64,000 nt of DNA. Source: Psychroflexus longus (GTDB taxonomy: Bacteria > Bacteroidota > Bacteroidia > Flavobacteriales > Flavobacteriaceae). The stretch is from NCBI RefSeq assembly GCF_020164595.1, contig NZ_JAIQZE010000014.1:1-64000 (forward strand), given 5' to 3'. The translations under genes were made by a program, and so were the position numbers. Positions 1 to 64,000 of the stretch are shown piece by piece. Positions within the stretch are counted from its first letter, which is position 1. Every line of letters starts with the position of its first letter. Under the pieces are notes generated by a model that saw only the letters and a list, made by a program, of their open reading frames with translations, had not been told where the DNA came from and made no database searches.

Positions 1-2
1 TA

Positions 3-119
3 TCAGAACAAAGAATAAAAGAAGTAGAAAGATTACTAAATTACAGACCGATTAGAAAGTTTAATTATAATAACCCTATTGAAGAACTAAAAAACAAGTG
101 TGTTGCACTAATGGGTTGA
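3..119 (+). CDS. IS30-family transposase, C-terminal fragment (5' end outside window)
   Basis: An open frame enters from the left edge and stops at TGA 117-119, giving 38 residues. The segment LNYRPIRKFNYNNPIEEL resembles the C-terminal end of the DDE domain of IS30 transposases (consensus-like N-RP-KKL-Y-TP-E), and the protein ends in CVALMG, like the VAL- ends of that family. The element's right end should lie just after the stop, but I cannot define the terminal inverted repeat without the left end. It could be a complete element cut by the window or a remnant. It is the only transposase seen in the window. Confidence 0.65.
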   Translation, partial: SEQRIKEVERLLNYRPIRKFNYNNPIEELKNKCVALMG

Positions 120-260
120 ACACAGCTTTTCATAATTTTTTCCTCGAAGATAGTTACTGAAACAGGTAGTTGTGTTTAAGTAAAGTTAAATAGTATTAAA
201 CAAAATTAGAATACCAATTATGATGGCACTCCTATTAATAGAACTCTGTTCAAGTTTTCG

Positions 261-268
261 TATTTTTG
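261..268 (+). promoter_or_regulatory. Putative -7 element (TAnnTTTG) for mnmA
   Basis: TATTTTTG matches the Bacteroidetes -7 consensus TAnnTTTG, 18 bp before the mnmA ATG. No clear TTG lies 17-23 bp upstream, so support is partial. It also overlaps the only possible upstream start (TTG at 266), which argues for starting mnmA at 287. Confidence 0.3.
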
Positions 269-286
269 CATTTTAATATTTTAAAA

Positions 287-1480
287 ATGAAAAGAGTTGT
301 TGTAGGATTAAGTGGTGGTGTGGATTCTAGTGTGACTGCCTATTTATGCAAGGAACAGGGATATGAAGTGATAGGCCTTTTTATGAAGAACTGGCACGAT
401 GATTCTGTTACAATTAGTGATGAGTGTCCTTGGCTGGAAGACAGTAATGATGCTATGTTAGTAGCAGAAAAACTAGGCATACCTTTTCAAACAGTTGATC
501 TAAGCAAGCAATATAAAGAGCGTATAGTAGACTATATGTTTGCTGAATACGAAAAAGGCAGAACACCAAATCCGGACGTACTTTGCAATAGAGAAATCAA
601 ATTTGATGTTTTTATGGATATTGCTACTTCACTGGGTGCTGACTATGTGGCAACGGGTCATTACTGCAGAAAAGACAGAGTTGAAAAGGACGGTAAAACT
701 ATATACAGATTGTTAGCAGGTAAGGATCAAAACAAAGATCAATCCTATTTCTTATGTCAGGTTTCTCAACAACAATTAGAAAAAACTCTTTTCCCCGTTG
801 GTGAACTTCAAAAATCTGAAGTAAGACAAATTGCTAAGGAGCAAGATTTAATCACTGCAGACAAAAAAGATTCGCAAGGACTTTGTTTTATTGGCAAGGT
901 GAAACTTCCAGATTTTCTTCAGCAAAAGCTTCAACCCAAAAAAGGTCAAGTTATAGAAATTGATTCTTCACATGAAGTTTTCTCAAACATTAGTGAAGCA
1001 GAGACAAATTCAGAGTTGATAACTCAGCTGAAAAGAGACAGTAAAAAACTTAATTTAAAACCAGAATTCGGGAAAGTCCTTGGCTCTCACGATGGTGCTC
1101 ACTTTTTCACTAAAGGGCAAAGAAAAGGTCTGGCTATCGGTGGAACCAAGAAGCCTCTTTTTGTCATTGACACCGATGTTGAAAACAACATTTTATATAC
1201 CGGACAAGGTAAAAATCATCCCGGGCTTCATAAAAAAGGCTTGTGGGTTGATAATTCTGAAGTGCACTGGATTCGACCTGACTTGAGCTTAAGTGAAGGA
1301 GAAACTATGGATGTAAAAGCTAGAATCCGATACAGACAGCCTTTAGAAAAAGCTAAACTTTACCAAATGGCAAATGAACTTTATGTCATTTTCGAAAAAG
1401 AACAAACAGCTATTTCCGAAGGTCAATTTGTAGCCTGGTACAATGAGGATGAACTCATCGGTTCCGGTGTAATCGCATAA
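287..1480 (+). CDS. mnmA: tRNA 2-thiouridine(34) synthase MnmA
   Basis: Cytoplasmic enzyme that adenylates U34 of tRNA Lys/Glu/Gln and replaces O2 with sulfur. The 397-residue product has the PP-loop GLSGGVDSS at residues 7-15, the catalytic Cys100 in NPDVLCNRE and the persulfide-accepting Cys200 in DSQGLCFIG. It is about 30 residues longer than the E. coli enzyme because of an insertion around residues 230-265 before the beta-barrel domain; I believe this is usual in Bacteroidetes. I chose ATG 287; a TTG at 266 would add seven residues without family support. It is followed 9 bp later by an oxidoreductase gene and is probably co-transcribed with it. Confidence 0.96.
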
Positions 1481-1489
1481 AACTAGTTA

Positions 1490-2440
1490 ATGAAAGCAAA
1501 CAGAATTACAAAGTTATTCAATGTAAAATATCCAATCATCCAGGCAGGGATGATTTGGGCAAGTGGATGGAAATTGGCAAGTGAAGTTAGTGAAGCCGGC
1601 GGACTTGGTATTATTGGCGCTGGGTCTATGTATCCGGATGTGTTACGTGAGCATATTCAAAAATGCAAAAAAGCTACTTCAAAGCCATTTGCAGTAAATG
1701 TTCCTATGCTTTATCCTGATTTGGATAAAATCATGGAAATCATCATTGAAGAAAAAGTCCCGATTGTATTCACCTCCGCAGGAAATCCCAAAACCTGGAC
1801 ACCTCATCTAAAATCCCATAATATAAAAGTAGTTCACGTGGTAAGTAGCGTGAAATTTGCTTTGAAATCTCAGGAAGCTGGAGTAGACGCAGTTGTAGCG
1901 GAAGGTTTTGAAGCGGGTGGACACAACGGTCGCGAAGAAACTACTACATTCACACTTATCCCTATGGTTAAGAAAGAATTGACCATTCCCCTTATAGCTG
2001 CTGGAGGCATTGCTTCGGGTTCTGGAATTCTTGCTGCTATGATTCTTGGTGCAGATGCTGCACAGATAGGAACTCGTTTTGTGGCCAGTGAAGAAGGCTC
2101 TTCGCATATAAATTTCAAAAAAGAAGTCATCAAAGCTCAGGAAGGTGATACCAGACTTACTTTAAAGGAGTTGGCTCCGGTGCGGATGCTGAAAAACAAA
2201 TTCTATCAGGACATCGAAAAATTGTACTCGACTTCACCAACTATAGAAGATCTTCAGGATTTATTGGGTAGAGCAAGAGCCAAAAAAGGAATGTTTGAAG
2301 GTGACCTTGAAGAAGGCGAACTTGAAATAGGGCAAATTTCTGGATTAATAAATGAAATCCTACCCGCTAAAAAAATTATGGAAAATCTTATTGCTGAATT
2401 TGAAGCTGCAAAGATTGAAGCCAGTGCCATTGAATTCTAA
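1490..2440 (+). CDS. NAD(P)H-dependent flavin oxidoreductase / nitronate monooxygenase family
   Basis: FMN-binding TIM-barrel protein of the 2-nitropropane dioxygenase/FabK family, 316 residues. Visible family marks are the N-terminal YPIIQAGM (residues 14-21), GGLGIIGAG (37-45), the EGFEAGGHNG active-site segment with His145, the phosphate-binding AAGGIASG (170-177) and GTRF (194-197). Members oxidise nitronates or act as enoyl-ACP reductases; which substrate applies cannot be read from the sequence. There is no signal peptide, so it is cytoplasmic. It sits 9 bp after mnmA and converges on the LysM gene, with only 14 bp between the two stops. Confidence 0.85.
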   Translation: MKANRITKLFNVKYPIIQAGMIWASGWKLASEVSEAGGLGIIGAGSMYPDVLREHIQKCKKATSKPFAVNVPMLYPDLDKIMEIIIEEKVPIVFTSAGNPKTWTPHLKSHNIKVVHVVSSVKFALKSQEAGVDAVVAEGFEAGGHNGREETTTFTLIPMVKKELTIPLIAAGGIASGSGILAAMILGADAAQIGTRFVASEEGSSHINFKKEVIKAQEGDTRLTLKELAPVRMLKNKFYQDIEKLYSTSPTIEDLQDLLGRARAKKGMFEGDLEEGELEIGQISGLINEILPAKKIMENLIAEFEAAKIEASAIEF

Positions 2441-2454
2441 ATCTTATCTAAGGC

Positions 2455-4386
2455 TTAGTTAGCATCCAGAGCTAGAAAATCTACTAAATTTAATGACTTT
2501 ATCTCAAGACCTTTCTGATATTGTAGAAGGTAAATAGCGTCGTTTTCATATCCTTTAGTAAACTCCTTTTTCTTGTAACTAAATTTATTCTCAGCATACT
2601 CCGTAAAGCCTTTTATTTCTGTAGAAGCTTGGAGAGTTTCTGCATAAGACAGCCTCAAAAGTAAATCCATCATAACGTCATAACCTCTTATCACGTATTT
2701 ATTGGGATAGACTCCGTGTTTTTGCAGAAAGCTGTTATTATGCTTTTGATCCCCTGTAATAAGTTGTGTTTTGGATATAGAAGGAAATGTGAACTTGAGG
2801 TCACTCAGATAATAATTTGAAATCTCATCATCGTAAAAAGCTCCTCTTTTTGAAGTAAATAATCTAATGTCAAAACCATCCCTTTGAAAAGATTTTAGAA
2901 ACGAAACAGTAGATTCTGCAATTCCTATATTTTGTGCTTCTAAAATAAACCAATTGGTACCAAGAGAATCTAAATGTGGACGTAAGTCAGATTTTTTCAA
3001 GTAACCATTACTTCCCTTTTGACTTGCAATATTAATATCTGGAAAGGTGTAAGTATATTTTCTTTGTACTGGTTTTGAAATACTATCTGAGAGAATAACT
3101 AAATTTTCATCAGTATGAATCTTTTGTAAATAGGTAATAAGCACTTCTTGCATCTCCTCATCTTTGGGTAAAGTGTTGAAAAGATTTTCAAATTCAAAAT
3201 TTGGATTGACAAGTGGTGAAATAACGGGTACACTATCTCTCTCAAGATAATTTGCAACAACTTTTAGACTTGGATCTAAAAGTGGTCCAACTACAGCTTG
3301 GTAATTTTTAAAATTTTCATTCAGCAATTGATTCACATGATACGGATCATTTCTAGTGTCGTAAACATCTAGGTTCACAGTGATGCCTTTAGCCTGAGCA
3401 GAATCAATTGCCATTTGGATTCCCTCGTAAAAGTCAAGAGAAATTCTAAGCAAGCCACTATCCTTGATTAAAGATTTCGTTGTAATTGTATCAATTTCTG
3501 TGCGTTCCAAATTTAAGGGAAGCATCACAGCAATTTTTTTTGTATCGAAATATTTAAGCTTATCTTCCAAAGTAAAAGCTTCATATTTAGAATAATCTAT
3601 TTCTTCAGTTTGAGGGATTTTCAAAACAAGTCCTTCACTGATCCCCTCAAATTTTAAGGAAGGATTCGATTGGATCAACTGTTGTTCTGTAACGTCATAA
3701 TTTTCAGAAATAGATTCAATTGAATTTTTAGAATCTATTTTGAGGAAAGCATAGTTTTGATTTTTAGTAATTCTGGAAGTCGATGCTGTATCAATAGGCC
3801 TTTTAATTTTCAAAAATTGACCGGGTTGTATCTCTTTTTCATTTATACCGGAATTTAAATCTTCCAGTTCTTTAACGGTTAGCCCGTATTTTTTTGATAT
3901 TCCGTATTTAGTTTCTTTTGGAAGTACCAGGTGCATCAACGTGCTAAACTCTGAGTTTTTAACACTTTGATTGATATCCAGGTCCTTATCCTTAAGCTCA
4001 TAAGTTGGTACTCTTATAACATCATTGTAATCCAGTTCTCGTTCATAAAGAAAAGGATTGTACTTCCTAAGGTCGTTTACCTTGAGGTTATAAGATTTAG
4101 AAATGCTGTAAAGAGTTTCTTTGGGACTTACTTCATAAGCTATAAGCTGAATTCTAGGATTCAGCTCAAAATTTCGAACCGAAGGGACTACCAAAAGTTT
4201 ACCAGATATATCTCTTATGTTTTTTACATTAGGATTTAATCTTTTTAAAGTAGCAATATCCACTTGAAATCTGGAAGCAACATCCTCCAAACTTTCATTT
4301 GTCCCTGCTTGATAGCTTTTTAGGTCTTGAGCACTGAGACTAAAAACAAAGAGTAGTAAAACTGTACTTAAAAAAAACTTTTTCAT
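2455..4386 (-). CDS. LysM-repeat protein with type-1 periplasmic-binding (Leu/Ile/Val receptor-like) domain
   Basis: Exported 643-residue protein. Residues 1-20 form a signal peptide (KK then a hydrophobic run ending SLSAQ). Four LysM-like repeats follow at roughly 22-66, 81-126, 149-193 and 212-258, then an ABC-type amino-acid-receptor-like fold from about 280 to 620, beginning KKIAVMLPLNL. LysM domains bind peptidoglycan, so the protein probably sits in the periplasm as a wall-associated sensor or scaffold; the ligand is unknown. Its ATG shares an A with the guaA stop (TAATG), indicating translational coupling. An in-frame ATG at 4395 would add three residues ahead of the signal peptide. 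Confidence 0.85.
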   Translation of the reverse strand: MKKFFLSTVLLLFVFSLSAQDLKSYQAGTNESLEDVASRFQVDIATLKRLNPNVKNIRDISGKLLVVPSVRNFELNPRIQLIAYEVSPKETLYSISKSYNLKVNDLRKYNPFLYERELDYNDVIRVPTYELKDKDLDINQSVKNSEFSTLMHLVLPKETKYGISKKYGLTVKELEDLNSGINEKEIQPGQFLKIKRPIDTASTSRITKNQNYAFLKIDSKNSIESISENYDVTEQQLIQSNPSLKFEGISEGLVLKIPQTEEIDYSKYEAFTLEDKLKYFDTKKIAVMLPLNLERTEIDTITTKSLIKDSGLLRISLDFYEGIQMAIDSAQAKGITVNLDVYDTRNDPYHVNQLLNENFKNYQAVVGPLLDPSLKVVANYLERDSVPVISPLVNPNFEFENLFNTLPKDEEMQEVLITYLQKIHTDENLVILSDSISKPVQRKYTYTFPDINIASQKGSNGYLKKSDLRPHLDSLGTNWFILEAQNIGIAESTVSFLKSFQRDGFDIRLFTSKRGAFYDDEISNYYLSDLKFTFPSISKTQLITGDQKHNNSFLQKHGVYPNKYVIRGYDVMMDLLLRLSYAETLQASTEIKGFTEYAENKFSYKKKEFTKGYENDAIYLLQYQKGLEIKSLNLVDFLALDAN

Positions 4387-5915
4387 TATTCCCATTCTAT
4401 AGTTGCTGGTGGCTTTGAGCTGATATCATATACTACTCTATTAACGCCTTTAACTCGATTTATTATTTGATTGGAGACTTTTTGTAAAAACTTATGTGGC
4501 AAGTCTACCCAATCTGCCGTCATACCATCTGTGGATTCTACAGCTCTTAAAGCTACAACTTTTTCGTAAGTCCGCTCATCTCCCATGACACCGACGGAAT
4601 CTACAGGAAGAAGTATAGCTCCAGCCTGCCATACTTTATCATAGAGATGCCATTCTCTCAAAGCATCTATGAATATAGCATCTACTTCTTGTAGAACCCT
4701 TACTTTTTCTAAAGTAATGTCACCAAGGATTCTGATGGCTAAGCCTGGTCCTGGAAATGGATGCCTACCAAGAAGTTTTTGATCAATACCCATCTCAGCT
4801 CCTACACGCCTCACCTCATCTTTAAAAAGCATCCTTAAAGGTTCAACGACCTTTAATTTCATAAAATCTGGTAGTCCACCAACATTGTGGTGAGATTTTA
4901 TGGTAGCGGAAGGCCCGTTGACAGAAATAGATTCAATAACATCTGGATAAATGGTACCTTGAGCTAGGAAGGTGGCATCTTCTACCAATGAGGACTCATC
5001 ATCAAACACTTCAATAAAAGAATTTCCAATTGCTTTACGTTTTTTCTCAGGGTCCGAAATGCCTTTTAAAGCATCCATAAACCGGTCTGTAGCATCAACA
5101 CCTTTCACATTAAGCCCCATATCTTTATATTGATCCAGAACAGAGTCAAATTCATTTTTCCTTAATAAACCATTGTTGACAAAAATACAGTGAAGGTTTT
5201 TTCCAATGGCTTTATGAAGAAGCGTGGCCGCAACCGTGGAATCAACTCCTCCGCTTAAGCCCAAAATGACTTTATCAGTCCCTATCTTTTCTTTTAATTC
5301 TGATACGGTCATGTCTACAAAAGCAGACGGCGTCCAGGATTGAGGTACTTGTGCAATCTTAACAAGGAAATTTTCCAACAATTGAGCACCGTCGGTTGAA
5401 TGGTAAACTTCAGGATGAAACTGAATCCCGTAAGTGTCTTCTCCATCAATTTTATAAGCTGCATTTAGAACATCAGCAGTGCTTGCAATTCTTGTAAAAT
5501 GTTCTGGAAGATCTTTGATGCTGTCGCTATGCGACATCCACACTTGTGATTGTTCCAATATGTTTTTAAAGAACAATTCACCATCTTTTATAAAAGAAAG
5601 ATTTGCTCTACCAAATTCACGTGTGTTTGAGCTATCCACTTTCCCACCGTAATTGTGAGCCATGAACTGAGCTCCGAAACAAACTCCTAAAAGAGGAATT
5701 TTACCTTTGATCTTCGTAAGATCAGGCTTTGGAGCTTCTGGATTTCTACAGGAGAAAGGACTTCCTGAGAGAATCGCTGCTTTAAAAACAGATAAATCTT
5801 CAGGTAATTTATTGAAAGGATGGATTTCACAGTAAATATTAAGTTCACGAACTCGTCTGGCAATGAGCTGAGTATACTGGGATCCAAAATCGAGAATAAG
5901 GACATTTTTTTGCAT
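4386..5915 (-). CDS. guaA: GMP synthase (glutamine-hydrolysing)
   Basis: Converts XMP to GMP with ATP and glutamine. The 509-residue protein has the class I glutamine amidotransferase domain with nucleophile Cys79 in LLGVCFGAQ and His167/Glu169 in FHPE, then the ATP-pyrophosphatase P-loop SGGVDST at 221-227, and the GMP synthase dimerisation domain ending PPATIEWE. I start at ATG 5915; the preceding in-frame codon at 5921 is TTG. A -7-like TACTTTTG ends only 3 bp before the ATG. guaB for the preceding step is at 48.6-50.0 kb in this window. The stop overlaps the start of the LysM gene. Confidence 0.97.
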
Positions 5916-5918
5916 AGA

Positions 5919-5926
5919 CAAAAGTA
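5919..5926 (-). promoter_or_regulatory. Putative -7 element (TAnnTTTG) next to the guaA start
   Basis: On the minus strand TACTTTTG is followed by TCT and then the guaA ATG. If functional, the transcript would be leaderless or nearly so. No TTG is found 17-23 bp upstream, so it may be chance in AT-rich sequence. Confidence 0.25.
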
Positions 5927-5984
5927 TAAATTTGCGATAAAACAGGCTTCTGTTTAGGCTCTCTTTTTTTACTTTTAAACAAAA

Positions 5985-6524
5985 ATGCTAGACCAAATTT
6001 TTAAAGATTTAAAAAACGAAGTAAAGTTCGGTTACCTTAAAAAAAAACACGCTTTCCGCTACCCTAGTCTTGCTAGTATTGAAGATAATATTCCTATTCA
6101 AAGAACTGTTGTTCTAAGAGACACAACAGCAGACTTTGATTTAATAATCTACACAGACGGGAGAAGCGAAAAAATAAGTCACTTCGAAGACAATCCTAAT
6201 TCAAGTCTTTTATTTTACAATCACAAAAAACTACTACAAGTCAAAGTTGAGGGTAAAATGAAAATGATAAAGTCCGGTGAAGAGTACGACTACCACTGGA
6301 GCAGAGTTCAAGGTAACTCTCAAAAAGACTTTATCACCAAAAATCCGCCTGGGACCCCAATTGATAATCCAGATCATGTAGGATATAATGAGGACGAACA
6401 TCATTTCTGTTTACTCAAACTGGTTCCTGAAAGCATGGAGTATCTCGAACTTAAACGACCAAATCACATTCGTGCGAGGTTTGACAAGTCAAATAATTGG
6501 GAAGGACAATTTCTCAATCCATAA
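5985..6524 (+). CDS. Pyridoxamine 5'-phosphate oxidase family (FMN split-barrel) protein
   Basis: A 179-residue soluble protein with the split-barrel layout of PNPOx-like flavoproteins. An N-terminal helix (MLDQIFKDL) is followed by [19 protein letters not shown] (residues ~38-47), a strand pair containing YTDGRSEKI and SSLLFYN, and a C-terminal [12 protein letters not shown] strand. True PdxH ends with a conserved Arg-rich tail that I do not see clearly, so a role in B6 synthesis is not established; a general FMN- or haem-binding oxidase/reductase is equally possible. It is transcribed divergently from guaA and is followed by a strong bidirectional terminator. Confidence 0.75.
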
Positions 6525-6550
6525 AAAAAGCGACCCGAGGGTCGCTTTTA
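6524..6550. terminator. Bidirectional intrinsic terminator
   Basis: Stem GCGACC/GGTCGC with CGAG loop, extended by A/T pairs and flanked by an A-run on the left and a T-run on the right. It serves both the PNPOx-like gene and the convergent CHRD gene. Confidence 0.85.
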
Positions 6551-6575
6551 AATTTCAACATTAAAATTAATAGTC

Positions 6576-8516
6576 TTATTCATTAGCACCTATGTCGCCT
6601 TGAGCTACAATAGTTGCTAATTCTGCTGCGCTTAGGTGAACATTAACGTAACCGTTAACTTCTAAAACATCAGCATATCCAAATTCTGTATTATCATCTA
6701 AAGCTGCGACGTTAGACATACTCATACCTGTTGTTCCATCAACAGGAATAAAGGTATAAATAATGCCACCACCTTCAGATGCTGAATTAGCGTGAATGTG
6801 TGCTGGGTGCTCGCCACCATCTGGAGTTCCTACTAGACTAATTGTAGCTAAAGCTTCACCATTCAAACGTTCTTCAAAAAGAACAGTTCCATTGATTCCT
6901 GTAACATCCTTTTCTTCTAAAACATAACTTTTAGATTCACCAGTCAATTCATTTTGACCAATATCTCCCTGAGCTACAATAGTTCCTAAATCATCTGCAC
7001 TTAAATGTACATTGACATAACCGTCTACCCCTAAAACATCAGCATAACCAAATTCTGTTTCATCATCTAAAGCAGCTACGTTGGATTGACTCATTCCTGT
7101 TGTTCCGTTTACTGGGTTAAAAGTATAAAGTATACCTCCACCTTCTACTGCGGTATTCATATGAATATGAGCTGGGTGCTCACCGCCATCAGGAGTTCCT
7201 TCCAGACTAATTGTAGCTAATGCTTCACCGTTCAAACGCTCCTCGAAAAGGACAGAACCACTTATCCCAGGTACGGCTCTTTCTTCAAGTTCATAGTTTT
7301 TAGATTCACCAGTCAATTCATTTTGACCGATATCTCCTTGAGCAACAATAGTTCCTAAATCATCTGCGCTTAAATGTACATTTACATAGCCGTCTACTTC
7401 TAGAACATCAGCATATACAAAAGCAGTTCCATCATCCAAAGTTGCTACATTGGATTGACTCATTCCTGTTGTTCCATTAACTGGGTTAAAAGTATAAAGT
7501 ATAGCTCCGCCTTCTACTGCAGTATTCATATGAATGTGTGCTGGATGCTCGCCTCCATCTGGAGTTCCTTCCAGACTAATTGTTGCTAATGCTTCTCCAC
7601 TCATACGCTCTTCAAAAAGGACAGAACCACTAATCCCAGGCACTGCTCTTTCTTCAAGTTCATAGCTTTTAGACTCACCTGTCAATTCATTTTGACCAAT
7701 GTCACCCTGAGCTACAATAGTACCTAAATCATCTGCACTTAAATGTACATTGACATAACCGTCTACTTCTAATATGTCAGCATAAACAAACTCAGAACCA
7801 TCATCCAAAGTCGCTACATTGGATTGACTCATTCCTGTTGTTCCATTAACTGGGTTAAAAGTATAAAGTATACCTCCACCTTCTACAGCTGAATTCATGT
7901 GAATATGCGCTGGATGCATTCCACCATCTGGAGTTCCTCCCAGACTAATTGTAGCTAATGCTTCACCACTCATACGCTCTTCAAATAGGACAGACCCAGC
8001 AATTCCAGGTACTGCTCTTTCCTCAAGATCATAACTTTTGGATTCACCAGTCAATTCGTTTTGACCAATGTCTCCTTGAGCTACAATAGTGCCTAAATCA
8101 TTAGCACTTAAATGTACGTTGATATAAGCATCAAGTTCAGAGATATCTTCAAAACTTATAGGTGTACCATCATCCAAGGATGTAAATGTTGTAATACTTA
8201 AACCAGTTTCTCCGTCAACAGGCTCCAAGGATACAATGATACTTCCGCCCTCTACAGCAGAATTCATATGGATATGGGCTGGGTGCATATTTCCAGCTGA
8301 AGTTCCTTCAACTTCAAGAATAAGTTGAACAGAGCCGTCAGCTTGTTCATTAAAAACAGCATCACCACTGACACCGGATTCTGATCTTTCATCCAGATCA
8401 TATCTAATATTATCTAAGACAGGATCTGTCACAGGATTTAAACTATCATCATTATCACATGATGCCACTAGTAACCCTAGAATAAATAATAGAGTAAAAT
8501 TTTTTAATCTTTTCAT
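6576..8516 (-). CDS. Lipoprotein with five tandem CHRD domains
   Basis: Secreted 646-residue protein. Residues 1-20 form a lipoprotein signal with lipobox LVASC, so it is anchored in the outer or inner membrane. From about residue 36 it consists of five CHRD domains, each about 123 residues, with the marks HPAHIHMN, NGTTGMS, YVNVHLSADDL and GTIVAQGDIG. Domains 2-4 are almost identical; domain 1 (YDLDERSESG) and domain 5 (VLEEKDVTG) are more diverged. CHRD domains are named after chordin; their bacterial function is unknown, though the conserved His residues could bind metal. It has its own transcription unit, with a terminator shared with the convergent neighbour. Confidence 0.9.
   Translation of the reverse strand: MKRLKNFTLLFILGLLVASCDNDDSLNPVTDPVLDNIRYDLDERSESGVSGDAVFNEQADGSVQLILEVEGTSAGNMHPAHIHMNSAVEGGSIIVSLEPVDGETGLSITTFTSLDDGTPISFEDISELDAYINVHLSANDLGTIVAQGDIGQNELTGESKSYDLEERAVPGIAGSVLFEERMSGEALATISLGGTPDGGMHPAHIHMNSAVEGGGILYTFNPVNGTTGMSQSNVATLDDGSEFVYADILEVDGYVNVHLSADDLGTIVAQGDIGQNELTGESKSYELEERAVPGISGSVLFEERMSGEALATISLEGTPDGGEHPAHIHMNTAVEGGAILYTFNPVNGTTGMSQSNVATLDDGTAFVYADVLEVDGYVNVHLSADDLGTIVAQGDIGQNELTGESKNYELEERAVPGISGSVLFEERLNGEALATISLEGTPDGGEHPAHIHMNTAVEGGGILYTFNPVNGTTGMSQSNVAALDDETEFGYADVLGVDGYVNVHLSADDLGTIVAQGDIGQNELTGESKSYVLEEKDVTGINGTVLFEERLNGEALATISLVGTPDGGEHPAHIHANSASEGGGIIYTFIPVDGTTGMSMSNVAALDDNTEFGYADVLEVNGYVNVHLSAAELATIVAQGDIGANE
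6579..8410 (-). repeat. Five-unit, 369-bp in-frame tandem repeat (CHRD domains)
   Basis: The segment encoding GESKS recurs at 6934, 7303, 7672 and 8041, exactly 369 bp (123 codons) apart. The units between these points are close copies at DNA level, including many silent positions, while the outermost units are diverged. This points to recent duplication or ongoing homogenisation and predicts copy-number change by recombination. Confidence 0.9.
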
Positions 8517-8626
8517 AAGTATATATTTTGTTGTTTGACATAGTTACGAAAAGAAGAAAGCTACGGTTTTAAAATTTATGTTATAAAAGTTCACTATTAA
8601 CACTTATTAACTAAAACGACGATGCT

Positions 8627-9259
8627 TTAAGGTATATTTAAGTATTTATGAGTTTGAAGAGAAATACGCCATTTTGGATATTTCATCACATATTCAACAA
8701 TTTGAGGCGTCATTTTTTCTCTAACACTCCATTCAGGCTGAAGAAATAACTCACAATCTTCTGAAACTTGTGCTGCTTGTTCTTCAGCAAATTTAAAATC
8801 GCTTTTATTGTAGATAATTACTTTGAGTTCGTCTACTCGTGGATAAATCTCAGGTTTTGGTAGTTTTATTTTTTTTGGTGACAAGCAAATCCAATCCCAG
8901 ACACCAGTCATATCATAAGCCCCAGAGGTTTCTATATGAATGTTCAATCCGTTTGCTTTCAAACCTTCAGTTAACAAAGACATGTCCCAGGTTAAAGGTT
9001 CACCTCCAGTGATAACAATCGTATTACTATATTTTTTAGCATTTTCTATGATAGAACCAATTTGAGTAGGTGGATGTTTTTCTGGATCCCAGCTTTCTTT
9101 TACATCGCACCAGTGACAACCAACATCACATCCTCCAATCCTAATAAAATAGGCTGCTGTTCCTGTATGATATCCCTCGCCTTGTATGGTGTAAAATTCT
9201 TCCATAAGGGGAAGCATAATACCTTTACGTACAAGTTTTTCTATATTCTCATTTTGCAT
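8627..9259 (-). CDS. queE: 7-carboxy-7-deazaguanine synthase QueE
   Basis: Radical SAM enzyme converting 6-carboxytetrahydropterin to 7-carboxy-7-deazaguanine in queuosine synthesis. In the 210-residue protein the Cys44-X3-Cys48-X2-Cys51 cluster (GGCDVGCHWCDVKESW) binds the 4Fe-4S centre, FYTIQGEG (22-29) is the QueE signature and ITGGEPL (~83-89) is the SAM-binding motif. The start is uncertain: Met15 (9217, MLPLMEEF) gives a leader of about 45 nt from the -7-like element at 9264-9271, whereas Met1 would be nearly leaderless. No other que genes lie nearby. Confidence 0.93.
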   Translation of the reverse strand: MQNENIEKLVRKGIMLPLMEEFYTIQGEGYHTGTAAYFIRIGGCDVGCHWCDVKESWDPEKHPPTQIGSIIENAKKYSNTIVITGGEPLTWDMSLLTEGLKANGLNIHIETSGAYDMTGVWDWICLSPKKIKLPKPEIYPRVDELKVIIYNKSDFKFAEEQAAQVSEDCELFLQPEWSVREKMTPQIVEYVMKYPKWRISLQTHKYLNIP

Positions 9260-9263
9260 GTTG

Positions 9264-9271
9264 CAAAGATA
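9264..9271 (-). promoter_or_regulatory. Putative -7 element (TAnnTTTG) for queE
   Basis: TATCTTTG on the minus strand, 4 bp before the longest-frame ATG of queE; no TTG at the expected -33 distance. Its position makes the internal Met15 start (9217) attractive. Confidence 0.3.
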
Positions 9272-9369
9272 CTGAAAGCATAATTTGAATTAAAACATAA
9301 TTCTAAACTTATATAGCAGAAAGCATGCTTTCATGTTGGCGACTTTATTTATTTTTGAAAAAAATTATC

Positions 9370-9933
9370 ATGAAGCTCATACCTATTACTTCCATTTTCT
9401 TGTTGATCCTCGCAACAAGCTGTAATACTTCAGATTCTGAAACGATTATTGCAAAAAATAAGCTGGGCCTTCTATCTCCTTCTACTAAAGTAAGCGAGGT
9501 CAATACGATTTTGATTAACGATTCTATTGCTGAATTTGATTTGGAATCCAAATTCAATAAAGTCAGTGAAATAGAAGTTTTCAATAAAGAGGGAAACATA
9601 TCCTTAGTGATTGAACCTAATTATCAAAACGACTCTTTAGTTACCATTAATGAAGTTCAAATTTTAGATCCAAAATACAGGACAAAAAAAGGCTTGAGTA
9701 TTGATAGTAATTTCAAAACGATCTACGAAAATTATAAAATTGATAATATTCAAAATAGTATCAATAGTGTTATATTAAGTATTGATGAGATAGGCGCTTA
9801 CATTGTCATTGATAAAAAACATTTACCAAGCAAGCTAAAGTTTGATTCAGAAATTAAAATTGAGGCCAATCAAATTCCAGATGAGGCTCCTTTTAAATAT
9901 TTCTGGATAAGGTTTGAAGAGCCAAACTTGTAG
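9370..9933 (+). CDS. Hypothetical lipoprotein
   Basis: A 187-residue protein I do not recognise. It starts at ATG 9370 with a lipoprotein signal (MKLIPITSIFLLILATSC, Cys18 the likely lipidated residue). A longer frame from 9325 would put non-signal residues in front and is rejected. The mature part is rich in Ser, Ile, Asn and Lys with short beta-type segments (EIEVFNKEGNISLVI, VILSIDEIGAYIVI), suggesting an all-beta periplasmic or surface domain. It begins a plus-strand run and is 38 bp upstream of an alpha/beta hydrolase gene; a functional link is not evident. Confidence 0.7.
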   Translation: MKLIPITSIFLLILATSCNTSDSETIIAKNKLGLLSPSTKVSEVNTILINDSIAEFDLESKFNKVSEIEVFNKEGNISLVIEPNYQNDSLVTINEVQILDPKYRTKKGLSIDSNFKTIYENYKIDNIQNSINSVILSIDEIGAYIVIDKKHLPSKLKFDSEIKIEANQIPDEAPFKYFWIRFEEPNL

Positions 9934-9971
9934 TGCCTTGTATTACTATCATCCTATAATTTTTCTTTACT

Positions 9972-10820
9972 ATGAAAGCTTCAAAAAAAATCGTCAATAA
10001 GTATTTACCGAAAATTATAGGATTAAGGTTGAATTCACTTTTCAGGATAAATCCTGAAAAAGCTGTCTTAAAGGCCTATAAGCTTTTCTCCTCTCCAAGA
10101 AAAGGAAAAGTAAAGCCTGAGCAAGAGACTTTTCTAAACAAAGCTAAAGCAACCTCTATTGAATTAGAATCCAATAAAGTTCAAATTTATCACTGGAAAG
10201 GGGAAGGCAAAACAGTGGTTCTAATTCACGGCTGGGACAGCAATTCTTTTAGGTGGAAGGACTTGATCCAACGCTTGCAAAAAGAGGGTTACAACATCAT
10301 TGCCTTCGATGGTCCTGCCCATGGATATTCTGATGGAAAGGTATTAAGTGTTCCAATGTATTCAAGATGTCTTGACCGCCTATTGAAGTTATATCGACCA
10401 GAGTTCATTATAGGCCATAGCGTTGGAGCTATGACCATAGTTTACAACCAATATTTAAAGCAAAGTCCTTTTCTGGAAAAGATGGTTTTACTGGGAGCAC
10501 CTTCAGAAATGACAGACATAATGAGTGATTACAAACGCATACTCCGCTTGAGTGATAAATTCATGCTTGCACTAGATAATTTTTTTAAAAAGAAATTTGA
10601 TTATCACTTTGATGAGTTTTCAATCGCTGACTTTTCGAAGAACATTGAAAAGGAAGCCTTGATCATTCATGATGAATATGATAAGGTTGCTCCAGTTTCA
10701 GCAGCTAAGGCGATACATGAGAACCTAAAGCATTCTGTACTTAAAATAACAGAAGGCGCTGGTCATTCTCTTAACAAAGTTGGTATTCATGAAGAAATTT
10801 TAAAGTTCTTAAAGCAATAG
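9972..10820 (+). CDS. Alpha/beta hydrolase
   Basis: A 282-residue serine hydrolase. The oxyanion-hole segment is LIHGWDS (84-90), the nucleophile elbow is GHSVG with Ser150, the acid is probably Asp237 in HDEYDKVAP and the base His265 in GAGHSL. The first 60 residues are basic and helical (KKIVNKYLPKIIGLRLNSLF) and could associate peripherally with the membrane. The family covers esterases, thioesterases and lipases; the substrate is not predictable. The rluF start lies 2 bp after its stop, so the two are co-transcribed. Confidence 0.85.
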   Translation: MKASKKIVNKYLPKIIGLRLNSLFRINPEKAVLKAYKLFSSPRKGKVKPEQETFLNKAKATSIELESNKVQIYHWKGEGKTVVLIHGWDSNSFRWKDLIQRLQKEGYNIIAFDGPAHGYSDGKVLSVPMYSRCLDRLLKLYRPEFIIGHSVGAMTIVYNQYLKQSPFLEKMVLLGAPSEMTDIMSDYKRILRLSDKFMLALDNFFKKKFDYHFDEFSIADFSKNIEKEALIIHDEYDKVAPVSAAKAIHENLKHSVLKITEGAGHSLNKVGIHEEILKFLKQ

Positions 10821-10822
10821 AA

Positions 10823-11527
10823 ATGAGTGAAAACGGAATTCGCATAAATAAGTACTTAAGTCAGGCTGGATTTTGCTCCAGAAGAGAAGCCGATAAACTT
10901 CTTGAACAAGGCAGAGTCACTATCAATGGTAACTTTATTGAAATGGGTACTAAGGTAAATCCTGGCGATCAGGTATTTGTTGATGGGAATCTAGTGGAAT
11001 TTGAAACAGAAGAAAAAGTTTATTTGGCAGTCAATAAGCCAAAAGGGGTCGTTTGCACAACAAATTCTAGAGTTGAAAAGAACAACATCGTCGATTTTGT
11101 CAATTATCCAACTCGACTTTTTCCAATAGGTCGTTTAGATAAGATGAGTGAAGGCCTAATTCTTATGACAAACGATGGAGAGATTGTCAACCAAATCCTC
11201 AGAGCCCGACACTACCACGACAAAGAATACCTAGTAACTGTGGATAAGCAAATTACAGATGAGTTTATTACCAAAATGAGAAACGGAGTTCCAATCCTGG
11301 AAACGATTTCCAGAAAATGTGAAGTTGAAAGGCTAGGTGACCGAAGCTTTAAAATAATTTTGACTCAAGGCCTCAACCGCCAAATACGTAGAATGTGTGA
11401 AGCTTTAGATTATAGAGTAAGGACATTGAAACGTACAAGAATAAAAAATATTAATTTAGACGTGGATAAAGGGAAGTACAGACATCTTACAAAAGACGAA
11501 GTAAAAGATCTTTATCAAAATAACTAA
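10823..11527 (+). CDS. rluF: 23S rRNA pseudouridine synthase, RluF type
   Basis: A 234-residue pseudouridine synthase of the RsuA/RluB/E/F group. An N-terminal S4 RNA-binding domain (INKYLSQAGFCSRREADKLL, about 8-55) precedes the catalytic domain with GRLDKMSEGL (103-112), in which Asp106 is the catalytic residue. The C-terminal LNRQIRRMCEALDYRV followed by LKRTRIKNINL is characteristic of RluF rather than RluB/RluE, so it probably modifies the U2604 region of 23S rRNA. It starts 2 bp after the hydrolase gene and precedes the VOC gene by 18 bp. Confidence 0.88.
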   Translation: MSENGIRINKYLSQAGFCSRREADKLLEQGRVTINGNFIEMGTKVNPGDQVFVDGNLVEFETEEKVYLAVNKPKGVVCTTNSRVEKNNIVDFVNYPTRLFPIGRLDKMSEGLILMTNDGEIVNQILRARHYHDKEYLVTVDKQITDEFITKMRNGVPILETISRKCEVERLGDRSFKIILTQGLNRQIRRMCEALDYRVRTLKRTRIKNINLDVDKGKYRHLTKDEVKDLYQNN

Positions 11528-11545
11528 CTCATAAAACAAATTGAC

Positions 11546-11971
11546 ATGTCCTCACTAAACCCATTTCACCTAGCAGTCCCAGTTAATAATCTAGAAAAAT
11601 CCAGGGCATTTTATACAAACACCTTAAATTTCAAAGAAGGGCGTAGCGATACCCATTGGGTTGATTACGATTTTTTTGGACATCAATTTGTGATTCATGA
11701 AGACAAAAACCATCAGCCCAACCCAGAAGCTTTTAGTCTTGTTGATGGCCATGAAGTCCCTGTACCTCACTTTGGAGTGGTTTTAGAATGGGAGGCATTT
11801 CACGAATTTGCTGATCGGTTAAAACAAAATAAGATTGAATTTATAATCAAACCCTACATCAGGTTTGAAGGCAAACCAGGAGAACAAGCCACAATGTTCT
11901 TTAAGGATCCTAGCGGCAATGCCCTCGAATTCAAGAGCTTTAAAGATATGAGCCAAATTTTTGCTAAATAA
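11546..11971 (+). CDS. VOC family protein (glyoxalase/dioxygenase-like)
   Basis: A 141-residue member of the vicinal-oxygen-chelate superfamily: HLAVPVNNLEKSRAFYTNTL at the N-terminus, HFGVVLEWEAF in the middle and FFKDPSGNALEFKSF at the C-terminus give the paired beta-alpha-beta-beta-beta modules. Candidate metal ligands are His8, the HFG His near 72 and the Glu of LEFK. Family members include glyoxalases, ring-cleavage dioxygenases and resistance proteins; the specific reaction is not evident. It sits mid-operon between rluF and an AI-2E-type membrane protein whose ATG follows its stop by 1 bp. Confidence 0.85.
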   Translation: MSSLNPFHLAVPVNNLEKSRAFYTNTLNFKEGRSDTHWVDYDFFGHQFVIHEDKNHQPNPEAFSLVDGHEVPVPHFGVVLEWEAFHEFADRLKQNKIEFIIKPYIRFEGKPGEQATMFFKDPSGNALEFKSFKDMSQIFAK

Positions 11972-11972
11972 A

Positions 11973-13040
11973 ATGGAAAAGCTTACGCCGAGATTAGTAA
12001 GGCAACTCTTTATCTTATTGATTATTCTATCCTTAGGATGGCTTATATTTAGTGAAATTCTACCATACATCTCCGGAGTTCTAGGAGCAATCACTTTTTA
12101 TGTATTGCTGAAAGGTCTAATGCAGAAAATGTTAAAAAAAGGCTGGAATGCTACTTTAAGCGTAAGTATTTTGATGCTAGGCTCATTTATTTTGATTTTA
12201 GTTCCTGTGCTCAGTATTATTCTCATGCTTTCTTCAAAGGTGAGCAAAGCTATAAAGAATTCTGAAAAAGTGGTAGAAGCGGCAAAAGCGCAGCTTGTCC
12301 AGCTTGAGGAAATTAGCGGTTACAAAATCAGTGATAAAATTGATAGCTCAGCAGTAACAGACTGGCTTTCCAGTAATCTTCAGGGTCTTGCAGGTGGCAC
12401 TTTTGAAATTTTCATTGCCATAAGTATTATGTATTTTCTTTTGTATTACATGCTTCTGAATGAGAAAAAACTAACCATCTCTATGGAAACTTATATTCCC
12501 ATAGATGTAGAAAACCTTAAGCTAATAGCCTCCGAATCTGCTAAAAAAGTGAAAGCCAATGCTATTGGTATTCCTTTAGTGGCACTGTTTCAAGGAATAA
12601 TTTCATTGATTGGGTATTGGATATTTGGAGTTCCTGAAGCTATGTTTTGGTTTGTCATTACAACCATTGGTTCTATGATTCCATTTATAGGAACTGCGAT
12701 AGGATTTATACCAGTTACCTTGTTGATGTATTATCAAGGTGACACCTTTGGAGCCATAGGTGTATTGGCTTATGGACTAATTGTTGTGGGTTCTTCAGAC
12801 AATATTGTAAGACTTCTTGTTCTCAAGAAAATGGCAAATGAACACCCGCTGATCACCTTAATTGGAGTTATTATTGGAGTTCCTTTATTTGGATTTATAG
12901 GCCTTATTTTTGGACCATTGTTATTATCCTTATTTTTACTGATAGTTATGATCTATAAAAAAGAATATGGAGAATTTGAATCTGCAGCTGAAAAGAAATT
13001 AAATGAAAGTATTAGGGAGAAAAACGGAGAAGAAAGTTGA
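11973..13040 (+). CDS. AI-2E family transporter (PerM/YdiK-like membrane protein)
   Basis: A 355-residue inner-membrane protein with hydrophobic segments around 13-55, 62-85, 140-160, 200-245, 255-290 and 300-345 and an extracytoplasmic stretch between. The C-terminal PLITLIGVIIGVPLFGFIGLIFGPLL matches the AI-2E/UPF0118 signature in composition. Family members export autoinducer-2 or act as ion antiporters; the substrate here is unknown. I start at ATG 11973, since the frame extends back only to a TTG inside the VOC gene. Its 3' end overlaps the DUF1232 gene by 38 bp in another frame. Confidence 0.85.
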   Translation: MEKLTPRLVRQLFILLIILSLGWLIFSEILPYISGVLGAITFYVLLKGLMQKMLKKGWNATLSVSILMLGSFILILVPVLSIILMLSSKVSKAIKNSEKVVEAAKAQLVQLEEISGYKISDKIDSSAVTDWLSSNLQGLAGGTFEIFIAISIMYFLLYYMLLNEKKLTISMETYIPIDVENLKLIASESAKKVKANAIGIPLVALFQGIISLIGYWIFGVPEAMFWFVITTIGSMIPFIGTAIGFIPVTLLMYYQGDTFGAIGVLAYGLIVVGSSDNIVRLLVLKKMANEHPLITLIGVIIGVPLFGFIGLIFGPLLLSLFLLIVMIYKKEYGEFESAAEKKLNESIREKNGEES

Positions 13041-13416
13041 TGAAAACTTTGTAAAGGATGGCATCAAATCTGTTTCAGAAACAGATATTGATGTTGTTCT
13101 TGACAAAAAAGATCAACTCTTTGTGAAAGTAAATCATCCGGATTGGAAAAAGTATAAGGATAAGGTTATGCTGATGTTTCATTTCTTAAAAGATGTAAAA
13201 GAAAGAAACTATCCTGAAACACCTTGGAAAACTCTGGCAGCAATTATTTTTACTTCTCTTTATATCATCAATCCACTAGATCTTATTCCAGATTTTATTC
13301 CTTTTGTGGGTTACCTAGATGATTTGACTGTTTTTGGTTTTGTAATTAGACTCATTGAGAAAGATTTAACCAGTTACCAAGAGTGGAAAATAGAACAAGA
13401 AACTACTGAGGAATAG
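13003..13416 (+). CDS. DUF1232 (YkvA-like) protein
   Basis: A 137-residue protein with a DUF1232 domain at about 70-125. The signature is PLDLIPDFIPFVGYLDDL, a short amphipathic membrane-associating hairpin. The first 40 residues are charged. The ATG at 13003 lies inside the upstream AI-2E gene (38-bp overlap); no later in-frame ATG precedes the domain, so the overlap looks real and suggests coupled translation. Function is unknown; the family is often found near membrane proteins. A 10-bp inverted repeat covers its stop codon. Confidence 0.8.
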   Translation: MKVLGRKTEKKVDENFVKDGIKSVSETDIDVVLDKKDQLFVKVNHPDWKKYKDKVMLMFHFLKDVKERNYPETPWKTLAAIIFTSLYIINPLDLIPDFIPFVGYLDDLTVFGFVIRLIEKDLTSYQEWKIEQETTEE

Positions 13417-13424
13417 TAGTTTCT
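13398..13424 (+). terminator. Hairpin overlapping the DUF1232 stop codon
   Basis: Perfect 10-bp inverted repeat AGAAACTACT/AGTAGTTTCT with a 7-nt loop that contains the TAG stop. It lies between convergent genes. A pyrimidine tract follows but no long T-run, so termination efficiency is uncertain. Confidence 0.45.
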
Positions 13425-13453
13425 TCTAAAGATTAAAATTGTAGTTAATACTT

Positions 13454-14782
13454 TTACTGCATGTTTTTCATCATCTCCATCATCTTCTTTCCACCACCAC
13501 CTTGCATCATTTTCATCATCTTGCTCATTTGGGTAAATTGCTTCAAAAGTTGATTGACTTCCTGAACTGTAGTACCGGAACCTTTACTTATTCTTTTTTT
13601 ACGACTAGCATTAATCCTAGTAGGATTTTCTCTTTCTAAGGGAGTCATAGAATGAATCATGGCTTCAATGTGCTTGAAAGCATCATCGTCTATATCCATG
13701 TTTTTCATCATCTTTCCAGCACCAGGAATCATACCCATCAAGTCCTTCATGCTACCCATTTTCTTGACTTGCTGAATTTGCTTCAAGAAATCATCAAAAC
13801 CAAATCTATCTTTAGCAATTTTTTTCTGAATCTTTCTGGCTTCCTCTTCATCATATTGCTCCTGAGCTCTTTCAACAAGGGAAACCACATCTCCCATTCC
13901 CAAGATACGATCTGCCATCCTTGAAGGATAGAATACGTCTATAGCATCCATTTTCTCACCAGTACCAATGAACTTAATAGGCTTGTTGACTACAGATTTA
14001 ATAGAAATAGCAGCACCACCCCTTGTATCACCATCAAGTTTGGTCAAAATAACACCATCAAAGTCGAGAACATTGTTAAAGGCTTTTGCAGTATTCACTG
14101 CATCCTGACCAGTCATGGCATCTACAACAAACAAAGTTTCCTGAGGTTGAACAGCTTTGTAGATGTCAGATATTTCATTCATCATCACCTCATCAACAGC
14201 CAAACGACCAGCCGTATCCAAAATAACAACATTATGCCCGTTTTGCTTGGCGTGAGCTATAGCAGCTTCTGCAATAGCAACTGGGTTTTTCTCTTCTTTG
14301 TTAGAAAATACCTCAACTCCTATTTGCTCACCAACCACATGCAACTGATCGATTGCAGCTGGTCTGTATACATCACAGGCAACAAGTAAAGGTTTCTTTG
14401 TTTTTTTAGTTTTAAGGAAATTTGCAAGCTTACCAGAAAAAGTGGTTTTACCAGAACCTTGAAGTCCTGACATCAAAATGACGCTAGGGTTTCCGGATAA
14501 GTCGATACCTTCTGCATCACCACCCATCATCTCGGTCAATTCGTCTTTGACAATCTTAACCATAAGCTGATTAGGCTTAAGACTTTTCAGTACGTTTTGA
14601 CCTAAAGCTTTTTCTTTAACTGTATTGGTAAATTCTTTGGCAGTTTTAAAGTTGACGTCGGCATCCACAAGAGCTCTACGCACTTCTTTAAGTGTCTCTG
14701 CTACATTTACCTCTGTTATCTGACCGTGCCCCTTTAAAACATGAAAGGCTTTATCTAACTTATCACTTAAACTATCGAACAT
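13454..14782 (-). CDS. ffh: Signal recognition particle protein Ffh
   Basis: GTPase of the signal recognition particle, delivering nascent membrane proteins to FtsY. The 442-residue protein has an N domain (1-90), a G domain with P-loop GLQGSGKTT (106-114), DTAGR (189-193) and TKLD (247-250), and a Met-rich M domain (about 300-442, ending in a run rich in MMKMMQGGGGKKMMEMM) that binds 4.5S RNA and signal sequences. It is transcribed alone, with the ppa terminator upstream. A TATTTTTG -7-like element lies about 22 bp before the ATG without a clear -33. No ffs RNA gene was found in the window. Confidence 0.97.
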   Translation of the reverse strand: MFDSLSDKLDKAFHVLKGHGQITEVNVAETLKEVRRALVDADVNFKTAKEFTNTVKEKALGQNVLKSLKPNQLMVKIVKDELTEMMGGDAEGIDLSGNPSVILMSGLQGSGKTTFSGKLANFLKTKKTKKPLLVACDVYRPAAIDQLHVVGEQIGVEVFSNKEEKNPVAIAEAAIAHAKQNGHNVVILDTAGRLAVDEVMMNEISDIYKAVQPQETLFVVDAMTGQDAVNTAKAFNNVLDFDGVILTKLDGDTRGGAAISIKSVVNKPIKFIGTGEKMDAIDVFYPSRMADRILGMGDVVSLVERAQEQYDEEEARKIQKKIAKDRFGFDDFLKQIQQVKKMGSMKDLMGMIPGAGKMMKNMDIDDDAFKHIEAMIHSMTPLERENPTRINASRKKRISKGSGTTVQEVNQLLKQFTQMSKMMKMMQGGGGKKMMEMMKNMQ

Positions 14783-14844
14783 AATTTCTTCTGAATTTCA
14801 GCAAAAATAAGAATTTGAAATCTATTTTTGAATGTTTTGTAATC

Positions 14845-14877
14845 TAAAAAAGCCACTTCAATAAAGTGGCTTTTTTG
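14845..14877 (-). terminator. Intrinsic terminator of ppa
   Basis: Stem AAGCCACTT/AAGTGGCTT with a short loop and T-run when read on the minus strand, 20 bp past the ppa stop. A-runs on both sides could let it work in either direction, but only ppa reads into it. Confidence 0.85.
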
Positions 14878-14896
14878 TTTAGGTTAAGCGTTGTTA

Positions 14897-15403
14897 CTAC
14901 AAACTAAAGTTATGAGTAACTGTATCGCTTTCTTTATATCTAGAAATAGCTTTGTCCACTAGTTCTTGGGCTTCTTTTTCATCTCCCCAGTTCCCAATAA
15001 TTACTTCTTTGTTCTCAAGGTCTTTATAAGTTCTGAAGAAATGCTCAATTTCCTTGATCGTATGAGGGTTCAAATCTGAAAATTTATGAACCTCGTCCCC
15101 CATTGGATCTGCAACAGGTACGCATATAATTTTTTCATCAGGCCCTTTTTCATCAGACATGTTCAAAACGCCCACAGGTCTTACTTTGGCAACACACCCA
15201 GGAACTACTGGATTTGTGAACAGTACTAAAACATCTATAGGATCATTATCCAGCGCCAATGTTTCTGGCACAAAACCATAATCTGCTGGGTACATCATAG
15301 ATGTATGTAACATTCTATCAAAACGAATCTGCTTTAGATCGAAATCGTACTCATATTTATTTCTACTTCCTCTCGGAATTTCTATCAACACATCAAATGT
15401 CAT
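14897..15403 (-). CDS. ppa: Inorganic pyrophosphatase (family I)
   Basis: Hydrolyses pyrophosphate released by biosynthetic reactions. The 168-residue length fits hexameric family I enzymes. IEIPRGSRNKYEYD at the N-terminus and the DNDPIDVLVL signature (metal-binding Asp cluster, about residues 60-69) are diagnostic; further acidic ligands occur in KIICVPVADP. I start at ATG 15403; a GTG at 15409 would add two residues. A good promoter (TTG-N22-TATTTTTG) lies upstream and a terminator follows, so it is monocistronic. Confidence 0.95.
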   Translation of the reverse strand: MTFDVLIEIPRGSRNKYEYDFDLKQIRFDRMLHTSMMYPADYGFVPETLALDNDPIDVLVLFTNPVVPGCVAKVRPVGVLNMSDEKGPDEKIICVPVADPMGDEVHKFSDLNPHTIKEIEHFFRTYKDLENKEVIIGNWGDEKEAQELVDKAISRYKESDTVTHNFSL

Positions 15404-15434
15404 AATCACTTTTTTATATAAAATTTAAGGAGGG

Positions 15435-15467
15435 CAAAAATAAGAAAAACTTTGACTATTCTAACAA
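15435..15467 (-). promoter_or_regulatory. Promoter of ppa
   Basis: On the minus strand, TTG (15467-15465), 22 bp, then TATTTTTG (15442-15435), matching the Bacteroidetes -33/-7 pattern. It ends 31 bp before the ppa ATG. Confidence 0.5.
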
Positions 15468-15480
15468 CATTAAACAAATA

Positions 15481-15516
15481 AAAACCTGATGCTGAAGTCT
15501 TTCTTCATCAGGTTTT
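15481..15516 (-). terminator. Intrinsic terminator of the DUF2141 gene
   Basis: Inverted repeat AAAACCTGATG/CATCAGGTTTT with T-rich sequence following in the minus direction, 22 bp after the DUF2141 stop. Confidence 0.8.
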
Positions 15517-15538
15517 ACTTAGGAAAATGTATTGTTGT

Positions 15539-15955
15539 TTAAATCTTAAATTTTACTGCTTTATTTTTATCATCAAATTGAAAGCTTACTTCTTCCCAAA
15601 TTGGAGGAGCCATAGGGTTTGGAGTTCCAGACATTGCCCAAGGCTCCGTTGGCATTCCGTTGCTCTGCGCATCCATTGTTCCATTGCCATTTAGATCCTG
15701 GGAAACAGAAACTGCATAAACGCCATAGTCCAGGTCCTTGAACTCAATCCTATGAGATGAGTTTTTTACATCAATGCTTTTCCCGACAATTGGTTTTTTA
15801 AGGAAATTTTCTTTCTCAAAAACTCCGATATGCAAAGTTCCAGATACGTTTTCAATGTTTTCAAATTCTACGATTAGTGTTGTTTTTCCTTGAGCAGTTA
15901 GATTTTGATAACTAAACATTACAAGCATTAAAGCTAATCTTACTAAATTTTTCAT
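15539..15955 (-). CDS. DUF2141 domain-containing exported protein
   Basis: A 138-residue protein with a cleavable signal peptide (MKNLVRLALMLVMFSYQNLTAQ, residues 1-22) and one DUF2141 domain. The marks are GTLHIGVFEKENFL, GVYAVSVSQDLNGNGTMD (an Asp/Asn-rich loop that may bind calcium), GMPTEPWAMSG and the final VSFQFDDKNKAVKFKI. The fold is expected to be beta-sandwich and periplasmic or surface-exposed; function is unknown. It lies next to the TonB receptor gene at 16087 but separated by 131 bp, and has its own TACTTTTG -7-like element about 25 bp upstream, so it need not belong to that operon. Confidence 0.85.
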   Translation of the reverse strand: MKNLVRLALMLVMFSYQNLTAQGKTTLIVEFENIENVSGTLHIGVFEKENFLKKPIVGKSIDVKNSSHRIEFKDLDYGVYAVSVSQDLNGNGTMDAQSNGMPTEPWAMSGTPNPMAPPIWEEVSFQFDDKNKAVKFKI

Positions 15956-16086
15956 GACTTTTAGGTTTTAAGTTCAATCCAAAAGTAAAGTGGAAGTCTA
16001 GTTTTATTCTGAAGTTTTTGATGAGTCGTAGAATGTTTAAGATGAATGGTAACAAATTCAGAAGAAAGTGAAAACACGGTCAAGTT

Positions 16087-18615
16087 TTAAAATTGAATTG
16101 AAATAAAAGCATTGGGCGTCAACTCAAGGCTTTTGATTCTAACATTCTCTACAGACGTATTGGAGTCGGCTAGTCTAAAAAATTGCTGTGTAAGATTGTT
16201 GCTATTGAACAAATTCAAAATACTAAAACCAGTCTTTATCGAAGAGTTTGAAAGCTGAAACTGATAAGTAGCTGTAAAATTAATTTGAAGATAATCTTCC
16301 AGATTACTTTCATTGGGACTTAAAAAATTAAGCCTTGGATTGGTTTCTGGTGTTAAAATAGGGTTTTCTGAATCTATCTCCGTGGTAGGTCTTCCAGCAA
16401 AATAGCGCCCCCCGAGTGATAACTTCAATTCATCTGTGGTGTAGCTTGTGCCAAAAGCTGAGCTCTGGGTAATTTCAAAATTATTGGCGAATTGCTGAGG
16501 GTTGAAGTTGTTGAAATCATAGGTGTTATCCATCACAGAAAAATTTGCCCAAAAGTTGAAATTATCAATGCGCTTTTGAACTAATACCTCCACTCCAGTT
16601 ACTTCATAATCTCCATTGATCTGTAAAAATTCCAACTGATTTTGAAATCCCTGACTTCCAGATGAAATGCCTTCGACAATTTTGTGATATAAACTACCCT
16701 GCAATAACCAGCCTTTTTTATTAAAATTGAAACCAGCCTCGATTTGTTGATTGTTTATAATTGGGAAGTTTTCTTCGTCAGCAAGGATCCATCGCCTTTT
16801 CTCTACTCCAAGAAAATCCTGTTGCTGATCGATGACTTGAGTAAGTGTTTGGTTTTTGATCTCCCCAAGCAGATTCCATCGCCAATAGCGGTTGGCTTGA
16901 TAACTAAAATTGAATCTTGGCTCCCACCTCACCTCATCAAAGCCATCGTAATAATTGGCTCTAACTCCTACACGAGCCCTTAATTTTTCGTCTTTGGATG
17001 TATAAGTCAACTCACTAACCCCAGAATGTGTTCTCAGTACATCTTTCGCTCTTAGAATGACCTCTGGAGAAGTTACTTCGTTGTTGTTTCTAACTCCGAC
17101 TTCGCTAAATTGGTATCCATTATTTAGATAAAAACGATCTGAAAGTTGGAAAGAATCCCTAAAACTGAATTTAAGGTCGACAACCTGGTTGGTCTGCAAT
17201 AATTCCTGGCTGGACAACACAGATTGATTAAAGGCTTCAAGCTCGTAAAAGGAAGCATTAAAAGCTATAGAACTGGAGTGCTTATCACTCCAGTCAGTTT
17301 TATAATTGAGGTTGGCTAGGAAATTTCTTTGTTTAAAATCGTTTCGCTTTTGCTCCTGGGTTGTTTCTAAAACTTCATCGAAGGTGAGTTCATTTTGGAT
17401 GGCCAGAACATCAACATTTAATTGATCCCCGGAGTCAAACTCATAATCGTACTGGAGTGACACATCAAAAAACTTTAATTCTTGCTGTGTTGTAATTCTA
17501 TTATTATTGTCCTGAAGCAGATCCTGAATTTCAGTATTTTGGAAGACTTTATCTGTAAATCCATTGTAGGTTGGAGATTCCCAGACATCTGTCAAAGATC
17601 GTCTCAAAGCCACCTGTAGATTAGATTTTCTATTCAGCTCCAGGAAAGCGGAAGCATTAGCGCTTAAAAAATCCAGCTGTAGCTTGTGATTATATTCTTG
17701 AGAGTGCTTCCTTGAAGAAATATCAATGACGGAAGAAACACCTTCATTGTAAAACGCAGAGCTTCCATTTTTGATAACTTTGATTTCATGGTTGATCAAA
17801 GGGTTAATTGCCGAAATCATTCCAAAAAAATGGCCGGTTTGGTACATTCTTGAGCCATTCCAAAGCACAAGATTTTGATCATGTGTTCCGCCTCGAACGT
17901 TTATTTGAGCTATAGTTTCATCGGTATTTACGATTCCTGGAACATATTGCAAACTATGCAAAACATCTGCATTAATCAAACCTGGAAGGACTCCAAATTC
18001 TTGAGGGATTATCTCTAGGCTATTATCGGGATTGAGAGAAATACCTTTGGTGAGGTATTCCTTAATCAATACCTCATCAAGTTCAATTTCCGGAAACAAG
18101 TAGAGCGTTTTGCAGGAGTCTATGTTTTGAATTGAGGATTTCACCCCAGTATCGTAATAGTTGGGATGAGCAAACTGAAGCTCAATGGCATTTATAGATT
18201 CATCGATAAAGATTCTACCCATCGGGTTGGAATAGCCTATAGTTTGATTATCGTAGATAACTTCAACACCAGGTATCGATTTACTCGTTCTGGCATTAAA
18301 AAAACTGAGGCAGTAAACTGTTTTATTGTAATTGACAGAAATGCTACTTCCTGAAATAAAAGTAAATTCTAATGGAAATTGATAACTTATAAAATCTAAA
18401 GCTTCTACAAGAGAATTGGTTCTTGATGGTCTTATCACTTCAGTGTTTACAAAATCTTCGTATAAATAGTTAAAGTTAACCGAATAGTCCTCTTCAAATT
18501 CATTGAGCAATACAATAAGCTCAATCTTTTCTTGAGATTGAGCTTGTACGTTGTAGCTAATTAAAATCAGAATAACTACAAAAAAAGAGTTGAGCCTAAA
18601 TTTATTCTTGATCAT
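16087..18615 (-). CDS. TonB-dependent receptor with N-terminal STN signalling domain (FecA-like)
   Basis: Outer-membrane transporter/signal transducer, 842 residues. Order of parts: signal peptide to about residue 26 (ending NVQAQ), a secretin/TonB short N-terminal domain (about 27-100), a carboxypeptidase-like regulatory domain (about 105-185), the plug (about 195-320, with INVRGGTHDQNLVLWNG) and a 22-strand barrel ending AFISIQF, whose terminal Phe is typical of barrel proteins. The STN domain is what lets FecA-type receptors talk to a FecR anti-sigma factor. Its ATG overlaps the fecR 3' end by 14 bp, so the two are translated together. A TTG at 18624 is an alternative start. The ligand is unknown; no SusD partner is present. 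Confidence 0.92.
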   Translation of the reverse strand: MIKNKFRLNSFFVVILILISYNVQAQSQEKIELIVLLNEFEEDYSVNFNYLYEDFVNTEVIRPSRTNSLVEALDFISYQFPLEFTFISGSSISVNYNKTVYCLSFFNARTSKSIPGVEVIYDNQTIGYSNPMGRIFIDESINAIELQFAHPNYYDTGVKSSIQNIDSCKTLYLFPEIELDEVLIKEYLTKGISLNPDNSLEIIPQEFGVLPGLINADVLHSLQYVPGIVNTDETIAQINVRGGTHDQNLVLWNGSRMYQTGHFFGMISAINPLINHEIKVIKNGSSAFYNEGVSSVIDISSRKHSQEYNHKLQLDFLSANASAFLELNRKSNLQVALRRSLTDVWESPTYNGFTDKVFQNTEIQDLLQDNNNRITTQQELKFFDVSLQYDYEFDSGDQLNVDVLAIQNELTFDEVLETTQEQKRNDFKQRNFLANLNYKTDWSDKHSSSIAFNASFYELEAFNQSVLSSQELLQTNQVVDLKFSFRDSFQLSDRFYLNNGYQFSEVGVRNNNEVTSPEVILRAKDVLRTHSGVSELTYTSKDEKLRARVGVRANYYDGFDEVRWEPRFNFSYQANRYWRWNLLGEIKNQTLTQVIDQQQDFLGVEKRRWILADEENFPIINNQQIEAGFNFNKKGWLLQGSLYHKIVEGISSGSQGFQNQLEFLQINGDYEVTGVEVLVQKRIDNFNFWANFSVMDNTYDFNNFNPQQFANNFEITQSSAFGTSYTTDELKLSLGGRYFAGRPTTEIDSENPILTPETNPRLNFLSPNESNLEDYLQINFTATYQFQLSNSSIKTGFSILNLFNSNNLTQQFFRLADSNTSVENVRIKSLELTPNAFISIQF

Positions 18616-19486
18616 TATCAACAAAAATAAATTTATTTTCGTTGATGACTGAGAAATTCATTTGATAAGTTTTACTCAAAATGTCTAAAGCAAGAGACAA
18701 ACTATCTGAAGGCAATGTGCCTGAAAATCTTTTATCTTCAGAAACTTGAGTTATATCGACTTCAATTTGATAATCTTGTTCAAGCTGTTGCATGACTTCA
18801 GAGAGACTTACACCTTTAAACTGATGAGTTTTTGAGATCCATTCTGGTTTTTCATTGTAAATATTGCTCTGCTCCAGTTTAATTCCGTTTTGATAGGTGA
18901 TGAATTGACCTTTCTTGAGAATGTTATCTTCATCCTTGAAAGTCACTTTCACAGAACCTTCATAGCAAACCACTTTAAAAATCGAATCTCTAGATTTTAC
19001 ATCAAATCGAGTTCCTAATACCTTTACTTTTCCAAAGTTAGTTTTTACAGTAAATGTTTTTCCTTTAGCAACTTCAAAGTAGGCTTGTCCGTTGAGTTTG
19101 GTTGTTCTGTCAAAATTCCAGAACCAATTATTAAACTGAAACTTACTGTTTTGAGCTAAAATAACCTTTGAATCATCTGGCAATAAGACGGTTTCTTGTG
19201 AATTGATTTGTGAGGTGAAATCTTTGACCGATAAAATAAAGACAAGGGAAGAAATCCCTAAAATGATTAAAATAGAAGCGGCAATAGACCAATTGAATTT
19301 TTTCTTTTTGGTTGTTCTTGTACTTTTTAAATTTTCAAGTACTTTATCTTTATTGAATTCTGGCTTTTCTAATTGTCTCGAATAATGTTTAATTTTCTTC
19401 AGGGTATCAAGCCCACTCACATCTTCTATGGACTGATCTTCTATTTTATTATCAAGCCAGTGGGCTAAATTGTATTTTTTTTTCAT
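18602..19486 (-). CDS. FecR-family anti-sigma factor
   Basis: A 294-residue single-pass inner-membrane protein. The N-terminal cytoplasmic part (1-65) would hold the ECF sigma factor, the transmembrane helix is about 66-87 (WSIAASILIILGISSLVFILSV region), and the periplasmic FecR domain (about 95-200) shows TVLLPDDSKVILAQNSKF and TKLNGQAYFEVAKG. A C-terminal domain (220-294, VSLSEVMQQLEQDYQIEVDI) resembles the STN-like module that contacts the receptor. It lies between the sigma and receptor genes, 43 bp after the former. It has its own copy of the 29-bp promoter element, which overlaps the sigma stop. Confidence 0.92.
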   Translation of the reverse strand: MKKKYNLAHWLDNKIEDQSIEDVSGLDTLKKIKHYSRQLEKPEFNKDKVLENLKSTRTTKKKKFNWSIAASILIILGISSLVFILSVKDFTSQINSQETVLLPDDSKVILAQNSKFQFNNWFWNFDRTTKLNGQAYFEVAKGKTFTVKTNFGKVKVLGTRFDVKSRDSIFKVVCYEGSVKVTFKDEDNILKKGQFITYQNGIKLEQSNIYNEKPEWISKTHQFKGVSLSEVMQQLEQDYQIEVDITQVSEDKRFSGTLPSDSLSLALDILSKTYQMNFSVINENKFIFVDNDQE

Positions 19487-19504
19487 AGGATTCGATTCTA
19501 TAAT

Positions 19505-19533
19505 TAAAACACCTCAATTGACTCTTACCCTAC
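19505..19533 (-). promoter_or_regulatory. Shared 29-bp ECF-type promoter element, copy upstream of fecR
   Basis: Minus strand GTAGGGTAA (19533-19525), 12 bp, GTGTTTTA (19512-19505), then 18 bp to the fecR ATG. It differs from the other four copies at the first base of each box. It overlaps the sigma-factor stop codon. Confidence 0.5.
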
Positions 19534-20051
19534 TTAAAGGCTTCAATTTTTTCTCTAAGGCTTTCAAGAGCCTTCTGCATTCTCTTCTCAACTGCCTTTA
19601 CACTTATGTTCAATATCTCGGCAATTTCCTTGTAAGATTTTTCATCGATACGGTGAAGTAAAAAGGCCGTTCGTTGTTTTTCCGATAGATCTTGAATGGC
19701 CTTCTCTAGTTTGACTTTAAACTCCTCTTCCTCCATTTTATAGTCTGGACTTTGCATATCCTCTGTTTGTTGAGGAACAGTCTTGGCATACTTCAACACG
19801 ACTTTTTTATGCTTATATCTATTTAACGACAAGTTATTGACAACAGTGTATAGATAAGATTTAGCCTTTGCAAAGGGTACTTTTTTACAATTTTCCCATA
19901 ACTTGATAAACGCCTCTTGCACAGATTCTTCAGCCATTTCCTGGTTGCCGAATTTGTAATAAAAATAATTATTTATGACCTCGGAGTAAGTGTTATAAAC
20001 ACGTTCATATACTTTTTCTTCGCAGACATTGTCAACTAGATTTTTTTCCAT
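19530..20051 (-). CDS. ECF-type RNA polymerase sigma factor (FecI-like)
   Basis: A 173-residue extracytoplasmic-function sigma factor with only regions 2 and 4. Region 2 (about 15-85) includes NYFYYKFGNQEMAEESVQEAFIKLWE, and region 4 (about 115-165) includes LSEKQRTAFLLHRIDEKSYKEIAEILNISVKAVEKRM, the helix-turn-helix that reads the -35 element. It is upstream of fecR and the STN receptor, the standard order for cell-surface signalling. A 29-bp element precedes it in the same arrangement as in front of three lipoprotein genes and fecR, which suggests it recognises that element and activates itself. Confidence 0.93.
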   Translation of the reverse strand: MEKNLVDNVCEEKVYERVYNTYSEVINNYFYYKFGNQEMAEESVQEAFIKLWENCKKVPFAKAKSYLYTVVNNLSLNRYKHKKVVLKYAKTVPQQTEDMQSPDYKMEEEEFKVKLEKAIQDLSEKQRTAFLLHRIDEKSYKEIAEILNISVKAVEKRMQKALESLREKIEAFK

Positions 20052-20081
20052 GGGCTAAATATGCAATACTCTGTACAGTAA

Positions 20082-20110
20082 TAAAACAATTTAATATAAT
20101 TTTACCCTAA
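20082..20110 (-). promoter_or_regulatory. Shared 29-bp ECF-type promoter element, copy upstream of the sigma gene
   Basis: Minus strand TTAGGGTAA (20110-20102), 12 bp, TTGTTTTA (20089-20082), 30 bp before the sigma ATG. It is back to back with the plus-strand copy, and the two TTAGGGTAA boxes form an 11-bp inverted repeat with 7-bp spacer (20100-20128). Confidence 0.65.
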
Positions 20111-20117
20111 AACATAC

Positions 20118-20146
20118 TTAGGGTAAAATGAATCTTATTTGTTGTA
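20118..20146 (+). promoter_or_regulatory. Shared 29-bp ECF-type promoter element, copy upstream of the 345-residue lipoprotein
   Basis: TTAGGGTAA (20118-20126), 12 bp, TTGTTGTA (20139-20146), 29 bp before the ATG at 20176. It is the divergent partner of the sigma-gene copy. Confidence 0.65.
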
Positions 20147-20175
20147 TATAAAAGGGTTTTATAAATTTACAAACA

Positions 20176-21213
20176 ATGAAGCAACTTTATTTCATTTTGA
20201 TAATAGTTCTACTTGCTAGTTGCCAGGATGAAGAGTTTTTTGAACAAGTTGAAGACACTACTAGTTTATCCAGCCAAAGTGAATTGAGCAATCTTATTTC
20301 AAGACTTACGCAAAACCCTACAGCTTTTGATGATTTTATAGACAACTCAAGCAGTATACAAATCGAATTCCCTTACGAAGTAAAAGTCAATTCTGAAACG
20401 ACCTACACCCTCAATGAATTTTCGGATTACCAACCTCTTATTCAGGAATTACCACCTCAATCTGAAGATTATACCATAAATATAAACTTTCCCGTAAACG
20501 TTTCACTTCCGAATTATGAAGTGCTTACAATTCAAAATCAAGCTGAGTTTTTAGCATTAGATGCTAGTGTAGAGGGAAGTTCAGAAATTAATTGCTTGGA
20601 GTATAATTTCCCGATTGATATTAATAGTTTTGATGTTGATAATGGAATTACTAACAGGAGAACCATACAAAATAAAGCCCAACTTTATAATCTAATTCAG
20701 GATTTAAAGCAAAATAACGGGTTTTATCAATTCATTTATCCTATAACGGTAACTGTTGAGGGGCAGGCTCAATCTTTGTCTTCCAATTTAGACTTAAATT
20801 CCACAATAGATAACCTCGATGAAGACTGCTTTAATCCTTCGTTACTGACTAATAATTCCTACAGAATGGAACAGTTCATTGCCTTTATTACATCAAACCA
20901 ATTTGGAGTTTTAAACTTTATAGATGAGGGGCAGAATAAAACTCTTGATTACGAAAACTATAGATTTACTTTCAATACGGATGCTAACATTTTTGTTAAA
21001 AACCTTATTAGTGGAGAAACTTTCTCTGGCGATTGGTCAGCAGAAATTAATGATGACAACCTTAATCTGGACTTGGATTTTGAAGAAAATGATATTTTAG
21101 AAGAACTCGAGGAGGATTGGATTGTAGAAGGTTTTGCGAATCCAAACAGAATTATTCTAAACGATGAAAACAACCTAAGTGAAAACAGCATTTTAATTTT
21201 CGAAAAGATATAG
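20176..21213 (+). CDS. Repeat-containing hypothetical lipoprotein of the ECF locus
   Basis: A 345-residue lipoprotein (signal with lipobox LLASC, Cys16). Four related beta units follow, near 61-92, 101-128, 141-177 and 184-214. Each begins with a strand such as IEFPYEVKV, INFPVNVSL, YNFPIDINS or FIYPITVTV, and the first three end with a polar-helix segment such as NKAQLYNLIQDL. The acidic C-terminal part (about 230-345) has TFNTDANIFVKNL, GDWSAEIND and FEENDILEELEEDW, which I read as a separate beta-rich, possibly lipocalin-like domain. No function is recognised. It is transcribed divergently from the ECF sigma gene through a shared palindromic promoter region and is probably a regulon output or ligand-capture protein. 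Confidence 0.75.
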   Translation: MKQLYFILIIVLLASCQDEEFFEQVEDTTSLSSQSELSNLISRLTQNPTAFDDFIDNSSSIQIEFPYEVKVNSETTYTLNEFSDYQPLIQELPPQSEDYTININFPVNVSLPNYEVLTIQNQAEFLALDASVEGSSEINCLEYNFPIDINSFDVDNGITNRRTIQNKAQLYNLIQDLKQNNGFYQFIYPITVTVEGQAQSLSSNLDLNSTIDNLDEDCFNPSLLTNNSYRMEQFIAFITSNQFGVLNFIDEGQNKTLDYENYRFTFNTDANIFVKNLISGETFSGDWSAEINDDNLNLDLDFEENDILEELEEDWIVEGFANPNRIILNDENNLSENSILIFEKI

Positions 21214-21225
21214 ACCTCAGCTTTT

Positions 21226-21456
21226 ATGGATAATCAGAAACCAACTCAACACGACCTCAAATCAAAGTTAAAAACCTTAAACGTCATTTTTTATATCATT
21301 TTTATTATATGGCTTGTTTGCATTGGCTTTATCATTTCAAAACTGATAACAGGAAATGAAACCACTTCCCTATTCATTGGCACAATACCAATTGTCGCCA
21401 TACTTATCGTCTTAAGCCAAATAAAGTCTAAAATTAAAAAAGAGATAGTTTCTTGA
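21226..21456 (+). CDS. Small two-helix membrane protein
   Basis: A 76-residue protein with a charged N-terminus (DNQKPTQHDLKSKLK), a first transmembrane helix at about 18-40 (VIFYIIFIIWLVCIGFII), a short loop with TGNETTS, a second helix at about 49-65 (FIGTIPIVAILIVL) and a Lys-rich tail. Similar small two-helix proteins are common in Flavobacteriaceae and are of unknown function. It starts 12 bp after the lipoprotein stop, so it is probably co-transcribed from the ECF-type promoter at 20118. Confidence 0.65.
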   Translation: MDNQKPTQHDLKSKLKTLNVIFYIIFIIWLVCIGFIISKLITGNETTSLFIGTIPIVAILIVLSQIKSKIKKEIVS

Positions 21457-21801
21457 GTGTAATATAATTCTACAACCAAAACAAAAAATAACATAATTTT
21501 TAAGTTTCTATCTAATTCAACCTCGCATAAATTTCATATTATACCAAGATAAATAAGACCTCTTTTTCTACATCTTTGTATGAATACAAGCATTCTCCTT
21601 AGACGGATTCATTAATTTTTATAGCTTTTACTTAGCGGATTTCAAAGTATTTATAGGAAAATCATTACCGAATAAGATAGATAGTATAAGCTATTTCCTT
21701 TTAACTTATTAAAAAAGAATCGGCATTATTTCTATTTTCTAATCAGATAATCTTTGAATTAGTAATGCAATATTAAAAGCATTTTGAGTGGTATGAAATG
21801 C
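21457..21801. other. AT-rich noncoding stretch with small hairpins
   Basis: No gene is supported here. Small inverted repeats occur near its right end: AAGCATTT/AAATGCTT (21777-21803) and AATGC/GCATT just before. The 12-mer AATACAAGCATT near 21584 matches, inverted, the AATGCTTGTAT at 21797-21807, so the whole stretch may be older, decayed mobile sequence flanking the foldback element to the right. Confidence 0.5.
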
Positions 21802-22089
21802 TTGTATAATTAACCCGATTTATGCATTAAAAGGTGAAGCATGAGCCGAATTAATGCATTAGTCGGGTTTAACCTCCGAATAACACAAATTAAATTATCA
21901 TAATTTTAATTTGTAGTTATTCGAGAGTCCTCGATCTAATTTTTAATTCAATTATTGAATTAAAATAGAATCGGGACCCGAGTTAGAAAATCACCATTTT
22001 GGTTTTTGCAAAAACATCGTAATGGTAGAGTTTTCTTATTCGTTTATGCATTAGAAAGTTTTCTAAGGCATAATTTGGGTTTAATACAA
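21802..22089. repeat. MITE-like multi-hairpin foldback element (288 bp)
   Basis: The outer ends match as imperfect terminal inverted repeats: TTGTATAATTAACCCGATTT at the left and, read inverted from the right, TTGTATTAAACCCAAATTAT. Inside are consecutive hairpins: 21810-21830 with 21851-21872, 21877-21897 with 21901-21923, 21925-21952 with 21954-21980, 21986-22008 with 22009-22035, and 22044-22058 with 22059-22073. No open reading frame is present. The layout fits a nonautonomous mobile element or a structured RNA; no matching transposase is in the window. Confidence 0.6.
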
Positions 22090-22122
22090 AAAAGAGGCTG
22101 CTTTTTAGCAACCTCTTTTTTA
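22088..22122 (-). terminator. Intrinsic terminator of the DUF4382 gene
   Basis: Stem AAAAAGAGG..TGC/GCA.CCTCTTTTT with one internal mismatch, T-rich when read on the minus strand, 25 bp after the DUF4382 stop. Confidence 0.75.
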
Positions 22123-22146
22123 ATTTAATAGCTACGATTGATTTTA

Positions 22147-22932
22147 TTATTCAAAAACAACGGTTTCTATAGCGGTTGTACTTCCTGTTTCCACTACAAC
22201 ATTTTCTACAATAACAGCTGAGAAACCCGATTCAACTTCTGGCTCAACCACTACAGTATACGTTCCTTCTGGAACACCGTAAAGGAGAAATGCACCAGAA
22301 GTATTATCTGTGTGTGCAGAAACTTGTACTGTATCATCTGCGCTATTTGTTGCTGTCACTAAAGCATCAATTTCTGAAGGCGAAACAATTCCTGAGATAG
22401 CTCCACTTTCTGCTGTAGTAGTGATTTGAATAACTGGCTTAAGGATATGTCCAGAATTTCCTAACTCTACAATAGACTTATCAACATTGAAATCCATAAT
22501 AAACTCGTAAGAAACACCAGGTTGCAGATCATAATTTATATTCAGTTTTAAACCTGACTGTTGAGCGCTTGGTGTTTTTAAGCTAACTTCTTGTCCACCA
22601 TTAAGAACTAAACTGTTCTCTGAACCTAAAATAAGTCTCATTTGGCTTAATTCACCTGAAGAAATTTCTTCATTAACTAAATTTACAAATTCTCCTCCCG
22701 TAAGAGTAAGTAAGTCATAAACTCCAGCATTGGAGTCGAGAACTACAATTTCTCCATCAACAATTGCTTCTACACCCACTACATCTATGAATACTTTTTC
22801 ATAATCACCAGGAGCGTCAACAAGACGAACTGATATACTGGAGGTTCCTTCTGATTCGTTGTCTGAGTTACAACTGATAAATGTGGCACTGGCTACAGCT
22901 ACACATAAAAATAATTTAAATAAACTTTTCAT
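22147..22932 (-). CDS. DUF4382 lipoprotein
   Basis: A 261-residue lipoprotein (signal with TFISC, Cys21). Residues about 30-165 form a DUF4382 domain: ISVRLVDAPGDYEKVFIDV, GVYDLLTLTGG and the long YEFIMDFNVDKSIVELGNSG strand. A C-terminal carboxypeptidase-like beta domain (about 175-261) has the segments GAISGIVSPSEI and YGVPEGTYTVVVEPE. Function is unknown; the family is exported. It stands alone between terminators, with a 29-bp ECF-type element 41 bp upstream, identical in spacing to those before the sigma gene and two other lipoprotein genes, so it is a likely member of that regulon. Confidence 0.85.
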   Translation of the reverse strand: MKSLFKLFLCVAVASATFISCNSDNESEGTSSISVRLVDAPGDYEKVFIDVVGVEAIVDGEIVVLDSNAGVYDLLTLTGGEFVNLVNEEISSGELSQMRLILGSENSLVLNGGQEVSLKTPSAQQSGLKLNINYDLQPGVSYEFIMDFNVDKSIVELGNSGHILKPVIQITTTAESGAISGIVSPSEIDALVTATNSADDTVQVSAHTDNTSGAFLLYGVPEGTYTVVVEPEVESGFSAVIVENVVVETGSTTAIETVVFE

Positions 22933-22973
22933 ATCTTTTTGTTTTGGGGTTTAATATTTAATGCCCTTTATAC

Positions 22974-23002
22974 TTAAACAATCTTGATTCAAATTACCCT
23001 AA
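22974..23002 (-). promoter_or_regulatory. Shared 29-bp ECF-type promoter element, copy upstream of the DUF4382 gene
   Basis: Minus strand TTAGGGTAA (23002-22994), 12 bp, TTGTTTAA (22981-22974), 41 bp before the ATG at 22932. Confidence 0.65.
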
Positions 23003-23061
23003 CCCAATTCCAAAATATTTCAACCATTTATTGAGATAGTAACAAAGAGTTAGAAGATAAA

Positions 23062-23091
23062 AAATCCCTGCCGCACTAGCGATAGGGATTT
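23062..23091 (-). terminator. Intrinsic terminator of the acidic lipoprotein gene
   Basis: AAATCCCT/AGGGATTT stem with a T-run in the minus direction, 23 bp after the stop at 23115. Confidence 0.75.
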
Positions 23092-23114
23092 CTAATAATG
23101 AGTCCTAAACTTAA

Positions 23115-24092
23115 TTAGTCATCTAAAAGATCAACATAAGCTTTAATAGCATTTTTAATTTGATTAGCCAATTGATTGTTACCATCCTCATCTTCTGGAC
23201 TAATTTCAATGGTTCCATTTCCATTAGCATCGGTAGCGTTGGAAATATCTACCAAGTTAAAAACAGATACTAAGTCAAATTCAAAGACCACTGTGTTATT
23301 ATTATCTTGTGTAATGATTAGATTTTGATTTGCATCTTCGTCATCTACTTCAAAATCTTCACTGAAAGTGTGGTAAAATTCGAAAGGTGTTCCTGAAATA
23401 GTTCCTCTCATTAAGATAGATTTTTGATACAAATCGCTGGAAGGATTACTACTTCTATCCATTTCAAACTCAACTTCATCATACTCACCTACTGGAATTT
23501 CAACACTTACTACTGTTACCTCTCCTGAACTTAGGTTAAGTTCAAATGGACCTCTGAGTTCAAATTCATCATCAAAATCGAATCTGTCATCGTCATTGTC
23601 GTCATCAATCTCACAACCCTCGTCATCTGGATCTATAGCGTAAACGCTAAAGTCTGCTTTAAAGTAAATCTCGGTTCCACTCTGTAGTTCAATTTCATAT
23701 CTATAAGGGTCTTCATCTTCATCCTCCAACTCCCCTTTACAAAAAGGATCGTTTGGATAATTTTCATCAAGATAAGCTGCAATTTCATTTGGTAATTCAT
23801 CAAAACTTAAGTCATCTTCATCACCTTCTGAGTTGCCTGAAGAACTGTCTGGTATACCAAAACCTTCCGCAAATTCAAATTCAATATTTTTGATATTGAT
23901 TAAAAATTCTGAAACTTCAACATCTGAAACTGATTTAGCTTCCCTTGAACTACTAGCATCACTAGATGCCTTTGCTTTGATTTCGAGATTAGATTTTTCT
24001 ACATTTGCCAGATTTGATTCTGAATCATCTGGTGTACAGGAAAATAGCAATGCTATTCCTAAAATTCCTGCTATTGGTTTTAAAATTTTCAT
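23115..24092 (-). CDS. Acidic hypothetical lipoprotein of the ECF locus
   Basis: A 325-residue lipoprotein (signal with LLFSC, Cys19) of extreme acidity, with Asp/Glu runs near residues 90-97, 122-128 and 160-175 (for example CEIDDDNDDDRFDFDDEFEL). The order of strands, including VSEFLINIKNIEFEF near 60 and VTVVSVEIPVGEYDEVEFEM near 190, recalls the DUF4382 layout, but I cannot assign the family firmly. The acidic loops might bind divalent cations. It ends with an acidic helix (QLANQIKNAIKAYVDLLDD). The 29-bp ECF-type element lies 25 bp upstream, just after the DUF5686 stop. Confidence 0.75.
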   Translation of the reverse strand: MKILKPIAGILGIALLFSCTPDDSESNLANVEKSNLEIKAKASSDASSSREAKSVSDVEVSEFLINIKNIEFEFAEGFGIPDSSSGNSEGDEDDLSFDELPNEIAAYLDENYPNDPFCKGELEDEDEDPYRYEIELQSGTEIYFKADFSVYAIDPDDEGCEIDDDNDDDRFDFDDEFELRGPFELNLSSGEVTVVSVEIPVGEYDEVEFEMDRSSNPSSDLYQKSILMRGTISGTPFEFYHTFSEDFEVDDEDANQNLIITQDNNNTVVFEFDLVSVFNLVDISNATDANGNGTIEISPEDEDGNNQLANQIKNAIKAYVDLLDD

Positions 24093-24117
24093 GGTGTAAT
24101 TGTTTTATATTCAACTA

Positions 24118-24146
24118 TAAAACAACTCAAAGAAAATTTACCCTAA
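24118..24146 (-). promoter_or_regulatory. Shared 29-bp ECF-type promoter element, copy upstream of the acidic lipoprotein
   Basis: Minus strand TTAGGGTAA (24146-24138), 12 bp, TTGTTTTA (24125-24118), 25 bp before the ATG at 24092. It lies in the 62-bp gap after the DUF5686 gene. Confidence 0.65.
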
Positions 24147-24154
24147 ATTATATT

Positions 24155-26647
24155 CTAAAAACTAAAGCCAAACCCGCCTGTCACTCCAAAGTTTCTAGCC
24201 TCTGGTAAATTTTTGTAATTTCCTCTAAAGTGGAAATCTATCCTTAAAATTCTAAAAATATTATCTACACCAAAACTGTAAGACCAGTAAGGTTCTTTGT
24301 CTGGAGCTCTTAATATTGGATTGGTGAAAGAGGCATTGAGCAATTGGTTTTCTTCTGAAATACTTCCGGAAACGGCTCTTACAGAAATAATCTCTCTTAA
24401 ATCCAGTTCTCTCAAAAAGGGAATTCTTGAGAAAAATCTTCCATTAAAATTGTGTTCAAAATTTACACTGGCATAAGTATCTGTAACAAAATCATAAAAA
24501 TCCAGAAGAGGAAATGTTCCCTGTATGGAAAATAAAGTCTGATTTCCAGGAACGATATCCAGAAGACTTAATGGCACTTGGCCAAAGGTTTTACCTATTT
24601 CAATATTTGAGACAAATTTACCAAATCCTCCTATTTGTATAGGCTGCCTGTAATAGAACTGAATTTTTTCATAATCAAAATCCGATGTGGTTATGTTTCC
24701 TAGACCTTTGGTATAATTGAGTAGAAATTCTGGATAGTCGTCATCGTTTACTATAACACGCTCCACACCATACCCTGTAGTTTTACGGCCTGGTGAGAAT
24801 TGAGCTACAGTAGAAATTTCAACTTGTTCTGTTACGCCTTTAGTTTCTGTACGTTCTGGATTGGTGAAATAATCAAGACTAAATTGGCCTGAAGCAGATT
24901 CCAAACGTTTAAAGTTGCTTTCAAATCTCAAATTAAAATTCTTGAGTGCTTCAAAGCTAAGCGATAAACTAGTCAGATTAATGTTGGTAAGACTCGTATT
25001 GGAACCAACTGTAAGTACAGATGAAGATGCCAGGTTTCTTCCCAATACATCTGTAGTATTTGTAAGACTAGCTCCTAATTGTTCGATATCTCTGCGATTT
25101 CCTCCACTAATGATAAGCCTCATCTTAGGGTCTATCAACCATTTTCCAGAAAGGCCATATTTAAACTTATCATCTCCAAAACCATAAGCCAAAAACCCAT
25201 GTAGCCTCCATCTGTCATTTTGAGAAAAATAAGTTCTACCTCCTACTCTTAAGCGAATCCCTTCTACTTCGTTATAACCAAACGTAGAAAATACAGGTCC
25301 AAAATCCCAACCTTTTTGCTCCCAGTAACCAGTTGCCAATATAGTACCTACATTGTAAAGCCTCTTAAAAGCATCGACTGTTTGTAAGGTATCAAGCATT
25401 TTGTAAACTTGACGTTCATCCTTATTCAGATCCTCTTGTCTATTTTGAGCCCAAAACTTATCATCTCTGTTATAAGCTTGTTCATTAAAAACCTCCGGTT
25501 GGTACTTGTAAAATGCCTTTCCCTTAGGATTATCAAAAGTATAATTATCGTTAAGCGTTGTTCGTTTGCCATAGACACCTCGCGATTCTTCTTTTTTGTT
25601 TATGGAAAAGTCAGTCATAAACAAATCTTTGGTAATCAGAAAAACTGAATCGTTAAGGACGTCGAATTCTTGCTCTATATACACATCTTTCACCCAATTG
25701 ATATTTGCTCCTTTGGACATGGAAAGATTAATTTTCTTAATAGCCCAGGTCGTATCATTAACCCAGAAATCTCCCTTAAAATTCAATTCCCCCTTACGTC
25801 TTGGATAAAATACAATATTGTAACACCATTTATTTTTAATAAAGGTGCTATCGGTTAAAACGTAATTATAGTTATCAACTCCTGTTGTAGACAAAGGACT
25901 CACGAAACTCTTGCTGAAAAACTTCAGGTAATTATCGTAAATATTATAATCTGCATAGAGGTCTTTTATAAATGCAATAAGGTTTTGATTGTTATTAAAG
26001 CCAGAGTTTTTGTTACCTAATAGAATTTCCTTTTCAGCATCAAGAACATTACTGCCATATACTTTGGAGGCAGCTTCGTTTAAAAAGATTGGCAGATATG
26101 TTTTACCGGTAACATTATTGGTATCCAAATCGTCAAAAATGAATTCCATTCCATTAAAAATTCTGGAATTTATAAGTGAACTGTCTATTGTATTAAGATC
26201 GAATTCAAGTTTTTCGTATTTATCATACTGGTATTGGTCAAACTTTTTAATTCCGTTTTCGCGTTTATTTTCCCAAATATTCTGAAGAATATCAATTGCA
26301 GGATTATTTTTTTTTGAAGTTTTTCCTGAATAAACTACAACTTCACTTAGTTCCGAGGAATTCTCTTCAAGCTTAACTTCTATATTATAGGTGGTTTTTT
26401 CCTCCAGAGGCAATTTTAAATTATTGAAGCCCATAAAAGAAAACTCCAATATTGAATAGGATTTATTGGATTCGAGATAAAATTTTCCATTTTCATCAGA
26501 AATAGTCCCTTCAGATGAGTTTGAAAAAAACACATTGACGTAAGGTATTGGATTTCCAAACGTATCTTTGACGTAACCACTCACTTTGGTTTGAGCGAAT
26601 GATGACAATGTCAAAAATAACAGTATTAAGGACAGGATGTTTTTCAT
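24155..26647 (-). CDS. DUF5686 / carboxypeptidase-like regulatory domain outer-membrane protein
   Basis: An 830-residue exported protein starting at ATG 26647 with a signal peptide (MKNILSLILLFLTLSSFAQ); a longer frame from 26683 lacks a sensible N-terminus. A carboxypeptidase-like regulatory domain (about 20-95) with VSGYVKDTFGNPIPYVNVFF is followed by the DUF5686 region, including LSEVVVYSGKTSKKNNPA, and a long C-terminal barrel (roughly 430-830) of alternating strands ending VTGGFGFSF with terminal Phe. It is probably an outer-membrane barrel of unknown cargo. It shares strand with the downstream acidic lipoprotein, but that gene has its own promoter element. Confidence 0.85.
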   Translation of the reverse strand: MKNILSLILLFLTLSSFAQTKVSGYVKDTFGNPIPYVNVFFSNSSEGTISDENGKFYLESNKSYSILEFSFMGFNNLKLPLEEKTTYNIEVKLEENSSELSEVVVYSGKTSKKNNPAIDILQNIWENKRENGIKKFDQYQYDKYEKLEFDLNTIDSSLINSRIFNGMEFIFDDLDTNNVTGKTYLPIFLNEAASKVYGSNVLDAEKEILLGNKNSGFNNNQNLIAFIKDLYADYNIYDNYLKFFSKSFVSPLSTTGVDNYNYVLTDSTFIKNKWCYNIVFYPRRKGELNFKGDFWVNDTTWAIKKINLSMSKGANINWVKDVYIEQEFDVLNDSVFLITKDLFMTDFSINKKEESRGVYGKRTTLNDNYTFDNPKGKAFYKYQPEVFNEQAYNRDDKFWAQNRQEDLNKDERQVYKMLDTLQTVDAFKRLYNVGTILATGYWEQKGWDFGPVFSTFGYNEVEGIRLRVGGRTYFSQNDRWRLHGFLAYGFGDDKFKYGLSGKWLIDPKMRLIISGGNRRDIEQLGASLTNTTDVLGRNLASSSVLTVGSNTSLTNINLTSLSLSFEALKNFNLRFESNFKRLESASGQFSLDYFTNPERTETKGVTEQVEISTVAQFSPGRKTTGYGVERVIVNDDDYPEFLLNYTKGLGNITTSDFDYEKIQFYYRQPIQIGGFGKFVSNIEIGKTFGQVPLSLLDIVPGNQTLFSIQGTFPLLDFYDFVTDTYASVNFEHNFNGRFFSRIPFLRELDLREIISVRAVSGSISEENQLLNASFTNPILRAPDKEPYWSYSFGVDNIFRILRIDFHFRGNYKNLPEARNFGVTGGFGFSF

Positions 26648-26712
26648 TAAATAAAAAAAAGCTTCAAATGTAGTATTGTACAAATGAAGCTAATTATTTG
26701 AGTTGATTAACG

Positions 26713-27690
26713 CTAAATATATAATACTTTCTTAACTGCTTTTACAACATCTTTACTGTTTGGCAACCATTCTTCCAAAAGAACAGGAGAGTATGGAGCT
26801 GGAGTATCCGCTGTATTTAATTTGATAATGGGAGCGTCAAGATAATCAAAAGCTTCATTTTGGATTTTGTAAGTGATATCAGTTGATATATTCCCAAAAG
26901 GCCAAGATTCTTCAAGTATCACAAGTCTATTAGTTTTCTTTACAGATTTTAAGATAGCCTCATAATCTAAAGGTCTTACGGTTCTTAAATCTATGATTTC
27001 ACATGAGATATCTTCTTTTTCAAGTTCTTCAGCCGCTTTGTAGGCTTCCTTAATAATTTTTCCAAAAGACACGATGGTCACATCTGTTCCCTCTCTTTTC
27101 ACGTCTGCAACACCCAACGGAATGGTGTATTCTTCTTCAGGGACTTCTCCTTTATCGCCATACATCTGCTCGCTTTCCATAAAAATAACAGGATCATCAT
27201 CACGAATAGCTGACTTCAACAAACCTTTGGCATCGTATGGATTTGATGGAATGACAACTTTAAGGCCCGGAGTGTTTGCAAACCAGCTCTCAAAAGCCTG
27301 AGAATGAGTGGCCCCCAACTGCCCAGCAGAACCTGTTGGACCTCTAAAGACGATAGGAATATTGAATTGACCGCCAGACATTTGTCTCATCTTGGCAGCA
27401 TTATTTATGATTTGATCAATCCCAACTAAAGAAAAATTGAAAGTCATGAATTCAATAATGGGACGGTTACCATTCATGGCAGAACCTATCCCTATTCCAG
27501 TAAAGCCTAACTCAGAAATTGGAGTGTCAATGACTCTTTTCTCTCCAAACTCGTCCAACATTCCTTTGGATGCTTTGTATGCCCCATTGTATTCTGCAAC
27601 TTCTTCTCCCATCAAGTAGATAGTTTCATCAGCACGCATTTCTTCACTCATTGCTTCTACAATAGCTTCTCTAAATTGAATTGTCCTCAT
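26713..27690 (-). CDS. pdhB: Pyruvate dehydrogenase E1 component, beta subunit
   Basis: The 325-residue beta subunit of a thiamine-diphosphate 2-oxo-acid dehydrogenase E1. The transketolase-like pyrimidine domain (about 3-175) has IQFREAIVEAMSEEM, the Glu of MGEEVAEYNGAYKASKG and FRGPTGSAGQLGATHSQ. The C-terminal domain (about 190-320) has EDISCEIIDLRTVRPLD and ILEESWPFGN. Similarity to pyruvate rather than branched-chain enzymes is suggested by GATHSQAFESWF and PGLKVVIPSNPYDAKGLL. The alpha subunit and E2 are not adjacent, as often in Flavobacteriaceae. A TATTTTTG -7-like element precedes it. Confidence 0.93.
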   Translation of the reverse strand: MRTIQFREAIVEAMSEEMRADETIYLMGEEVAEYNGAYKASKGMLDEFGEKRVIDTPISELGFTGIGIGSAMNGNRPIIEFMTFNFSLVGIDQIINNAAKMRQMSGGQFNIPIVFRGPTGSAGQLGATHSQAFESWFANTPGLKVVIPSNPYDAKGLLKSAIRDDDPVIFMESEQMYGDKGEVPEEEYTIPLGVADVKREGTDVTIVSFGKIIKEAYKAAEELEKEDISCEIIDLRTVRPLDYEAILKSVKKTNRLVILEESWPFGNISTDITYKIQNEAFDYLDAPIIKLNTADTPAPYSPVLLEEWLPNSKDVVKAVKKVLYI

Positions 27691-27809
27691 TTAAATGTAT
27701 TTACCTTTATTAAAAAGAAACACAAAAATAGCAATTCAAATTTCTATATACCATAAGAATCTTATAAAAATTTTATTATGCATGCATAGTATTTTTGAAA
27801 GGAAACTAC

Positions 27810-27817
27810 TATATTTG
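27810..27817 (+). promoter_or_regulatory. Putative -7 element (TAnnTTTG) for etfBA
   Basis: TATATTTG, 26 bp before the etfB ATG; a TTG at the expected -33 position was not found. Confidence 0.35.
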
Positions 27818-27843
27818 TATCATTCAAGAAAAAATTCAAAATC

Positions 27844-28590
27844 ATGAAAATATTAGTATGTATTAGTCACGTTCCTGATACGACTTCGAAGATCAATTTT
27901 ACAGAAAATGATACCAAATTTGATACTACCGGAGTTCAGTATGTTATTAATCCTAATGACGAATTTGGGTTAACCAGAGCAATGTGGTTTAAAGAAAAAC
28001 AAGGAGCCTCCGTAGATGTAGTAACAGTTGGTGGAAAAGACACTGAACCTACAATAAGGAAAGCTCTTGCTATTGGAGCAGACACTGCTCATAGAATTGA
28101 TACTATACCACTTGATGGTTTTCAAGTCGCCAAAGAACTCGCAAAAGTTGCAAAAGATGGTGAATACGATCTAATAATTGCAGGCAGAGAATCAATTGAT
28201 TACAACGGAGGAATGGTGCCCGGAATGCTTGCTAAACTTATTGGAGCTAATTTCATCAATACTTGTGTGAGTCTCGAAATCGATGGAGAAGCTGCAACTG
28301 CTGTAAGAGAAATTGATGGTGGTAAAGAAACTTTAAAATCTTCATTACCTTTAGTCATTGGTGGTCAGAAAGGTCTTGTTGAAGAAAGCGATCTTAAAAT
28401 ACCCAATATGAGAGGAATCATGATGGCTAGAAAAAAACCATTGAATGTTGTTGAACCTCTTTCTGCAGAAACACAGACTGAAGCTAAAAACTTCAGAAAA
28501 CCTGAGCCTAAAGGTGAAGTAACACTTGTAGATGCAGATAATTTAGATAAATTGATAGACTTGCTTCACAATGAAGCAAAAGCTATATAA
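27844..28590 (+). CDS. etfB: Electron transfer flavoprotein subunit beta
   Basis: A 248-residue ETF beta subunit, carrying electrons from acyl-CoA dehydrogenases together with the alpha subunit and FAD. The N-terminal MKILVCISHVPDT (residues 1-13) and the ETF beta signature region near 115-150 (DLIIAGRESIDYNGGMVPGML) are typical. AMP-binding and recognition-loop features are expected in the same region. It is the first gene of a two-gene operon, 18 bp before etfA, with divergent pdhB upstream. Confidence 0.95.
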   Translation: MKILVCISHVPDTTSKINFTENDTKFDTTGVQYVINPNDEFGLTRAMWFKEKQGASVDVVTVGGKDTEPTIRKALAIGADTAHRIDTIPLDGFQVAKELAKVAKDGEYDLIIAGRESIDYNGGMVPGMLAKLIGANFINTCVSLEIDGEAATAVREIDGGKETLKSSLPLVIGGQKGLVEESDLKIPNMRGIMMARKKPLNVVEPLSAETQTEAKNFRKPEPKGEVTLVDADNLDKLIDLLHNEAKAI

Positions 28591-28608
28591 CTTTTTAAAA
28601 TAAAGATT

Positions 28609-29577
28609 ATGTCAGTTTTAGTATATACAGAATCAGAGAATGGCAAGCTTAAGAAAGTAGCTTATGAAGTTGCTTCATTTGCCAAAGGAATAGCAGATTT
28701 AATGGGAACCAGCGTAACCGCAGTTACTATTAATGCTGAAAATGTTGATGAACTCAAGACTTATGGAGTTGAAAAAGTTTTGAAAGTGTCTCATGACAAA
28801 TTATCAAAATTTAATGCTGATGCTTACGCAGAAGTAATCACTCAAGCTTCTAAAAAAGAAGAAGCGAAAGTTGTAGTGGTAAGTCAAAGTGCAAATGCCA
28901 AGTATTTAGCCCCATTGCTTTCAGTTAATCTGAATGCTGGTTACGCCTCCAACGTGGTCGCCTTACCAAAACTTGATGATGGATTTGTGGTAGAAAGAAC
29001 AGCCTTCACCAACAAAGCATTTAATATGACTTCAATTTCTACAGATGTAAGGGTCTTAGGATTATCTAATAATGCTTTTGGTCTAAAAGAAAACGAAGTA
29101 TCACTTTCAGAAGAAGATTTTTCACCAGAATTGACTGATGATAATTTTAAGATCAATGTGAAATCTGTTGATAAAAACAAAGATAAAGTAAGTATTGCAG
29201 ATGCTGAAGTGGTTGTTTCTGCTGGCCGTGGTATGAAAGGTCCTGAAAACTGGGGAATGATTGAAGAGCTTGCAGACGTTCTTGGTGCTGCTACGGCTTG
29301 TTCTAAACCAGTAAGTGACATGGGATGGAGATCTCATGGAGAACACGTGGGGCAAACTGGAAAACCAGTAGCTTCCAATTTATATATAGCCATTGGTATA
29401 TCTGGTGCCATCCAACACTTGGCTGGTATTAGTGCTTCCAAAAATAAAGTAGTCATTAATACAGATCCTGAAGCGCCTTTCTTTAAAGCTGCAGACTACG
29501 GAATAGTAGGTGATGCTTTTGAAGTCGTTCCTCAACTGATTGAAAAACTGAAGGAATTTAAGGCGAATAACTCATAA
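28609..29577 (+). CDS. etfA: Electron transfer flavoprotein subunit alpha
   Basis: A 322-residue ETF alpha subunit. The N-terminal domain (1-190) pairs with EtfB; the C-terminal FAD domain (about 195-322) carries VVSAGRGMKGPENW, LADVLGAATACSKPVSDMGW, HVGQTGKPVASNLYIAIGISG and VINTDPEAPFFKAADYGIVGD, the usual flavin-contact motifs. It is co-transcribed with etfB and followed by a strong terminator. There is no etf-quinone oxidoreductase gene in the window. Confidence 0.96.
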   Translation: MSVLVYTESENGKLKKVAYEVASFAKGIADLMGTSVTAVTINAENVDELKTYGVEKVLKVSHDKLSKFNADAYAEVITQASKKEEAKVVVVSQSANAKYLAPLLSVNLNAGYASNVVALPKLDDGFVVERTAFTNKAFNMTSISTDVRVLGLSNNAFGLKENEVSLSEEDFSPELTDDNFKINVKSVDKNKDKVSIADAEVVVSAGRGMKGPENWGMIEELADVLGAATACSKPVSDMGWRSHGEHVGQTGKPVASNLYIAIGISGAIQHLAGISASKNKVVINTDPEAPFFKAADYGIVGDAFEVVPQLIEKLKEFKANNS

Positions 29578-29603
29578 TTTTTATAAATTGTGCCCCTTTA
29601 AGG

Positions 29604-29650
29604 GCGGTCTAATTTTTAAGCAGCTCTTAAATTTTAGACCGCTTTTTTAT
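29604..29650 (+). terminator. Intrinsic terminator of etfBA
   Basis: Long stem GCGGTCTAA...TTAGACCGC with a second inner AT stem (TTTTTAAG/CTTAAATT) and the T-run GCTTTTTTAT. Its position between etfA and the next ATG (29666) supports that start. Confidence 0.85.
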
Positions 29651-29665
29651 TCAATAAAATTTAGT

Positions 29666-30280
29666 ATGAGCTTAGCTAGACTTAGCATAAAAGGAATTTC
29701 TTACAGCCAGACCCAAAATGGGGCTTATGCCCTGCTACTTAGTGATATGGATAGTGACAGACAGCTTCCTATCGTTATTGGTGCTTTCGAAGCACAATCT
29801 ATTGCAATAGCTTTAGAAAAAGAAATTAAACCTCCCCGACCACTTACTCACGATTTATTCAAAACTTTTTCAGATAGATTTCAAATTTCAATAAAGCAAG
29901 TCATCATACACAAACTAGTTGATGGCATTTTTTATTCAAGTCTTATTTGCGAAAGAGATGGCCTTGAAGAAACTATCGATGCGAGAACAAGTGATGCCAT
30001 TGCTTTAGCTTTGAGATTTGATGCTCCTATTTTTACTTACAAGAATATTTTGGATAAGGCAGGGATTTTTCTGAGTGACAAGAATCAGGATGCAGACATT
30101 TATAGCTCAGAGAATCTTGAAAAAACCGAAGATAAAAAAGATGAAAGAAAAACTTCTTTCAAAAGCGAGTTCAGTCAAATGACTACAAAAAAACTGAATG
30201 ATCTTTTAGATAAAGCTGTAAATGACGAAGACTATGAAAGAGCTGCAAAGATTCGTGATGAAATTTCTAAACGAAGCTAA
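29666..30280 (+). CDS. Bifunctional nuclease (BFN/DUF151) domain protein with UVR motif
   Basis: A 204-residue cytoplasmic protein. The BFN/DUF151 domain occupies about 1-135, with LPIVIGAFEAQSIAIALEKE and IDARTSDAIALALRFDAPIF. A polar linker leads to a C-terminal UVR motif (about 178-204: LNDLLDKAVNDEDYERAAKI), the short UvrB/UvrC-interaction hairpin. Family members were described as nucleases or regulators; the activity here is unproven. I start at ATG 29666 because the frame's upstream extension would run through the etfBA terminator. It is 3 bp before the nucleoside transporter gene, so the two share a transcript. Confidence 0.88.
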   Translation: MSLARLSIKGISYSQTQNGAYALLLSDMDSDRQLPIVIGAFEAQSIAIALEKEIKPPRPLTHDLFKTFSDRFQISIKQVIIHKLVDGIFYSSLICERDGLEETIDARTSDAIALALRFDAPIFTYKNILDKAGIFLSDKNQDADIYSSENLEKTEDKKDERKTSFKSEFSQMTTKKLNDLLDKAVNDEDYERAAKIRDEISKRS

Positions 30281-30283
30281 AGT

Positions 30284-31981
30284 ATGAAAATCTTTACTTG
30301 GGCACTTTTGTTGTGTCTTCCCACTCTACTTTTTTCTCAATCGTTTCAAGGTGACTGGAAAATAGAATTAAAACAAAATCAAGATTCGACTACATATTTT
30401 GAGGATCAGCAGATTATAAGTTTTAAGGATTCACTTTTCAGTATTAATCATGATCAGAAAGAGCTTATCTATGAAGGTAATTATAAGTTAAGCGATAATA
30501 CTTTGGAACTTATCCCAAATTTAAGAGCTTTAGAAAAAACAAAGTTTGCGGTTCAATTCAATTCCGACTCCTTAATTACTTTAGCTTCGAGTGCGTTTGA
30601 CCTTCAACTAAAGAAACAAAACACCAAAAATTTTGTTGGTTCTAAAAAAGAATTAGAATCCAAAATCATTGTTGCTAATCAAAATTTTAGCTTTAATAGC
30701 TTATGGAGAGGTGTCTTAGGAATGCTCAGTCTTCTTTTGATAGCCTTTGTGCTTAGTAAAAATAAAAAAGCCATTAATTGGAAAACAGTAGGTTTTGGAT
30801 TGCTAGCTCAACTGATTTTAGCCATCGGAGTTTTAAAGGTTCCCTTTGTTCAATCAGCTTTCGAATTTGTTGGAAATATTTTTGTGAAAATTTTAGATTT
30901 CACCTCGGCGGGTTCTGAATTTCTTCTCGGTGACCTCATGGATACGAGTACTTACGGGTATATTTTTGTGTTTCAGATTCTACCGACAATCATTTTCTTT
31001 TCAGCCTTAACCTCTATTCTATTCTACCTAGGTATCATTCAAAAAGTAGTACGAGCTTTGGCTTGGATACTTTCCAAATTATTAGGAATCTCGGGGGCTG
31101 AGAGCTTGAGTGTGGCTGGAAATATATTTCTGGGTCAAACTGAAGCACCTCTTATGATAAAAGCCTATCTGGAACGAATGACACGTTCAGAAATACTTTT
31201 GGTCATGATTGGCGGCATGGCTACAGTCGCTGGAGGGGTTTTGGCAGCTTATATTGGTTTTCTTGGAGGTGACGACCCTATTATGAGGCTGGCATTCGCT
31301 AAACATCTTCTAGCAGCTTCAGTAATGGCTGCTCCGGGTGCAATTGTGATTTCTAAAATCCTATATCCGCAACAACAGAAAGTCAATACAAACGTAGAGG
31401 TATCTTCAGAAAAAATTGGATCCAATATCCTTGATGCTATTGCCAACGGAACTACTGAAGGACTGAAACTAGCTGCCAATGTTGCTGCAATGCTTCTTGT
31501 TTTTGTGGCCTTAATTGCTTTTATCAATTACGGATTTGAGAAAATAGGAGAATTTACAAGCCTCAATGCTTTAGTAGCTGAAAATACTCCTTACGATAAG
31601 TTTTCTCTTGAGGCCATTTTGGGAATTATTTTCGCTCCCTTAATGTGGCTGATCGGTGTAGCCAAGGAAGATGTCATGTTAATGGGACAACTTCTTGGTA
31701 TTAAGCTAGTTGAAAGCGAATTTGTAGGATACATTCAGCTTGCTGAACTCAAAAACACTGCAAACGTACTTAGCCTTAATTTCGAAAAGTCGGTCATAAT
31801 GGCGACTTATATGTTATGTGGATTTGCAAACTTTGCTTCTATTGGTATTCAAATTGGTGGTATTGGTTCTCTGGCACCAGGCCAAAGAAAAACGCTTTCA
31901 GAATTTGGAATAAGAGCTTTGATTGGTGGAACATTGGCTTCGCTCATGTCTGCAACCATTGCTGGGATGATTCTTGGTTAG
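30284..31981 (+). CDS. CNT/NupC-family nucleoside transporter with extracytoplasmic N-terminal domain
   Basis: A 565-residue inner-membrane protein. Residues 1-19 look like a signal peptide (ending LLFSQ) and 20-115 form a small beta-rich, lipocalin-like region (GDWKIELKQNQD, IYEGNYKLSDNTLELIP). The concentrative nucleoside transporter core (about 140-565) shows GNIFLGQTEAPLMIKAYLE (near 278-297), the binding segment of the family, and LCGFANFASIGIQIGGIGSL near 505-525. It imports nucleosides with Na+ or H+. Typical bacterial NupC proteins are about 400 residues and lack the N-terminal domain. It lies upstream of thyA, a thematic but not proven link. Confidence 0.9.
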   Translation: MKIFTWALLLCLPTLLFSQSFQGDWKIELKQNQDSTTYFEDQQIISFKDSLFSINHDQKELIYEGNYKLSDNTLELIPNLRALEKTKFAVQFNSDSLITLASSAFDLQLKKQNTKNFVGSKKELESKIIVANQNFSFNSLWRGVLGMLSLLLIAFVLSKNKKAINWKTVGFGLLAQLILAIGVLKVPFVQSAFEFVGNIFVKILDFTSAGSEFLLGDLMDTSTYGYIFVFQILPTIIFFSALTSILFYLGIIQKVVRALAWILSKLLGISGAESLSVAGNIFLGQTEAPLMIKAYLERMTRSEILLVMIGGMATVAGGVLAAYIGFLGGDDPIMRLAFAKHLLAASVMAAPGAIVISKILYPQQQKVNTNVEVSSEKIGSNILDAIANGTTEGLKLAANVAAMLLVFVALIAFINYGFEKIGEFTSLNALVAENTPYDKFSLEAILGIIFAPLMWLIGVAKEDVMLMGQLLGIKLVESEFVGYIQLAELKNTANVLSLNFEKSVIMATYMLCGFANFASIGIQIGGIGSLAPGQRKTLSEFGIRALIGGTLASLMSATIAGMILG

Positions 31982-32093
31982 GTACTATTTTGAAATTTTA
32001 ATTACAGGTAAGTAAATCAAATTGATAAATTCTATTTAAAATTTCTCAAGTCTAGTCAATAAAATTTCTATTTTTAAACCAAACTCTAGTTTC

Positions 32094-32918
32094 ATGAAAC
32101 AATACCACGATTTAATTTCACATATACTCGAAAATGGTGTCCAGAAGGGAGACAGAACTGGGACTGGAACCAAAAGTGTGTTTGGCTATCAAATGAGATT
32201 TGACCTTAATGAAGGTTTTCCATTGGTTACAACGAAAAAAGTTCATCTCAAATCCATCATTTATGAATTACTCTGGTTTCTAAAAGGTGATACCAATATT
32301 TCATATTTACAGGAAAATGGAGTTAAGATTTGGAATGAATGGGCCAATGAAAATGGAGACCTGGGTCCTGTTTATGGTCACCAATGGAGAAATTGGAATT
32401 CTGAAGACATCGACCAAATTTCACAATTGATACACACCTTAAAAACAAACCCAAATAGCCGAAGGATGATGGTTTCTGCCTGGAATCCAAGTGTAATGCC
32501 AGATACCTCCGAGTCTTTTGAAACCAATGTGGCTAATGGTAAAGCAGCATTACCTCCATGTCATGCCTTTTTTCAATTTTATGTAGCCGACGGGAAACTG
32601 TCCTGCCAGCTCTACCAAAGAAGCGCAGATGTATTTTTGGGTGTTCCTTTCAATATTGCTTCTTATGCTTTATTCACAATGATGGTTGCTCAGGTTTGCG
32701 ATTTAAAATTAGGAGATTTTATCCACACTTTTGGCGATGCTCATATCTACAACAATCACTTTGAACAAGTTGAACTTCAACTTTCAAGAGAATTTAGGCC
32801 GTTACCTACTATGAAACTCAATCCTGAAATCAAATCTATTTTTGATTTTGAATTTAGTGATTTTACGCTGGAAAACTATGATCCTCACCCCCATATCAAG
32901 GGTAAAGTCGCTATTTAG
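32094..32918 (+). CDS. thyA: Thymidylate synthase
   Basis: Makes dTMP from dUMP with methylenetetrahydrofolate. The 274-residue protein carries [13 protein letters not shown] (19-31), the nucleophile Cys156 in [30 protein letters not shown] (dUMP contacts) and HIYNNHFEQ. It is about ten residues longer than the E. coli enzyme because of an insertion before the catalytic loop (around 137-150). folA, which regenerates the dihydrofolate made by this enzyme, lies 3.8 kb downstream, separated by the egt genes. Confidence 0.97.
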
Positions 32919-32989
32919 AGCAAGGTAAATTATTCAAAAGTAATTTCTCTAACCAAGGCTTTTTTAGTAAATTCAAAAAAAACTGATTT

Positions 32990-34132
32990 ATGATTCAGGA
33001 ATTTATAGAAACAAGAGCTTTTTCTGAACTGCTTTGCGAACCCCTTCAAACAGAAGACTTTGTTATACAACCTGTTGAGTTTGTCTCGCCCACAAAATGG
33101 CACTTAGCGCATACCAGTTGGTTCTTTGAAGTATTCATATTAACCAAACATAAAAACGATTACCAGCTCTACGATAAAAATTTTCCCTTTCTATTTAATA
33201 GCTACTATGAATCAAAAGGCGAAAGAGTGATGAGAGCCAATAGAGGCAACATGTCCAGACCAACGGTCGATGATATTTTCCAGTACCGTACTCATGTTAC
33301 TCAGGCCATGAAAGAACTACTTGAAACTTTAGAGGATGAAAAACTTTTAGATTTAGTTCATATCGGTATCCACCATGAAAAACAACATCAGGAGTTGCTG
33401 TTGATGGATATCAAATACTGCTTTGGTCATAATCCGCTATTTCCTGTTTACAATGAAAATTTTGATGAAAAATCTACTGAAGACTCCGAACAAAAATGGG
33501 TGAGTATTGAGGAAGGACTTTACAAAATTGGACATGATACCCATGAGTTTAGTTATGACAATGAATCTGGAGCACACAAAGTGTTTTTAGAAAACTTTGA
33601 AATCAGCAATCGCTTAGTGACCAACGGAGAGTTTTTGGAGTTTATAGAAAACGGTGGTTATAAAGATCCTTTGCTTTGGCATGCTGATGCCTGGGATTGG
33701 ATACAAGACGAAAAAATTGAACATCCTTTATATTGGCAGAAAACCAAAAAAGGCTGGAAGGAATATCACTTAAATGGTTTGAAGCGCTTAAATCCAAATC
33801 ATGTTTTAAGTCATATTTCTTATTATGAAGCTTTTGCTTTTGCCCAGTGGAAAGGATACAGATTGCCAACTGAGTCTGAATGGGAAGTAGCACAAGAACA
33901 ATTTTCATGGGGAAAACGCTGGGAATGGACAGAAAGTGCTTATTTACCATACCCTAACTATAAGAAAGCTCCAGGGGCACTTGGTGAATACAATGGTAAA
34001 TTTATGGTCAATCAGAAAGTACTTCGGGGAGGTTCAGCCTTAACTTCAAGCAAGCATACAAGAAAAACCTATAGAAATTTTTTCCACCCTCACATGAGGT
34101 GGCAACAGAGTGGCTTAAGGCTAGCAAAATAA
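32990..34132 (+). CDS. egtB: Ergothioneine biosynthesis sulfoxide synthase EgtB
   Basis: Non-haem iron enzyme joining trimethylhistidine to a cysteine-type thiol with O2. The 380-residue protein has an N-terminal DinB-like helical domain (about 5-140), with the probable iron ligand His41 in WHLAHTSWFFE and ligands in HHEKQHQE (His129 and His133). A C-terminal FGE/sulfatase-modifying domain (about 170-380) follows, with WEVAQEQFSWGKRWEWTES and RGGSALTSSKHTRKTYRNFF. The choice between cysteine and gamma-glutamylcysteine as substrate cannot be read; no egtA or egtC is present here. egtD follows 15 bp later on the same strand. Confidence 0.92.
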   Translation: MIQEFIETRAFSELLCEPLQTEDFVIQPVEFVSPTKWHLAHTSWFFEVFILTKHKNDYQLYDKNFPFLFNSYYESKGERVMRANRGNMSRPTVDDIFQYRTHVTQAMKELLETLEDEKLLDLVHIGIHHEKQHQELLLMDIKYCFGHNPLFPVYNENFDEKSTEDSEQKWVSIEEGLYKIGHDTHEFSYDNESGAHKVFLENFEISNRLVTNGEFLEFIENGGYKDPLLWHADAWDWIQDEKIEHPLYWQKTKKGWKEYHLNGLKRLNPNHVLSHISYYEAFAFAQWKGYRLPTESEWEVAQEQFSWGKRWEWTESAYLPYPNYKKAPGALGEYNGKFMVNQKVLRGGSALTSSKHTRKTYRNFFHPHMRWQQSGLRLAK

Positions 34133-34147
34133 ATCGACAAAAACTTC

Positions 34148-35122
34148 ATGGAACCAACAGCAAAACCAACTACCTATACTGCGTTTGAAAAGGATGTCAT
34201 ATCTGGATTTACTGAATATCCAAAACGACTCTCCTCAAAATTTATATATGATGAAAAGGGAGATAAATTATTCCAGGACATCATGGCTATGCCAGAATAT
34301 TATTTGACTAAATGTGAATACAGCATCCTTCAAAATCAATCGCCTATTATTGCCGAGAAATTCAATCTTGATGAAGGTTTTGATCTCATAGAACTTGGGG
34401 CAGGCGATGGAAAAAAGACAAAGCTGCTTCTAAACCATTTATCAGAGATCAAGGCAAATTTCAGGTATTTGCCAGTAGATATCAGTCAAAACGTTTTGAA
34501 TGAACTTGGAAACGATTTGGAGCAGGAGCTTCCGGAAGTGGATTTTGAACTTTTACAAGGAAGCTACTTTGATGTTTTGAATCAGCTCTCCAGTTACAAT
34601 CAAAGGCAGAAGATAATTCTTGTTTTAGGCTCTAATATTGGTAATTTAATGCATAGCGATGCCATAGACTTTCTAAAGAAGATACAGGAAAATATGTCTT
34701 CTGAAGATCTTCTTTTTATGGGCTTTGATCAAAAAAAGCATCCTCAGGTTGTTATTGACGCCTATGATGATCCCAATGGTATAACTGAAGCGTTTAATAA
34801 AAACTTACTCGCGAGGATCAACACAGAATTGGAAGGTAATTTTGATCTTGATGAATTCCTACACTGGGAAACTTACGATCCTGAAACAGGAACTGCGAAG
34901 AGTTTTCTGGTGAGTAAAAAAGCTCAAAACGTAAGAATCGAGAGACTCAATTTGGATATTGACTTCAAAGCCTGGGAAACCATTCATACTGAAATTTCTC
35001 AAAAATATGATGATGATACCGTAGAATGGCTAGCCTCAAAAGCAAACCTAAGTATCGATAGGGTATTTGAAAGTGAAACTAAATACTATAAAAATTACAC
35101 ATTCAAAAAAATGATACCTTGA
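34148..35122 (+). CDS. egtD: L-histidine N-alpha-methyltransferase EgtD
   Basis: Makes trimethylhistidine (hercynine) from histidine and three SAM. The 324-residue protein has the EgtD N-terminal mark FIYDEKGDKLFQDIMAMPEYYLTKCEY (given here as a region, residues 32-58), the SAM motif IELGAGDGKKT (81-91), VLGSNIGNL (~160-168) and the histidine-binding C-terminal segment with WLASKANLSIDRVF and YKNYTFKKM. It is coupled to egtB, 15 bp upstream. Its stop is 19 bp from the end of a convergent PLP-enzyme gene. Confidence 0.93.
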   Translation: MEPTAKPTTYTAFEKDVISGFTEYPKRLSSKFIYDEKGDKLFQDIMAMPEYYLTKCEYSILQNQSPIIAEKFNLDEGFDLIELGAGDGKKTKLLLNHLSEIKANFRYLPVDISQNVLNELGNDLEQELPEVDFELLQGSYFDVLNQLSSYNQRQKIILVLGSNIGNLMHSDAIDFLKKIQENMSSEDLLFMGFDQKKHPQVVIDAYDDPNGITEAFNKNLLARINTELEGNFDLDEFLHWETYDPETGTAKSFLVSKKAQNVRIERLNLDIDFKAWETIHTEISQKYDDDTVEWLASKANLSIDRVFESETKYYKNYTFKKMIP

Positions 35123-35141
35123 TATCAATCTAGAACAAGTT

Positions 35142-36224
35142 TTAAAATTCTTGAATTGCGTCTAGTAATTTTTGTAAGTCATCTTCAGTATTAAAATATT
35201 GAAAACCTACTCGTATTCTCCCCCCTCTGAAGGAAGAAAGTATTCCTCGTTTTTCTAAAAGATCGATGTGATGTTCTTCACCTCTGAGACTAAAGATATT
35301 CTGTGGGGTATTCTCTTTTATTAGGTTAGTATCTAATAGATTTAGCTTCATAAATTCTGACTTTGCCTTCTTGGAAAGTTCTTTAATTTTTGACTCAATA
35401 AAATTTAGGCCAATGGTTTTATAATGAAATTCCAAGGCAAACTTAAGCCTTGCCACAGCTAAAATATCATAGTGACCAGGTTCTAAAAATCCAGTTGGTC
35501 TAGAATCTCCACTTGGTTTTTCTTGAAGTGAATTACTTCCAATCGAAGTGAAATGATGCTTCGCAACAAAACTAGACTTCATAAGGAAAAAAGCATTTCC
35601 TAAACCTGCATTAAGCCATTTATAACCACTAGTTCCAAATACATCGAATGGGGAGTTTTCAAAATCAAAAGCTTTGGTACCGCAGTATTGGGTAGCATCT
35701 GCTATAAAACTAGTATCTGGAAAATCTTGCTTTAGATGTTTTAAGATTTCCAAGTCAAGCTGAAATCCACTTATGAATTGTGAGATGCTAAAAATGAAAA
35801 AATCTGGTTTTAGCTTCAGAAGTTTTCGTCGAAGTTCTTCGTATATGTTTAGATCAATATTTACTTCATGTACCTCAAATTTTCTTGATTTAACCGGCAT
35901 ATTCACAGAAGGATAATCCTGGGCTAACAATAGGACTTTAGATTTCTCTGGAAGATCATTCAGAATAAGGTTTAATCCGGTGGAGAAATTATTTAAAATT
36001 CCTATTTCATCAATCTTTGCATTATAAATTTCAGAAATATGTGTTTTCGTTTGCTCTACTAGACTATTTTCATTCTCATCTGTAAAAAGACTTCCTCGCA
36101 ACCTGTAGTCATCTTCAAGTACTCTTATTTTAGATTGAACAGAAGAGGACAAAACGCCTGTGAAGGGTGTATTTAAATAGGTATAGTTTGTAATTAGAGG
36201 GAATTCTTTTTTTAGGCTTGTCAT
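35142..36224 (-). CDS. Class V aminotransferase-fold PLP enzyme, candidate EgtE-like C-S lyase
   Basis: A 360-residue fold-type I PLP enzyme of aminotransferase class V. Schiff-base Lys202 lies in TSGYKWLNAGLGNAFF and cofactor-nitrogen Asp176 in FIADATQYCG; NNFSTGLNLIL (78-88) would bind phosphate. The family includes cysteine desulfurases, isopenicillin epimerases and mycobacterial EgtE, which cleaves the hercynyl sulfoxide made by EgtB. Convergence with egtBD makes an EgtE role attractive, but it is an inference from context and class only; a cysteine desulfurase-like or unrelated lyase remains possible. It lacks the Cys-loop signature I would expect of IscS/SufS. Confidence 0.75.
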   Translation of the reverse strand: MTSLKKEFPLITNYTYLNTPFTGVLSSSVQSKIRVLEDDYRLRGSLFTDENENSLVEQTKTHISEIYNAKIDEIGILNNFSTGLNLILNDLPEKSKVLLLAQDYPSVNMPVKSRKFEVHEVNIDLNIYEELRRKLLKLKPDFFIFSISQFISGFQLDLEILKHLKQDFPDTSFIADATQYCGTKAFDFENSPFDVFGTSGYKWLNAGLGNAFFLMKSSFVAKHHFTSIGSNSLQEKPSGDSRPTGFLEPGHYDILAVARLKFALEFHYKTIGLNFIESKIKELSKKAKSEFMKLNLLDTNLIKENTPQNIFSLRGEEHHIDLLEKRGILSSFRGGRIRVGFQYFNTEDDLQKLLDAIQEF

Positions 36225-36273
36225 AGATAAGTCAATAAAAGTATTAGTAAATTTGAGCTCTAATATACTTAAA

Positions 36274-36678
36274 ATGGATTCAACAAAGAAAATAGATCCC
36301 GAAATCAGAGCGCTTTATGAAAATGCTCATCAACGCGTCAAACAGAAGAAAAGATTGATGACGCACCTGGTGTTTTTTATTGCAGGTTCTGTCATTTTCA
36401 TTGTTTTGAATGTTATAATTGGTTACCAATCTGAATTCAAACCTCTTGGCATGGACTGGTTTGTAACCGCTATTCTAATATGGCTTTTTTTCTTTCTTGT
36501 TCACGCCATCAATGTGTTTGTAGTGAATAATCTAATGGGAAAAGAATGGGAGGAAAAACAAATGAATAAGTTGGTCGAGAAGCAACTGGAGAGACTACGT
36601 GAGCTTCAGAAAAAAGTGGATAAAAAACATCCTATAGACACAGGTTCAACTAAAATCCAAAAAAATAATGATTTATGA
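36274..36678 (+). CDS. 2TM domain-containing membrane protein
   Basis: A 134-residue protein with a cytoplasmic N-terminus (KIDPEIRALYENAHQRVKQKK), two transmembrane helices at about 33-55 (THLVFFIAGSVIFIVLNVII) and 66-90 (WFVTAILIWLFFFLVHAINVF) and a charged coiled-coil C-terminus (KEWEEKQMNKLVEKQLERL). It matches the Bacteroidetes 2TM domain family, which is of unknown function and sometimes fused to histidine kinases. I start at ATG 36274 (a TTG upstream is rejected). The stop overlaps the folA start (ATGA), so the two are coupled. Confidence 0.82.
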   Translation: MDSTKKIDPEIRALYENAHQRVKQKKRLMTHLVFFIAGSVIFIVLNVIIGYQSEFKPLGMDWFVTAILIWLFFFLVHAINVFVVNNLMGKEWEEKQMNKLVEKQLERLRELQKKVDKKHPIDTGSTKIQKNNDL

Positions 36679-37175
36679 AGGTAACCATGATTGCAGCTGC
36701 AGCAGAAAACAATGCTTTAGGAAAAGACAATGACCTGATCTGGCACCTGCCAGATGATTTTAAACGCTTCAAGGCTATTACTTCTCATCATCATATCATT
36801 ATGGGACGTAAAACCTTTGAGTCCTTCCCCAAGTTACTTCCGAACAGAAAGCACATTGTCATCACCAGACAAGGAGATTATAAAAAAGAAGGAGTCACAG
36901 TGGTTCATAAACTAGAGGACGCACTAAAACAATGCCCTGGTGAAGATGAAGTTTTTATCATAGGCGGTGGTGAAATTTATAAGCAAGCGTTACCTTATGC
37001 TGATAAAATTGAGCTTACCAGAGTACACGATACCTTTGAAGCAGATGCCTTTTTTCCAGAAATAGAGGAATCAGTTTGGAAACTTGTAAGTTCGGAATAC
37101 CACGAAAAAGATGAAAAGCATAAAATTGACTTCACTTACTTAACATACTCCAAAAACCCCCTAAATCCCACCTAG
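36675..37175 (+). CDS. folA: Dihydrofolate reductase
   Basis: NADPH-dependent reduction of dihydrofolate. The 166-residue length and the motifs MIAAAAENNALGKDNDLIWHLPDDF (region 5-29, with acidic Asp27/28), IIMGRKTFESF (~41-51), NRKHIVITRQ and EVFIIGGGEIYKQ (95-107) are all family standards. It completes the thymidylate cycle with thyA upstream. Translationally coupled by a 4-bp overlap to the 2TM gene. Confidence 0.96.
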   Translation: MKVTMIAAAAENNALGKDNDLIWHLPDDFKRFKAITSHHHIIMGRKTFESFPKLLPNRKHIVITRQGDYKKEGVTVVHKLEDALKQCPGEDEVFIIGGGEIYKQALPYADKIELTRVHDTFEADAFFPEIEESVWKLVSSEYHEKDEKHKIDFTYLTYSKNPLNPT

Positions 37176-37287
37176 AAAATCAATTTTTCAAAATTAGATA
37201 TTAAAAGTCGCCTTGTAATTGTTAAGCAATTACTATGTAGTGGTTTAGAGTTGAATAATAAATTAGTTTTGAATGATATTTTTTGTT

Positions 37288-38457
37288 ATGAAAAAAACTT
37301 ATATCCTACTTATTATCAGTCTTATTTTTTTGGGCAATACTGTGAATGCTCAAGAAGAAAATTCGGAAAAGGAAACATTCGGCTTTCTCAAGAATTATGT
37401 CAATAGGATAGTCAATGATACCGTATCTCAAGAAAAATCACAATTCTTTTTTTACCCTGTTATAGGTTATCGGCCAGAAACTGGGATTGAATTTGGTGTT
37501 GCTCCTTTATATGTCTATTACGCTAAAGAAGATACCAGCAATCGCCTGAGTGAGATCAATGCTTATGGGTTTATAACTTTAAAGTCTCAATACGGATTGC
37601 GCGTAGATCACGCGATTTACTCAGACAAAGACAAATGGTTTTTTCTTGGAGATTTAAATTTTGAACAGTTTCCCTTACAGTATTACGGAATTGGGAATGA
37701 TGCTCCAGAGGATAATATCGCACTTGTAGATGCTACTCAGATACGAATAAGAGAAAGAGTACTTAGAAGACTAGCCGAAAACTTTTATTTAGGTCTGGAA
37801 ACTGATTTTGTGAGCCTAAGCAATGTGACTTTTAAAGATCCTGACAGTAATCAAAATGTGGACTTTCCCCTACCATTTGGTGCAGAAGGAACCACGAACT
37901 TAGGGCTTGGCTTAGGATTGATATTCGATCAGCGTAGAAATGTTTTGAATGAACGAGATGCTTTTTTCAGTGAAGTTGCCTTTTTAGATTACAACACATT
38001 TTGGGAAAGTGAGGTCGAGTTTAGTAGCGTTATTTCAGATACTCGATTTTTCAAATCTTTCAATAAGAGAAATGTACTAGCCATGCAACTTATGGGTGAA
38101 TTCAATTTTGGTGGCGATATTCCTTTCAATCAACTTTCCCAAATGGGTGGAGAAAACATTATGAGAGGTTACTTCCGAGGTAGATTTCGTGATGAGAACC
38201 AGATTGCCGCACAGATAGAATACAGGATGTTACCTTTGGATTTAGGTTTTTCAAAACGTCTTGGAGCAACAGTATTTGCTGGAGTTGGCGATGTGTTTTC
38301 AGAGTGGAACGAACTCAGTGTGAAAGAAGTCAAATGGGCTGCTGGTGTAGGCGCTCGATTTTTGCTTTTTCAACAAAAAGATGTCTATCTTAGGTTTGAT
38401 TATGCCATTACTCCAGATGAAAATGGATTTTATATAGGTGTAGGAGAAGCCTTCTAA
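37288..38457 (+). CDS. BamA/TamA-family (Omp85-type) outer-membrane barrel protein
   Basis: A 389-residue exported protein (signal peptide MKKTYILLIISLIFLGNTVNAQ from ATG 37288; an upstream ATG at 37273 adds five residues). It is short for Omp85 and appears to lack POTRA domains, consisting of a C-terminal bacterial surface-antigen barrel: YPVIGYRPETGIEFGVAPLY (strand 1 region), LGLIFDQRRNVLNERDAFF, GGENIMRGYFRGRFRDENQIAAQIEYR (the region holding the RGF/Y-type loop motif) and FDYAITPDENGFYIGVGEAF with terminal Phe. This fits POTRA-less surface-antigen D15-like barrels. Cargo is unknown; it stands alone. Confidence 0.82.
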   Translation: MKKTYILLIISLIFLGNTVNAQEENSEKETFGFLKNYVNRIVNDTVSQEKSQFFFYPVIGYRPETGIEFGVAPLYVYYAKEDTSNRLSEINAYGFITLKSQYGLRVDHAIYSDKDKWFFLGDLNFEQFPLQYYGIGNDAPEDNIALVDATQIRIRERVLRRLAENFYLGLETDFVSLSNVTFKDPDSNQNVDFPLPFGAEGTTNLGLGLGLIFDQRRNVLNERDAFFSEVAFLDYNTFWESEVEFSSVISDTRFFKSFNKRNVLAMQLMGEFNFGGDIPFNQLSQMGGENIMRGYFRGRFRDENQIAAQIEYRMLPLDLGFSKRLGATVFAGVGDVFSEWNELSVKEVKWAAGVGARFLLFQQKDVYLRFDYAITPDENGFYIGVGEAF

Positions 38458-38481
38458 AACTTCTGCTAATTATGATTTCTC

Positions 38482-38964
38482 CTAAGCTTCAATCCAGTCA
38501 ATAATTTCTTTATCTAAGGGTGAAGTTTGAGGAGCAATAACTTTTTCAAGTTCACCTTTTTCATTTAAAAGAAACTTTTGAAAATTCCATTCTACTTCAC
38601 TATCAACTTTTTGATTCCAGGATTTATTCGTCAAAAACTGAAACACGTCGTGTTTATCTTCTCCTTTGACTTTAATTTTACCCATCATTTGGAATGAAAC
38701 CCCATAATTTTCTACACAAAACCTAGATATGTCATCATTACTTCCAGGTTCTTGTGCCATAAAATCATTGCTAGGAAACCCTATAATCTTAAAGTTGGAG
38801 TCTTTATAAGTATTATAAAGCTTCTGTAGATCCTCATATTGAGGCGTTAAACCACATTTGGAAGCGGTATTGACAATTATAACTTTATTCCCTTTTAAGG
38901 TTGAAAAATCGAAGGTATTTCCTTTTATATCTGTAGCGACGAGCTGATGTATACTATTACTCAT
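38482..38964 (-). CDS. Glutathione peroxidase-family peroxidase
   Basis: A 160-residue thiol peroxidase. Active Cys37 lies in VNTASKCGLTPQY; the Gln of MAQEPG and the Trp/Asn of EWNFQKF complete the usual tetrad. The segment that often reads FPCNQF is FPSNDF here, so the family's Cys and first Gln are replaced by Ser and Asp; the catalytic Gln is the later one and is kept. As in other bacteria the electron donor is probably thioredoxin, and a TlpA-like thioredoxin gene lies just upstream on the same strand. I start at ATG 38964; TTG 38979 is rejected. Confidence 0.9.
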   Translation of the reverse strand: MSNSIHQLVATDIKGNTFDFSTLKGNKVIIVNTASKCGLTPQYEDLQKLYNTYKDSNFKIIGFPSNDFMAQEPGSNDDISRFCVENYGVSFQMMGKIKVKGEDKHDVFQFLTNKSWNQKVDSEVEWNFQKFLLNEKGELEKVIAPQTSPLDKEIIDWIEA

Positions 38965-39012
38965 ATTATTTTTGTACAAATTTAAAATAATCTACTCACC
39001 TCCTCTAAGTCT

Positions 39013-39582
39013 TTACTTTAATTTATCAATTGTCTTTCTTACGGTTTTACTATTCCAGTTGGCAGCACCGGTCTTTTTCATGATGATTTCACCTCGGGTA
39101 TCTATGAGAAAAGTAGTTGGCAAACTCGAACTCTTTAGCAAATCGGGCGGACTTGAGAGAAAATAGTACACAGGAAGGTTATAGTTTTCTTTGTCCAGAA
39201 AAGCCTCAACTATTCTGGGTTCTTCTGAAGTGATAAAGTAAAAATCAACCTCATCCTTATAATCTGAATACAACTTTTGAAGGTCTGGCATTTCAGCTAT
39301 GCATGGTGCGCACCACGTTGCCCAGTAATTGACTAAAACTGGCTTTCCTTCAGATTGTATGAAATTTACTGTCTGATTGTTTTCGTTTTTAAAATACCAC
39401 TCATAATCTTTTAAGATGTCGCGGTCTGATTTATTGATTTCAGTGGGACTAAAGGCAATAATTCGATTGAGAACAACCTGAATAGGCTGACGGGTCTGTG
39501 GAATAATGATCAACACAATAAATACTCCAAACAGGAGATTACTCCAGTGTTTTTGTATAAAATTCTTTTCTTTTTTTGACAT
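39013..39582 (-). CDS. TlpA-family thioredoxin-like disulfide reductase
   Basis: A 189-residue membrane-anchored thioredoxin. The N-terminal helix (about 14-28, NLLFGVFIVLIIIP) lacks a cleavage site, so it stays in the inner membrane with the domain in the periplasm. The active site is WATWCAPCIAEMP with Cys91 and Cys94; the cis-Pro loop is in SLPTTFLIDTRGEI. The family reduces periplasmic proteins or haem-maturation partners. It is 48 bp upstream of the glutathione peroxidase gene on the same strand, suggesting a redox pair. Confidence 0.88.
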   Translation of the reverse strand: MSKKEKNFIQKHWSNLLFGVFIVLIIIPQTRQPIQVVLNRIIAFSPTEINKSDRDILKDYEWYFKNENNQTVNFIQSEGKPVLVNYWATWCAPCIAEMPDLQKLYSDYKDEVDFYFITSEEPRIVEAFLDKENYNLPVYYFLSSPPDLLKSSSLPTTFLIDTRGEIIMKKTGAANWNSKTVRKTIDKLK

Positions 39583-39599
39583 GGTATTGGGTTGGAATA

Positions 39600-39632
39600 A
39601 GAGAAGCCATCCACGTCAGGCGGATGGCTTCT
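39600..39632 (-). terminator. Hairpin after aconitase gene, possible terminator
   Basis: Perfect 12-bp stem AGAAGCCATCC/GGATGGCTTCT around a 9-nt loop, 26 bp after the acn stop. There is only a weak T-tract, so termination strength is uncertain. Confidence 0.5.
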
Positions 39633-39657
39633 ATATAACTATTAGTAAAAAACGATC

Positions 39658-41925
39658 TTAAGCCTTATTCTGTTTCTTGATCATATTAAGAGCAGATCCT
39701 TCTCTAAACCAGCCAATCTGAGTATCATTATACGTATGATTTGCTTTGATGGTATCTTTAGATCCGTCAGCATGAACAACTTCAATGGTTATGGGTTTTC
39801 CTTCTTGGAAATCCTTTAGATCTACAAAGTTGAAAGTATCATCTTCCTGAATCAGATCATAATCGCTTTCTTTGTCAAAAGTGATTCCAAGCATTCCTTG
39901 CTTTTTCAAGTTGGTCTCATGGATTCTCGCAAAGGATTTCACCAATACTACTCTTACACCAAGATGTCTTGGCTCCATAGCAGCATGTTCTCTGGAAGAT
40001 CCTTCTCCGTAATTATGATCACCTACTACTACTGTTGGAATTCCTTCAGCTTTGTAAGCACGTTGTGTTTTTGGCACAGCATCATATTTTCCATCTAACT
40101 GACTTTTCACAAAGTTGGTTTTCATGTTGAAAGCATTAACGGCTCCAATCAAACAGTTATCAGAAATATTATCCAAATGACCTCTGTATTTCAACCAAGG
40201 TCCTGCCATTGAGATATGGTCTGTCGTACATTTTCCGTGAGCTTTTATCAACAACTTAGCACCCGTTAGATTTTCTCCATCCCAGGGATCGAATGGCTCT
40301 AAAAGCTGAATTCTATTAGATTCAGGATTCACTTTTATTTGAATAGAGCTTCCATCTTCTTTTGGAGCTAGAAAACCATTGTCTTCTACATCAAAACCTA
40401 GTTCAGGTAACTCAATACCTTTTGGAGCGTCTAGTTTTACTTCTTCTCCATCTTCATTAATAAGAGTGTCATTCATTGGGTCGAAGTCTAGGCGACCTGC
40501 AATTGCAATAGCAGCGACCATCTCTGGCGAACCAACAAAGGCATGTGTATTTGGATTTCCATCGGCACGCTTGGAGAAGTTTCTATTGAAAGAGTGAACA
40601 ATTGTATTTTTTTCTTCACCTTTTCTATCGCTTCTATCCCATTGTCCAATACATGGTCCACAAGCATTGGTGAATATAGTTGCACCTAAGTTTTCAAAAA
40701 CTTTCAATAAACCATCACGTTCTGCTGTAAAACGAATTTGCTCAGAACCTGGATTGATACCAAAATCTGATTTTGGAATTAATTTTTTATGAACTGCTTG
40801 TTGAGCAATGGATGCAGCTCTTGTTAAATCTTCGTAAGAAGAATTGGTACAAGATCCTATAAGTCCCCAATCTACTTTAATTGGCCAACCATTTTTCTTA
40901 GCTTTTTCTCCTAATTCACCAACTGGTGTAGCTAAATCTGGAGTAAACGGTCCATTCAAGTGAGGTCTTAAGGTACTTAAGTCTATTTCAATAACCTGGT
41001 CGAAATACTCTTCAGGGTTAGCGTAAACTTCGTCATCACCTGTTAAGTGTTCTCTTATTTTGTTGGCTTCGTCTGCTATTTCATTTCTATCGGTCGCTCT
41101 TAGGAAACGCTCCATTGAATCATCATAACCAAAAGTAGAGGTTGTTGCTCCTATTTCGGCACCCATATTACAAATCGTTCCTTTACCAGTACAAGATAAA
41201 TTTTTGGCACCTTCTCCAAAATATTCTACGATACATCCAGTTCCACCTTTAACAGTAAGAATTTCGGCAACTTTCAAGATAACATCTTTAGCAGCCGTCC
41301 ATCCTTGTGGAGCACCGGTTAACTTTACTCCAATAAGTTTAGGGAATTTAAGCTCCCATGGCATACCAGCCATCACATCTACTGCATCTGCTCCACCTAC
41401 TCCAATGGCAATCATTCCCAATCCACCTGCGTTAACGGTGTGAGAATCGGTACCAATCATCATACCTCCAGGAAATGCGTAATTTTCTAATACCACCTGG
41501 TGAATAATTCCAGCACCTGGCTTCCAAAATCCAATACCATATTTACTAGAAACAGATTCTAGAAAGTCAAAAACCTCATTACTGGTTTCATTTGCTCTTT
41601 GAAGATCTTTAGCAGCTCCTTGTTTAGCTTGGATCAAGTGATCGCAATGAACAGTTGTTGGTACTGCAACATTTTCTTTTCCTGCCTGCATAAATTGTAA
41701 CAAAGCCATCTGAGCTGTTGCATCTTGACAAGCAATACGGTCTGGGGCAAAATCTACGTAATCTTTACCTCTAGTAAGTTTTCGGTTGGGTTTGTTTTCC
41801 CATAGGTGGGAATAAAGAATTTTTTCAGAAAGTGTAAGTGGTTTGCCAACGACTTCACGAGCTTTTTCAACTCTTTCCGACATCTGGCTATACACTTCTT
41901 TTATCATATCAATATCAAAAGCCAT
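39658..41925 (-). CDS. acn: Aconitate hydratase (mitochondrial-type)
   Basis: TCA-cycle enzyme interconverting citrate and isocitrate with a 4Fe-4S cluster. The 755-residue protein has cluster ligands Cys359 ([13 protein letters not shown]), Cys422 and Cys425 ([12 protein letters not shown]), the [12 protein letters not shown] motif (152-163) and, in the C-terminal swivel domain, [16 protein letters not shown]. Length and motifs match the mitochondrial-type aconitases common in Bacteroidetes, not AcnB. It is probably monocistronic: 229 bp separate its start from moxR, and a TATTTTTG -7-like element lies about 26 bp upstream. Confidence 0.96.
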
Positions 41926-42154
41926 AGTATATAAATTTTAGATTGCAAAAATAACGTTTTTGGATGAATTTAGAAAATCTGTAAGATTAAAGCAAAATCC
42001 CTAACAATATTTCACACTAACCGTAATTTTAATACATATAATTATCAGATTTACATTTTTTATAAATTAAAAATGATAAATTGATAAAAATGCAAATGAA
42101 AATTACGAATTATAGTCTTTTGGAAGTATAATTTAGACTGAGTATCAATAATTG

Positions 42155-43108
42155 TTATAACAGCTTATTGATCACTTGCTCTATGGAAATATTTTCAGCT
42201 TCAGCTTTGTAGTTACGCACGACTCTGTGCCTCAAAATTGCTAGTGCTACCGCCTGTACATCTTCAATATCTGGAGAATATTTACCTCGCGTAGCAGCAT
42301 GAGTTTTAGCAGCCAAAACAAGATTTTGCGAAGCTCTGGGACCTGCTCCCCAGTCAACATAAGTGTTTATAAAGTCTGAACTTTTTTCAGTATTCGGCCT
42401 GGTTTTACTAACTAAGTTTACTGCGTATTCTATAACATTATCCGCTATAGGCATTTTTCTAATTAACTTCTGAAGTTGAATAATTTCTGTAGCATTAAAA
42501 AGAGCTTCAACTTTGACTTCTTTATTCTGTGTGGTAGCTTTCACTACATCAACTTCTTCCTGAAAACTAGGATATTTCAAGTTCACTTCAAACATGAATC
42601 GGTCTAGCTGAGCCTCGGGAAGTGGATAAGTTCCCTCCTGCTCAATCGGATTCTGCGTAGCGAGAACGAAGTATGGGTTTGACAATAAATAGTTTTTACC
42701 TCCCACTGTGACTGCCTTTTCCTGCATCGCTTCCAGGAGCGCCGCCTGAGTTTTTGGAGGGGTTCTATTTATTTCATCGGCTAATAAAATATTTGTAAAC
42801 ACAGGTCCCTTCAAAAATTTAAAAGATCTATTCTCATCGAGAATTTCAGAACCTATGATATCACTTGGCATGAGGTCTGGTGTAAATTGAACTCTGCTAA
42901 AATCCAGCCCTAGAGACTGAGATATCGTATTTACCATTAAAGTTTTAGCCAATCCCGGAACTCCGACAAGTAAGGAATGACCTCCGGAAAATATAGATAG
43001 AAGTATAGTATCTACAACCTTCTCCTGACCCACTATAACTTTAGCGATCTCAGACTTTAAGATTTCATACTTCTTTACAAACTCATCTAAATCAGCAACG
43101 TCTGGCAT
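42155..43108 (-). CDS. MoxR-family AAA+ ATPase
   Basis: A 317-residue ATPase with Walker A GVPGLAKT (49-56), Walker B LLADEINR (108-115), sensor segment FVLATQNPIEQEGTYPLPEAQLDRF and the MoxR C-terminal lid. MoxR proteins act as chaperones inserting cofactors or assembling complexes, usually beside DUF58/VWA genes. Here it is instead the last gene of a peptidyl-prolyl isomerase operon, beginning 1 bp after the surA-like stop; no DUF58 or VWA gene follows. This suggests a role linked to envelope protein folding, but the partner is unknown. Confidence 0.92.
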   Translation of the reverse strand: MPDVADLDEFVKKYEILKSEIAKVIVGQEKVVDTILLSIFSGGHSLLVGVPGLAKTLMVNTISQSLGLDFSRVQFTPDLMPSDIIGSEILDENRSFKFLKGPVFTNILLADEINRTPPKTQAALLEAMQEKAVTVGGKNYLLSNPYFVLATQNPIEQEGTYPLPEAQLDRFMFEVNLKYPSFQEEVDVVKATTQNKEVKVEALFNATEIIQLQKLIRKMPIADNVIEYAVNLVSKTRPNTEKSSDFINTYVDWGAGPRASQNLVLAAKTHAATRGKYSPDIEDVQAVALAILRHRVVRNYKAEAENISIEQVINKLL

Positions 43109-43109
43109 A

Positions 43110-44546
43110 CTATTTTTTTATCCAAGACTTGGAAAACTTACAAGCCTTATAATCTCCATTTACTTTAATATAGGTGTCTTTCACTTTCTTCCCTTTCCAG
43201 GCGTTTATTTCTTTAAGCTTTTTCTGCTGTAGGGCCAATTCACGAATACGAGTATAGTCTTCACTAAATTCAGCAATATGCTCTGGTATTTTTTTGGTCA
43301 CAGTAATGAGTTTGAAAAACACCTTAGCTGTTCTTGGTTCAGAATCCTTAATTACTGGTGAAACTTCATTTTCTTTAAGATCCACAACCTGATCGTAAAT
43401 TGCGGGATCTACTTTAGTCAATTCAAACCTTCTATCTCCAGTGGCATTATTGATAAGCTGACCTCCACTTTCTCTTGTTTCTTTTTCATCTGAAACTTCT
43501 CTAGCAGCATCTCTAAAACTTACGGAACCATCAACGATCAATTCTCTAACTTTTTCAATTTCCTCCTTCGCTTTCTCTATGGCCTCAGAACTGATTTCAG
43601 GATAAAGCAATATGTGTCTTACATCCACCTGCTGACCTCTAATTCTGTCAACAGTCAAAATGTGCCATCCAAATTCAGTTTCAAAAGGCTTGCTGATCTC
43701 TCCCTCTTGCAAACTAAAAGCAGCATCTTTAAATTCTTTTACATAGTTATCATCTCTGGTAAGTGTAATCTTTCCACCCGAACTTTTAGATCCTCGATCT
43801 TCAGAATACAAAACTGCTTTGGTTGCAAAGCTTCCTCCAGATAGGACATCGTCTCTAAAAGAATTCAGTTTATCTATAACTGCTTGTCGCTCTTTCTCTC
43901 CAACTTTTGGTCGCACAATGATTTGAGCAAGCTCTACCTCATCGTTAATCAAAGGGATTTCGTCTTCTGGGATAGCTTCAAAAAAATCTCTGGTCTCTTC
44001 TGGAGTAATTTCTACTTCATCCACAATAGCTCCTTGCATTTCCTCTGCCAGCATTCTCTGCTTATTGATCTCATTAAGTTGATTTCTTAGCTCAGTTTCA
44101 TCCTCAAGTTTATAAAACTGAAGTAGCCTCTCCATACTCCCTACCTGGCTTACGAATTGACTGATTTGTTGTTCTGTAAAACTCTCTACTCTCGCCGGAT
44201 TAAAAGGTAAGCTATCTTGTTCTGCATGGTGAGCAAATAACTTGTTTTCCATTATGGTTTCTGCAACATCACAATAGGAGATTTCGCCGATCTGCTGGTT
44301 TTTCATATCCAGATAAGCTTTGGAAATATCGCTTTCCAGTACGAGGTAATTTCCAACAACTGCAGCAACACCATCGATTTTTATTCTTCCATCCTCAGTC
44401 ACTTTAGTGGCTTCGAGCACTTCTGGAGCAATATCAGAATTTTTGAGAAGGTTGTCTTTTTCGTCAACAGTTACCTGAGCTGTAGAGGTCAAACTTATGA
44501 GCATAATTACAGCCATTGTAATTATATTAATAGACTTCAAATTCAT
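43110..44546 (-). CDS. SurA-like periplasmic peptidyl-prolyl isomerase
   Basis: A 478-residue exported chaperone. Signal peptide from ATG 44546 (MNLKSINIITMAVIMLISLTSTAQ region); earlier ATGs at 44561 and 44594 lie inside the upstream gene. A SurA N-terminal domain (about 50-180) with VVGNYLVLESDISKAYLDM is followed by two parvulin domains (about 205-300: GGKITLTRDD, PFETEFGWHILTVDRI; and about 305-410: VRHILLYPEI, ESGGQLINN). It assists outer-membrane protein folding. It overlaps the upstream lipoprotein gene by 20 bp and moxR starts 1 bp later. Confidence 0.9.
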   Translation of the reverse strand: MNLKSINIITMAVIMLISLTSTAQVTVDEKDNLLKNSDIAPEVLEATKVTEDGRIKIDGVAAVVGNYLVLESDISKAYLDMKNQQIGEISYCDVAETIMENKLFAHHAEQDSLPFNPARVESFTEQQISQFVSQVGSMERLLQFYKLEDETELRNQLNEINKQRMLAEEMQGAIVDEVEITPEETRDFFEAIPEDEIPLINDEVELAQIIVRPKVGEKERQAVIDKLNSFRDDVLSGGSFATKAVLYSEDRGSKSSGGKITLTRDDNYVKEFKDAAFSLQEGEISKPFETEFGWHILTVDRIRGQQVDVRHILLYPEISSEAIEKAKEEIEKVRELIVDGSVSFRDAAREVSDEKETRESGGQLINNATGDRRFELTKVDPAIYDQVVDLKENEVSPVIKDSEPRTAKVFFKLITVTKKIPEHIAEFSEDYTRIRELALQQKKLKEINAWKGKKVKDTYIKVNGDYKACKFSKSWIKK

Positions 44547-45387
44547 TATTTTTTGTAGCATCTTTTGTAATCTCTTTTTCAATTTTCTTAGCAATATTTA
44601 TTTTTTTTCTATTGAGCAATATTTGCTCAATCGTAGGTCTTATATATCCAATTGGCGCTTCCTCGTTACGTTTTAAAGTTGATTTTATAAAAATATAATA
44701 GAGGTCATTTTCACTTTCAATTTCAATAAAATTTCCAGATTTAAAGAGCTCAGTCTTATCCAGTTGTAAACCTTTACTTTCCTTGAACTCTTTTACAACT
44801 TCAGAGTATCTAACCCATATAGAGTCATTAAGCGATAAAGATTTGAATTCCAAAGATTTCTCTTGCAATGATAGCATATCTTCAGGATTAAAACGTTGAA
44901 ACTGACGTTTTATGTCCTTTAAAGCCTTCATTTTTTTATCTAATTGCAAATAACGCAATTGGACCAACTCTTCATTGAGCTTGAAATTAGATTTGTTGTT
45001 TTTGTAATATTCATCCACATCAGATGAATCAATAACATCTTTTAATTCTCTTTCTATAAGAGCATCTTTGTAAGCCTTTTTAAACAGCTGCTCTTCGTAT
45101 TTTTTGGCCAACTCTCTAAAATCGATTTGTTTTTCTTCTGGTAAATTCAGCTTAGCCCTATCCAACAAAAGTTTATCTGTAGCCCAATTCTGAATATAAG
45201 TTTTTGCTGCAATTGTACTATCCTGTTCAGACAAGTCTTTTGAAATATGTTGGTTGAGCTCATCAAATTTTAGGAAATGGGTATTGACCCTGGCAACGTA
45301 ATTTGAATTTTCCTTTTCTGAAAAAAGAGAACAAGCCCCTAAGATAAAGGAAAACAAAATCAAGAGTATTAACTGTTTATTTCTCAA
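44527..45387 (-). CDS. SurA-N-like lipoprotein of the PPIase operon, no clear parvulin domain
   Basis: A 286-residue lipoprotein (FILGACS lipobox, Cys19). The middle resembles the helical SurA/trigger-factor type chaperone region (KTYIQNWATDKLLLDRA, DVDEYYKNNKSNFKLNEE), but the canonical parvulin segment with GG and FGWHI is absent, so isomerase activity is doubtful. It appears to start with TTG at 45387: no ATG precedes the signal peptide and the preceding gene ends 11 bp inside it. It lies between two parvulin-type genes with overlaps on both sides, so it is probably an accessory subunit or a non-enzymatic chaperone. Confidence 0.75.
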   Translation of the reverse strand: MRNKQLILLILFSFILGACSLFSEKENSNYVARVNTHFLKFDELNQHISKDLSEQDSTIAAKTYIQNWATDKLLLDRAKLNLPEEKQIDFRELAKKYEEQLFKKAYKDALIERELKDVIDSSDVDEYYKNNKSNFKLNEELVQLRYLQLDKKMKALKDIKRQFQRFNPEDMLSLQEKSLEFKSLSLNDSIWVRYSEVVKEFKESKGLQLDKTELFKSGNFIEIESENDLYYIFIKSTLKRNEEAPIGYIRPTIEQILLNRKKINIAKKIEKEITKDATKNNEFEVY

Positions 45388-47308
45388 GTTCTTCTTTTAA
45401 TTGTTTTAAAACATCATTATTTATTTCGACATCATAATCAGCTCTCAACTCTGAAATTAAATCCTCTTCTTTTTGATCTTGAAGATGACTTATGATTTTA
45501 CCATTTACTTCTTTAAATTCCGGAATTTTTGAAATTTCAACTTCCTTAACATCCATTATCATAAACTGGTCCAAGTGCTTATATATTTTACTTAATCCTC
45601 CTTTAAAATTAAATTTTTTTGGAAGTTTATCTGAATCTTCAGCAAGAATAACTTCTTCAATAATTATATCCTCCGATAAATTGATAGCCAAAGTGTCTGT
45701 CTTGCTTCTCTTTTTCAATTCTGATCTAAGAACTTTAAGTGATTTTTTATCTTTAGAAGTGTAAAGCTGTCCTTGCACTTTGGAAGGAATCACAAACTCT
45801 TTTTTGTGATTTTCATAATACTTCTTTTGCGCCAGAGTATCTTTAGAGACTGGCTCCCAGATTTTAGCTGTCATGTAATCAAAAATCAAAATACCATTTT
45901 TGTATTCATCAATTTTCTCACTGAACTCTTTATCGATTTCTGGTAGTTGGGTTTTATGATACTCAAGGAGTTTACTGTAGACTAAATCATTTACAGCAGT
46001 TTCAAGCACAATCTTATTTTCTGGCAATTTCGACAGACTGCGTTGCTGTCTTTCCAGGTACTCTCCGAAGGTTTTATAATCTACATTCAAATTCTCAACA
46101 CTAAAGACTGTCTGAGTAGCATCTTCCTCATCAGGTTGATACTTCCATTTTCCTTTAGAAAAACTCTCATCCATCAAATTCAAAAAGTGATTTTTGGCTT
46201 CCTCGCTAATTTCAACTTCATATAATTGTTCAAGGCCTTCTTTGATTTTGGAAACTAATACTTTTGAACGCGAAGAACTTTTAAGTCTTCTTTTGTAGTC
46301 ATCCTTAACCTCATCATAAGGCTCTAAAGGAATAGTTTCAATTAATTTGACAATATGCCAACCAAATCTGGTCTTGAAAGGCTCGGTATAATCACCTTCA
46401 TTTTCAAGTTCGTAAGATTCGTTTTCATAAACTTTTGAATTCAATCCTCCCAAACTAAAAGGGGAAACATAGCCTCCATTACTTGCTGTGTTAGGGTCCT
46501 GACTGTATTTGATCGCTAGCTCATGAAAGTCCTCACCCTCCTGTAAACGTTTATAGATTTTTTGAATCTTCACCTCTGGATCCTGAAGGGAATCACTTGG
46601 AAGCAACATGATATGAGCTGTTTTTAACTGACCTTTGGATGGACGCTCACCAGTTTTTTTGATAATATGATAGCCAAAATCTGTTTTTACAGGGTCGGAA
46701 ACTTCTCTAACCTCTAGATTATAGGCTGCATTTTCAAACTCATAAACCATCTTGAACGTATTGAACCAGTTAAGATCACCTCCATTAGCTTTCACCGAAG
46801 GATCATCAGAAAACTGTTTAGCTAAACTTTCAAAGTCTTCACCATTTTCAATACGCTTTTTAAGCATCAAAGCTTTTTGATAAACAGCAGTTGTATCGGC
46901 TTCAGTTTTGGGAAGGTTTAATAAAATGTGACTGGCTCTCACTTCAGTTTTGGTTCTATCATAAGTTTCTTTCACCATGGCTTCCGTAACTTCACCGTTG
47001 GATATATAATTATCAGCTATTTGTTTATAATACCTACCGAACTCTTTTTGGAAAGAAGGAAGAGTGTCTAATCCAAGATGATAAGCAGACTTGAGTTTTA
47101 AGTGGAAATTTATGAATCGATCTAGATGTTGTTCAATAGATTCGTTTGATGAAGAAATGAGATCAGCATTTTTTTGAAAAGAAGTGACAAACTTTTCAAC
47201 TTTGTATTCGTCATCATTAATTTTAAAAAGAACTTCATTTTTAATTTGAGCATTGGAAACAAAAACAAAACATATTAGACATATGCAAATACTAAAAAGT
47301 GATTTCAT
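45377..47308 (-). CDS. Periplasmic peptidyl-prolyl isomerase with two parvulin domains
   Basis: A 643-residue exported protein from ATG 47308 with a signal peptide (MKSLFSICICLICFVFVSNAQ). A helical SurA-like N-terminal part (about 25-115) precedes two parvulin domains (about 118-220 and 225-335), each with ASHILLNLP or TAHIMLLPS, GGDLNW or GGYVSPF, and TDFGYHIIK or TRFGWHIVK. A long C-terminal region (340-643) of unknown fold follows. It is the first gene of the four-gene chaperone operon and has a good upstream promoter (47326-47355). Confidence 0.9.
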   Translation of the reverse strand: MKSLFSICICLICFVFVSNAQIKNEVLFKINDDEYKVEKFVTSFQKNADLISSSNESIEQHLDRFINFHLKLKSAYHLGLDTLPSFQKEFGRYYKQIADNYISNGEVTEAMVKETYDRTKTEVRASHILLNLPKTEADTTAVYQKALMLKKRIENGEDFESLAKQFSDDPSVKANGGDLNWFNTFKMVYEFENAAYNLEVREVSDPVKTDFGYHIIKKTGERPSKGQLKTAHIMLLPSDSLQDPEVKIQKIYKRLQEGEDFHELAIKYSQDPNTASNGGYVSPFSLGGLNSKVYENESYELENEGDYTEPFKTRFGWHIVKLIETIPLEPYDEVKDDYKRRLKSSSRSKVLVSKIKEGLEQLYEVEISEEAKNHFLNLMDESFSKGKWKYQPDEEDATQTVFSVENLNVDYKTFGEYLERQQRSLSKLPENKIVLETAVNDLVYSKLLEYHKTQLPEIDKEFSEKIDEYKNGILIFDYMTAKIWEPVSKDTLAQKKYYENHKKEFVIPSKVQGQLYTSKDKKSLKVLRSELKKRSKTDTLAINLSEDIIIEEVILAEDSDKLPKKFNFKGGLSKIYKHLDQFMIMDVKEVEISKIPEFKEVNGKIISHLQDQKEEDLISELRADYDVEINNDVLKQLKEELEK

Positions 47309-47325
47309 TTTTAAGATTTTGGAGG

Positions 47326-47355
47326 CAAAAGTAAGAAAAATGCCAATGCACACAA
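47326..47355 (-). promoter_or_regulatory. Promoter of the PPIase-moxR operon
   Basis: Minus strand TTG (47355-47353), 19 bp, TACTTTTG (47333-47326): both boxes and spacing match the Bacteroidetes housekeeping promoter. It ends 17 bp before the ATG at 47308. Confidence 0.6.
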
Positions 47356-47423
47356 TGTTTAAGTTTTTTTAAAAAATGCCGTTTACAGCCTCAACTTTAG
47401 AAAGATAAAAGTAAACTTGCCTT

Positions 47424-47876
47424 ATGAAATATACTACTGAAGTTATTATTGATAAACCGAGACAAGAGATTATCGACGCTTTTGAAAACCCCGATTTGCT
47501 CCCACATTGGCAGCGTGGCTTAAAACGAAGTCGGGTGATTAGCGGAGAAAATGGAGAGGTTGGCAGTAAGAGAAAACTGTACATCAACATGGAAGGTCAA
47601 TCCATCAAAATGACAGAGACCATATTAAAAAAAGACTTACCAAACGAATGGCATGGGCGATACACTTCCAAAGGAATGGAAAGCACTCAAAAAAATTACT
47701 TTGAAGCGATAAGCGAGAATCAAACCAAATGGACGTCTTACAGTGAATTCAAGTTCTCAGGGTTTATGGTGCTAATCAGTAAATTGCTTCCGGACATATT
47801 CAAAAAAAGGTCAAAAGTCGTTCAACAAGATTTCAAAGCATTTATAGAAGAAGGTAAGAGTGTGAAAACAAATTAA
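47424..47876 (+). CDS. SRPBCC-family (START/Bet v1-like) protein
   Basis: A 150-residue soluble protein of the helix-grip fold. It opens with KYTTEVIIDKPRQEIIDAF, the standard first strand and helix of polyketide-cyclase/START-like proteins, has FENPDLLPHWQRGLKRSRVI, and ends with a long C-terminal helix (KRSKVVQQDFKAFIEEGK). Such proteins bind hydrophobic ligands; none is identifiable here. It is divergent from the PPIase operon and 51 bp upstream of the OmpH-like gene. Confidence 0.82.
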   Translation: MKYTTEVIIDKPRQEIIDAFENPDLLPHWQRGLKRSRVISGENGEVGSKRKLYINMEGQSIKMTETILKKDLPNEWHGRYTSKGMESTQKNYFEAISENQTKWTSYSEFKFSGFMVLISKLLPDIFKKRSKVVQQDFKAFIEEGKSVKTN

Positions 47877-47927
47877 GTAAGGTTTGTTTTAATATTTATA
47901 TTGACTTTATTTGTAAAAAAATAAATA

Positions 47928-48476
47928 ATGAAACACATAATTTGTATTGCCTTATTAGCGCTTAGTTTTACCTCTTTCTCCCAAACCAAAGTGGGTACAG
48001 TTAACAACGAATACATCCTTTCTCAGATGCCAGAGATCAAAGATGTAGAAGAAAAATTAAAAGTCTACAGCACCAAACTGGACAGTACCATTCAAGAAAA
48101 GTATGTCGCTTATCGTGAAGTTTTGGACGATTACAACGAAAAGGAAAAAGAAGGCATGAACGATGTGATGAAAAAAATAAAGCAAAAAGAAATTGTAGAT
48201 CTGGAAGAAGATCTCAAAAAGCTTCAGCAAAATTCATCACAAATGCTACAACTACAACAAGATCAATATTTGAGACCGCTTTACAACAAAATTGGTACTG
48301 CTATCGAAGAAATTGTCAATGAAGAAGATTTTACTCAAATTTTTGATGAAAACAACAGTATCATTTATATAGATCCTGAATTTGACATTACTCTAAAGGT
48401 TATAGACAAACTTGGAATTGAAATTAAAGAAGAATCAGCAGAAGATGTAATTCCGGAAGGAAATTCTGGTAATTAA
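47928..48476 (+). CDS. OmpH/Skp-family periplasmic chaperone
   Basis: A 182-residue exported protein with signal peptide MKHIICIALLALSFTSFSQ, then a Skp-type body: KVGTVNNEYILSQMPEI at the start, a central coiled coil (about 40-125, rich in K/E heptads such as MKKIKQKEIVDLEEDLKKL) and a beta end (FTQIFDENNSIIYID). Skp/OmpH trimers hold unfolded outer-membrane proteins in the periplasm. It is close to the SurA-type operon (divergent), giving a local group of outer-membrane biogenesis genes. Confidence 0.88.
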   Translation: MKHIICIALLALSFTSFSQTKVGTVNNEYILSQMPEIKDVEEKLKVYSTKLDSTIQEKYVAYREVLDDYNEKEKEGMNDVMKKIKQKEIVDLEEDLKKLQQNSSQMLQLQQDQYLRPLYNKIGTAIEEIVNEEDFTQIFDENNSIIYIDPEFDITLKVIDKLGIEIKEESAEDVIPEGNSGN

Positions 48477-48496
48477 ATCCTAACTCATCTAAAAAC

Positions 48497-48530
48497 AAAA
48501 AGCTCGGAATTTTCATTTCGAGCTTTTTTA
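48497..48530. terminator. Bidirectional terminator between OmpH-like gene and guaB
   Basis: AAAAAGCTCGgAA/TTtCGAGCTTTTTT stem (one G-T pair) with A- and T-runs on the two sides, between convergent genes. Confidence 0.8.
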
Positions 48531-48551
48531 ATAAGTATATATTCTAAAAGT

Positions 48552-50018
48552 CTATCTGCTATAGTTTGGTGCTTCTTTGGTAATAGAGACACTATGAGGA
48601 TGACTTTCCATAACTCCGGAAGCTGTGATTTGTACAAATTCTCCGTTTTCCTTTAAGGTCTGGATGTCTTTTGCACCACAATAGCCCATCCCTGCTCTTA
48701 AACCACCGATGAATTGAACCATGCTTTCTACCAATTCTCCTTTGTAAGGAACCCGACCTACGATGCCTTCCGGTACTAATTTCTTGATGTCGGCTTCCAC
48801 ATCCTGAAAATATCTGTCTTTAGAGCCTTTGTCCATGGCTTCAATAGAACCCATTCCTCTATAGGACTTAAATTTTCGTCCTTCATAAATAATAGTTTCC
48901 CCGGGAGATTCTTTGGTACCTGCCAGTAATGAACCTAACATTACACAATCTGCACCTCCTGCAATGGCTTTAGGAATATCACCAGTGTAACGAATTCCAC
49001 CATCAGCGATTACTGGAACTCCAGAACCTTTTAAAGCTTCTGCAACCTCCATTACTGCAGAAAGTTGTGGAAAACCAACACCTGCAACAATTCTTGTGGT
49101 ACAAATAGATCCAGGACCTACTCCAACTTTTACAGCATCAGCTCCAGCGTTTACCAAATATTTTGCAGCGTCTGCAGTGGCGATATTACCCACTACAACG
49201 TCCAGTTTTGGAAATTCTTTTTTGATGGTTTTCAATACCTCAACCACACCTTTGGTATGTCCGTGAGCGGTATCAATAACCACAGCGTCAACGCCAGCTT
49301 TGACCAAAGCAGAAGCACGTTCTACAATATCATTGGTGACGCCCAGTGCGGCAGCTACTCTCAATCGACCGTATTCATCTTTATTAGCAAAAGGTTTTTG
49401 AGTGAGTTTTGTTATATCTCTAAAGGTGATTAAACCAACGAGTTTATCATTTTTATCGACAACAGGAAGTTTCTCGATTTTATGTTTTTGAAGGATAACC
49501 TCAGCTTCTTTAAGCGAAGTACCTTCGCTTACTGTGACCAGGTTTTTAATAGTCATGACCTCTTTAATGGGACGGTCATTTTTAACTTCGAAACGCAAGT
49601 CCCTGTTGGTCACAATACCTATCAACTTATAGGCATCATCTACAATTGGAATTCCACCAATACTGTGTTCTCTCATGTTATCGTTGGCATCCTTAACCGT
49701 CGCTGTGATAGGCAAAGTCACTGGATCGATGATCATTCCGCTTTCCGCACGTTTTACTCGACGTACTTTAAGAGCCTGCTCTTCGATCGTCATGTTTTTA
49801 TGCAAGACACCAATGCCGCCTTCCTGAGCAATTGCAATGGCCATTCTCGATTCTGTCACCGTATCCATGGCGGCAGAAACTATTGGAACATTAAGGGATA
49901 TATTTCTGGTGAATTTACTCTCGATACTCACAGTTCTTGGAAGAACGTCTGAGTAAGCCGGTACTAAAAGAACATCGTCGTAGGTAAGTCCAAGTCCTTT
50001 TACTTTTGAATTTGTCAT
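48552..50018 (-). CDS. guaB: IMP dehydrogenase
   Basis: Catalyses IMP to XMP, the first committed step to GMP. The 488-residue protein has LTYDDVLLVPAYSDVLP (11-27), a two-CBS Bateman domain (about 95-205), GGIG (67-70), the catalytic Cys306 in GVGPGSICTTR and the flap region GMGSIEAM. I start at ATG 50018, because upstream residues from 50051 lack family similarity. A TATTTTTG -7-like element is about 20 bp upstream. guaA is elsewhere in the window (4.4-5.9 kb), so the two are not linked in an operon. Confidence 0.97.
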   Translation of the reverse strand: MTNSKVKGLGLTYDDVLLVPAYSDVLPRTVSIESKFTRNISLNVPIVSAAMDTVTESRMAIAIAQEGGIGVLHKNMTIEEQALKVRRVKRAESGMIIDPVTLPITATVKDANDNMREHSIGGIPIVDDAYKLIGIVTNRDLRFEVKNDRPIKEVMTIKNLVTVSEGTSLKEAEVILQKHKIEKLPVVDKNDKLVGLITFRDITKLTQKPFANKDEYGRLRVAAALGVTNDIVERASALVKAGVDAVVIDTAHGHTKGVVEVLKTIKKEFPKLDVVVGNIATADAAKYLVNAGADAVKVGVGPGSICTTRIVAGVGFPQLSAVMEVAEALKGSGVPVIADGGIRYTGDIPKAIAGGADCVMLGSLLAGTKESPGETIIYEGRKFKSYRGMGSIEAMDKGSKDRYFQDVEADIKKLVPEGIVGRVPYKGELVESMVQFIGGLRAGMGYCGAKDIQTLKENGEFVQITASGVMESHPHSVSITKEAPNYSR

Positions 50019-50141
50019 TGCAATTAGATTTAATTGCGTGCAAAAATACACAATTTGTAATTAAGTGACTGAGACTTTAAGGTTTAGTTTGGTTTTCACT
50101 ATACCGGGCACAATTTTAAGTTTTTTGAAGAGATTATAATT

Positions 50142-50375
50142 TTAAGGCGTCTTATTGTTTAGTTTCAGGAGATCAATGAGTTCAAAATCTTTCACATAAT
50201 AAATAGAAATTAGAGGACCAAAAAATGGAAGCATTGCACATAAGATGATGAGGAAAAGTTTTTCAGTTAATTTCAACTTTTTGTTGATCAGAATGTAGGC
50301 TAATACAGAAAAAAATATTCCTACTAAAGTGTAGAGGATTAACTTATAAGCCCAATAAGGAAGAAAAAAATCCAT
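50142..50375 (-). CDS. Small two-helix membrane protein (PLDc_N-like)
   Basis: A 77-residue protein with two transmembrane helices (about 10-30 and 38-60) and the segment LPFFGPLISIYYV, which resembles the phospholipase-D/cardiolipin-synthase N-terminal membrane motif. It is a short stand-alone membrane protein of unknown role, in a 1.5-kb stretch of small accessory genes between guaB and the higBA pair. Confidence 0.6.
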   Translation of the reverse strand: MDFFLPYWAYKLILYTLVGIFFSVLAYILINKKLKLTEKLFLIILCAMLPFFGPLISIYYVKDFELIDLLKLNNKTP

Positions 50376-50433
50376 ATAGTTTAACTTGGTTAATGTTTAA
50401 AAAGTAAATATAACAATCTTTATTAAGCCTTAA

Positions 50434-50823
50434 TTATTCATATTCAAAAACAGGCTTTCCCTCCTCGCATCTAATACCTTTAGGTTGCGGCGGAACAGAA
50501 CAATCACTGAAAACTCCCCATTTTCTATTGAAGTTTTCTTGTTGAGTTCGGTGTTCTTCGATCTTGTTCAGAAAATCTCGGGTATCGATCACAGTCGAAT
50601 AAGCAATAAACCCAACTGGCCCACCACAAGTTTTACTCCCGTAAGGAGTAAATGTCCAGTTAGAAGAATCTTCACAATCTACACTGCTGGCTAAGTTCTC
50701 GATCTCAGTAAATAACTCACTTAAGCGCTCTGCTTCCTGCTCTTGAGTGAGGTCATCGCTATCGCTACAGGAAAACAAAAGGCTGATACATAAAAGAAGG
50801 CTGAAGAGTTTTGAGAAGTTCAT
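50434..50823 (-). CDS. Hypothetical lipoprotein with conserved Cys residues
   Basis: A 129-residue protein, not recognised, with a lipoprotein signal (MNFSKLFSLLLCISLLFSC, lipobox LFSC). An acidic helix follows (LTQEQEAERLSELFTEIENLASS), then SSVDCEDSSNWTFTPYGSKTCGGPVGFIAYS and late Cys in FSDCSVPPQ and GIRCEEG, four Cys that could form two disulfides in the periplasm. An ATG at 50838 would add five residues; the signal is better from 50823. Flanked by a membrane protein and a frameshifted lipoprotein. Confidence 0.65.
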   Translation of the reverse strand: MNFSKLFSLLLCISLLFSCSDSDDLTQEQEAERLSELFTEIENLASSVDCEDSSNWTFTPYGSKTCGGPVGFIAYSTVIDTRDFLNKIEEHRTQQENFNRKWGVFSDCSVPPQPKGIRCEEGKPVFEYE

Positions 50824-50954
50824 TACTTTATATTTCATATTTCAAAAGTATTATTCAAAATTTCAAATATCACTCCGAACTATTAGAGGACTAAATTTCT
50901 TTGAAGTCGAATAAGACTTATTATAAGTGACTGAATATTGAGTCCGTGAAAATT

Positions 50955-51394
50955 TCAATTCATTAATTTGATTTCATAAATAGTATTTCCGTAAAAATCT
51001 ATGCTGTCAAAATCTTTACTAACAATTGTCCAGTCTTCATTATCAATAGGTAATAATACCTTAAAAGGGTTCTCTAAATCAGGTGACTCAAAGAATTTAA
51101 TTTCTTTGTATGAATCCTCAGGTGTTGGGTTGTCACCTAAAATTACATCTCTAAAGATTTTACTGAAGCGTCTCTTTCTATAACATCGGTTGTATCAATT
51201 TCTGATCCTAAGGGTTCAGATTTCTGAAAGATGACAACAATATCCATAGCGGTTTCATTATTTATGAAATAGTCTGCAGAACCACCAGGATCAGTAACAA
51301 GGTTGTCGTCATCATTATCCTGATTGCAACTTACGATGCTGAATATAAGAATAAGCAACAACATAGATTTTTGAATAAAATTTGAAATTGACAT
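50955..51394 (-). pseudogene. Frameshifted lipoprotein gene
   Basis: The minus-strand frame from ATG 51394 encodes a lipoprotein signal (MLLLILIFSIVSC part) and an acidic N-terminus, then stops at 51143 after VKSLEM. The sequence remains clearly coding in another frame from about 51157 to TGA at 50955 (IFRDVILGDNPTPEDSYKE, then FESPDLENPFKVLLPIDNED, then DFYGNTIYEIKLMN; 67 codons). Adding one A to the four-A run at 51158-51161 (minus strand) joins the two into one protein of about 146 residues. It is a single-base deletion or an assembly error. The intact protein is unrecognised. Confidence 0.75.
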
Positions 51395-51596
51395 AAGGTT
51401 TATATATAAGGGTGATTTTTTTTAGAAATGGTTGTGTTGAATTGTTGAAAATCCTTGGTGAATTCAAACTGATGCCTATAGTTTTCTTGGATTTTAAGGG
51501 TAGAATTAAAAGGCACTTACTTGTTCATTTAATAATTTGTTTGTCTTTTGCAATCAACAAAATAGAACCATTAGCGCAAATTAAACGTAGCCTTAA

Positions 51597-51899
51597 TTAA
51601 GCAATATTTTTATCAACGAATTGTTTTATTTCGTTCAGTTCAGATTGTTTGTTTTCTTTTCCTTCTTCGATATCATAATCATCTTGGAGTCCAAGCCAAA
51701 ATTTAGCTGAATTACCAAAATATTTACTCAATCGTAAAGCCGTGTCAGCTGTTATTCGTCGACGACCTTTTACGATTTCAGATATTCGAGTTTGTGGAAT
51801 TTTCAAATCTTTAGAAAGTCGATAAGCCGAAATTTCAAGTGGCTCAAGAAATTCGTAAAGTAAAATTTCGCCTGGGTGTATATTTTCTAACTCTTCCAT
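51597..51899 (-). CDS. higA: HigA-type antitoxin (XRE family)
   Basis: A 100-residue helix-turn-helix antitoxin. It opens IHPGEILLYEFLEPLEISAYRL, has the HTH ISEIVKGRRRITADTALRL (about 43-62) and FGNSAKFWLGLQDDYDI, all standard for HigA. It lies 12 bp after higB, in the toxin-first order typical of higBA. HigA proteins repress their own operon; a candidate operator lies in front of higB. Confidence 0.9.
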   Translation of the reverse strand: MEELENIHPGEILLYEFLEPLEISAYRLSKDLKIPQTRISEIVKGRRRITADTALRLSKYFGNSAKFWLGLQDDYDIEEGKENKQSELNEIKQFVDKNIA

Positions 51900-51911
51900 T
51901 TTCTTTGTCTT

Positions 51912-52193
51912 TTAATGATAATCAACTATTTCAACTTCGCTCGCATTTCCGTTGCTCCACTCAAAAATTATTCGCCACTGTTTATTGATTCGGATACTGT
52001 AAAATCCACTCAAATTTCCACTCAATTTTTCAAGTCGGTTTGAAGGTGGAATTCTCAGATCAGCTATATTTTGAGAGTTATTCAACATTCTCAATTTTCG
52101 GCGTCCAATTCTTTGAATTTCAATAGGTATTTTTTTTACTCGATGTCCATTCCAAATTTGTTTTGTCACTTTTGAGCGAAATGAAACAATCAT
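51912..52193 (-). CDS. higB: HigB-type toxin (RelE/ParE family)
   Basis: A 93-residue RelE-fold toxin: KKIPIEIQRIGRRKLRMLNN, LRIPPSNRLEKLSGNLSGFYSIRINKQWRIIFEW and VEIVDYH are the usual HigB segments. It is the ribosome-dependent mRNA interferase partner of HigA (family knowledge). First gene of the pair; its start is ATG 52193, with a palindromic stretch 10-23 bp upstream. Confidence 0.88.
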   Translation of the reverse strand: MIVSFRSKVTKQIWNGHRVKKIPIEIQRIGRRKLRMLNNSQNIADLRIPPSNRLEKLSGNLSGFYSIRINKQWRIIFEWSNGNASEVEIVDYH

Positions 52194-52202
52194 ACTAATG
52201 CT

Positions 52203-52225
52203 TTACGTTACTAACGGTAAAAGTA
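52203..52225 (-). promoter_or_regulatory. Candidate HigA operator and -7 element for higBA
   Basis: CGTTA-C-TAACG (52206-52216) is a perfect palindrome within TTACGTTACTAACGGTAA, next to a -7-like TACTTTTA on the minus strand (52225-52218). Position just upstream of higB fits autorepression by HigA. Confidence 0.4.
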
Positions 52226-52421
52226 AGCAAAATTTCTAAATTAGAATTAAAACAAAATGCTTTTAATTACTTAAGGAAGAGTGAATTTCATTTTTTAACC
52301 CATAGCGTTACGAGCCCAAGTTTCTAAATCATAAAAACATCAGTCAACCGCAAAGTCCCACGTGAGAGATTGCAGCGGTTACCCCGATTCCCAAAGCATT
52401 GAGGAAGGTGTAATAGAGAAA

Positions 52422-52452
52422 AGCCTGCCCCAAAAGCATTGGGGGGCAGGCT
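52422..52452 (-). terminator. Intrinsic terminator of icmF
   Basis: AGCCTGCCCC/GGGGCAGGCT stem with a short loop, followed on the minus strand by TTTTCTCT. It lies 88 bp past the icmF stop. Confidence 0.7.
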
Positions 52453-52540
52453 CTAATAAAATTTAAAAATATCCCGAATCGCTGTCGTTCTCGGGTAAGT
52501 GATTCACATACATTTTGTAAAGCAAAATATGGCTCTATGT

Positions 52541-55500
52541 TTACATATTCCTTCTATACTGGCCGCCGACTTCAAACAGGGCTTCGGTGATCTGGCCTAA
52601 AGAGCAGTATTTGGTGGCTTCCATCAATTCTTCGAAGATGTTTTCGTTGTGGATGGCTGCTTCCTGTATGCGTTTTAGGTTCTTGTCGGCTCTGTTTTCG
52701 TAGACTTTGTGAAGTTTTTCCAGAGTATTGATCTGGAATTCCTTCTCCTCCTCAGTCGCGCGGATGACTTCTCTAGGTTTGACTGTTGGCGAACCTTTGG
52801 AACTCAGGAAGGTGTTCACTCCGATAATTGGAAATTCTCCGGTGTGCTTGAGGGTTTCGTAATGTAAACTTTCCTCCTGAATCTTGCTACGCTGGTACAT
52901 GGTTTCCATGGCACCAAGCACGCCACCACGCTCGGTAAGACGGTCGAACTCAAGTAAAACAGCTTCCTCCACAAGGTCTGTCAATTCTTCAATAATAAAA
53001 GAGCCTTGGATTGGGTTTTCGTTTTTGGCCAGCCCTAATTCTTTGTTGATAATCAACTGAATGGCCATGGCACGGCGTACAGATTCTTCGGTTGGCGTCG
53101 TGATAGCTTCATCGTAGGCATTGGTGTGCAGCGAATTACAGTTATCGTAAATCGCATACAACGCCTGTAGCGTGGTCCGGATATCGTTAAAGTCGATTTC
53201 CTGGGCGTGAAGCGAACGTCCTGAGGTCTGGATGTGGTATTTCAACATCTGCGCTCTGGAGTTGGCGCCGTATTTATCCCGCATGGCTTTGGACCAGATA
53301 CGTCGGGCCACACGACCAATGACCGCATATTCTGGATCGATACCATTGGAGAAAAAGAAACTTAAGTTAGGACCAAATTTATTGATATCCATGCCTCGGC
53401 TCAAGTAATATTCTACGTAAGTAAAGCCGTTGGAAAGCGTCAATGCCAATTGTGTAATGGGGTTGGCGCCTGCTTCGGCAATGTGATAACCTGAAATTGA
53501 CACCGAATAAAAGTTTCTGACTTTATTTTCAATGAAATATTCCTGGACGTCACCCATCAATCGGATAGCGAATTCTGTAGAGAAAATACAGGTGTTTTGC
53601 GCCTGGTCTTCTTTAAGAATATCCGCCTGAACCGTTCCTCTAACAACAGCAATGGTGTCTTGTTTTATCTTTTCGTATACATCTTTCGGCAAGACCATAT
53701 CGCCAGTAACACCAAGCAGCATCAAGCCAAGGCCATTGTTTCCTTCTGGAAGTTCACCTTGGTAGACTGGTCGTTCTGTTCCGTTTTTCTGATATATCTC
53801 TTTGATTTTGGCTTCAACTTCTTTTTCAAGTCCGTGCTCTGCAATGTATTTTTCACACTGCTGGTCGATGGCGGCATTCATAAAGAACCCGAGCAGCATC
53901 GGAGCTGGACCATTAATGGTCATACTCACAGAAGTCATGGCATCTGCCAGATCGAATCCTGAATACAACTTTTTGGCATCGTCTAAACAGCAAATAGAAA
54001 CACCCGCATTACCAATTTTACCGTAAATATCTGGTCGATGGTCGGGATCGTTTCCGTACAGTGTTACCGAATCAAAAGCTGTAGACAAACGCTTAGCAGG
54101 CAAGCCTGCACTCACATAATGAAACCTGCGATTAGTTCGTTCCGGCCCACCTTCCCCGGCAAACATTCGGGTAGGATCTTCACCAGTTCTTTTGAACGGA
54201 TATAGTCCTGCGGTATATGGGAATTCTCCAGGCACATTTTCTTGTAGCAACCACTTGAGCAAATCTCCCCAGGCTTTATATTTAGGTAAAGCTACTTTTG
54301 GAATTTTGGTATGAGAAAGCGAATCGGTATGAGTATCAATTTTGATTTCTTTGTCTCTTACTTTAAAGGTGTACACCTCGTCGGTATATTTTTGAACAAC
54401 ATTGCCCCAATCCAATATTTTTTCCCAGTTGTATGGATCAAAGTCCATCTTGACACGGTCGAATTCCTTCTTCAGCAAACCTACCAAAGTTTCATTGTCT
54501 GAAGTGGCCACCTCTTCCAATTGTGTTTCTTCAATGCCATTTTTATCAAGTTCTAATTTTGTATCGGTGACACTTTCAAGGGTTTTGAAAATCCCGTAAA
54601 GCTTTTGAGCCACTTCTACCTGTGAGTTCGCCTTCTGATCGTAGGCCCGATTGTTTTCTGAAATTTCTGAAAGGTAACGGGTTCTGGCTGGTGGAATGAC
54701 AAATATTTTTTCTGACATTTCATCAGAAATCTGATAATCACTCTTAAGTGTTGTTGATGTTTTTTCTGACAACTGATCCATGATTCTCTTGTAAAGAATA
54801 TTCATGCCTGGATCGTTAAATTGAGAAGCGATGGTTCCATATACTGGTAAAGTATCTGGCTTAACATCCCACAGATTGTGATTGCGCTGGTATTGTTTTT
54901 TGACGTCACGCAAAGCATCTTTAGCACCACGTTTATCAAATTTATTGATAGCCACCAAATCGGCAAAGTCCAACATGTCGATTTTCTCCAACTGAGTAGC
55001 TGCTCCAAATTCTGGTGTCATGACATACAGCGACACATCCGAGTGATCGAGAATTTCTGTATCACTCTGACCTATTCCCGAAGTTTCTAAAATAATTAAA
55101 TCATAGTTAGCCGCTTTTAAGACTTCTACTGCCTCCTGCACATATTTGGATAAAGCCAAGTTGGATTGTCTTGTAGCCAATGAACGCATGTATACTCTTG
55201 ATGAGTTGATCGCATTCATACGAATTCTATCTCCAAGCAAAGCACCTCCAGTTTTACGTTTAGAAGGATCCACCGAGATAATCCCGATTTGTTTGTCTTC
55301 AAAATCCACTAAAAATCGACGAACTAACTCATCGACCAATGAAGATTTGCCGGAACCCCCAGTTCCTGTAATTCCAAGAACGGGAACTTTATTCTCATTG
55401 TTTTTCTGAATAGATTCAAACACCTCTAAAAATTCGTCGTGTCTGTTTTCAGCTAAGGAAATTAAACGTGCTATGGTATTGACGTCTTTATTATCTAAGT

Positions 55501-55975
55501 TTTCTTTGGTCTTTTTTGGAGCTTTTAGCTCAGGTGTTTTAAAATCAGCTTGTTTGACTAGGTCGTTGATCATACCCTGTAATCCCATTTCGCGTCCATC
55601 ATCTGGAGAATAGATCCTAGTAATTCCGTGCTTCATCAATTCCTCGATTTCTTCGGTCAGGATGACTCCTCCTCCACCACCAAAGATTTTGATGTGCCCG
55701 GCTCCTTTCTCCTGAAGCAAATCATACATGTATTTAAAATACTCATTATGCCCACCCTGATAAGACGTCAAAGCAATTGCGTTCACATCTTCTTGTATGG
55801 CGGTATTGACGACTTCTTCTACACTTCTGTCATGACCTAAATGAATCACTTCTACGCCGGTAGATTGGATGATACGACGCATCACATTGATGGAGGCATC
55901 GTGGCCATCAAATAAAGAAGCTGCGGTGACTATTCGAATTTGATTTTTAGGAGTATATGGTTTTTGTTGCTGCAT
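52541..55975 (-). CDS. icmF: Fused isobutyryl-CoA mutase IcmF (methylmalonyl-CoA mutase family)
   Basis: A 1144-residue B12 enzyme joining three parts. The N-terminal cobalamin domain (about 12-140) has DGHDAS with ligand His25, and GGGGVIL. The MeaI/ArgK-type GTPase chaperone (about 195-420) has P-loop GTGGSGKSS (204-212) and NKFDKRG. The C-terminal mutase barrel (about 560-1144) has [20 protein letters not shown] and [16 protein letters not shown]. Fusion of chaperone and mutase is diagnostic of IcmF, which interconverts isobutyryl- and butyryl-CoA and can process related acyl-CoA. Substrate preference cannot be fixed here. A BtuF-like B12/metal binding protein lies 1.7 kb away. Codon use matches neighbours. 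Confidence 0.93.
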
Positions 55976-56121
55976 TATAAAATTGAATTATAAATAATTT
56001 TTATGGCGTGAAATTACGAAATATTCAATTTAAACTCATTGATTTAAGCTTCTAATAACGAAAAAATAGAAGGTTGTCTTCAAAAGTCTCTATCTTTACA
56101 ATAGATCTAAAATTCATTTCT

Positions 56122-56826
56122 ATGAAACGATTTTTATTACTTATGCTAGTTTCTATTTCATTGAGTTCATGCGCAGAACTTGAACAGATTTCTAGAGAGA
56201 TGACAAAGTCTGCCGGGGTTACTGACCAACAAATAGCCAATGGCCTACAACAAGCACTATCCAAAGGTGTAGATGAGCAAGTTTCCAAATTGACTGAGGG
56301 AAATGGATTTTATAATAATGATTTGGTGAGGATCAAACTTCCTGAGGAATTATCTAGTGTGGAGAGCACCATGAGAAGCTTAGGTTTAGGTAATTTAGCT
56401 GACGAAGGCATCAAGGCACTTAACACGACCGCTCAGCAAGCTGTTAAAGAAGCGACACTCATTTTCTTATCTGCGATACGCGACATGACATTTGAGGAAG
56501 CCAGATCTATTCTGCTCGGAGAAAATTCAGCAGCAACGTCTTACTTAAGAGATAAGACACAAACAGAATTGTATCAAAAATTTGAGCCCATCGTACGAGA
56601 TAATTTTCAGAAAGTAGGCGCCGATCAAATATGGAAAAATGTGATTGAAAAATACAATCAGGTGCCTTTTACCTCTAATGTAAATCCAAATCTCACAGAC
56701 TACGTCACCAACGAAGCCTTAAAGGGCGTTTATAAAATGATTGAACTGGAAGAACAACGAATCAGAAATGACGTTAGGGAAAGATCTACAGATCTATTAA
56801 GACGAGTTTTTGCGCTTCAGGATTAA
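56122..56826 (+). CDS. DUF4197 lipoprotein
   Basis: A 234-residue protein starting at ATG 56122 with a lipoprotein signal (MKRFLLLMLVSISLSSC, Cys17). The rest is a DUF4197 domain, mostly helical: GLQQALSKGVDEQVSKL, VRIKLPEELSSVESTMRSLGLG, MTFEEARSILLGENSAATSYL and FTSNVNPNLTDYVTNEALKG. Function is unknown; the family is widespread in envelope fractions. It is divergent from icmF and its stop overlaps the convergent hydrolase stop by 4 bp (56823-56826). Confidence 0.88.
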   Translation: MKRFLLLMLVSISLSSCAELEQISREMTKSAGVTDQQIANGLQQALSKGVDEQVSKLTEGNGFYNNDLVRIKLPEELSSVESTMRSLGLGNLADEGIKALNTTAQQAVKEATLIFLSAIRDMTFEEARSILLGENSAATSYLRDKTQTELYQKFEPIVRDNFQKVGADQIWKNVIEKYNQVPFTSNVNPNLTDYVTNEALKGVYKMIELEEQRIRNDVRERSTDLLRRVFALQD

Positions 56827-57659
56827 GTCGCTTGCAATTGTAATTTAGTATTGTTCTCCAGACTTTTAATAAAATCTATCACTTTGGAATTAAACACTTT
56901 TGGCTGTTCAACATTCACCACGTGACCGCAGTTTTTGATGACAAATAATTTGGCTTCTTTATGAGTTTCAGAAATTTTTCTAACCGCAGGTAGAAACAAA
57001 TAATCTTGTTCACCCATCATGTAAAGGGAAGGTATATTGATCGCTTTTTGCCTAAAGAACTTGAGCAAAGGATTTATTTCAGAAGTTAGCTTAAACCATC
57101 TGATGAATTCTTTCTGGTATAATTTTTTAGCCTCGTTCACGAAGAGATTTCTTGATTTCTTATGATTCCTTCTAGGCATTATTATGAAAGCAAATAATTT
57201 GTAAAGAATCATATAAGGCACAACCGATTTGAATATTACTCCAACATTCATTAAAAACCTGGACCTCACGTTCATTTTCATAATAGCTCCGCCCATGATC
57301 ATGCTAGAAACGCGATTTGGATAGTTCTCAGCTAAGTTCCTTATTAAAATGGTACCCAGAGAGATACCTATGAAATGAGATTTTTCAATATTGTTGATAT
57401 CTAAAACTTCAACTATATCGCCGGTAATAGCATCGAAAGTGTAATTTTCATCAAGCGAATCCTGCAATTTTGGATTTGAATTGCCATGACCTCTAAGGTC
57501 TAATAGTAAAACATTAAATTGAGATTTAAAGGCTCTGAGTTGCTTAAACCATATGGAAGAACTTCCACCAGCACCATGCACAAAGGTAACCCACTCTATG
57601 GAGTTTTCGTGACGATAAACTGAATGGTGTATCAAAGCTTTCTTTTTGTAAATATACAC
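56823..57659 (-). CDS. Alpha/beta hydrolase
   Basis: A 278-residue serine hydrolase: oxyanion segment FVHGAGGSSSIW (26-37), RGHGNSN (56-62), nucleophile Ser100 in GISLGT, acid near 220 in GEQDYLFLP and base His near 248 in CGHVVNVEQP. A hydrophobic cap insert lies at about 145-200. It appears to start with GTG at 57659; no ATG exists before the oxyanion segment. The substrate is unknown. It may be co-transcribed with the BtuF-like gene, which starts 45 bp upstream on the same strand. Confidence 0.83.
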   Translation of the reverse strand: MYIYKKKALIHHSVYRHENSIEWVTFVHGAGGSSSIWFKQLRAFKSQFNVLLLDLRGHGNSNPKLQDSLDENYTFDAITGDIVEVLDINNIEKSHFIGISLGTILIRNLAENYPNRVSSMIMGGAIMKMNVRSRFLMNVGVIFKSVVPYMILYKLFAFIIMPRRNHKKSRNLFVNEAKKLYQKEFIRWFKLTSEINPLLKFFRQKAINIPSLYMMGEQDYLFLPAVRKISETHKEAKLFVIKNCGHVVNVEQPKVFNSKVIDFIKSLENNTKLQLQAT

Positions 57660-57704
57660 AGGATAATCGTTAAAACTAAAATGTCCTTAAATACTAGTAA
57701 AATT

Positions 57705-58475
57705 TTATAAGTTGTCCCTAAGCTTTAAGAAATAGTCAAAGGCTTGTAAAAGCCTGGAACCGTACCAGCTAAAGTATTCGCCATCCACAATTTTAATTTT
57801 TTCCGCTGGAATTTTGAATTCTAACTTATGTTGATCTTTGAAGGGAAATGGCTCCGAAGACAAGAAAACATAATCGACCGCTACTAGATTCTTAATATCT
57901 ACCTCAGGATATCTTGGAAGTTCTTTATATACATTTTCAAAATTATTAAGTTCCAACATATAATTGATAAATGTTGAGGCACCAACAACCATCCAAGGAT
58001 CTCTCCAAATGAAGTAAGCTACTTTGAGTTTAGGTTGCTCTTTACTTTTTCTTCGGAATTTGATAAAGTTAGTTTCAATGCTGTCAACAAGTTGCTTGGA
58101 GTTTTCAGGGATCTTAAAGATTTCGTCAATATCTCTTATCAACTGAAGCAGATCTTCGATCTTATTGATATCACTTACATAAACTGAATGGTCTTCTGTT
58201 AGTTTCTCAATGACTTCTAACTCGTTCTCTTCTTTATTGGCTAAAATAAGATCTGGCTGTAAACTTTTGATTTTATCAACCTTTACGGTTTTAGTTCCAC
58301 CTATGATTTCAGCCGTTGATCTTATATCTTCAGGATGAACACAAAATTTGGTCACTCCTACCAGTTTATCTTTCAGTCCTAAATCTACAAGCATTTCAGT
58401 AAGACTAGGAACCAAACAGACAATCCGGTTTGGAACAGAAGTTTTGTGAAGTGACCGCTTTAGTTGATCTTTCAT
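57705..58475 (-). CDS. BtuF-like helical-backbone metal/cobalamin binding protein without signal peptide
   Basis: A 256-residue protein of the TroA/BtuF superfamily: NRIVCLVPSLTEMLVDLGLKDKLVG (two-domain start), DLILANKEEN, the long backbone helix around 118-150, AYFIWRDPWMVVGASTFINYML and AVDYVFLSSEPFPFKDQH. In BtuF the equivalent regions hold cobalamin. Residues 1-16 are polar with no export signal, so it seems cytoplasmic or the start is wrong. Its only close B12 user is icmF, 1.7 kb away. It lacks adjacent ABC permease or ATPase genes. Confidence 0.8.
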   Translation of the reverse strand: MKDQLKRSLHKTSVPNRIVCLVPSLTEMLVDLGLKDKLVGVTKFCVHPEDIRSTAEIIGGTKTVKVDKIKSLQPDLILANKEENELEVIEKLTEDHSVYVSDINKIEDLLQLIRDIDEIFKIPENSKQLVDSIETNFIKFRRKSKEQPKLKVAYFIWRDPWMVVGASTFINYMLELNNFENVYKELPRYPEVDIKNLVAVDYVFLSSEPFPFKDQHKLEFKIPAEKIKIVDGEYFSWYGSRLLQAFDYFLKLRDNL

Positions 58476-58510
58476 TAGCCTTTATAAATGATATCCAATT
58501 GCCCTAAAAT

Positions 58511-58541
58511 AAAAAACCCTGAATTAAATTCAAGGTTTTTT
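58511..58541 (-). terminator. Intrinsic terminator of the small Cys-rich gene
   Basis: AAAAAACC.TGAAT/ATTCA.GGTTTTTT stem with T-run in the minus direction, 19 bp after the stop at 58560. Confidence 0.75.
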
Positions 58542-58559
58542 GTGGATTTTGAAAAAAAC

Positions 58560-58799
58560 TTACGTTGAAGGTGCCCATGATGCACAAAGCATTCCTGGGG
58601 CAGCTTTACTTGGATGAGCGCAAGAATCTGTTTCATGTTTCTTACAATTGGAACAGCTTCTTTCGTTTTTCAACTCTGCCTTCATATTAAATAAGTCACA
58701 AGTATATTTTTGAGATACCAAGACTTCGTGTTTACTGCAAAATGTCTTTTCAATTAAGTTGGTGCAGTTGCTACAGTTATTTGCGAATCTAATGGCCAT
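58560..58799 (-). CDS. Small Cys-rich protein with duplicated CxxC module
   Basis: A 79-residue soluble protein with eight Cys in two similar sets: Cys9/12/21/34 and Cys49/52/60/72 (both with CSNC, spacings 3-9-13 and 3-8-12). This suggests an internal duplication that could hold two zinc or iron-sulfur sites. No signal peptide. I do not recognise the family. It is a lone gene between the rplT operon end and the BtuF-like gene, with terminators on both sides. Confidence 0.7.
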   Translation of the reverse strand: MAIRFANNCSNCTNLIEKTFCSKHEVLVSQKYTCDLFNMKAELKNERSCSNCKKHETDSCAHPSKAAPGMLCASWAPST

Positions 58800-58914
58800 A
58801 ATGTTTAGTTTTTAAGTTATTATCAAAATTTTCTCTAATGTATATAGGAAATACATTAAAGCTGTTAATTACAACTCAAACTCTTACAATACGTTATTAG
58901 ACTGATTAAAAATA

Positions 58915-58946
58915 AAAAGCACCTGTTAATTAAAACAGGTGCTTTT
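58915..58946 (-). terminator. Intrinsic terminator of thrS-infC-rpmI-rplT
   Basis: AAAAGCACCTGTT/AACAGGTGCTTTT, a perfect 13-bp stem with T-run in the minus direction, 24 bp after the rplT stop. Confidence 0.9.
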
Positions 58947-58969
58947 GTAATTGCGATAAAAGTTAGAAT

Positions 58970-59314
58970 TTATTTGACTTGGTCGACTACGGCTTTAAAA
59001 GCTTCAGGATTGTTCATAGCTAAGTCCGCAAGAACTTTTCTATTCAATTCAATGTTGTTAGCTTTTACTTTTCCCATAAATTGAGAGTAAGATAAACCGT
59101 GCAGTCTTGCAGCAGCATTAATTCTTATGATCCAAAGTGATCTAAAATTTCTCTTCTTGGTTTTGCGGTCTCTATAAGCATATAACATTGCTTTTTCGAC
59201 TGCATTTTTGGCTACTGTCCAAACATTTTTACGACGTCCGTAGTAACCTTTTGCTTGCTTCATTATTTTTTTACGTCTGGCTCTGGAAGCGACAGAATTT
59301 GTTGATCTTGGCAT
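58970..59314 (-). CDS. rplT: 50S ribosomal protein L20
   Basis: A 114-residue ribosomal protein binding 23S rRNA and needed for early 50S assembly. It begins [20 protein letters not shown], has [21 protein letters not shown] and [25 protein letters not shown]; length matches the family. It is the last gene of the thrS-infC-rpmI-rplT operon, 81 bp after rpmI. L20 autoregulates this operon in other bacteria; no leader fold was evident here. Confidence 0.97.
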
Positions 59315-59395
59315 ATTTTAAAGTTTTTTGTAGTAGGCAGTTTAATAAACGTTTTGTGAGCCTAACTCCATGGATTAATAATTAACCTTGTTTAC

Positions 59396-59593
59396 TTATT
59401 TTAAGCGTAATTGAGTTTTGATGCTATGCTCATCAGCTTTGTCTACTAAACCGCTGTGAGTTAACTTCAATTTTCTCTTTTTTGACTTTTTAGTCAAAAT
59501 GTGACTTTTGAATGCATGTTTACGTTTTATTTTACCTGTTCCGGTAAGTTTAAAACGCTTTTTAGCACTCGACTTTGTTTTCATCTTAGGCAT
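59396..59593 (-). CDS. rpmI: 50S ribosomal protein L35
   Basis: A 65-residue, highly basic ribosomal protein: [20 protein letters not shown], then [19 protein letters not shown], which is the standard L35 pattern. Third gene of the operon, 28 bp after infC and 81 bp before rplT. Confidence 0.97.
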
Positions 59594-59621
59594 CTGGAAT
59601 ATATATTAAGGATTATCGCAA

Positions 59622-60179
59622 TTATTTTTTGGAAACTGGAGCAAGAATCATAATCATTCTCTTACCCTCCAGCTTAGGCATTTGCTCTACTTTAGCAAGA
59701 TCTTCAAGATCCTGAGCAAGTCTTAAGAGCAAGATTTGGCCTTTATCTTTAAAGACTATGGAACGGCCTTTAAAAAACACAAAGGCTTTTAATTTAGCTC
59801 CATCTTTAAGGAACTTCTCTGCATTTTTCTTTTTGAATTCGTAATCATGATCGTCTGTATTAGGACCGAAACGAATTTCTTTTACAACGACTTGGGTAGT
59901 TTTCTGCTTGAGCTGTTTTTCTCTCTTTTTTTGTTCATACAAGAACTTCTTGTAATCCATAACTTTACAAACAGGAGGGTCTGCTTTTGGAGATATTTCA
60001 ACTAAATCCAACTCCTGCTCTTCGGCCATGGCCAAAGCTTCTTTGAGCGAATAGATATCTACTTTTACATTTTCACCAACAACTCGAACTTTTGGAGCTC
60101 TTATCTTGTCGTTGATTTTATGAGGATTTTCTTTTATCTGCCTCGGTGCCTGTCTTGATTTTTTTCTACGTATTGCTAT
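59622..60179 (-). CDS. infC: Translation initiation factor IF-3, probable ATA start codon
   Basis: The complete 185-residue IF-3 reads from ATA at 60179 (start [14 protein letters not shown], read as MAIRR). It continues through the N domain (about 22-90, [36 protein letters not shown]), the [25 protein letters not shown] linker and the C domain (100-185, [23 protein letters not shown]). The first ATG (60035) would cut off most of the N domain. In-frame TAA just upstream (about 27 bp before ATA) leaves no other sensible start. IF-3 genes commonly use rare start codons for autoregulation (family knowledge). It follows thrS by 18 bp. Confidence 0.88.
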
Positions 60180-60197
60180 GGCTAAATATTTTTTTAA

Positions 60198-62144
60198 TTA
60201 AACTTCGAATTTATAAATTTCATTTTCTATTTCAGTTTCTAAAATTTTGGCAAAGCTTTCTATTGGCATTTCACCTAAATCATCTCCCCCATGTCTTCTC
60301 ACAGAAACCGTTTCGTTATCTACTTCAGCTTCGCCTATTATCAACATGTAAGGAATCTTATTCATCTCGGCTTCCCGGATCTTTTTACCCATGGTTTCAC
60401 CTCGATTATTAATAGTAGCGCGAATTTCGTGTTTTTTAAGTAAACTTAAAACTTTTTTAGAATAATTTTCATATTTCTCACTGATTGATAGGATAGTAGC
60501 CTGTTCTGGCATTAGCCATAATGGGAAATTTCCCCCAGTATGCTCTAACAAGATGGCTATAAATCGTTCTAAACTTCCGAAAGGCGCTCTGTGTATCATT
60601 ACGGGACGGTGCATTTCGTTGTCACTCCCTTTATATTCTAACTCAAATCGCTCTGGCAAATTATAATCTACCTGAATAGTTCCAAGCTGCCACTGTCTTC
60701 CTAATGCATCTTTTACCATAAAGTCCAATTTTGGACCATAAAAGGCGGCCTCTCCAGTTTCCACTTTATAATTTAGACCTTTTTCTTCTGCTGCATTTAA
60801 AATAGCAGCCTCAGCTTTTGTCCAGTTTTTATCAGATCCTATATACTTTGAAGGATTATCTGGGTCTCTTAAAGAAACCTGAGCTGTAAAGTTTTCAAAA
60901 CCTAAAGAGTTGAAGACATAGAGCACAAGATCGATTACTTTCTTAAATTCTTCGTCCAATTGCTCGGGCATACAAAAAATATGTGCATCATCTTGTGTAA
61001 ATCCTCTTACCCGTGTAAGACCATGAAGCTCTCCGCTTTGTTCGTAACGGTAAACCGTCCCAAACTCTGCATAACGCTGTGGTAAATCTCTATAACTCCA
61101 AGCCTGTGAGTTGAAAATTTCACAGTGATGAGGACAGTTCATAGGCTTCAAAAGGTATTCTTCACCATCCTGAGGAGTTTTGATAGGTTGAAAGCTATCC
61201 TCTCCATATTTCTGATAATGACCTGAGGTCATGTATAATTCTTTCTGACCAATATGTGGAGATATCACTTGTTGGTAGCCAGCATTTTCTTGTGCATCTT
61301 TCAGGAACTTTTCAAGTCTGTCTCTCAGAGCTGCACCTTTAGGTAACCACAATGGCAAACCCTGACCAACTTTTTGAGAAAAAGTAAACAGTTTTAATTC
61401 TCTACCTAATTTTCTATGATCTCGTTTTTTGGCTTCTTCAAGTAGCTCTAAATATTCTTTAAGTTCTTTTTGCTTAGGAAAAGAAATTCCATAGATCCTC
61501 GTTAACTGCGGATTATTTTCATCACCTCTCCAGTAGGCTCCAGCGATATTCATCAACTTGATAGCCTTTACAAAACCGGTATTAGGAATGTGTCCACCTC
61601 GACATAAATCTGTAAAATCATCATGATCACAAAACGTGATTTCTCCGTCTTCAAGATTTTCTATCAATTCTACTTTGTAGGGGTTATTTCTGGTTTTGTA
61701 ATATTCTAGAGCATCAGCTTTTGAAACTTCACGCATTTCAAAATCATGTTTCCCTCTTGCAAGCTCAAGCATCTTGGCTTCAATTTTAGGAAAATCATTT
61801 TCAGAGATGGATTGATCTTTAAGATCCACATCGTAATAAAAACCATTATCAATTGAAGGGCCTATCGTCAGGTTGATTCCTGGATATAACTTCAGTAAAG
61901 CCTGTGCCAAAATGTGCGAAGATGAATGCCAGAAAGCCTGCTTCCCTTCATCATCATTGAAAGTCAGAAGCACCAAATTACCATCTTGATTGAGTGGCAT
62001 GGTGGTTTCTACAATTGTATCATTGAATTTTGCAGAAATCACATTTCTAGCTAAGCCTGAGCTTATGCTTAAAGCTACTTGAAGAGGGGTTGTTCCTTCC
62101 TCATATTGCTTTACACTCCCATCTGGTAAGGTAATATTGATCAT
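60198..62144 (-). CDS. thrS: Threonyl-tRNA synthetase
   Basis: A 648-residue class II synthetase charging tRNA-Thr. An N-terminal TGS domain (1-62), the editing domain with [16 protein letters not shown] (73-88), the catalytic core with [13 protein letters not shown] (zinc Cys plus His), [25 protein letters not shown] and [17 protein letters not shown], and a C-terminal anticodon domain (about 545-648) with [13 protein letters not shown]. It is the first gene of the thrS-infC-rpmI-rplT operon and has a clear TTG-N19-TATCTTTG promoter. Confidence 0.97.
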
Positions 62145-62160
62145 TAGTTTTAATTTTGAA

Positions 62161-62190
62161 CAAAGATACTATGTTAATATTTCTTTGCAA
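62161..62190 (-). promoter_or_regulatory. Promoter of the thrS operon
   Basis: Minus strand TTG (62190-62188), 19 bp, TATCTTTG (62168-62161), both boxes matching consensus, 16 bp before the thrS ATG. The best promoter match in the window. Confidence 0.65.
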
Positions 62191-62245
62191 CATGAAATCT
62201 TGTTTGTTTGATCTCACATTGATACTCGAACAATTAGTTTTAAAA

Positions 62246-62272
62246 GAAAAAAGCCACTTATCAAAAGTGGCT
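62246..62272 (-). terminator. Intrinsic terminator of htpG
   Basis: AAGCCACTT/AAGTGGCTT stem with T-run in the minus direction, 24 bp after the htpG stop. Confidence 0.8.
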
Positions 62273-62296
62273 TAAATCCAAAATATTTAAATAATT

Positions 62297-64000
62297 TTAT
62301 TTGATCATTTTAAAGCTTCTTTCGACGAAATTTGTTAATTCTTCACCCTTTAAAAGGTTCTGAGATAGCAATGCCAAGTCTAAAGATTGCTTGATTAAGC
62401 CTTCTTTTTTAGAACCCTCTTTAGCTTTCAGGATTTTTGAAATCAGTGGATTATTGGTATTAACGACCAAATTATACATTTCTGGCATATTACCCATTCC
62501 AAACATTCCGCCGCCACCTGTTTGCTGCATCTCCTTCATACGACGCATGAACTCTGGCTGTGTAATCATAACTGGGGCAGAATCAGAGTCTAAAGCTTCA
62601 AGCTGGACTGTATATTTTTCTTTAGGCACTACAGTTTCAAAACTTGCTTTTACATTTTCTTTTTCTTCATCTGAAAGCTTAGAAACTTGTTCTGTTTCCT
62701 TTTTTATCAAGTTATCAACGTGATCACTATCTACTCTTACAAAAGAAACTTTTTGCTCATTTTCTTGTTCGAGTTTTTGAATCAAGTGAGAAACTATAGG
62801 AGAATTTAAGAGCAATACTTTATATCCCTTAGCTTCTGCCCTTTTGATGTAACTGTGTTGTTCATCTTTATTTGAAGCATAAAGTACTACTAGCTTTCCT
62901 TCTTTATCTGTTTGTAATTCAGTGATGTTATTTTTTAACTCATCAAAAGTGTAATATTCATCTGAAGTCGTTGGATACAAGGCAAATTTTTGAGCTTTTT
63001 CAAAAAATTTGTCTTCAGACAACATTCCGTATTCGATCACAACTTTGATATCATTCCATTTCTTCTCGAAATCTTCTCTGTTGTTGGTGAATAACGAATT
63101 CAACTTGTCTGCTACTTTCCTAGTTATGTAACTAGATATTTTCTTCACTGCACCATCTGCTTGCAAGTAGGATCTAGAAACATTCAAAGGAATGTCTGGA
63201 GAATCGATAACACCTTTCAGCATGGTTAAAAATTCCGGAACAATGCCTTCCACATTATCTGTTACAAAAACCTGATTCTGATAAAGCTGAATTTTATCCT
63301 TCTGTATAGACAAGTCATTTGTCAATTTAGGGAAATAAAGTATTCCTGTAAGATTAAATGGATAATCTACATTTAAGTGAATATGGAATAAAGGCTCTTC
63401 AAATTGAGTAGGATATAATTCTCTGTAAAAAGAGTTGTAGTCATCTTCTTCAAGTTCGGCAGGCTGTTTAGTCCATGCAGGATCTGGATTATTAATGATA
63501 TTGTCAACCGTTACCTTTTTGGGTTCTTCGTCTTCTTTGGCATCTTCAGCCTTTGGAAGTTCCTTTTCCTTAGTTCCAAACTTGATAGGGATAGGCATAA
63601 ACTTATTATACTTTATTAAAAGCTCGTTTATCCTATACTCTTCAAGAAATTCCTTTTCATCATCATTGATGTGAAGAATAATTTCAGTTCCACGATCTGT
63701 TTTATCAGATTCTTCTAAGGTAAACTGAGTAGTCCCTTCACAAGTCCAATGCGCTGCTGGTTCATCTTTCCAGGATTTAGTTTTTATCTCAACTTTGTTG
63801 GCAACCATAAAAGCTGAGTAAAAACCAAGTCCAAAGTGACCAATGATGCCCGTCTCCTTAGCATCTGAATCTTTATATTTTTCCAAAAATTCTTCAGCAC
63901 CAGAGAAAGCAACTTCGTTAATGTATTTTTCAACTTCGCCCTTTGTCATACCAACACCTTCATCTATAATGTGAAGAGTCTGGTTGTCTTTATCAATTTT
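62297..64000 (-). CDS. htpG: Molecular chaperone HtpG (Hsp90), 5' end outside window
   Basis: C-terminal 567 residues of bacterial Hsp90. The frame runs off the right edge; the first visible residues include IIDEGVGMTKGEVEKYIN, the DxGxG N-box that binds ATP in the GHKL domain. GHFGLGFYSAFMVANKVEI is the lid segment. Then come the middle domain (VDYPFNLTGILYFPKL; IPLNVSRSYLQAD, with the catalytic Arg) and the C-terminal dimerisation part. About 60 N-terminal residues are missing. An apparent internal Met (63949) is inside the GHKL domain, so it is not the start. It is transcribed toward thrS, with its own terminator. Confidence 0.96.
   Translation of the reverse strand, partial: KIDKDNQTLHIIDEGVGMTKGEVEKYINEVAFSGAEEFLEKYKDSDAKETGIIGHFGLGFYSAFMVANKVEIKTKSWKDEPAAHWTCEGTTQFTLEESDKTDRGTEIILHINDDEKEFLEEYRINELLIKYNKFMPIPIKFGTKEKELPKAEDAKEDEEPKKVTVDNIINNPDPAWTKQPAELEEDDYNSFYRELYPTQFEEPLFHIHLNVDYPFNLTGILYFPKLTNDLSIQKDKIQLYQNQVFVTDNVEGIVPEFLTMLKGVIDSPDIPLNVSRSYLQADGAVKKISSYITRKVADKLNSLFTNNREDFEKKWNDIKVVIEYGMLSEDKFFEKAQKFALYPTTSDEYYTFDELKNNITELQTDKEGKLVVLYASNKDEQHSYIKRAEAKGYKVLLLNSPIVSHLIQKLEQENEQKVSFVRVDSDHVDNLIKKETEQVSKLSDEEKENVKASFETVVPKEKYTVQLEALDSDSAPVMITQPEFMRRMKEMQQTGGGGMFGMGNMPEMYNLVVNTNNPLISKILKAKEGSKKEGLIKQSLDLALLSQNLLKGEELTNFVERSFKMIK

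Follow-up and report, generated by a model that had tools for sequence, protein, structure and literature searches.

ECF sigma factors are abundant in Bacteroidota, and the available part of one report counts 50 of them in B. thetaiotaomicron (PMC12596196). In the ferric citrate system of E. coli (FecI/FecR/FecA) the sigma factor directs the fecA promoter and fecIR is not autoregulated, and in the heme system of Serratia (HasI/HasS/HasR) HasI activates hasS and hasI is not autoregulated, as described in the accessible sections of PMC9249621. For Bacteroides, the accessible parts of two papers describe a non-canonical ECF promoter with TGTT at about -10 (PMC12596196) and a possible sigma-type start mapped within the preceding gene (PMC11501099). 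Similarly, a flavobacterial ECF promoter class, SM6 of F. psychrophilum, includes a sigma/anti-sigma pair among its targets, according to the accessible portion of PMC9723704.

The window, meaning the whole 64-kb stretch of Psychroflexus longus DNA that was analysed, resembles E. coli Fec in its gene set and domains. The ECF sigma factor (173 aa, 19530..20051, minus strand) matches Pfam Sigma70_r2 and Sigma70_r4_2 and reaches 131.2 bits against NCBIfam TIGR02985 (Sig70_bacteroi1, a Bacteroidetes ECF sigma subfamily), above the curated cut-off of 126.4. Adjoining the sigma gene is that of a FecR anti-sigma factor (294 aa, 18602..19486, minus strand), which exceeds the Pfam cut-offs for both FecR (60.7 bits, cut-off 24) and FecR_C (48.1 bits, cut-off 24.4), and its end is overlapped by the start of a TonB-dependent receptor gene (16087..18624, minus strand; Pfam Plug 32.6 bits, cut-off 23.9). 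The earlier note had called this an STN receptor; a TonB receptor with a Plug domain was indeed recovered, but Pfam recognised no STN domain in the window protein itself. Among 30 homologous receptor N-termini, FecR_C was matched in 22 and STN in four (E<=0.1), and the sole PDB match was the PupA signalling domain, a weak one (E 0.049). The N-terminal domain is probably of the FecR_C/STN type, and an STN-type signalling domain appears plausible, if weakly so.

Unlike in E. coli Fec, the sigma gene and fecR each have a promoter-like element here, and the further targets are lipoproteins. A scan of the window with KTAGGGTAA-N12-KTGTTKWA, allowing up to two mismatches, returned five sites, all with 0 mismatches, while shuffled windows held a mean of 0.28 sites and none of 100 shuffles reached five. 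Copy number, positions and distances to the ATG, remeasured here, are those given in the earlier note, which had also reported no sixth copy. Element 1 (19505..19533, minus strand) is the predicted promoter of fecR, lies 18 bp from its ATG and overlaps the end of the sigma gene; element 2 (20082..20110, minus strand) is predicted to serve the sigma gene at 30 bp. Back to back with the latter, with 9 bp between the TAGG boxes, stands element 3 (20118..20146, plus strand), the predicted promoter of a 345-aa lipoprotein (29 bp). Elements 4 (22974..23002) and 5 (24118..24146), both on the minus strand, are the predicted promoters of a DUF4382 lipoprotein (41 bp) and an acidic lipoprotein (25 bp). 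As previously noted, four copies have the same TTAGGGTAA; the deviating one, at fecR, reads GTAGGGTAA. The upstream scan gave the receptor gene no element of its own. Comparison between genomes supports reading the element as an ECF sigma promoter with TAGGGTAA as -35 and TTGTTTTA as -10, recognised by the sigma factor at 19530-20051. The Bacteroides pairs, as far as the accessible parts of those papers describe them, share TGTT at about -10, the box to which the comparison extends, and a possible sigma-type start inside the preceding gene; their targets are polysaccharide-utilisation enzymes, in contrast to the lipoproteins found here. SM6, in the accessible portion of its description, differs in that its -10 box is CGT, not TGTT, and its targets belong to the T9SS and are not lipoproteins such as those found here.

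A housekeeping TAnnTTTG box is present in the window before PPA, DUF2141 and the receptor gene, and none was found within 200 bp before the five target genes. This absence is not general, since clade-A relatives (defined below) do carry such boxes in the 70 bp preceding a target gene: five of 18 loci have one at the 345-aa-type lipoprotein (1.3 expected) and 5/18 at sigma (1.2 expected), the latter at -47 to -69. An Rfam search of the window gave no match, and a sigma-70 consensus scan was uninformative (28 matches against 37.1 in shuffles).

The 345-aa lipoprotein (20176..21213, plus strand; lipid Cys16, CQDEE) matches no Pfam family at E<=0.001, and its relatives adjoin many related sigma genes. 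The DUF4382 lipoprotein (261 aa, 22147..22932, minus strand) matches Pfam DUF4382 with E 9.1e-29, and the acidic lipoprotein (325 aa, 23115..24092, minus strand) has PepSY_like and DUF4382 matches that both fall below the cut-off; we read its stretch DANGNGTIEISPED by eye as EF-hand-like. Translations read by eye give CQDEE, CNSDNE and CTPDDSE as the lipid cysteine and the residues after it in the three proteins, none an exact match to the acidic surface-export (LES) stretches QKDDE, SDDDD and SDDFE listed in the accessible part of PMC5080379. The idea of a lipoprotein export group was not borne out: the targets themselves have the appearance of lipoproteins, and neither Pfam nor NCBIfam identifies any of them as an export component, yielding DUF4382, a weak PepSY_like and otherwise nothing above cut-off.

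Conservation was scored in clade A, a set of 18 orthologous loci of the genus with the window included, at up to three mismatches of 16 within 160 bp upstream of a gene. At this threshold the element precedes sigma in 16/18 loci, the divergent lipoprotein in 17/18, fecR in 11/18 and the acidic lipoprotein in all 14 loci scored for it, leaving seven loci without a site at fecR and two without one at sigma; a reversed control never fell below four mismatches in 183 upstream regions of these loci. In two genomes the acidic-lipoprotein gene lies away from the sigma locus and has retained the element with 1 mismatch.

Loci of a sister (paralogous) sigma clade, clade B, have sites of the same spacing with an altered -35 box. 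Across 458 upstream regions of 54 sigma loci, the core TAGG-N17-TGTYNWA has 91 exact matches against one for its reverse. Position 5 of the -35 is G in 47/47 clade-A sites and A in 33/35 clade-B sites, a count restricted to the 82 of 91 core sites that precede named homologues in the two clades. Seven of the nine others, in four loci beyond both clades, are all G, and the remaining two are unnamed G-type sites, one per clade. Clade-B loci hold three G-type sites, two counted and one (before a 91-aa ORF) dropped. The -35 type tracks the sigma tree with five changes against 17.0 when shuffled (0/200 shuffles as low), in a test that counted 41 of 53 rows in groups and omitted the short sigma fragment L123. 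Clade membership was assigned from the same tree, and one record, L270, was given no assignment. The clades also differ at sigma residues 158-160, positions that in the alignment fall close to those with which E. coli sigma-E reads the -35. Autoregulation of sigma, as earlier proposed, fits the element before the gene here but is not general, as clade B has no exact sigma-directed copy; it looks special to clade A, judging from these upstream sequences. In clade B, 9/23 loci show a housekeeping box for the sigma gene, positioned at -12 to -14. The Has system, as far as its accessible description goes, is alike in placing the anti-sigma gene under its own sigma, as with fecR here and in clade B; it differs in its -35 sequence and in lacking the sigma autoregulation predicted for clade A, and no hemophore genes were seen here.

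These patterns bear on whether the element could be an ECF promoter common to, or owned by, another ECF sigma factor, with the adjacent one not its main reader. In the whole own genome (2.95 Mb) the 0-mismatch sites are the five locus copies only, a confinement that speaks against such sharing, as does the way the site type follows the adjacent sigma. Of three genomes with the acidic-lipoprotein gene and no close sigma, moreover, two show only chance-level matches. On the other side, genome G019, whose best sigma match is only 30% identical, has a perfect site 30 bp from the ATG of its acidic-lipoprotein gene, which is either a relic or read by another sigma and counts against an exclusive reading; TGTT near -10 is reported at other Bacteroidota ECF promoters in the accessible part of PMC12596196; and the own genome holds a sigma paralogue (50% identity) whose lipoprotein site carries the A-like G at position 5. 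On balance we consider a different main reader rather unlikely. Less credible still is an operator for a DNA-binding transcription factor, with the inverted repeat around 20099-20129 as a dimer site: the back-to-back copies do form a repeat with 12-bp arms and the 9-bp box gap recurs in 9/18 clade-A loci, but the other nine have gaps of 8, 3-5 or 45 bp or no pair, three of the five window copies stand single, the asymmetric element is directed at a gene in 5/5 cases, 18-41 bp from the ATG, and its -35 half varies with the sigma clade. That a segment bearing the promoter was recently duplicated, or that the copies are alike by chance, with no common regulation, can be set aside as exceedingly improbable even with all five copies inside 4.7 kb, because their boxes are 93% and their 12-bp spacers only 39% identical, copies are retained in orthologues and away from the locus, and shuffles produce so few sites.

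A scan of the own genome for further targets, made with the pattern at up to two mismatches and not with a weight matrix, returned the five exact sites and 15 sites with 1-2 mismatches. Since the reversed control gave 27 against this total of 20, sites are not enriched beyond the sigma locus, and a wider regulon at 1-2 mismatches was rejected. Three of the four 1-mismatch sites fall within genes. On contig 12 of G000, a site with 1 mismatch stands 6 bp ahead of a lipoprotein gene; it was not counted as a target because it is conserved in G015 alone and absent upstream in the other five genomes having that gene. The exact sites of G004 (contig 1) and G007 (contig 9), likewise rejected, have 2 mismatches in G015 and are absent at <=2 mismatches from G000, G012, G003, G011 and G008.

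Pattern-only searches find the same genes in other genomes, although every search was cued by the motif found at this locus and the two collections used share species. In 199 family genomes there were 22 sites outside the own genome against three for the control; an ORF starts 10-70 bp downstream of 15/22 sites compared with 446/8800 random positions, and the sigma is present in every one of the 17 other genomes that have a site, against a base rate of 137/199 (sigma relative at E<=1e-30). From a bacterial and archaeal collection, 80 of 116 returned stretches were examined. In these, a gene begins 3-70 bp downstream of 36 of the 68 sites labelled Bacteroidota, and 26/68 lie no more than 2.5 kb from a sigma relative; among sites with other labels, one of 17 has a gene start and one of 17 a sigma relative, on the same contig, which is probably mislabelled. 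F. anhuiense and Flavobacterium sp. Root186 are examples of carriers of the system with the paired sites. Against the promoter reading stand the 32/68 Bacteroidota-labelled sites in these stretches that have no fitting gene start.

Taken as a whole, the element is very probably the -35/-10 promoter of the FecI-type (TIGR02985) ECF sigma factor of the same locus. That this sigma controls itself, fecR and the lipoproteins, as the earlier note proposed, is supported by the orthologue footprints, the co-divergence of -35 and sigma clade, the pattern-only searches and the acidic-lipoprotein gene that retains its element far from the sigma locus. By homology, the signal would pass from receptor to FecR to sigma: an outside signal would reach the TonB-dependent receptor, whose N-terminal domain would act on FecR in the inner membrane, and FecR would let the sigma factor go, allowing sigma-RNA polymerase to initiate at the five promoters. 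The sigma promoter would then yield more sigma (positive feedback), the separate promoter at the sigma gene end more FecR and receptor (negative feedback), and the remaining three the lipoproteins, presumably of the outer membrane. The -35 boxes of the back-to-back promoters probably leave too little room for two polymerases simultaneously. Tentatively, clade A could have turned a system with anti-sigma feedback, as in clade B, into a switch with positive (sigma) and negative (fecR) arms and with sigma and the main lipoprotein on back-to-back promoters; on/off heterogeneity of a surface lipoprotein coat might result, and the A/B pair might form a natural series of sigma/-35 co-evolution, a scenario we regard as possible but doubtful.

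The type of switch, FecI/FecR surface signalling, is already known, and what has been newly worked out, for this group of bacteria, is the DNA signal that it uses, how it is wired and how it evolved. No description of this element was recognised in a literature search whose coverage of subscription journals was thin. To our knowledge, the promoter is not known for many Bacteroidota ECF sigma factors. The locus provides a specific promoter model for one ECF group, which would let targets be read from DNA. Furthermore, the own genome holds two paralogous sigma clades in which the -35 boxes differ alongside a few putative recognition-helix residues, and a wiring change between close relatives is indicated, in which sigma autoregulation may have been gained or lost.

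The 29-bp two-box element (KTAGGGTAA-N12-KTGTTKWA) was found by a pattern scan of the 64-kb window at 19505-19533 (-), 20082-20110 (-), 20118-20146 (+), 22974-23002 (-) and 24118-24146 (-), each copy having 0 mismatches at the coordinates and on the strand given in the earlier note, compared with 0.28 sites on average in dinucleotide shuffles of the window. As had also been claimed, the window holds no sixth copy, even at up to 2 mismatches, and the distances to the ATG of fecR, the sigma gene, the divergent 345-aa lipoprotein, the DUF4382 lipoprotein and the acidic lipoprotein are 18, 30, 29, 41 and 25 bp. The boxes are 93% identical among the five copies and the spacers 39%. Across the full 2.95-Mb genome (43 contigs), all five exact matches lie at the sigma locus. 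At up to 2 mismatches there is no excess (20 sites versus 27 for the reversed control pattern), and of the four sites with 1 mismatch three are intragenic.

Within the locus, the sigma factor (19530-20051) scores above the TIGR02985 cut-off, as FecR and the TonB receptor do for their Pfam families. The receptor gene is probably co-transcribed with fecR, as its start overlaps the fecR end and it has no element of its own. Among the lipoprotein targets, the 345-aa protein lacks a Pfam match at E<=0.001, the next is a DUF4382 lipoprotein, and the acidic third has PepSY_like and DUF4382 matches, both below cut-off, and an EF-hand-like stretch recognised by eye. Their N-termini are only loosely like surface-export signals; the suggested role in lipoprotein export is unsupported. 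Directly 3' of the 345-aa lipoprotein lies a 76-aa ORF with hydrophobic stretches (21226-21456); several relatives likewise have an ORF of 75-79 aa after the lipoprotein gene, so the 76-aa ORF may be expressed from the lipoprotein transcript as well. The next 690 bp (21457-22146) show neither an ORF of at least 80 aa nor an Rfam match, and contain inverted repeats with 19-nt arms (21812-21830/21851-21869) and with 22-nt arms (22081-22102/22107-22128), the latter terminator-like by eye.

Relatives of the sigma factor at E<=1e-15 occur in 30 of 60 genomes, including its own, and its orthologues (clade A) in 18 loci, including the window. The earlier note would have been contradicted by loss of the motif from such loci; sites with up to 3 mismatches of 16, within 160 bp upstream, are instead retained before sigma in 16/18, the divergent lipoprotein in 17/18, fecR in 11/18, the acidic lipoprotein in 14/14 and the DUF4382 gene in both loci having it nearby. 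The counts for other genes are 1/18 (receptor), 0/9 (DUF2141) and 0/10 (DUF5686), and the reversed pattern never fell below 4 mismatches in 183 upstream regions. The exceptions are the sigma genes of genomes G013 (7 mismatches) and G020 (5, at the chosen start codon), the divergent lipoprotein of G010 (best site 4 mismatches) and fecR in seven loci; the G020 sigma gene has a site of the neutral core pattern, TAGG-N17-TGTYNWA with position 5 left free, 4 bp from a start. Exact matches in the 60 relatives, not counting the own genome, number 19 versus 5 for the control.

The acidic-lipoprotein gene, searched for in 40 relatives, keeps the element with 0-3 mismatches in all 15 genomes that also have a clade-A sigma factor, even where it lies far from the sigma gene (~580 kb in G010, another contig in G013). 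Two genomes with no close sigma factor, G002 and G016, have chance-level matches before it (6 and 7 mismatches). Genome G019, which has no relative of the 345-aa lipoprotein, carries a perfect element before this gene (L105:8810-9846) and no close sigma relative, which argues against exclusive reading by the local sigma factor, or else the site is a relic.

Searches by pattern alone similarly placed sites near gene starts, as predicted for related genomes. In 199 family genomes, TAGGGTAA-N12-TTGTTTTA gave 22 sites in 17 genomes outside the own one (control 3), and 15 of these lie 10-70 bp before the start of an ORF of 100 aa or more, compared with 446 of 8,800 positions picked at random in those loci (binomial P 4.5e-15); one of the seven failing sites has fecR 5 bp downstream. 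The downstream genes include fecR, relatives of the 345-aa and acidic lipoproteins, and other lipoproteins or secreted proteins. All 17 site-bearing genomes have the sigma factor at E<=1e-30, but the association is only moderate because 137/199 have it anyway. A scan of a bacterial and archaeal collection, which is not independent because species overlap, found at least 116 stretches, of which 80 with 86 sites were examined. Among the matches listed, 68 sites fall in records titled as Bacteroidota (one record was unassigned): a gene begins 3-70 bp downstream of 36 of them, homologues of the system accounting for 19 of those genes, and 26 of the 68 lie within 2.5 kb of a sigma relative; the 17 sites of other records yielded one gene start, one system homologue and one sigma relative, all on a single contig. 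That contig (L327), labelled Klebsiella pneumoniae (MAG), carries the element with a sigma/FecR/receptor operon of this type and is probably a Bacteroidota contaminant. Named records with the exact element, among the matches listed, are mostly Flavobacteriaceae, the family to which the host therefore probably belongs. Five Flavobacterium records (L257, L283, L287, L302, L319) have two exact sites on opposite strands, 595-597 bp apart, one preceding fecR and the other pointing in the reverse direction, with sigma and lipoprotein relatives nearby.

A sister clade of sigma factors (clade B; 43-51% identity), which the own genome carries too, on contig 1, has loci of the same architecture and a different -35 box, mostly TAGGAnTT. 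Across 458 upstream regions of 54 sigma loci the core has 91 exact matches versus 1 reversed. Position 5 is G in 47/47 clade-A sites and A in 33/35 clade-B sites, one G-type site before a 91-aa ORF in clade-B locus L092 being left uncounted; the two of the 35 that deviate belong to lipoprotein genes in G000 and G015. Outside both clades it is G in all seven sites (four loci). Mapped on a tree built from 53 sigma sequences, the three groups of sites require 5 changes versus 17.0 when shuffled, with 0/200 shuffles as low. Sigma residues 158-160 are M (18/18), Q/S (18/18) and K (10/18) in clade A, and I/L, Y (23/23) and T/S/G/V in clade B. Residues 159-160 stand opposite F-R of VRSRIFR in 6in7, one of five alignments shown with solved ECF factors; the last R of the corresponding E. 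coli sigma-E stretch is presumably R176. According to PMC3397946, the -35 box is read by R176, S172 and R171 of sigma-E. About 20 other residues likewise differ between the clades, so that 158-160 are only candidates for the cause of the -35 difference. At clade-B locus L101 (G007), a large lipoprotein near sigma (L101:7496-9346) has four fasciclin stretches (Pfam), and a zinc carboxypeptidase-like gene (Peptidase_M14) comes after the receptor; lipoproteins at the own genome's clade-B locus have N-termini similar to that of the fasciclin protein.

The clades also differ in wiring. In clade A, the sigma- and lipoprotein-directed elements (core, up to 1 mismatch) stand back to back, the TAGG boxes being 9 bp apart in nine of 18 loci, 8 in one, 3-5 in four and 45 in one; three loci have no such pair. 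Two polymerases would probably be unable to occupy both sites at once. None of the 35 counted clade-B sites is an exact core before sigma, and 1 mismatch adds a single sigma-directed site, 125 bp away (L116). Separate fecR sites occur in both clades (exact core, 5 in clade A and 18 in clade B). In the window, PPA, DUF2141 and the receptor gene have TAnnTTTG, described in PMC9723704 as the housekeeping -7 box, in the 200 bp preceding them, and none of the five targets does; the receptor box may be coding-driven as it sits in the coding end of fecR. Within 70 bp upstream, clade-A relatives have it at fecR in 0/18, the acidic lipoprotein in 0/14, the 345-aa-type lipoprotein in 5/18 (1.3 expected) and sigma in 5/18 (1.2 expected; -47 to -69); clade-B sigma genes have it in 10/23 (0.7 expected), nine at -12 to -14. 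This box, and the absence of an exact core site, before clade-B sigma genes suggest that sigma autoregulation is peculiar to clade A. The clade-B wiring has been demonstrated experimentally for HasI/HasS, according to PMC9249621.

Taken together, the orthologous sites, the co-divergence of -35 box and sigma factor and the pattern-only searches make it well supported that the local sigma factor reads the element as an ECF promoter, as the earlier note proposed. The kind of system is already known; what is new is the promoter model, the co-divergence of clades A and B, and the change of wiring between them.
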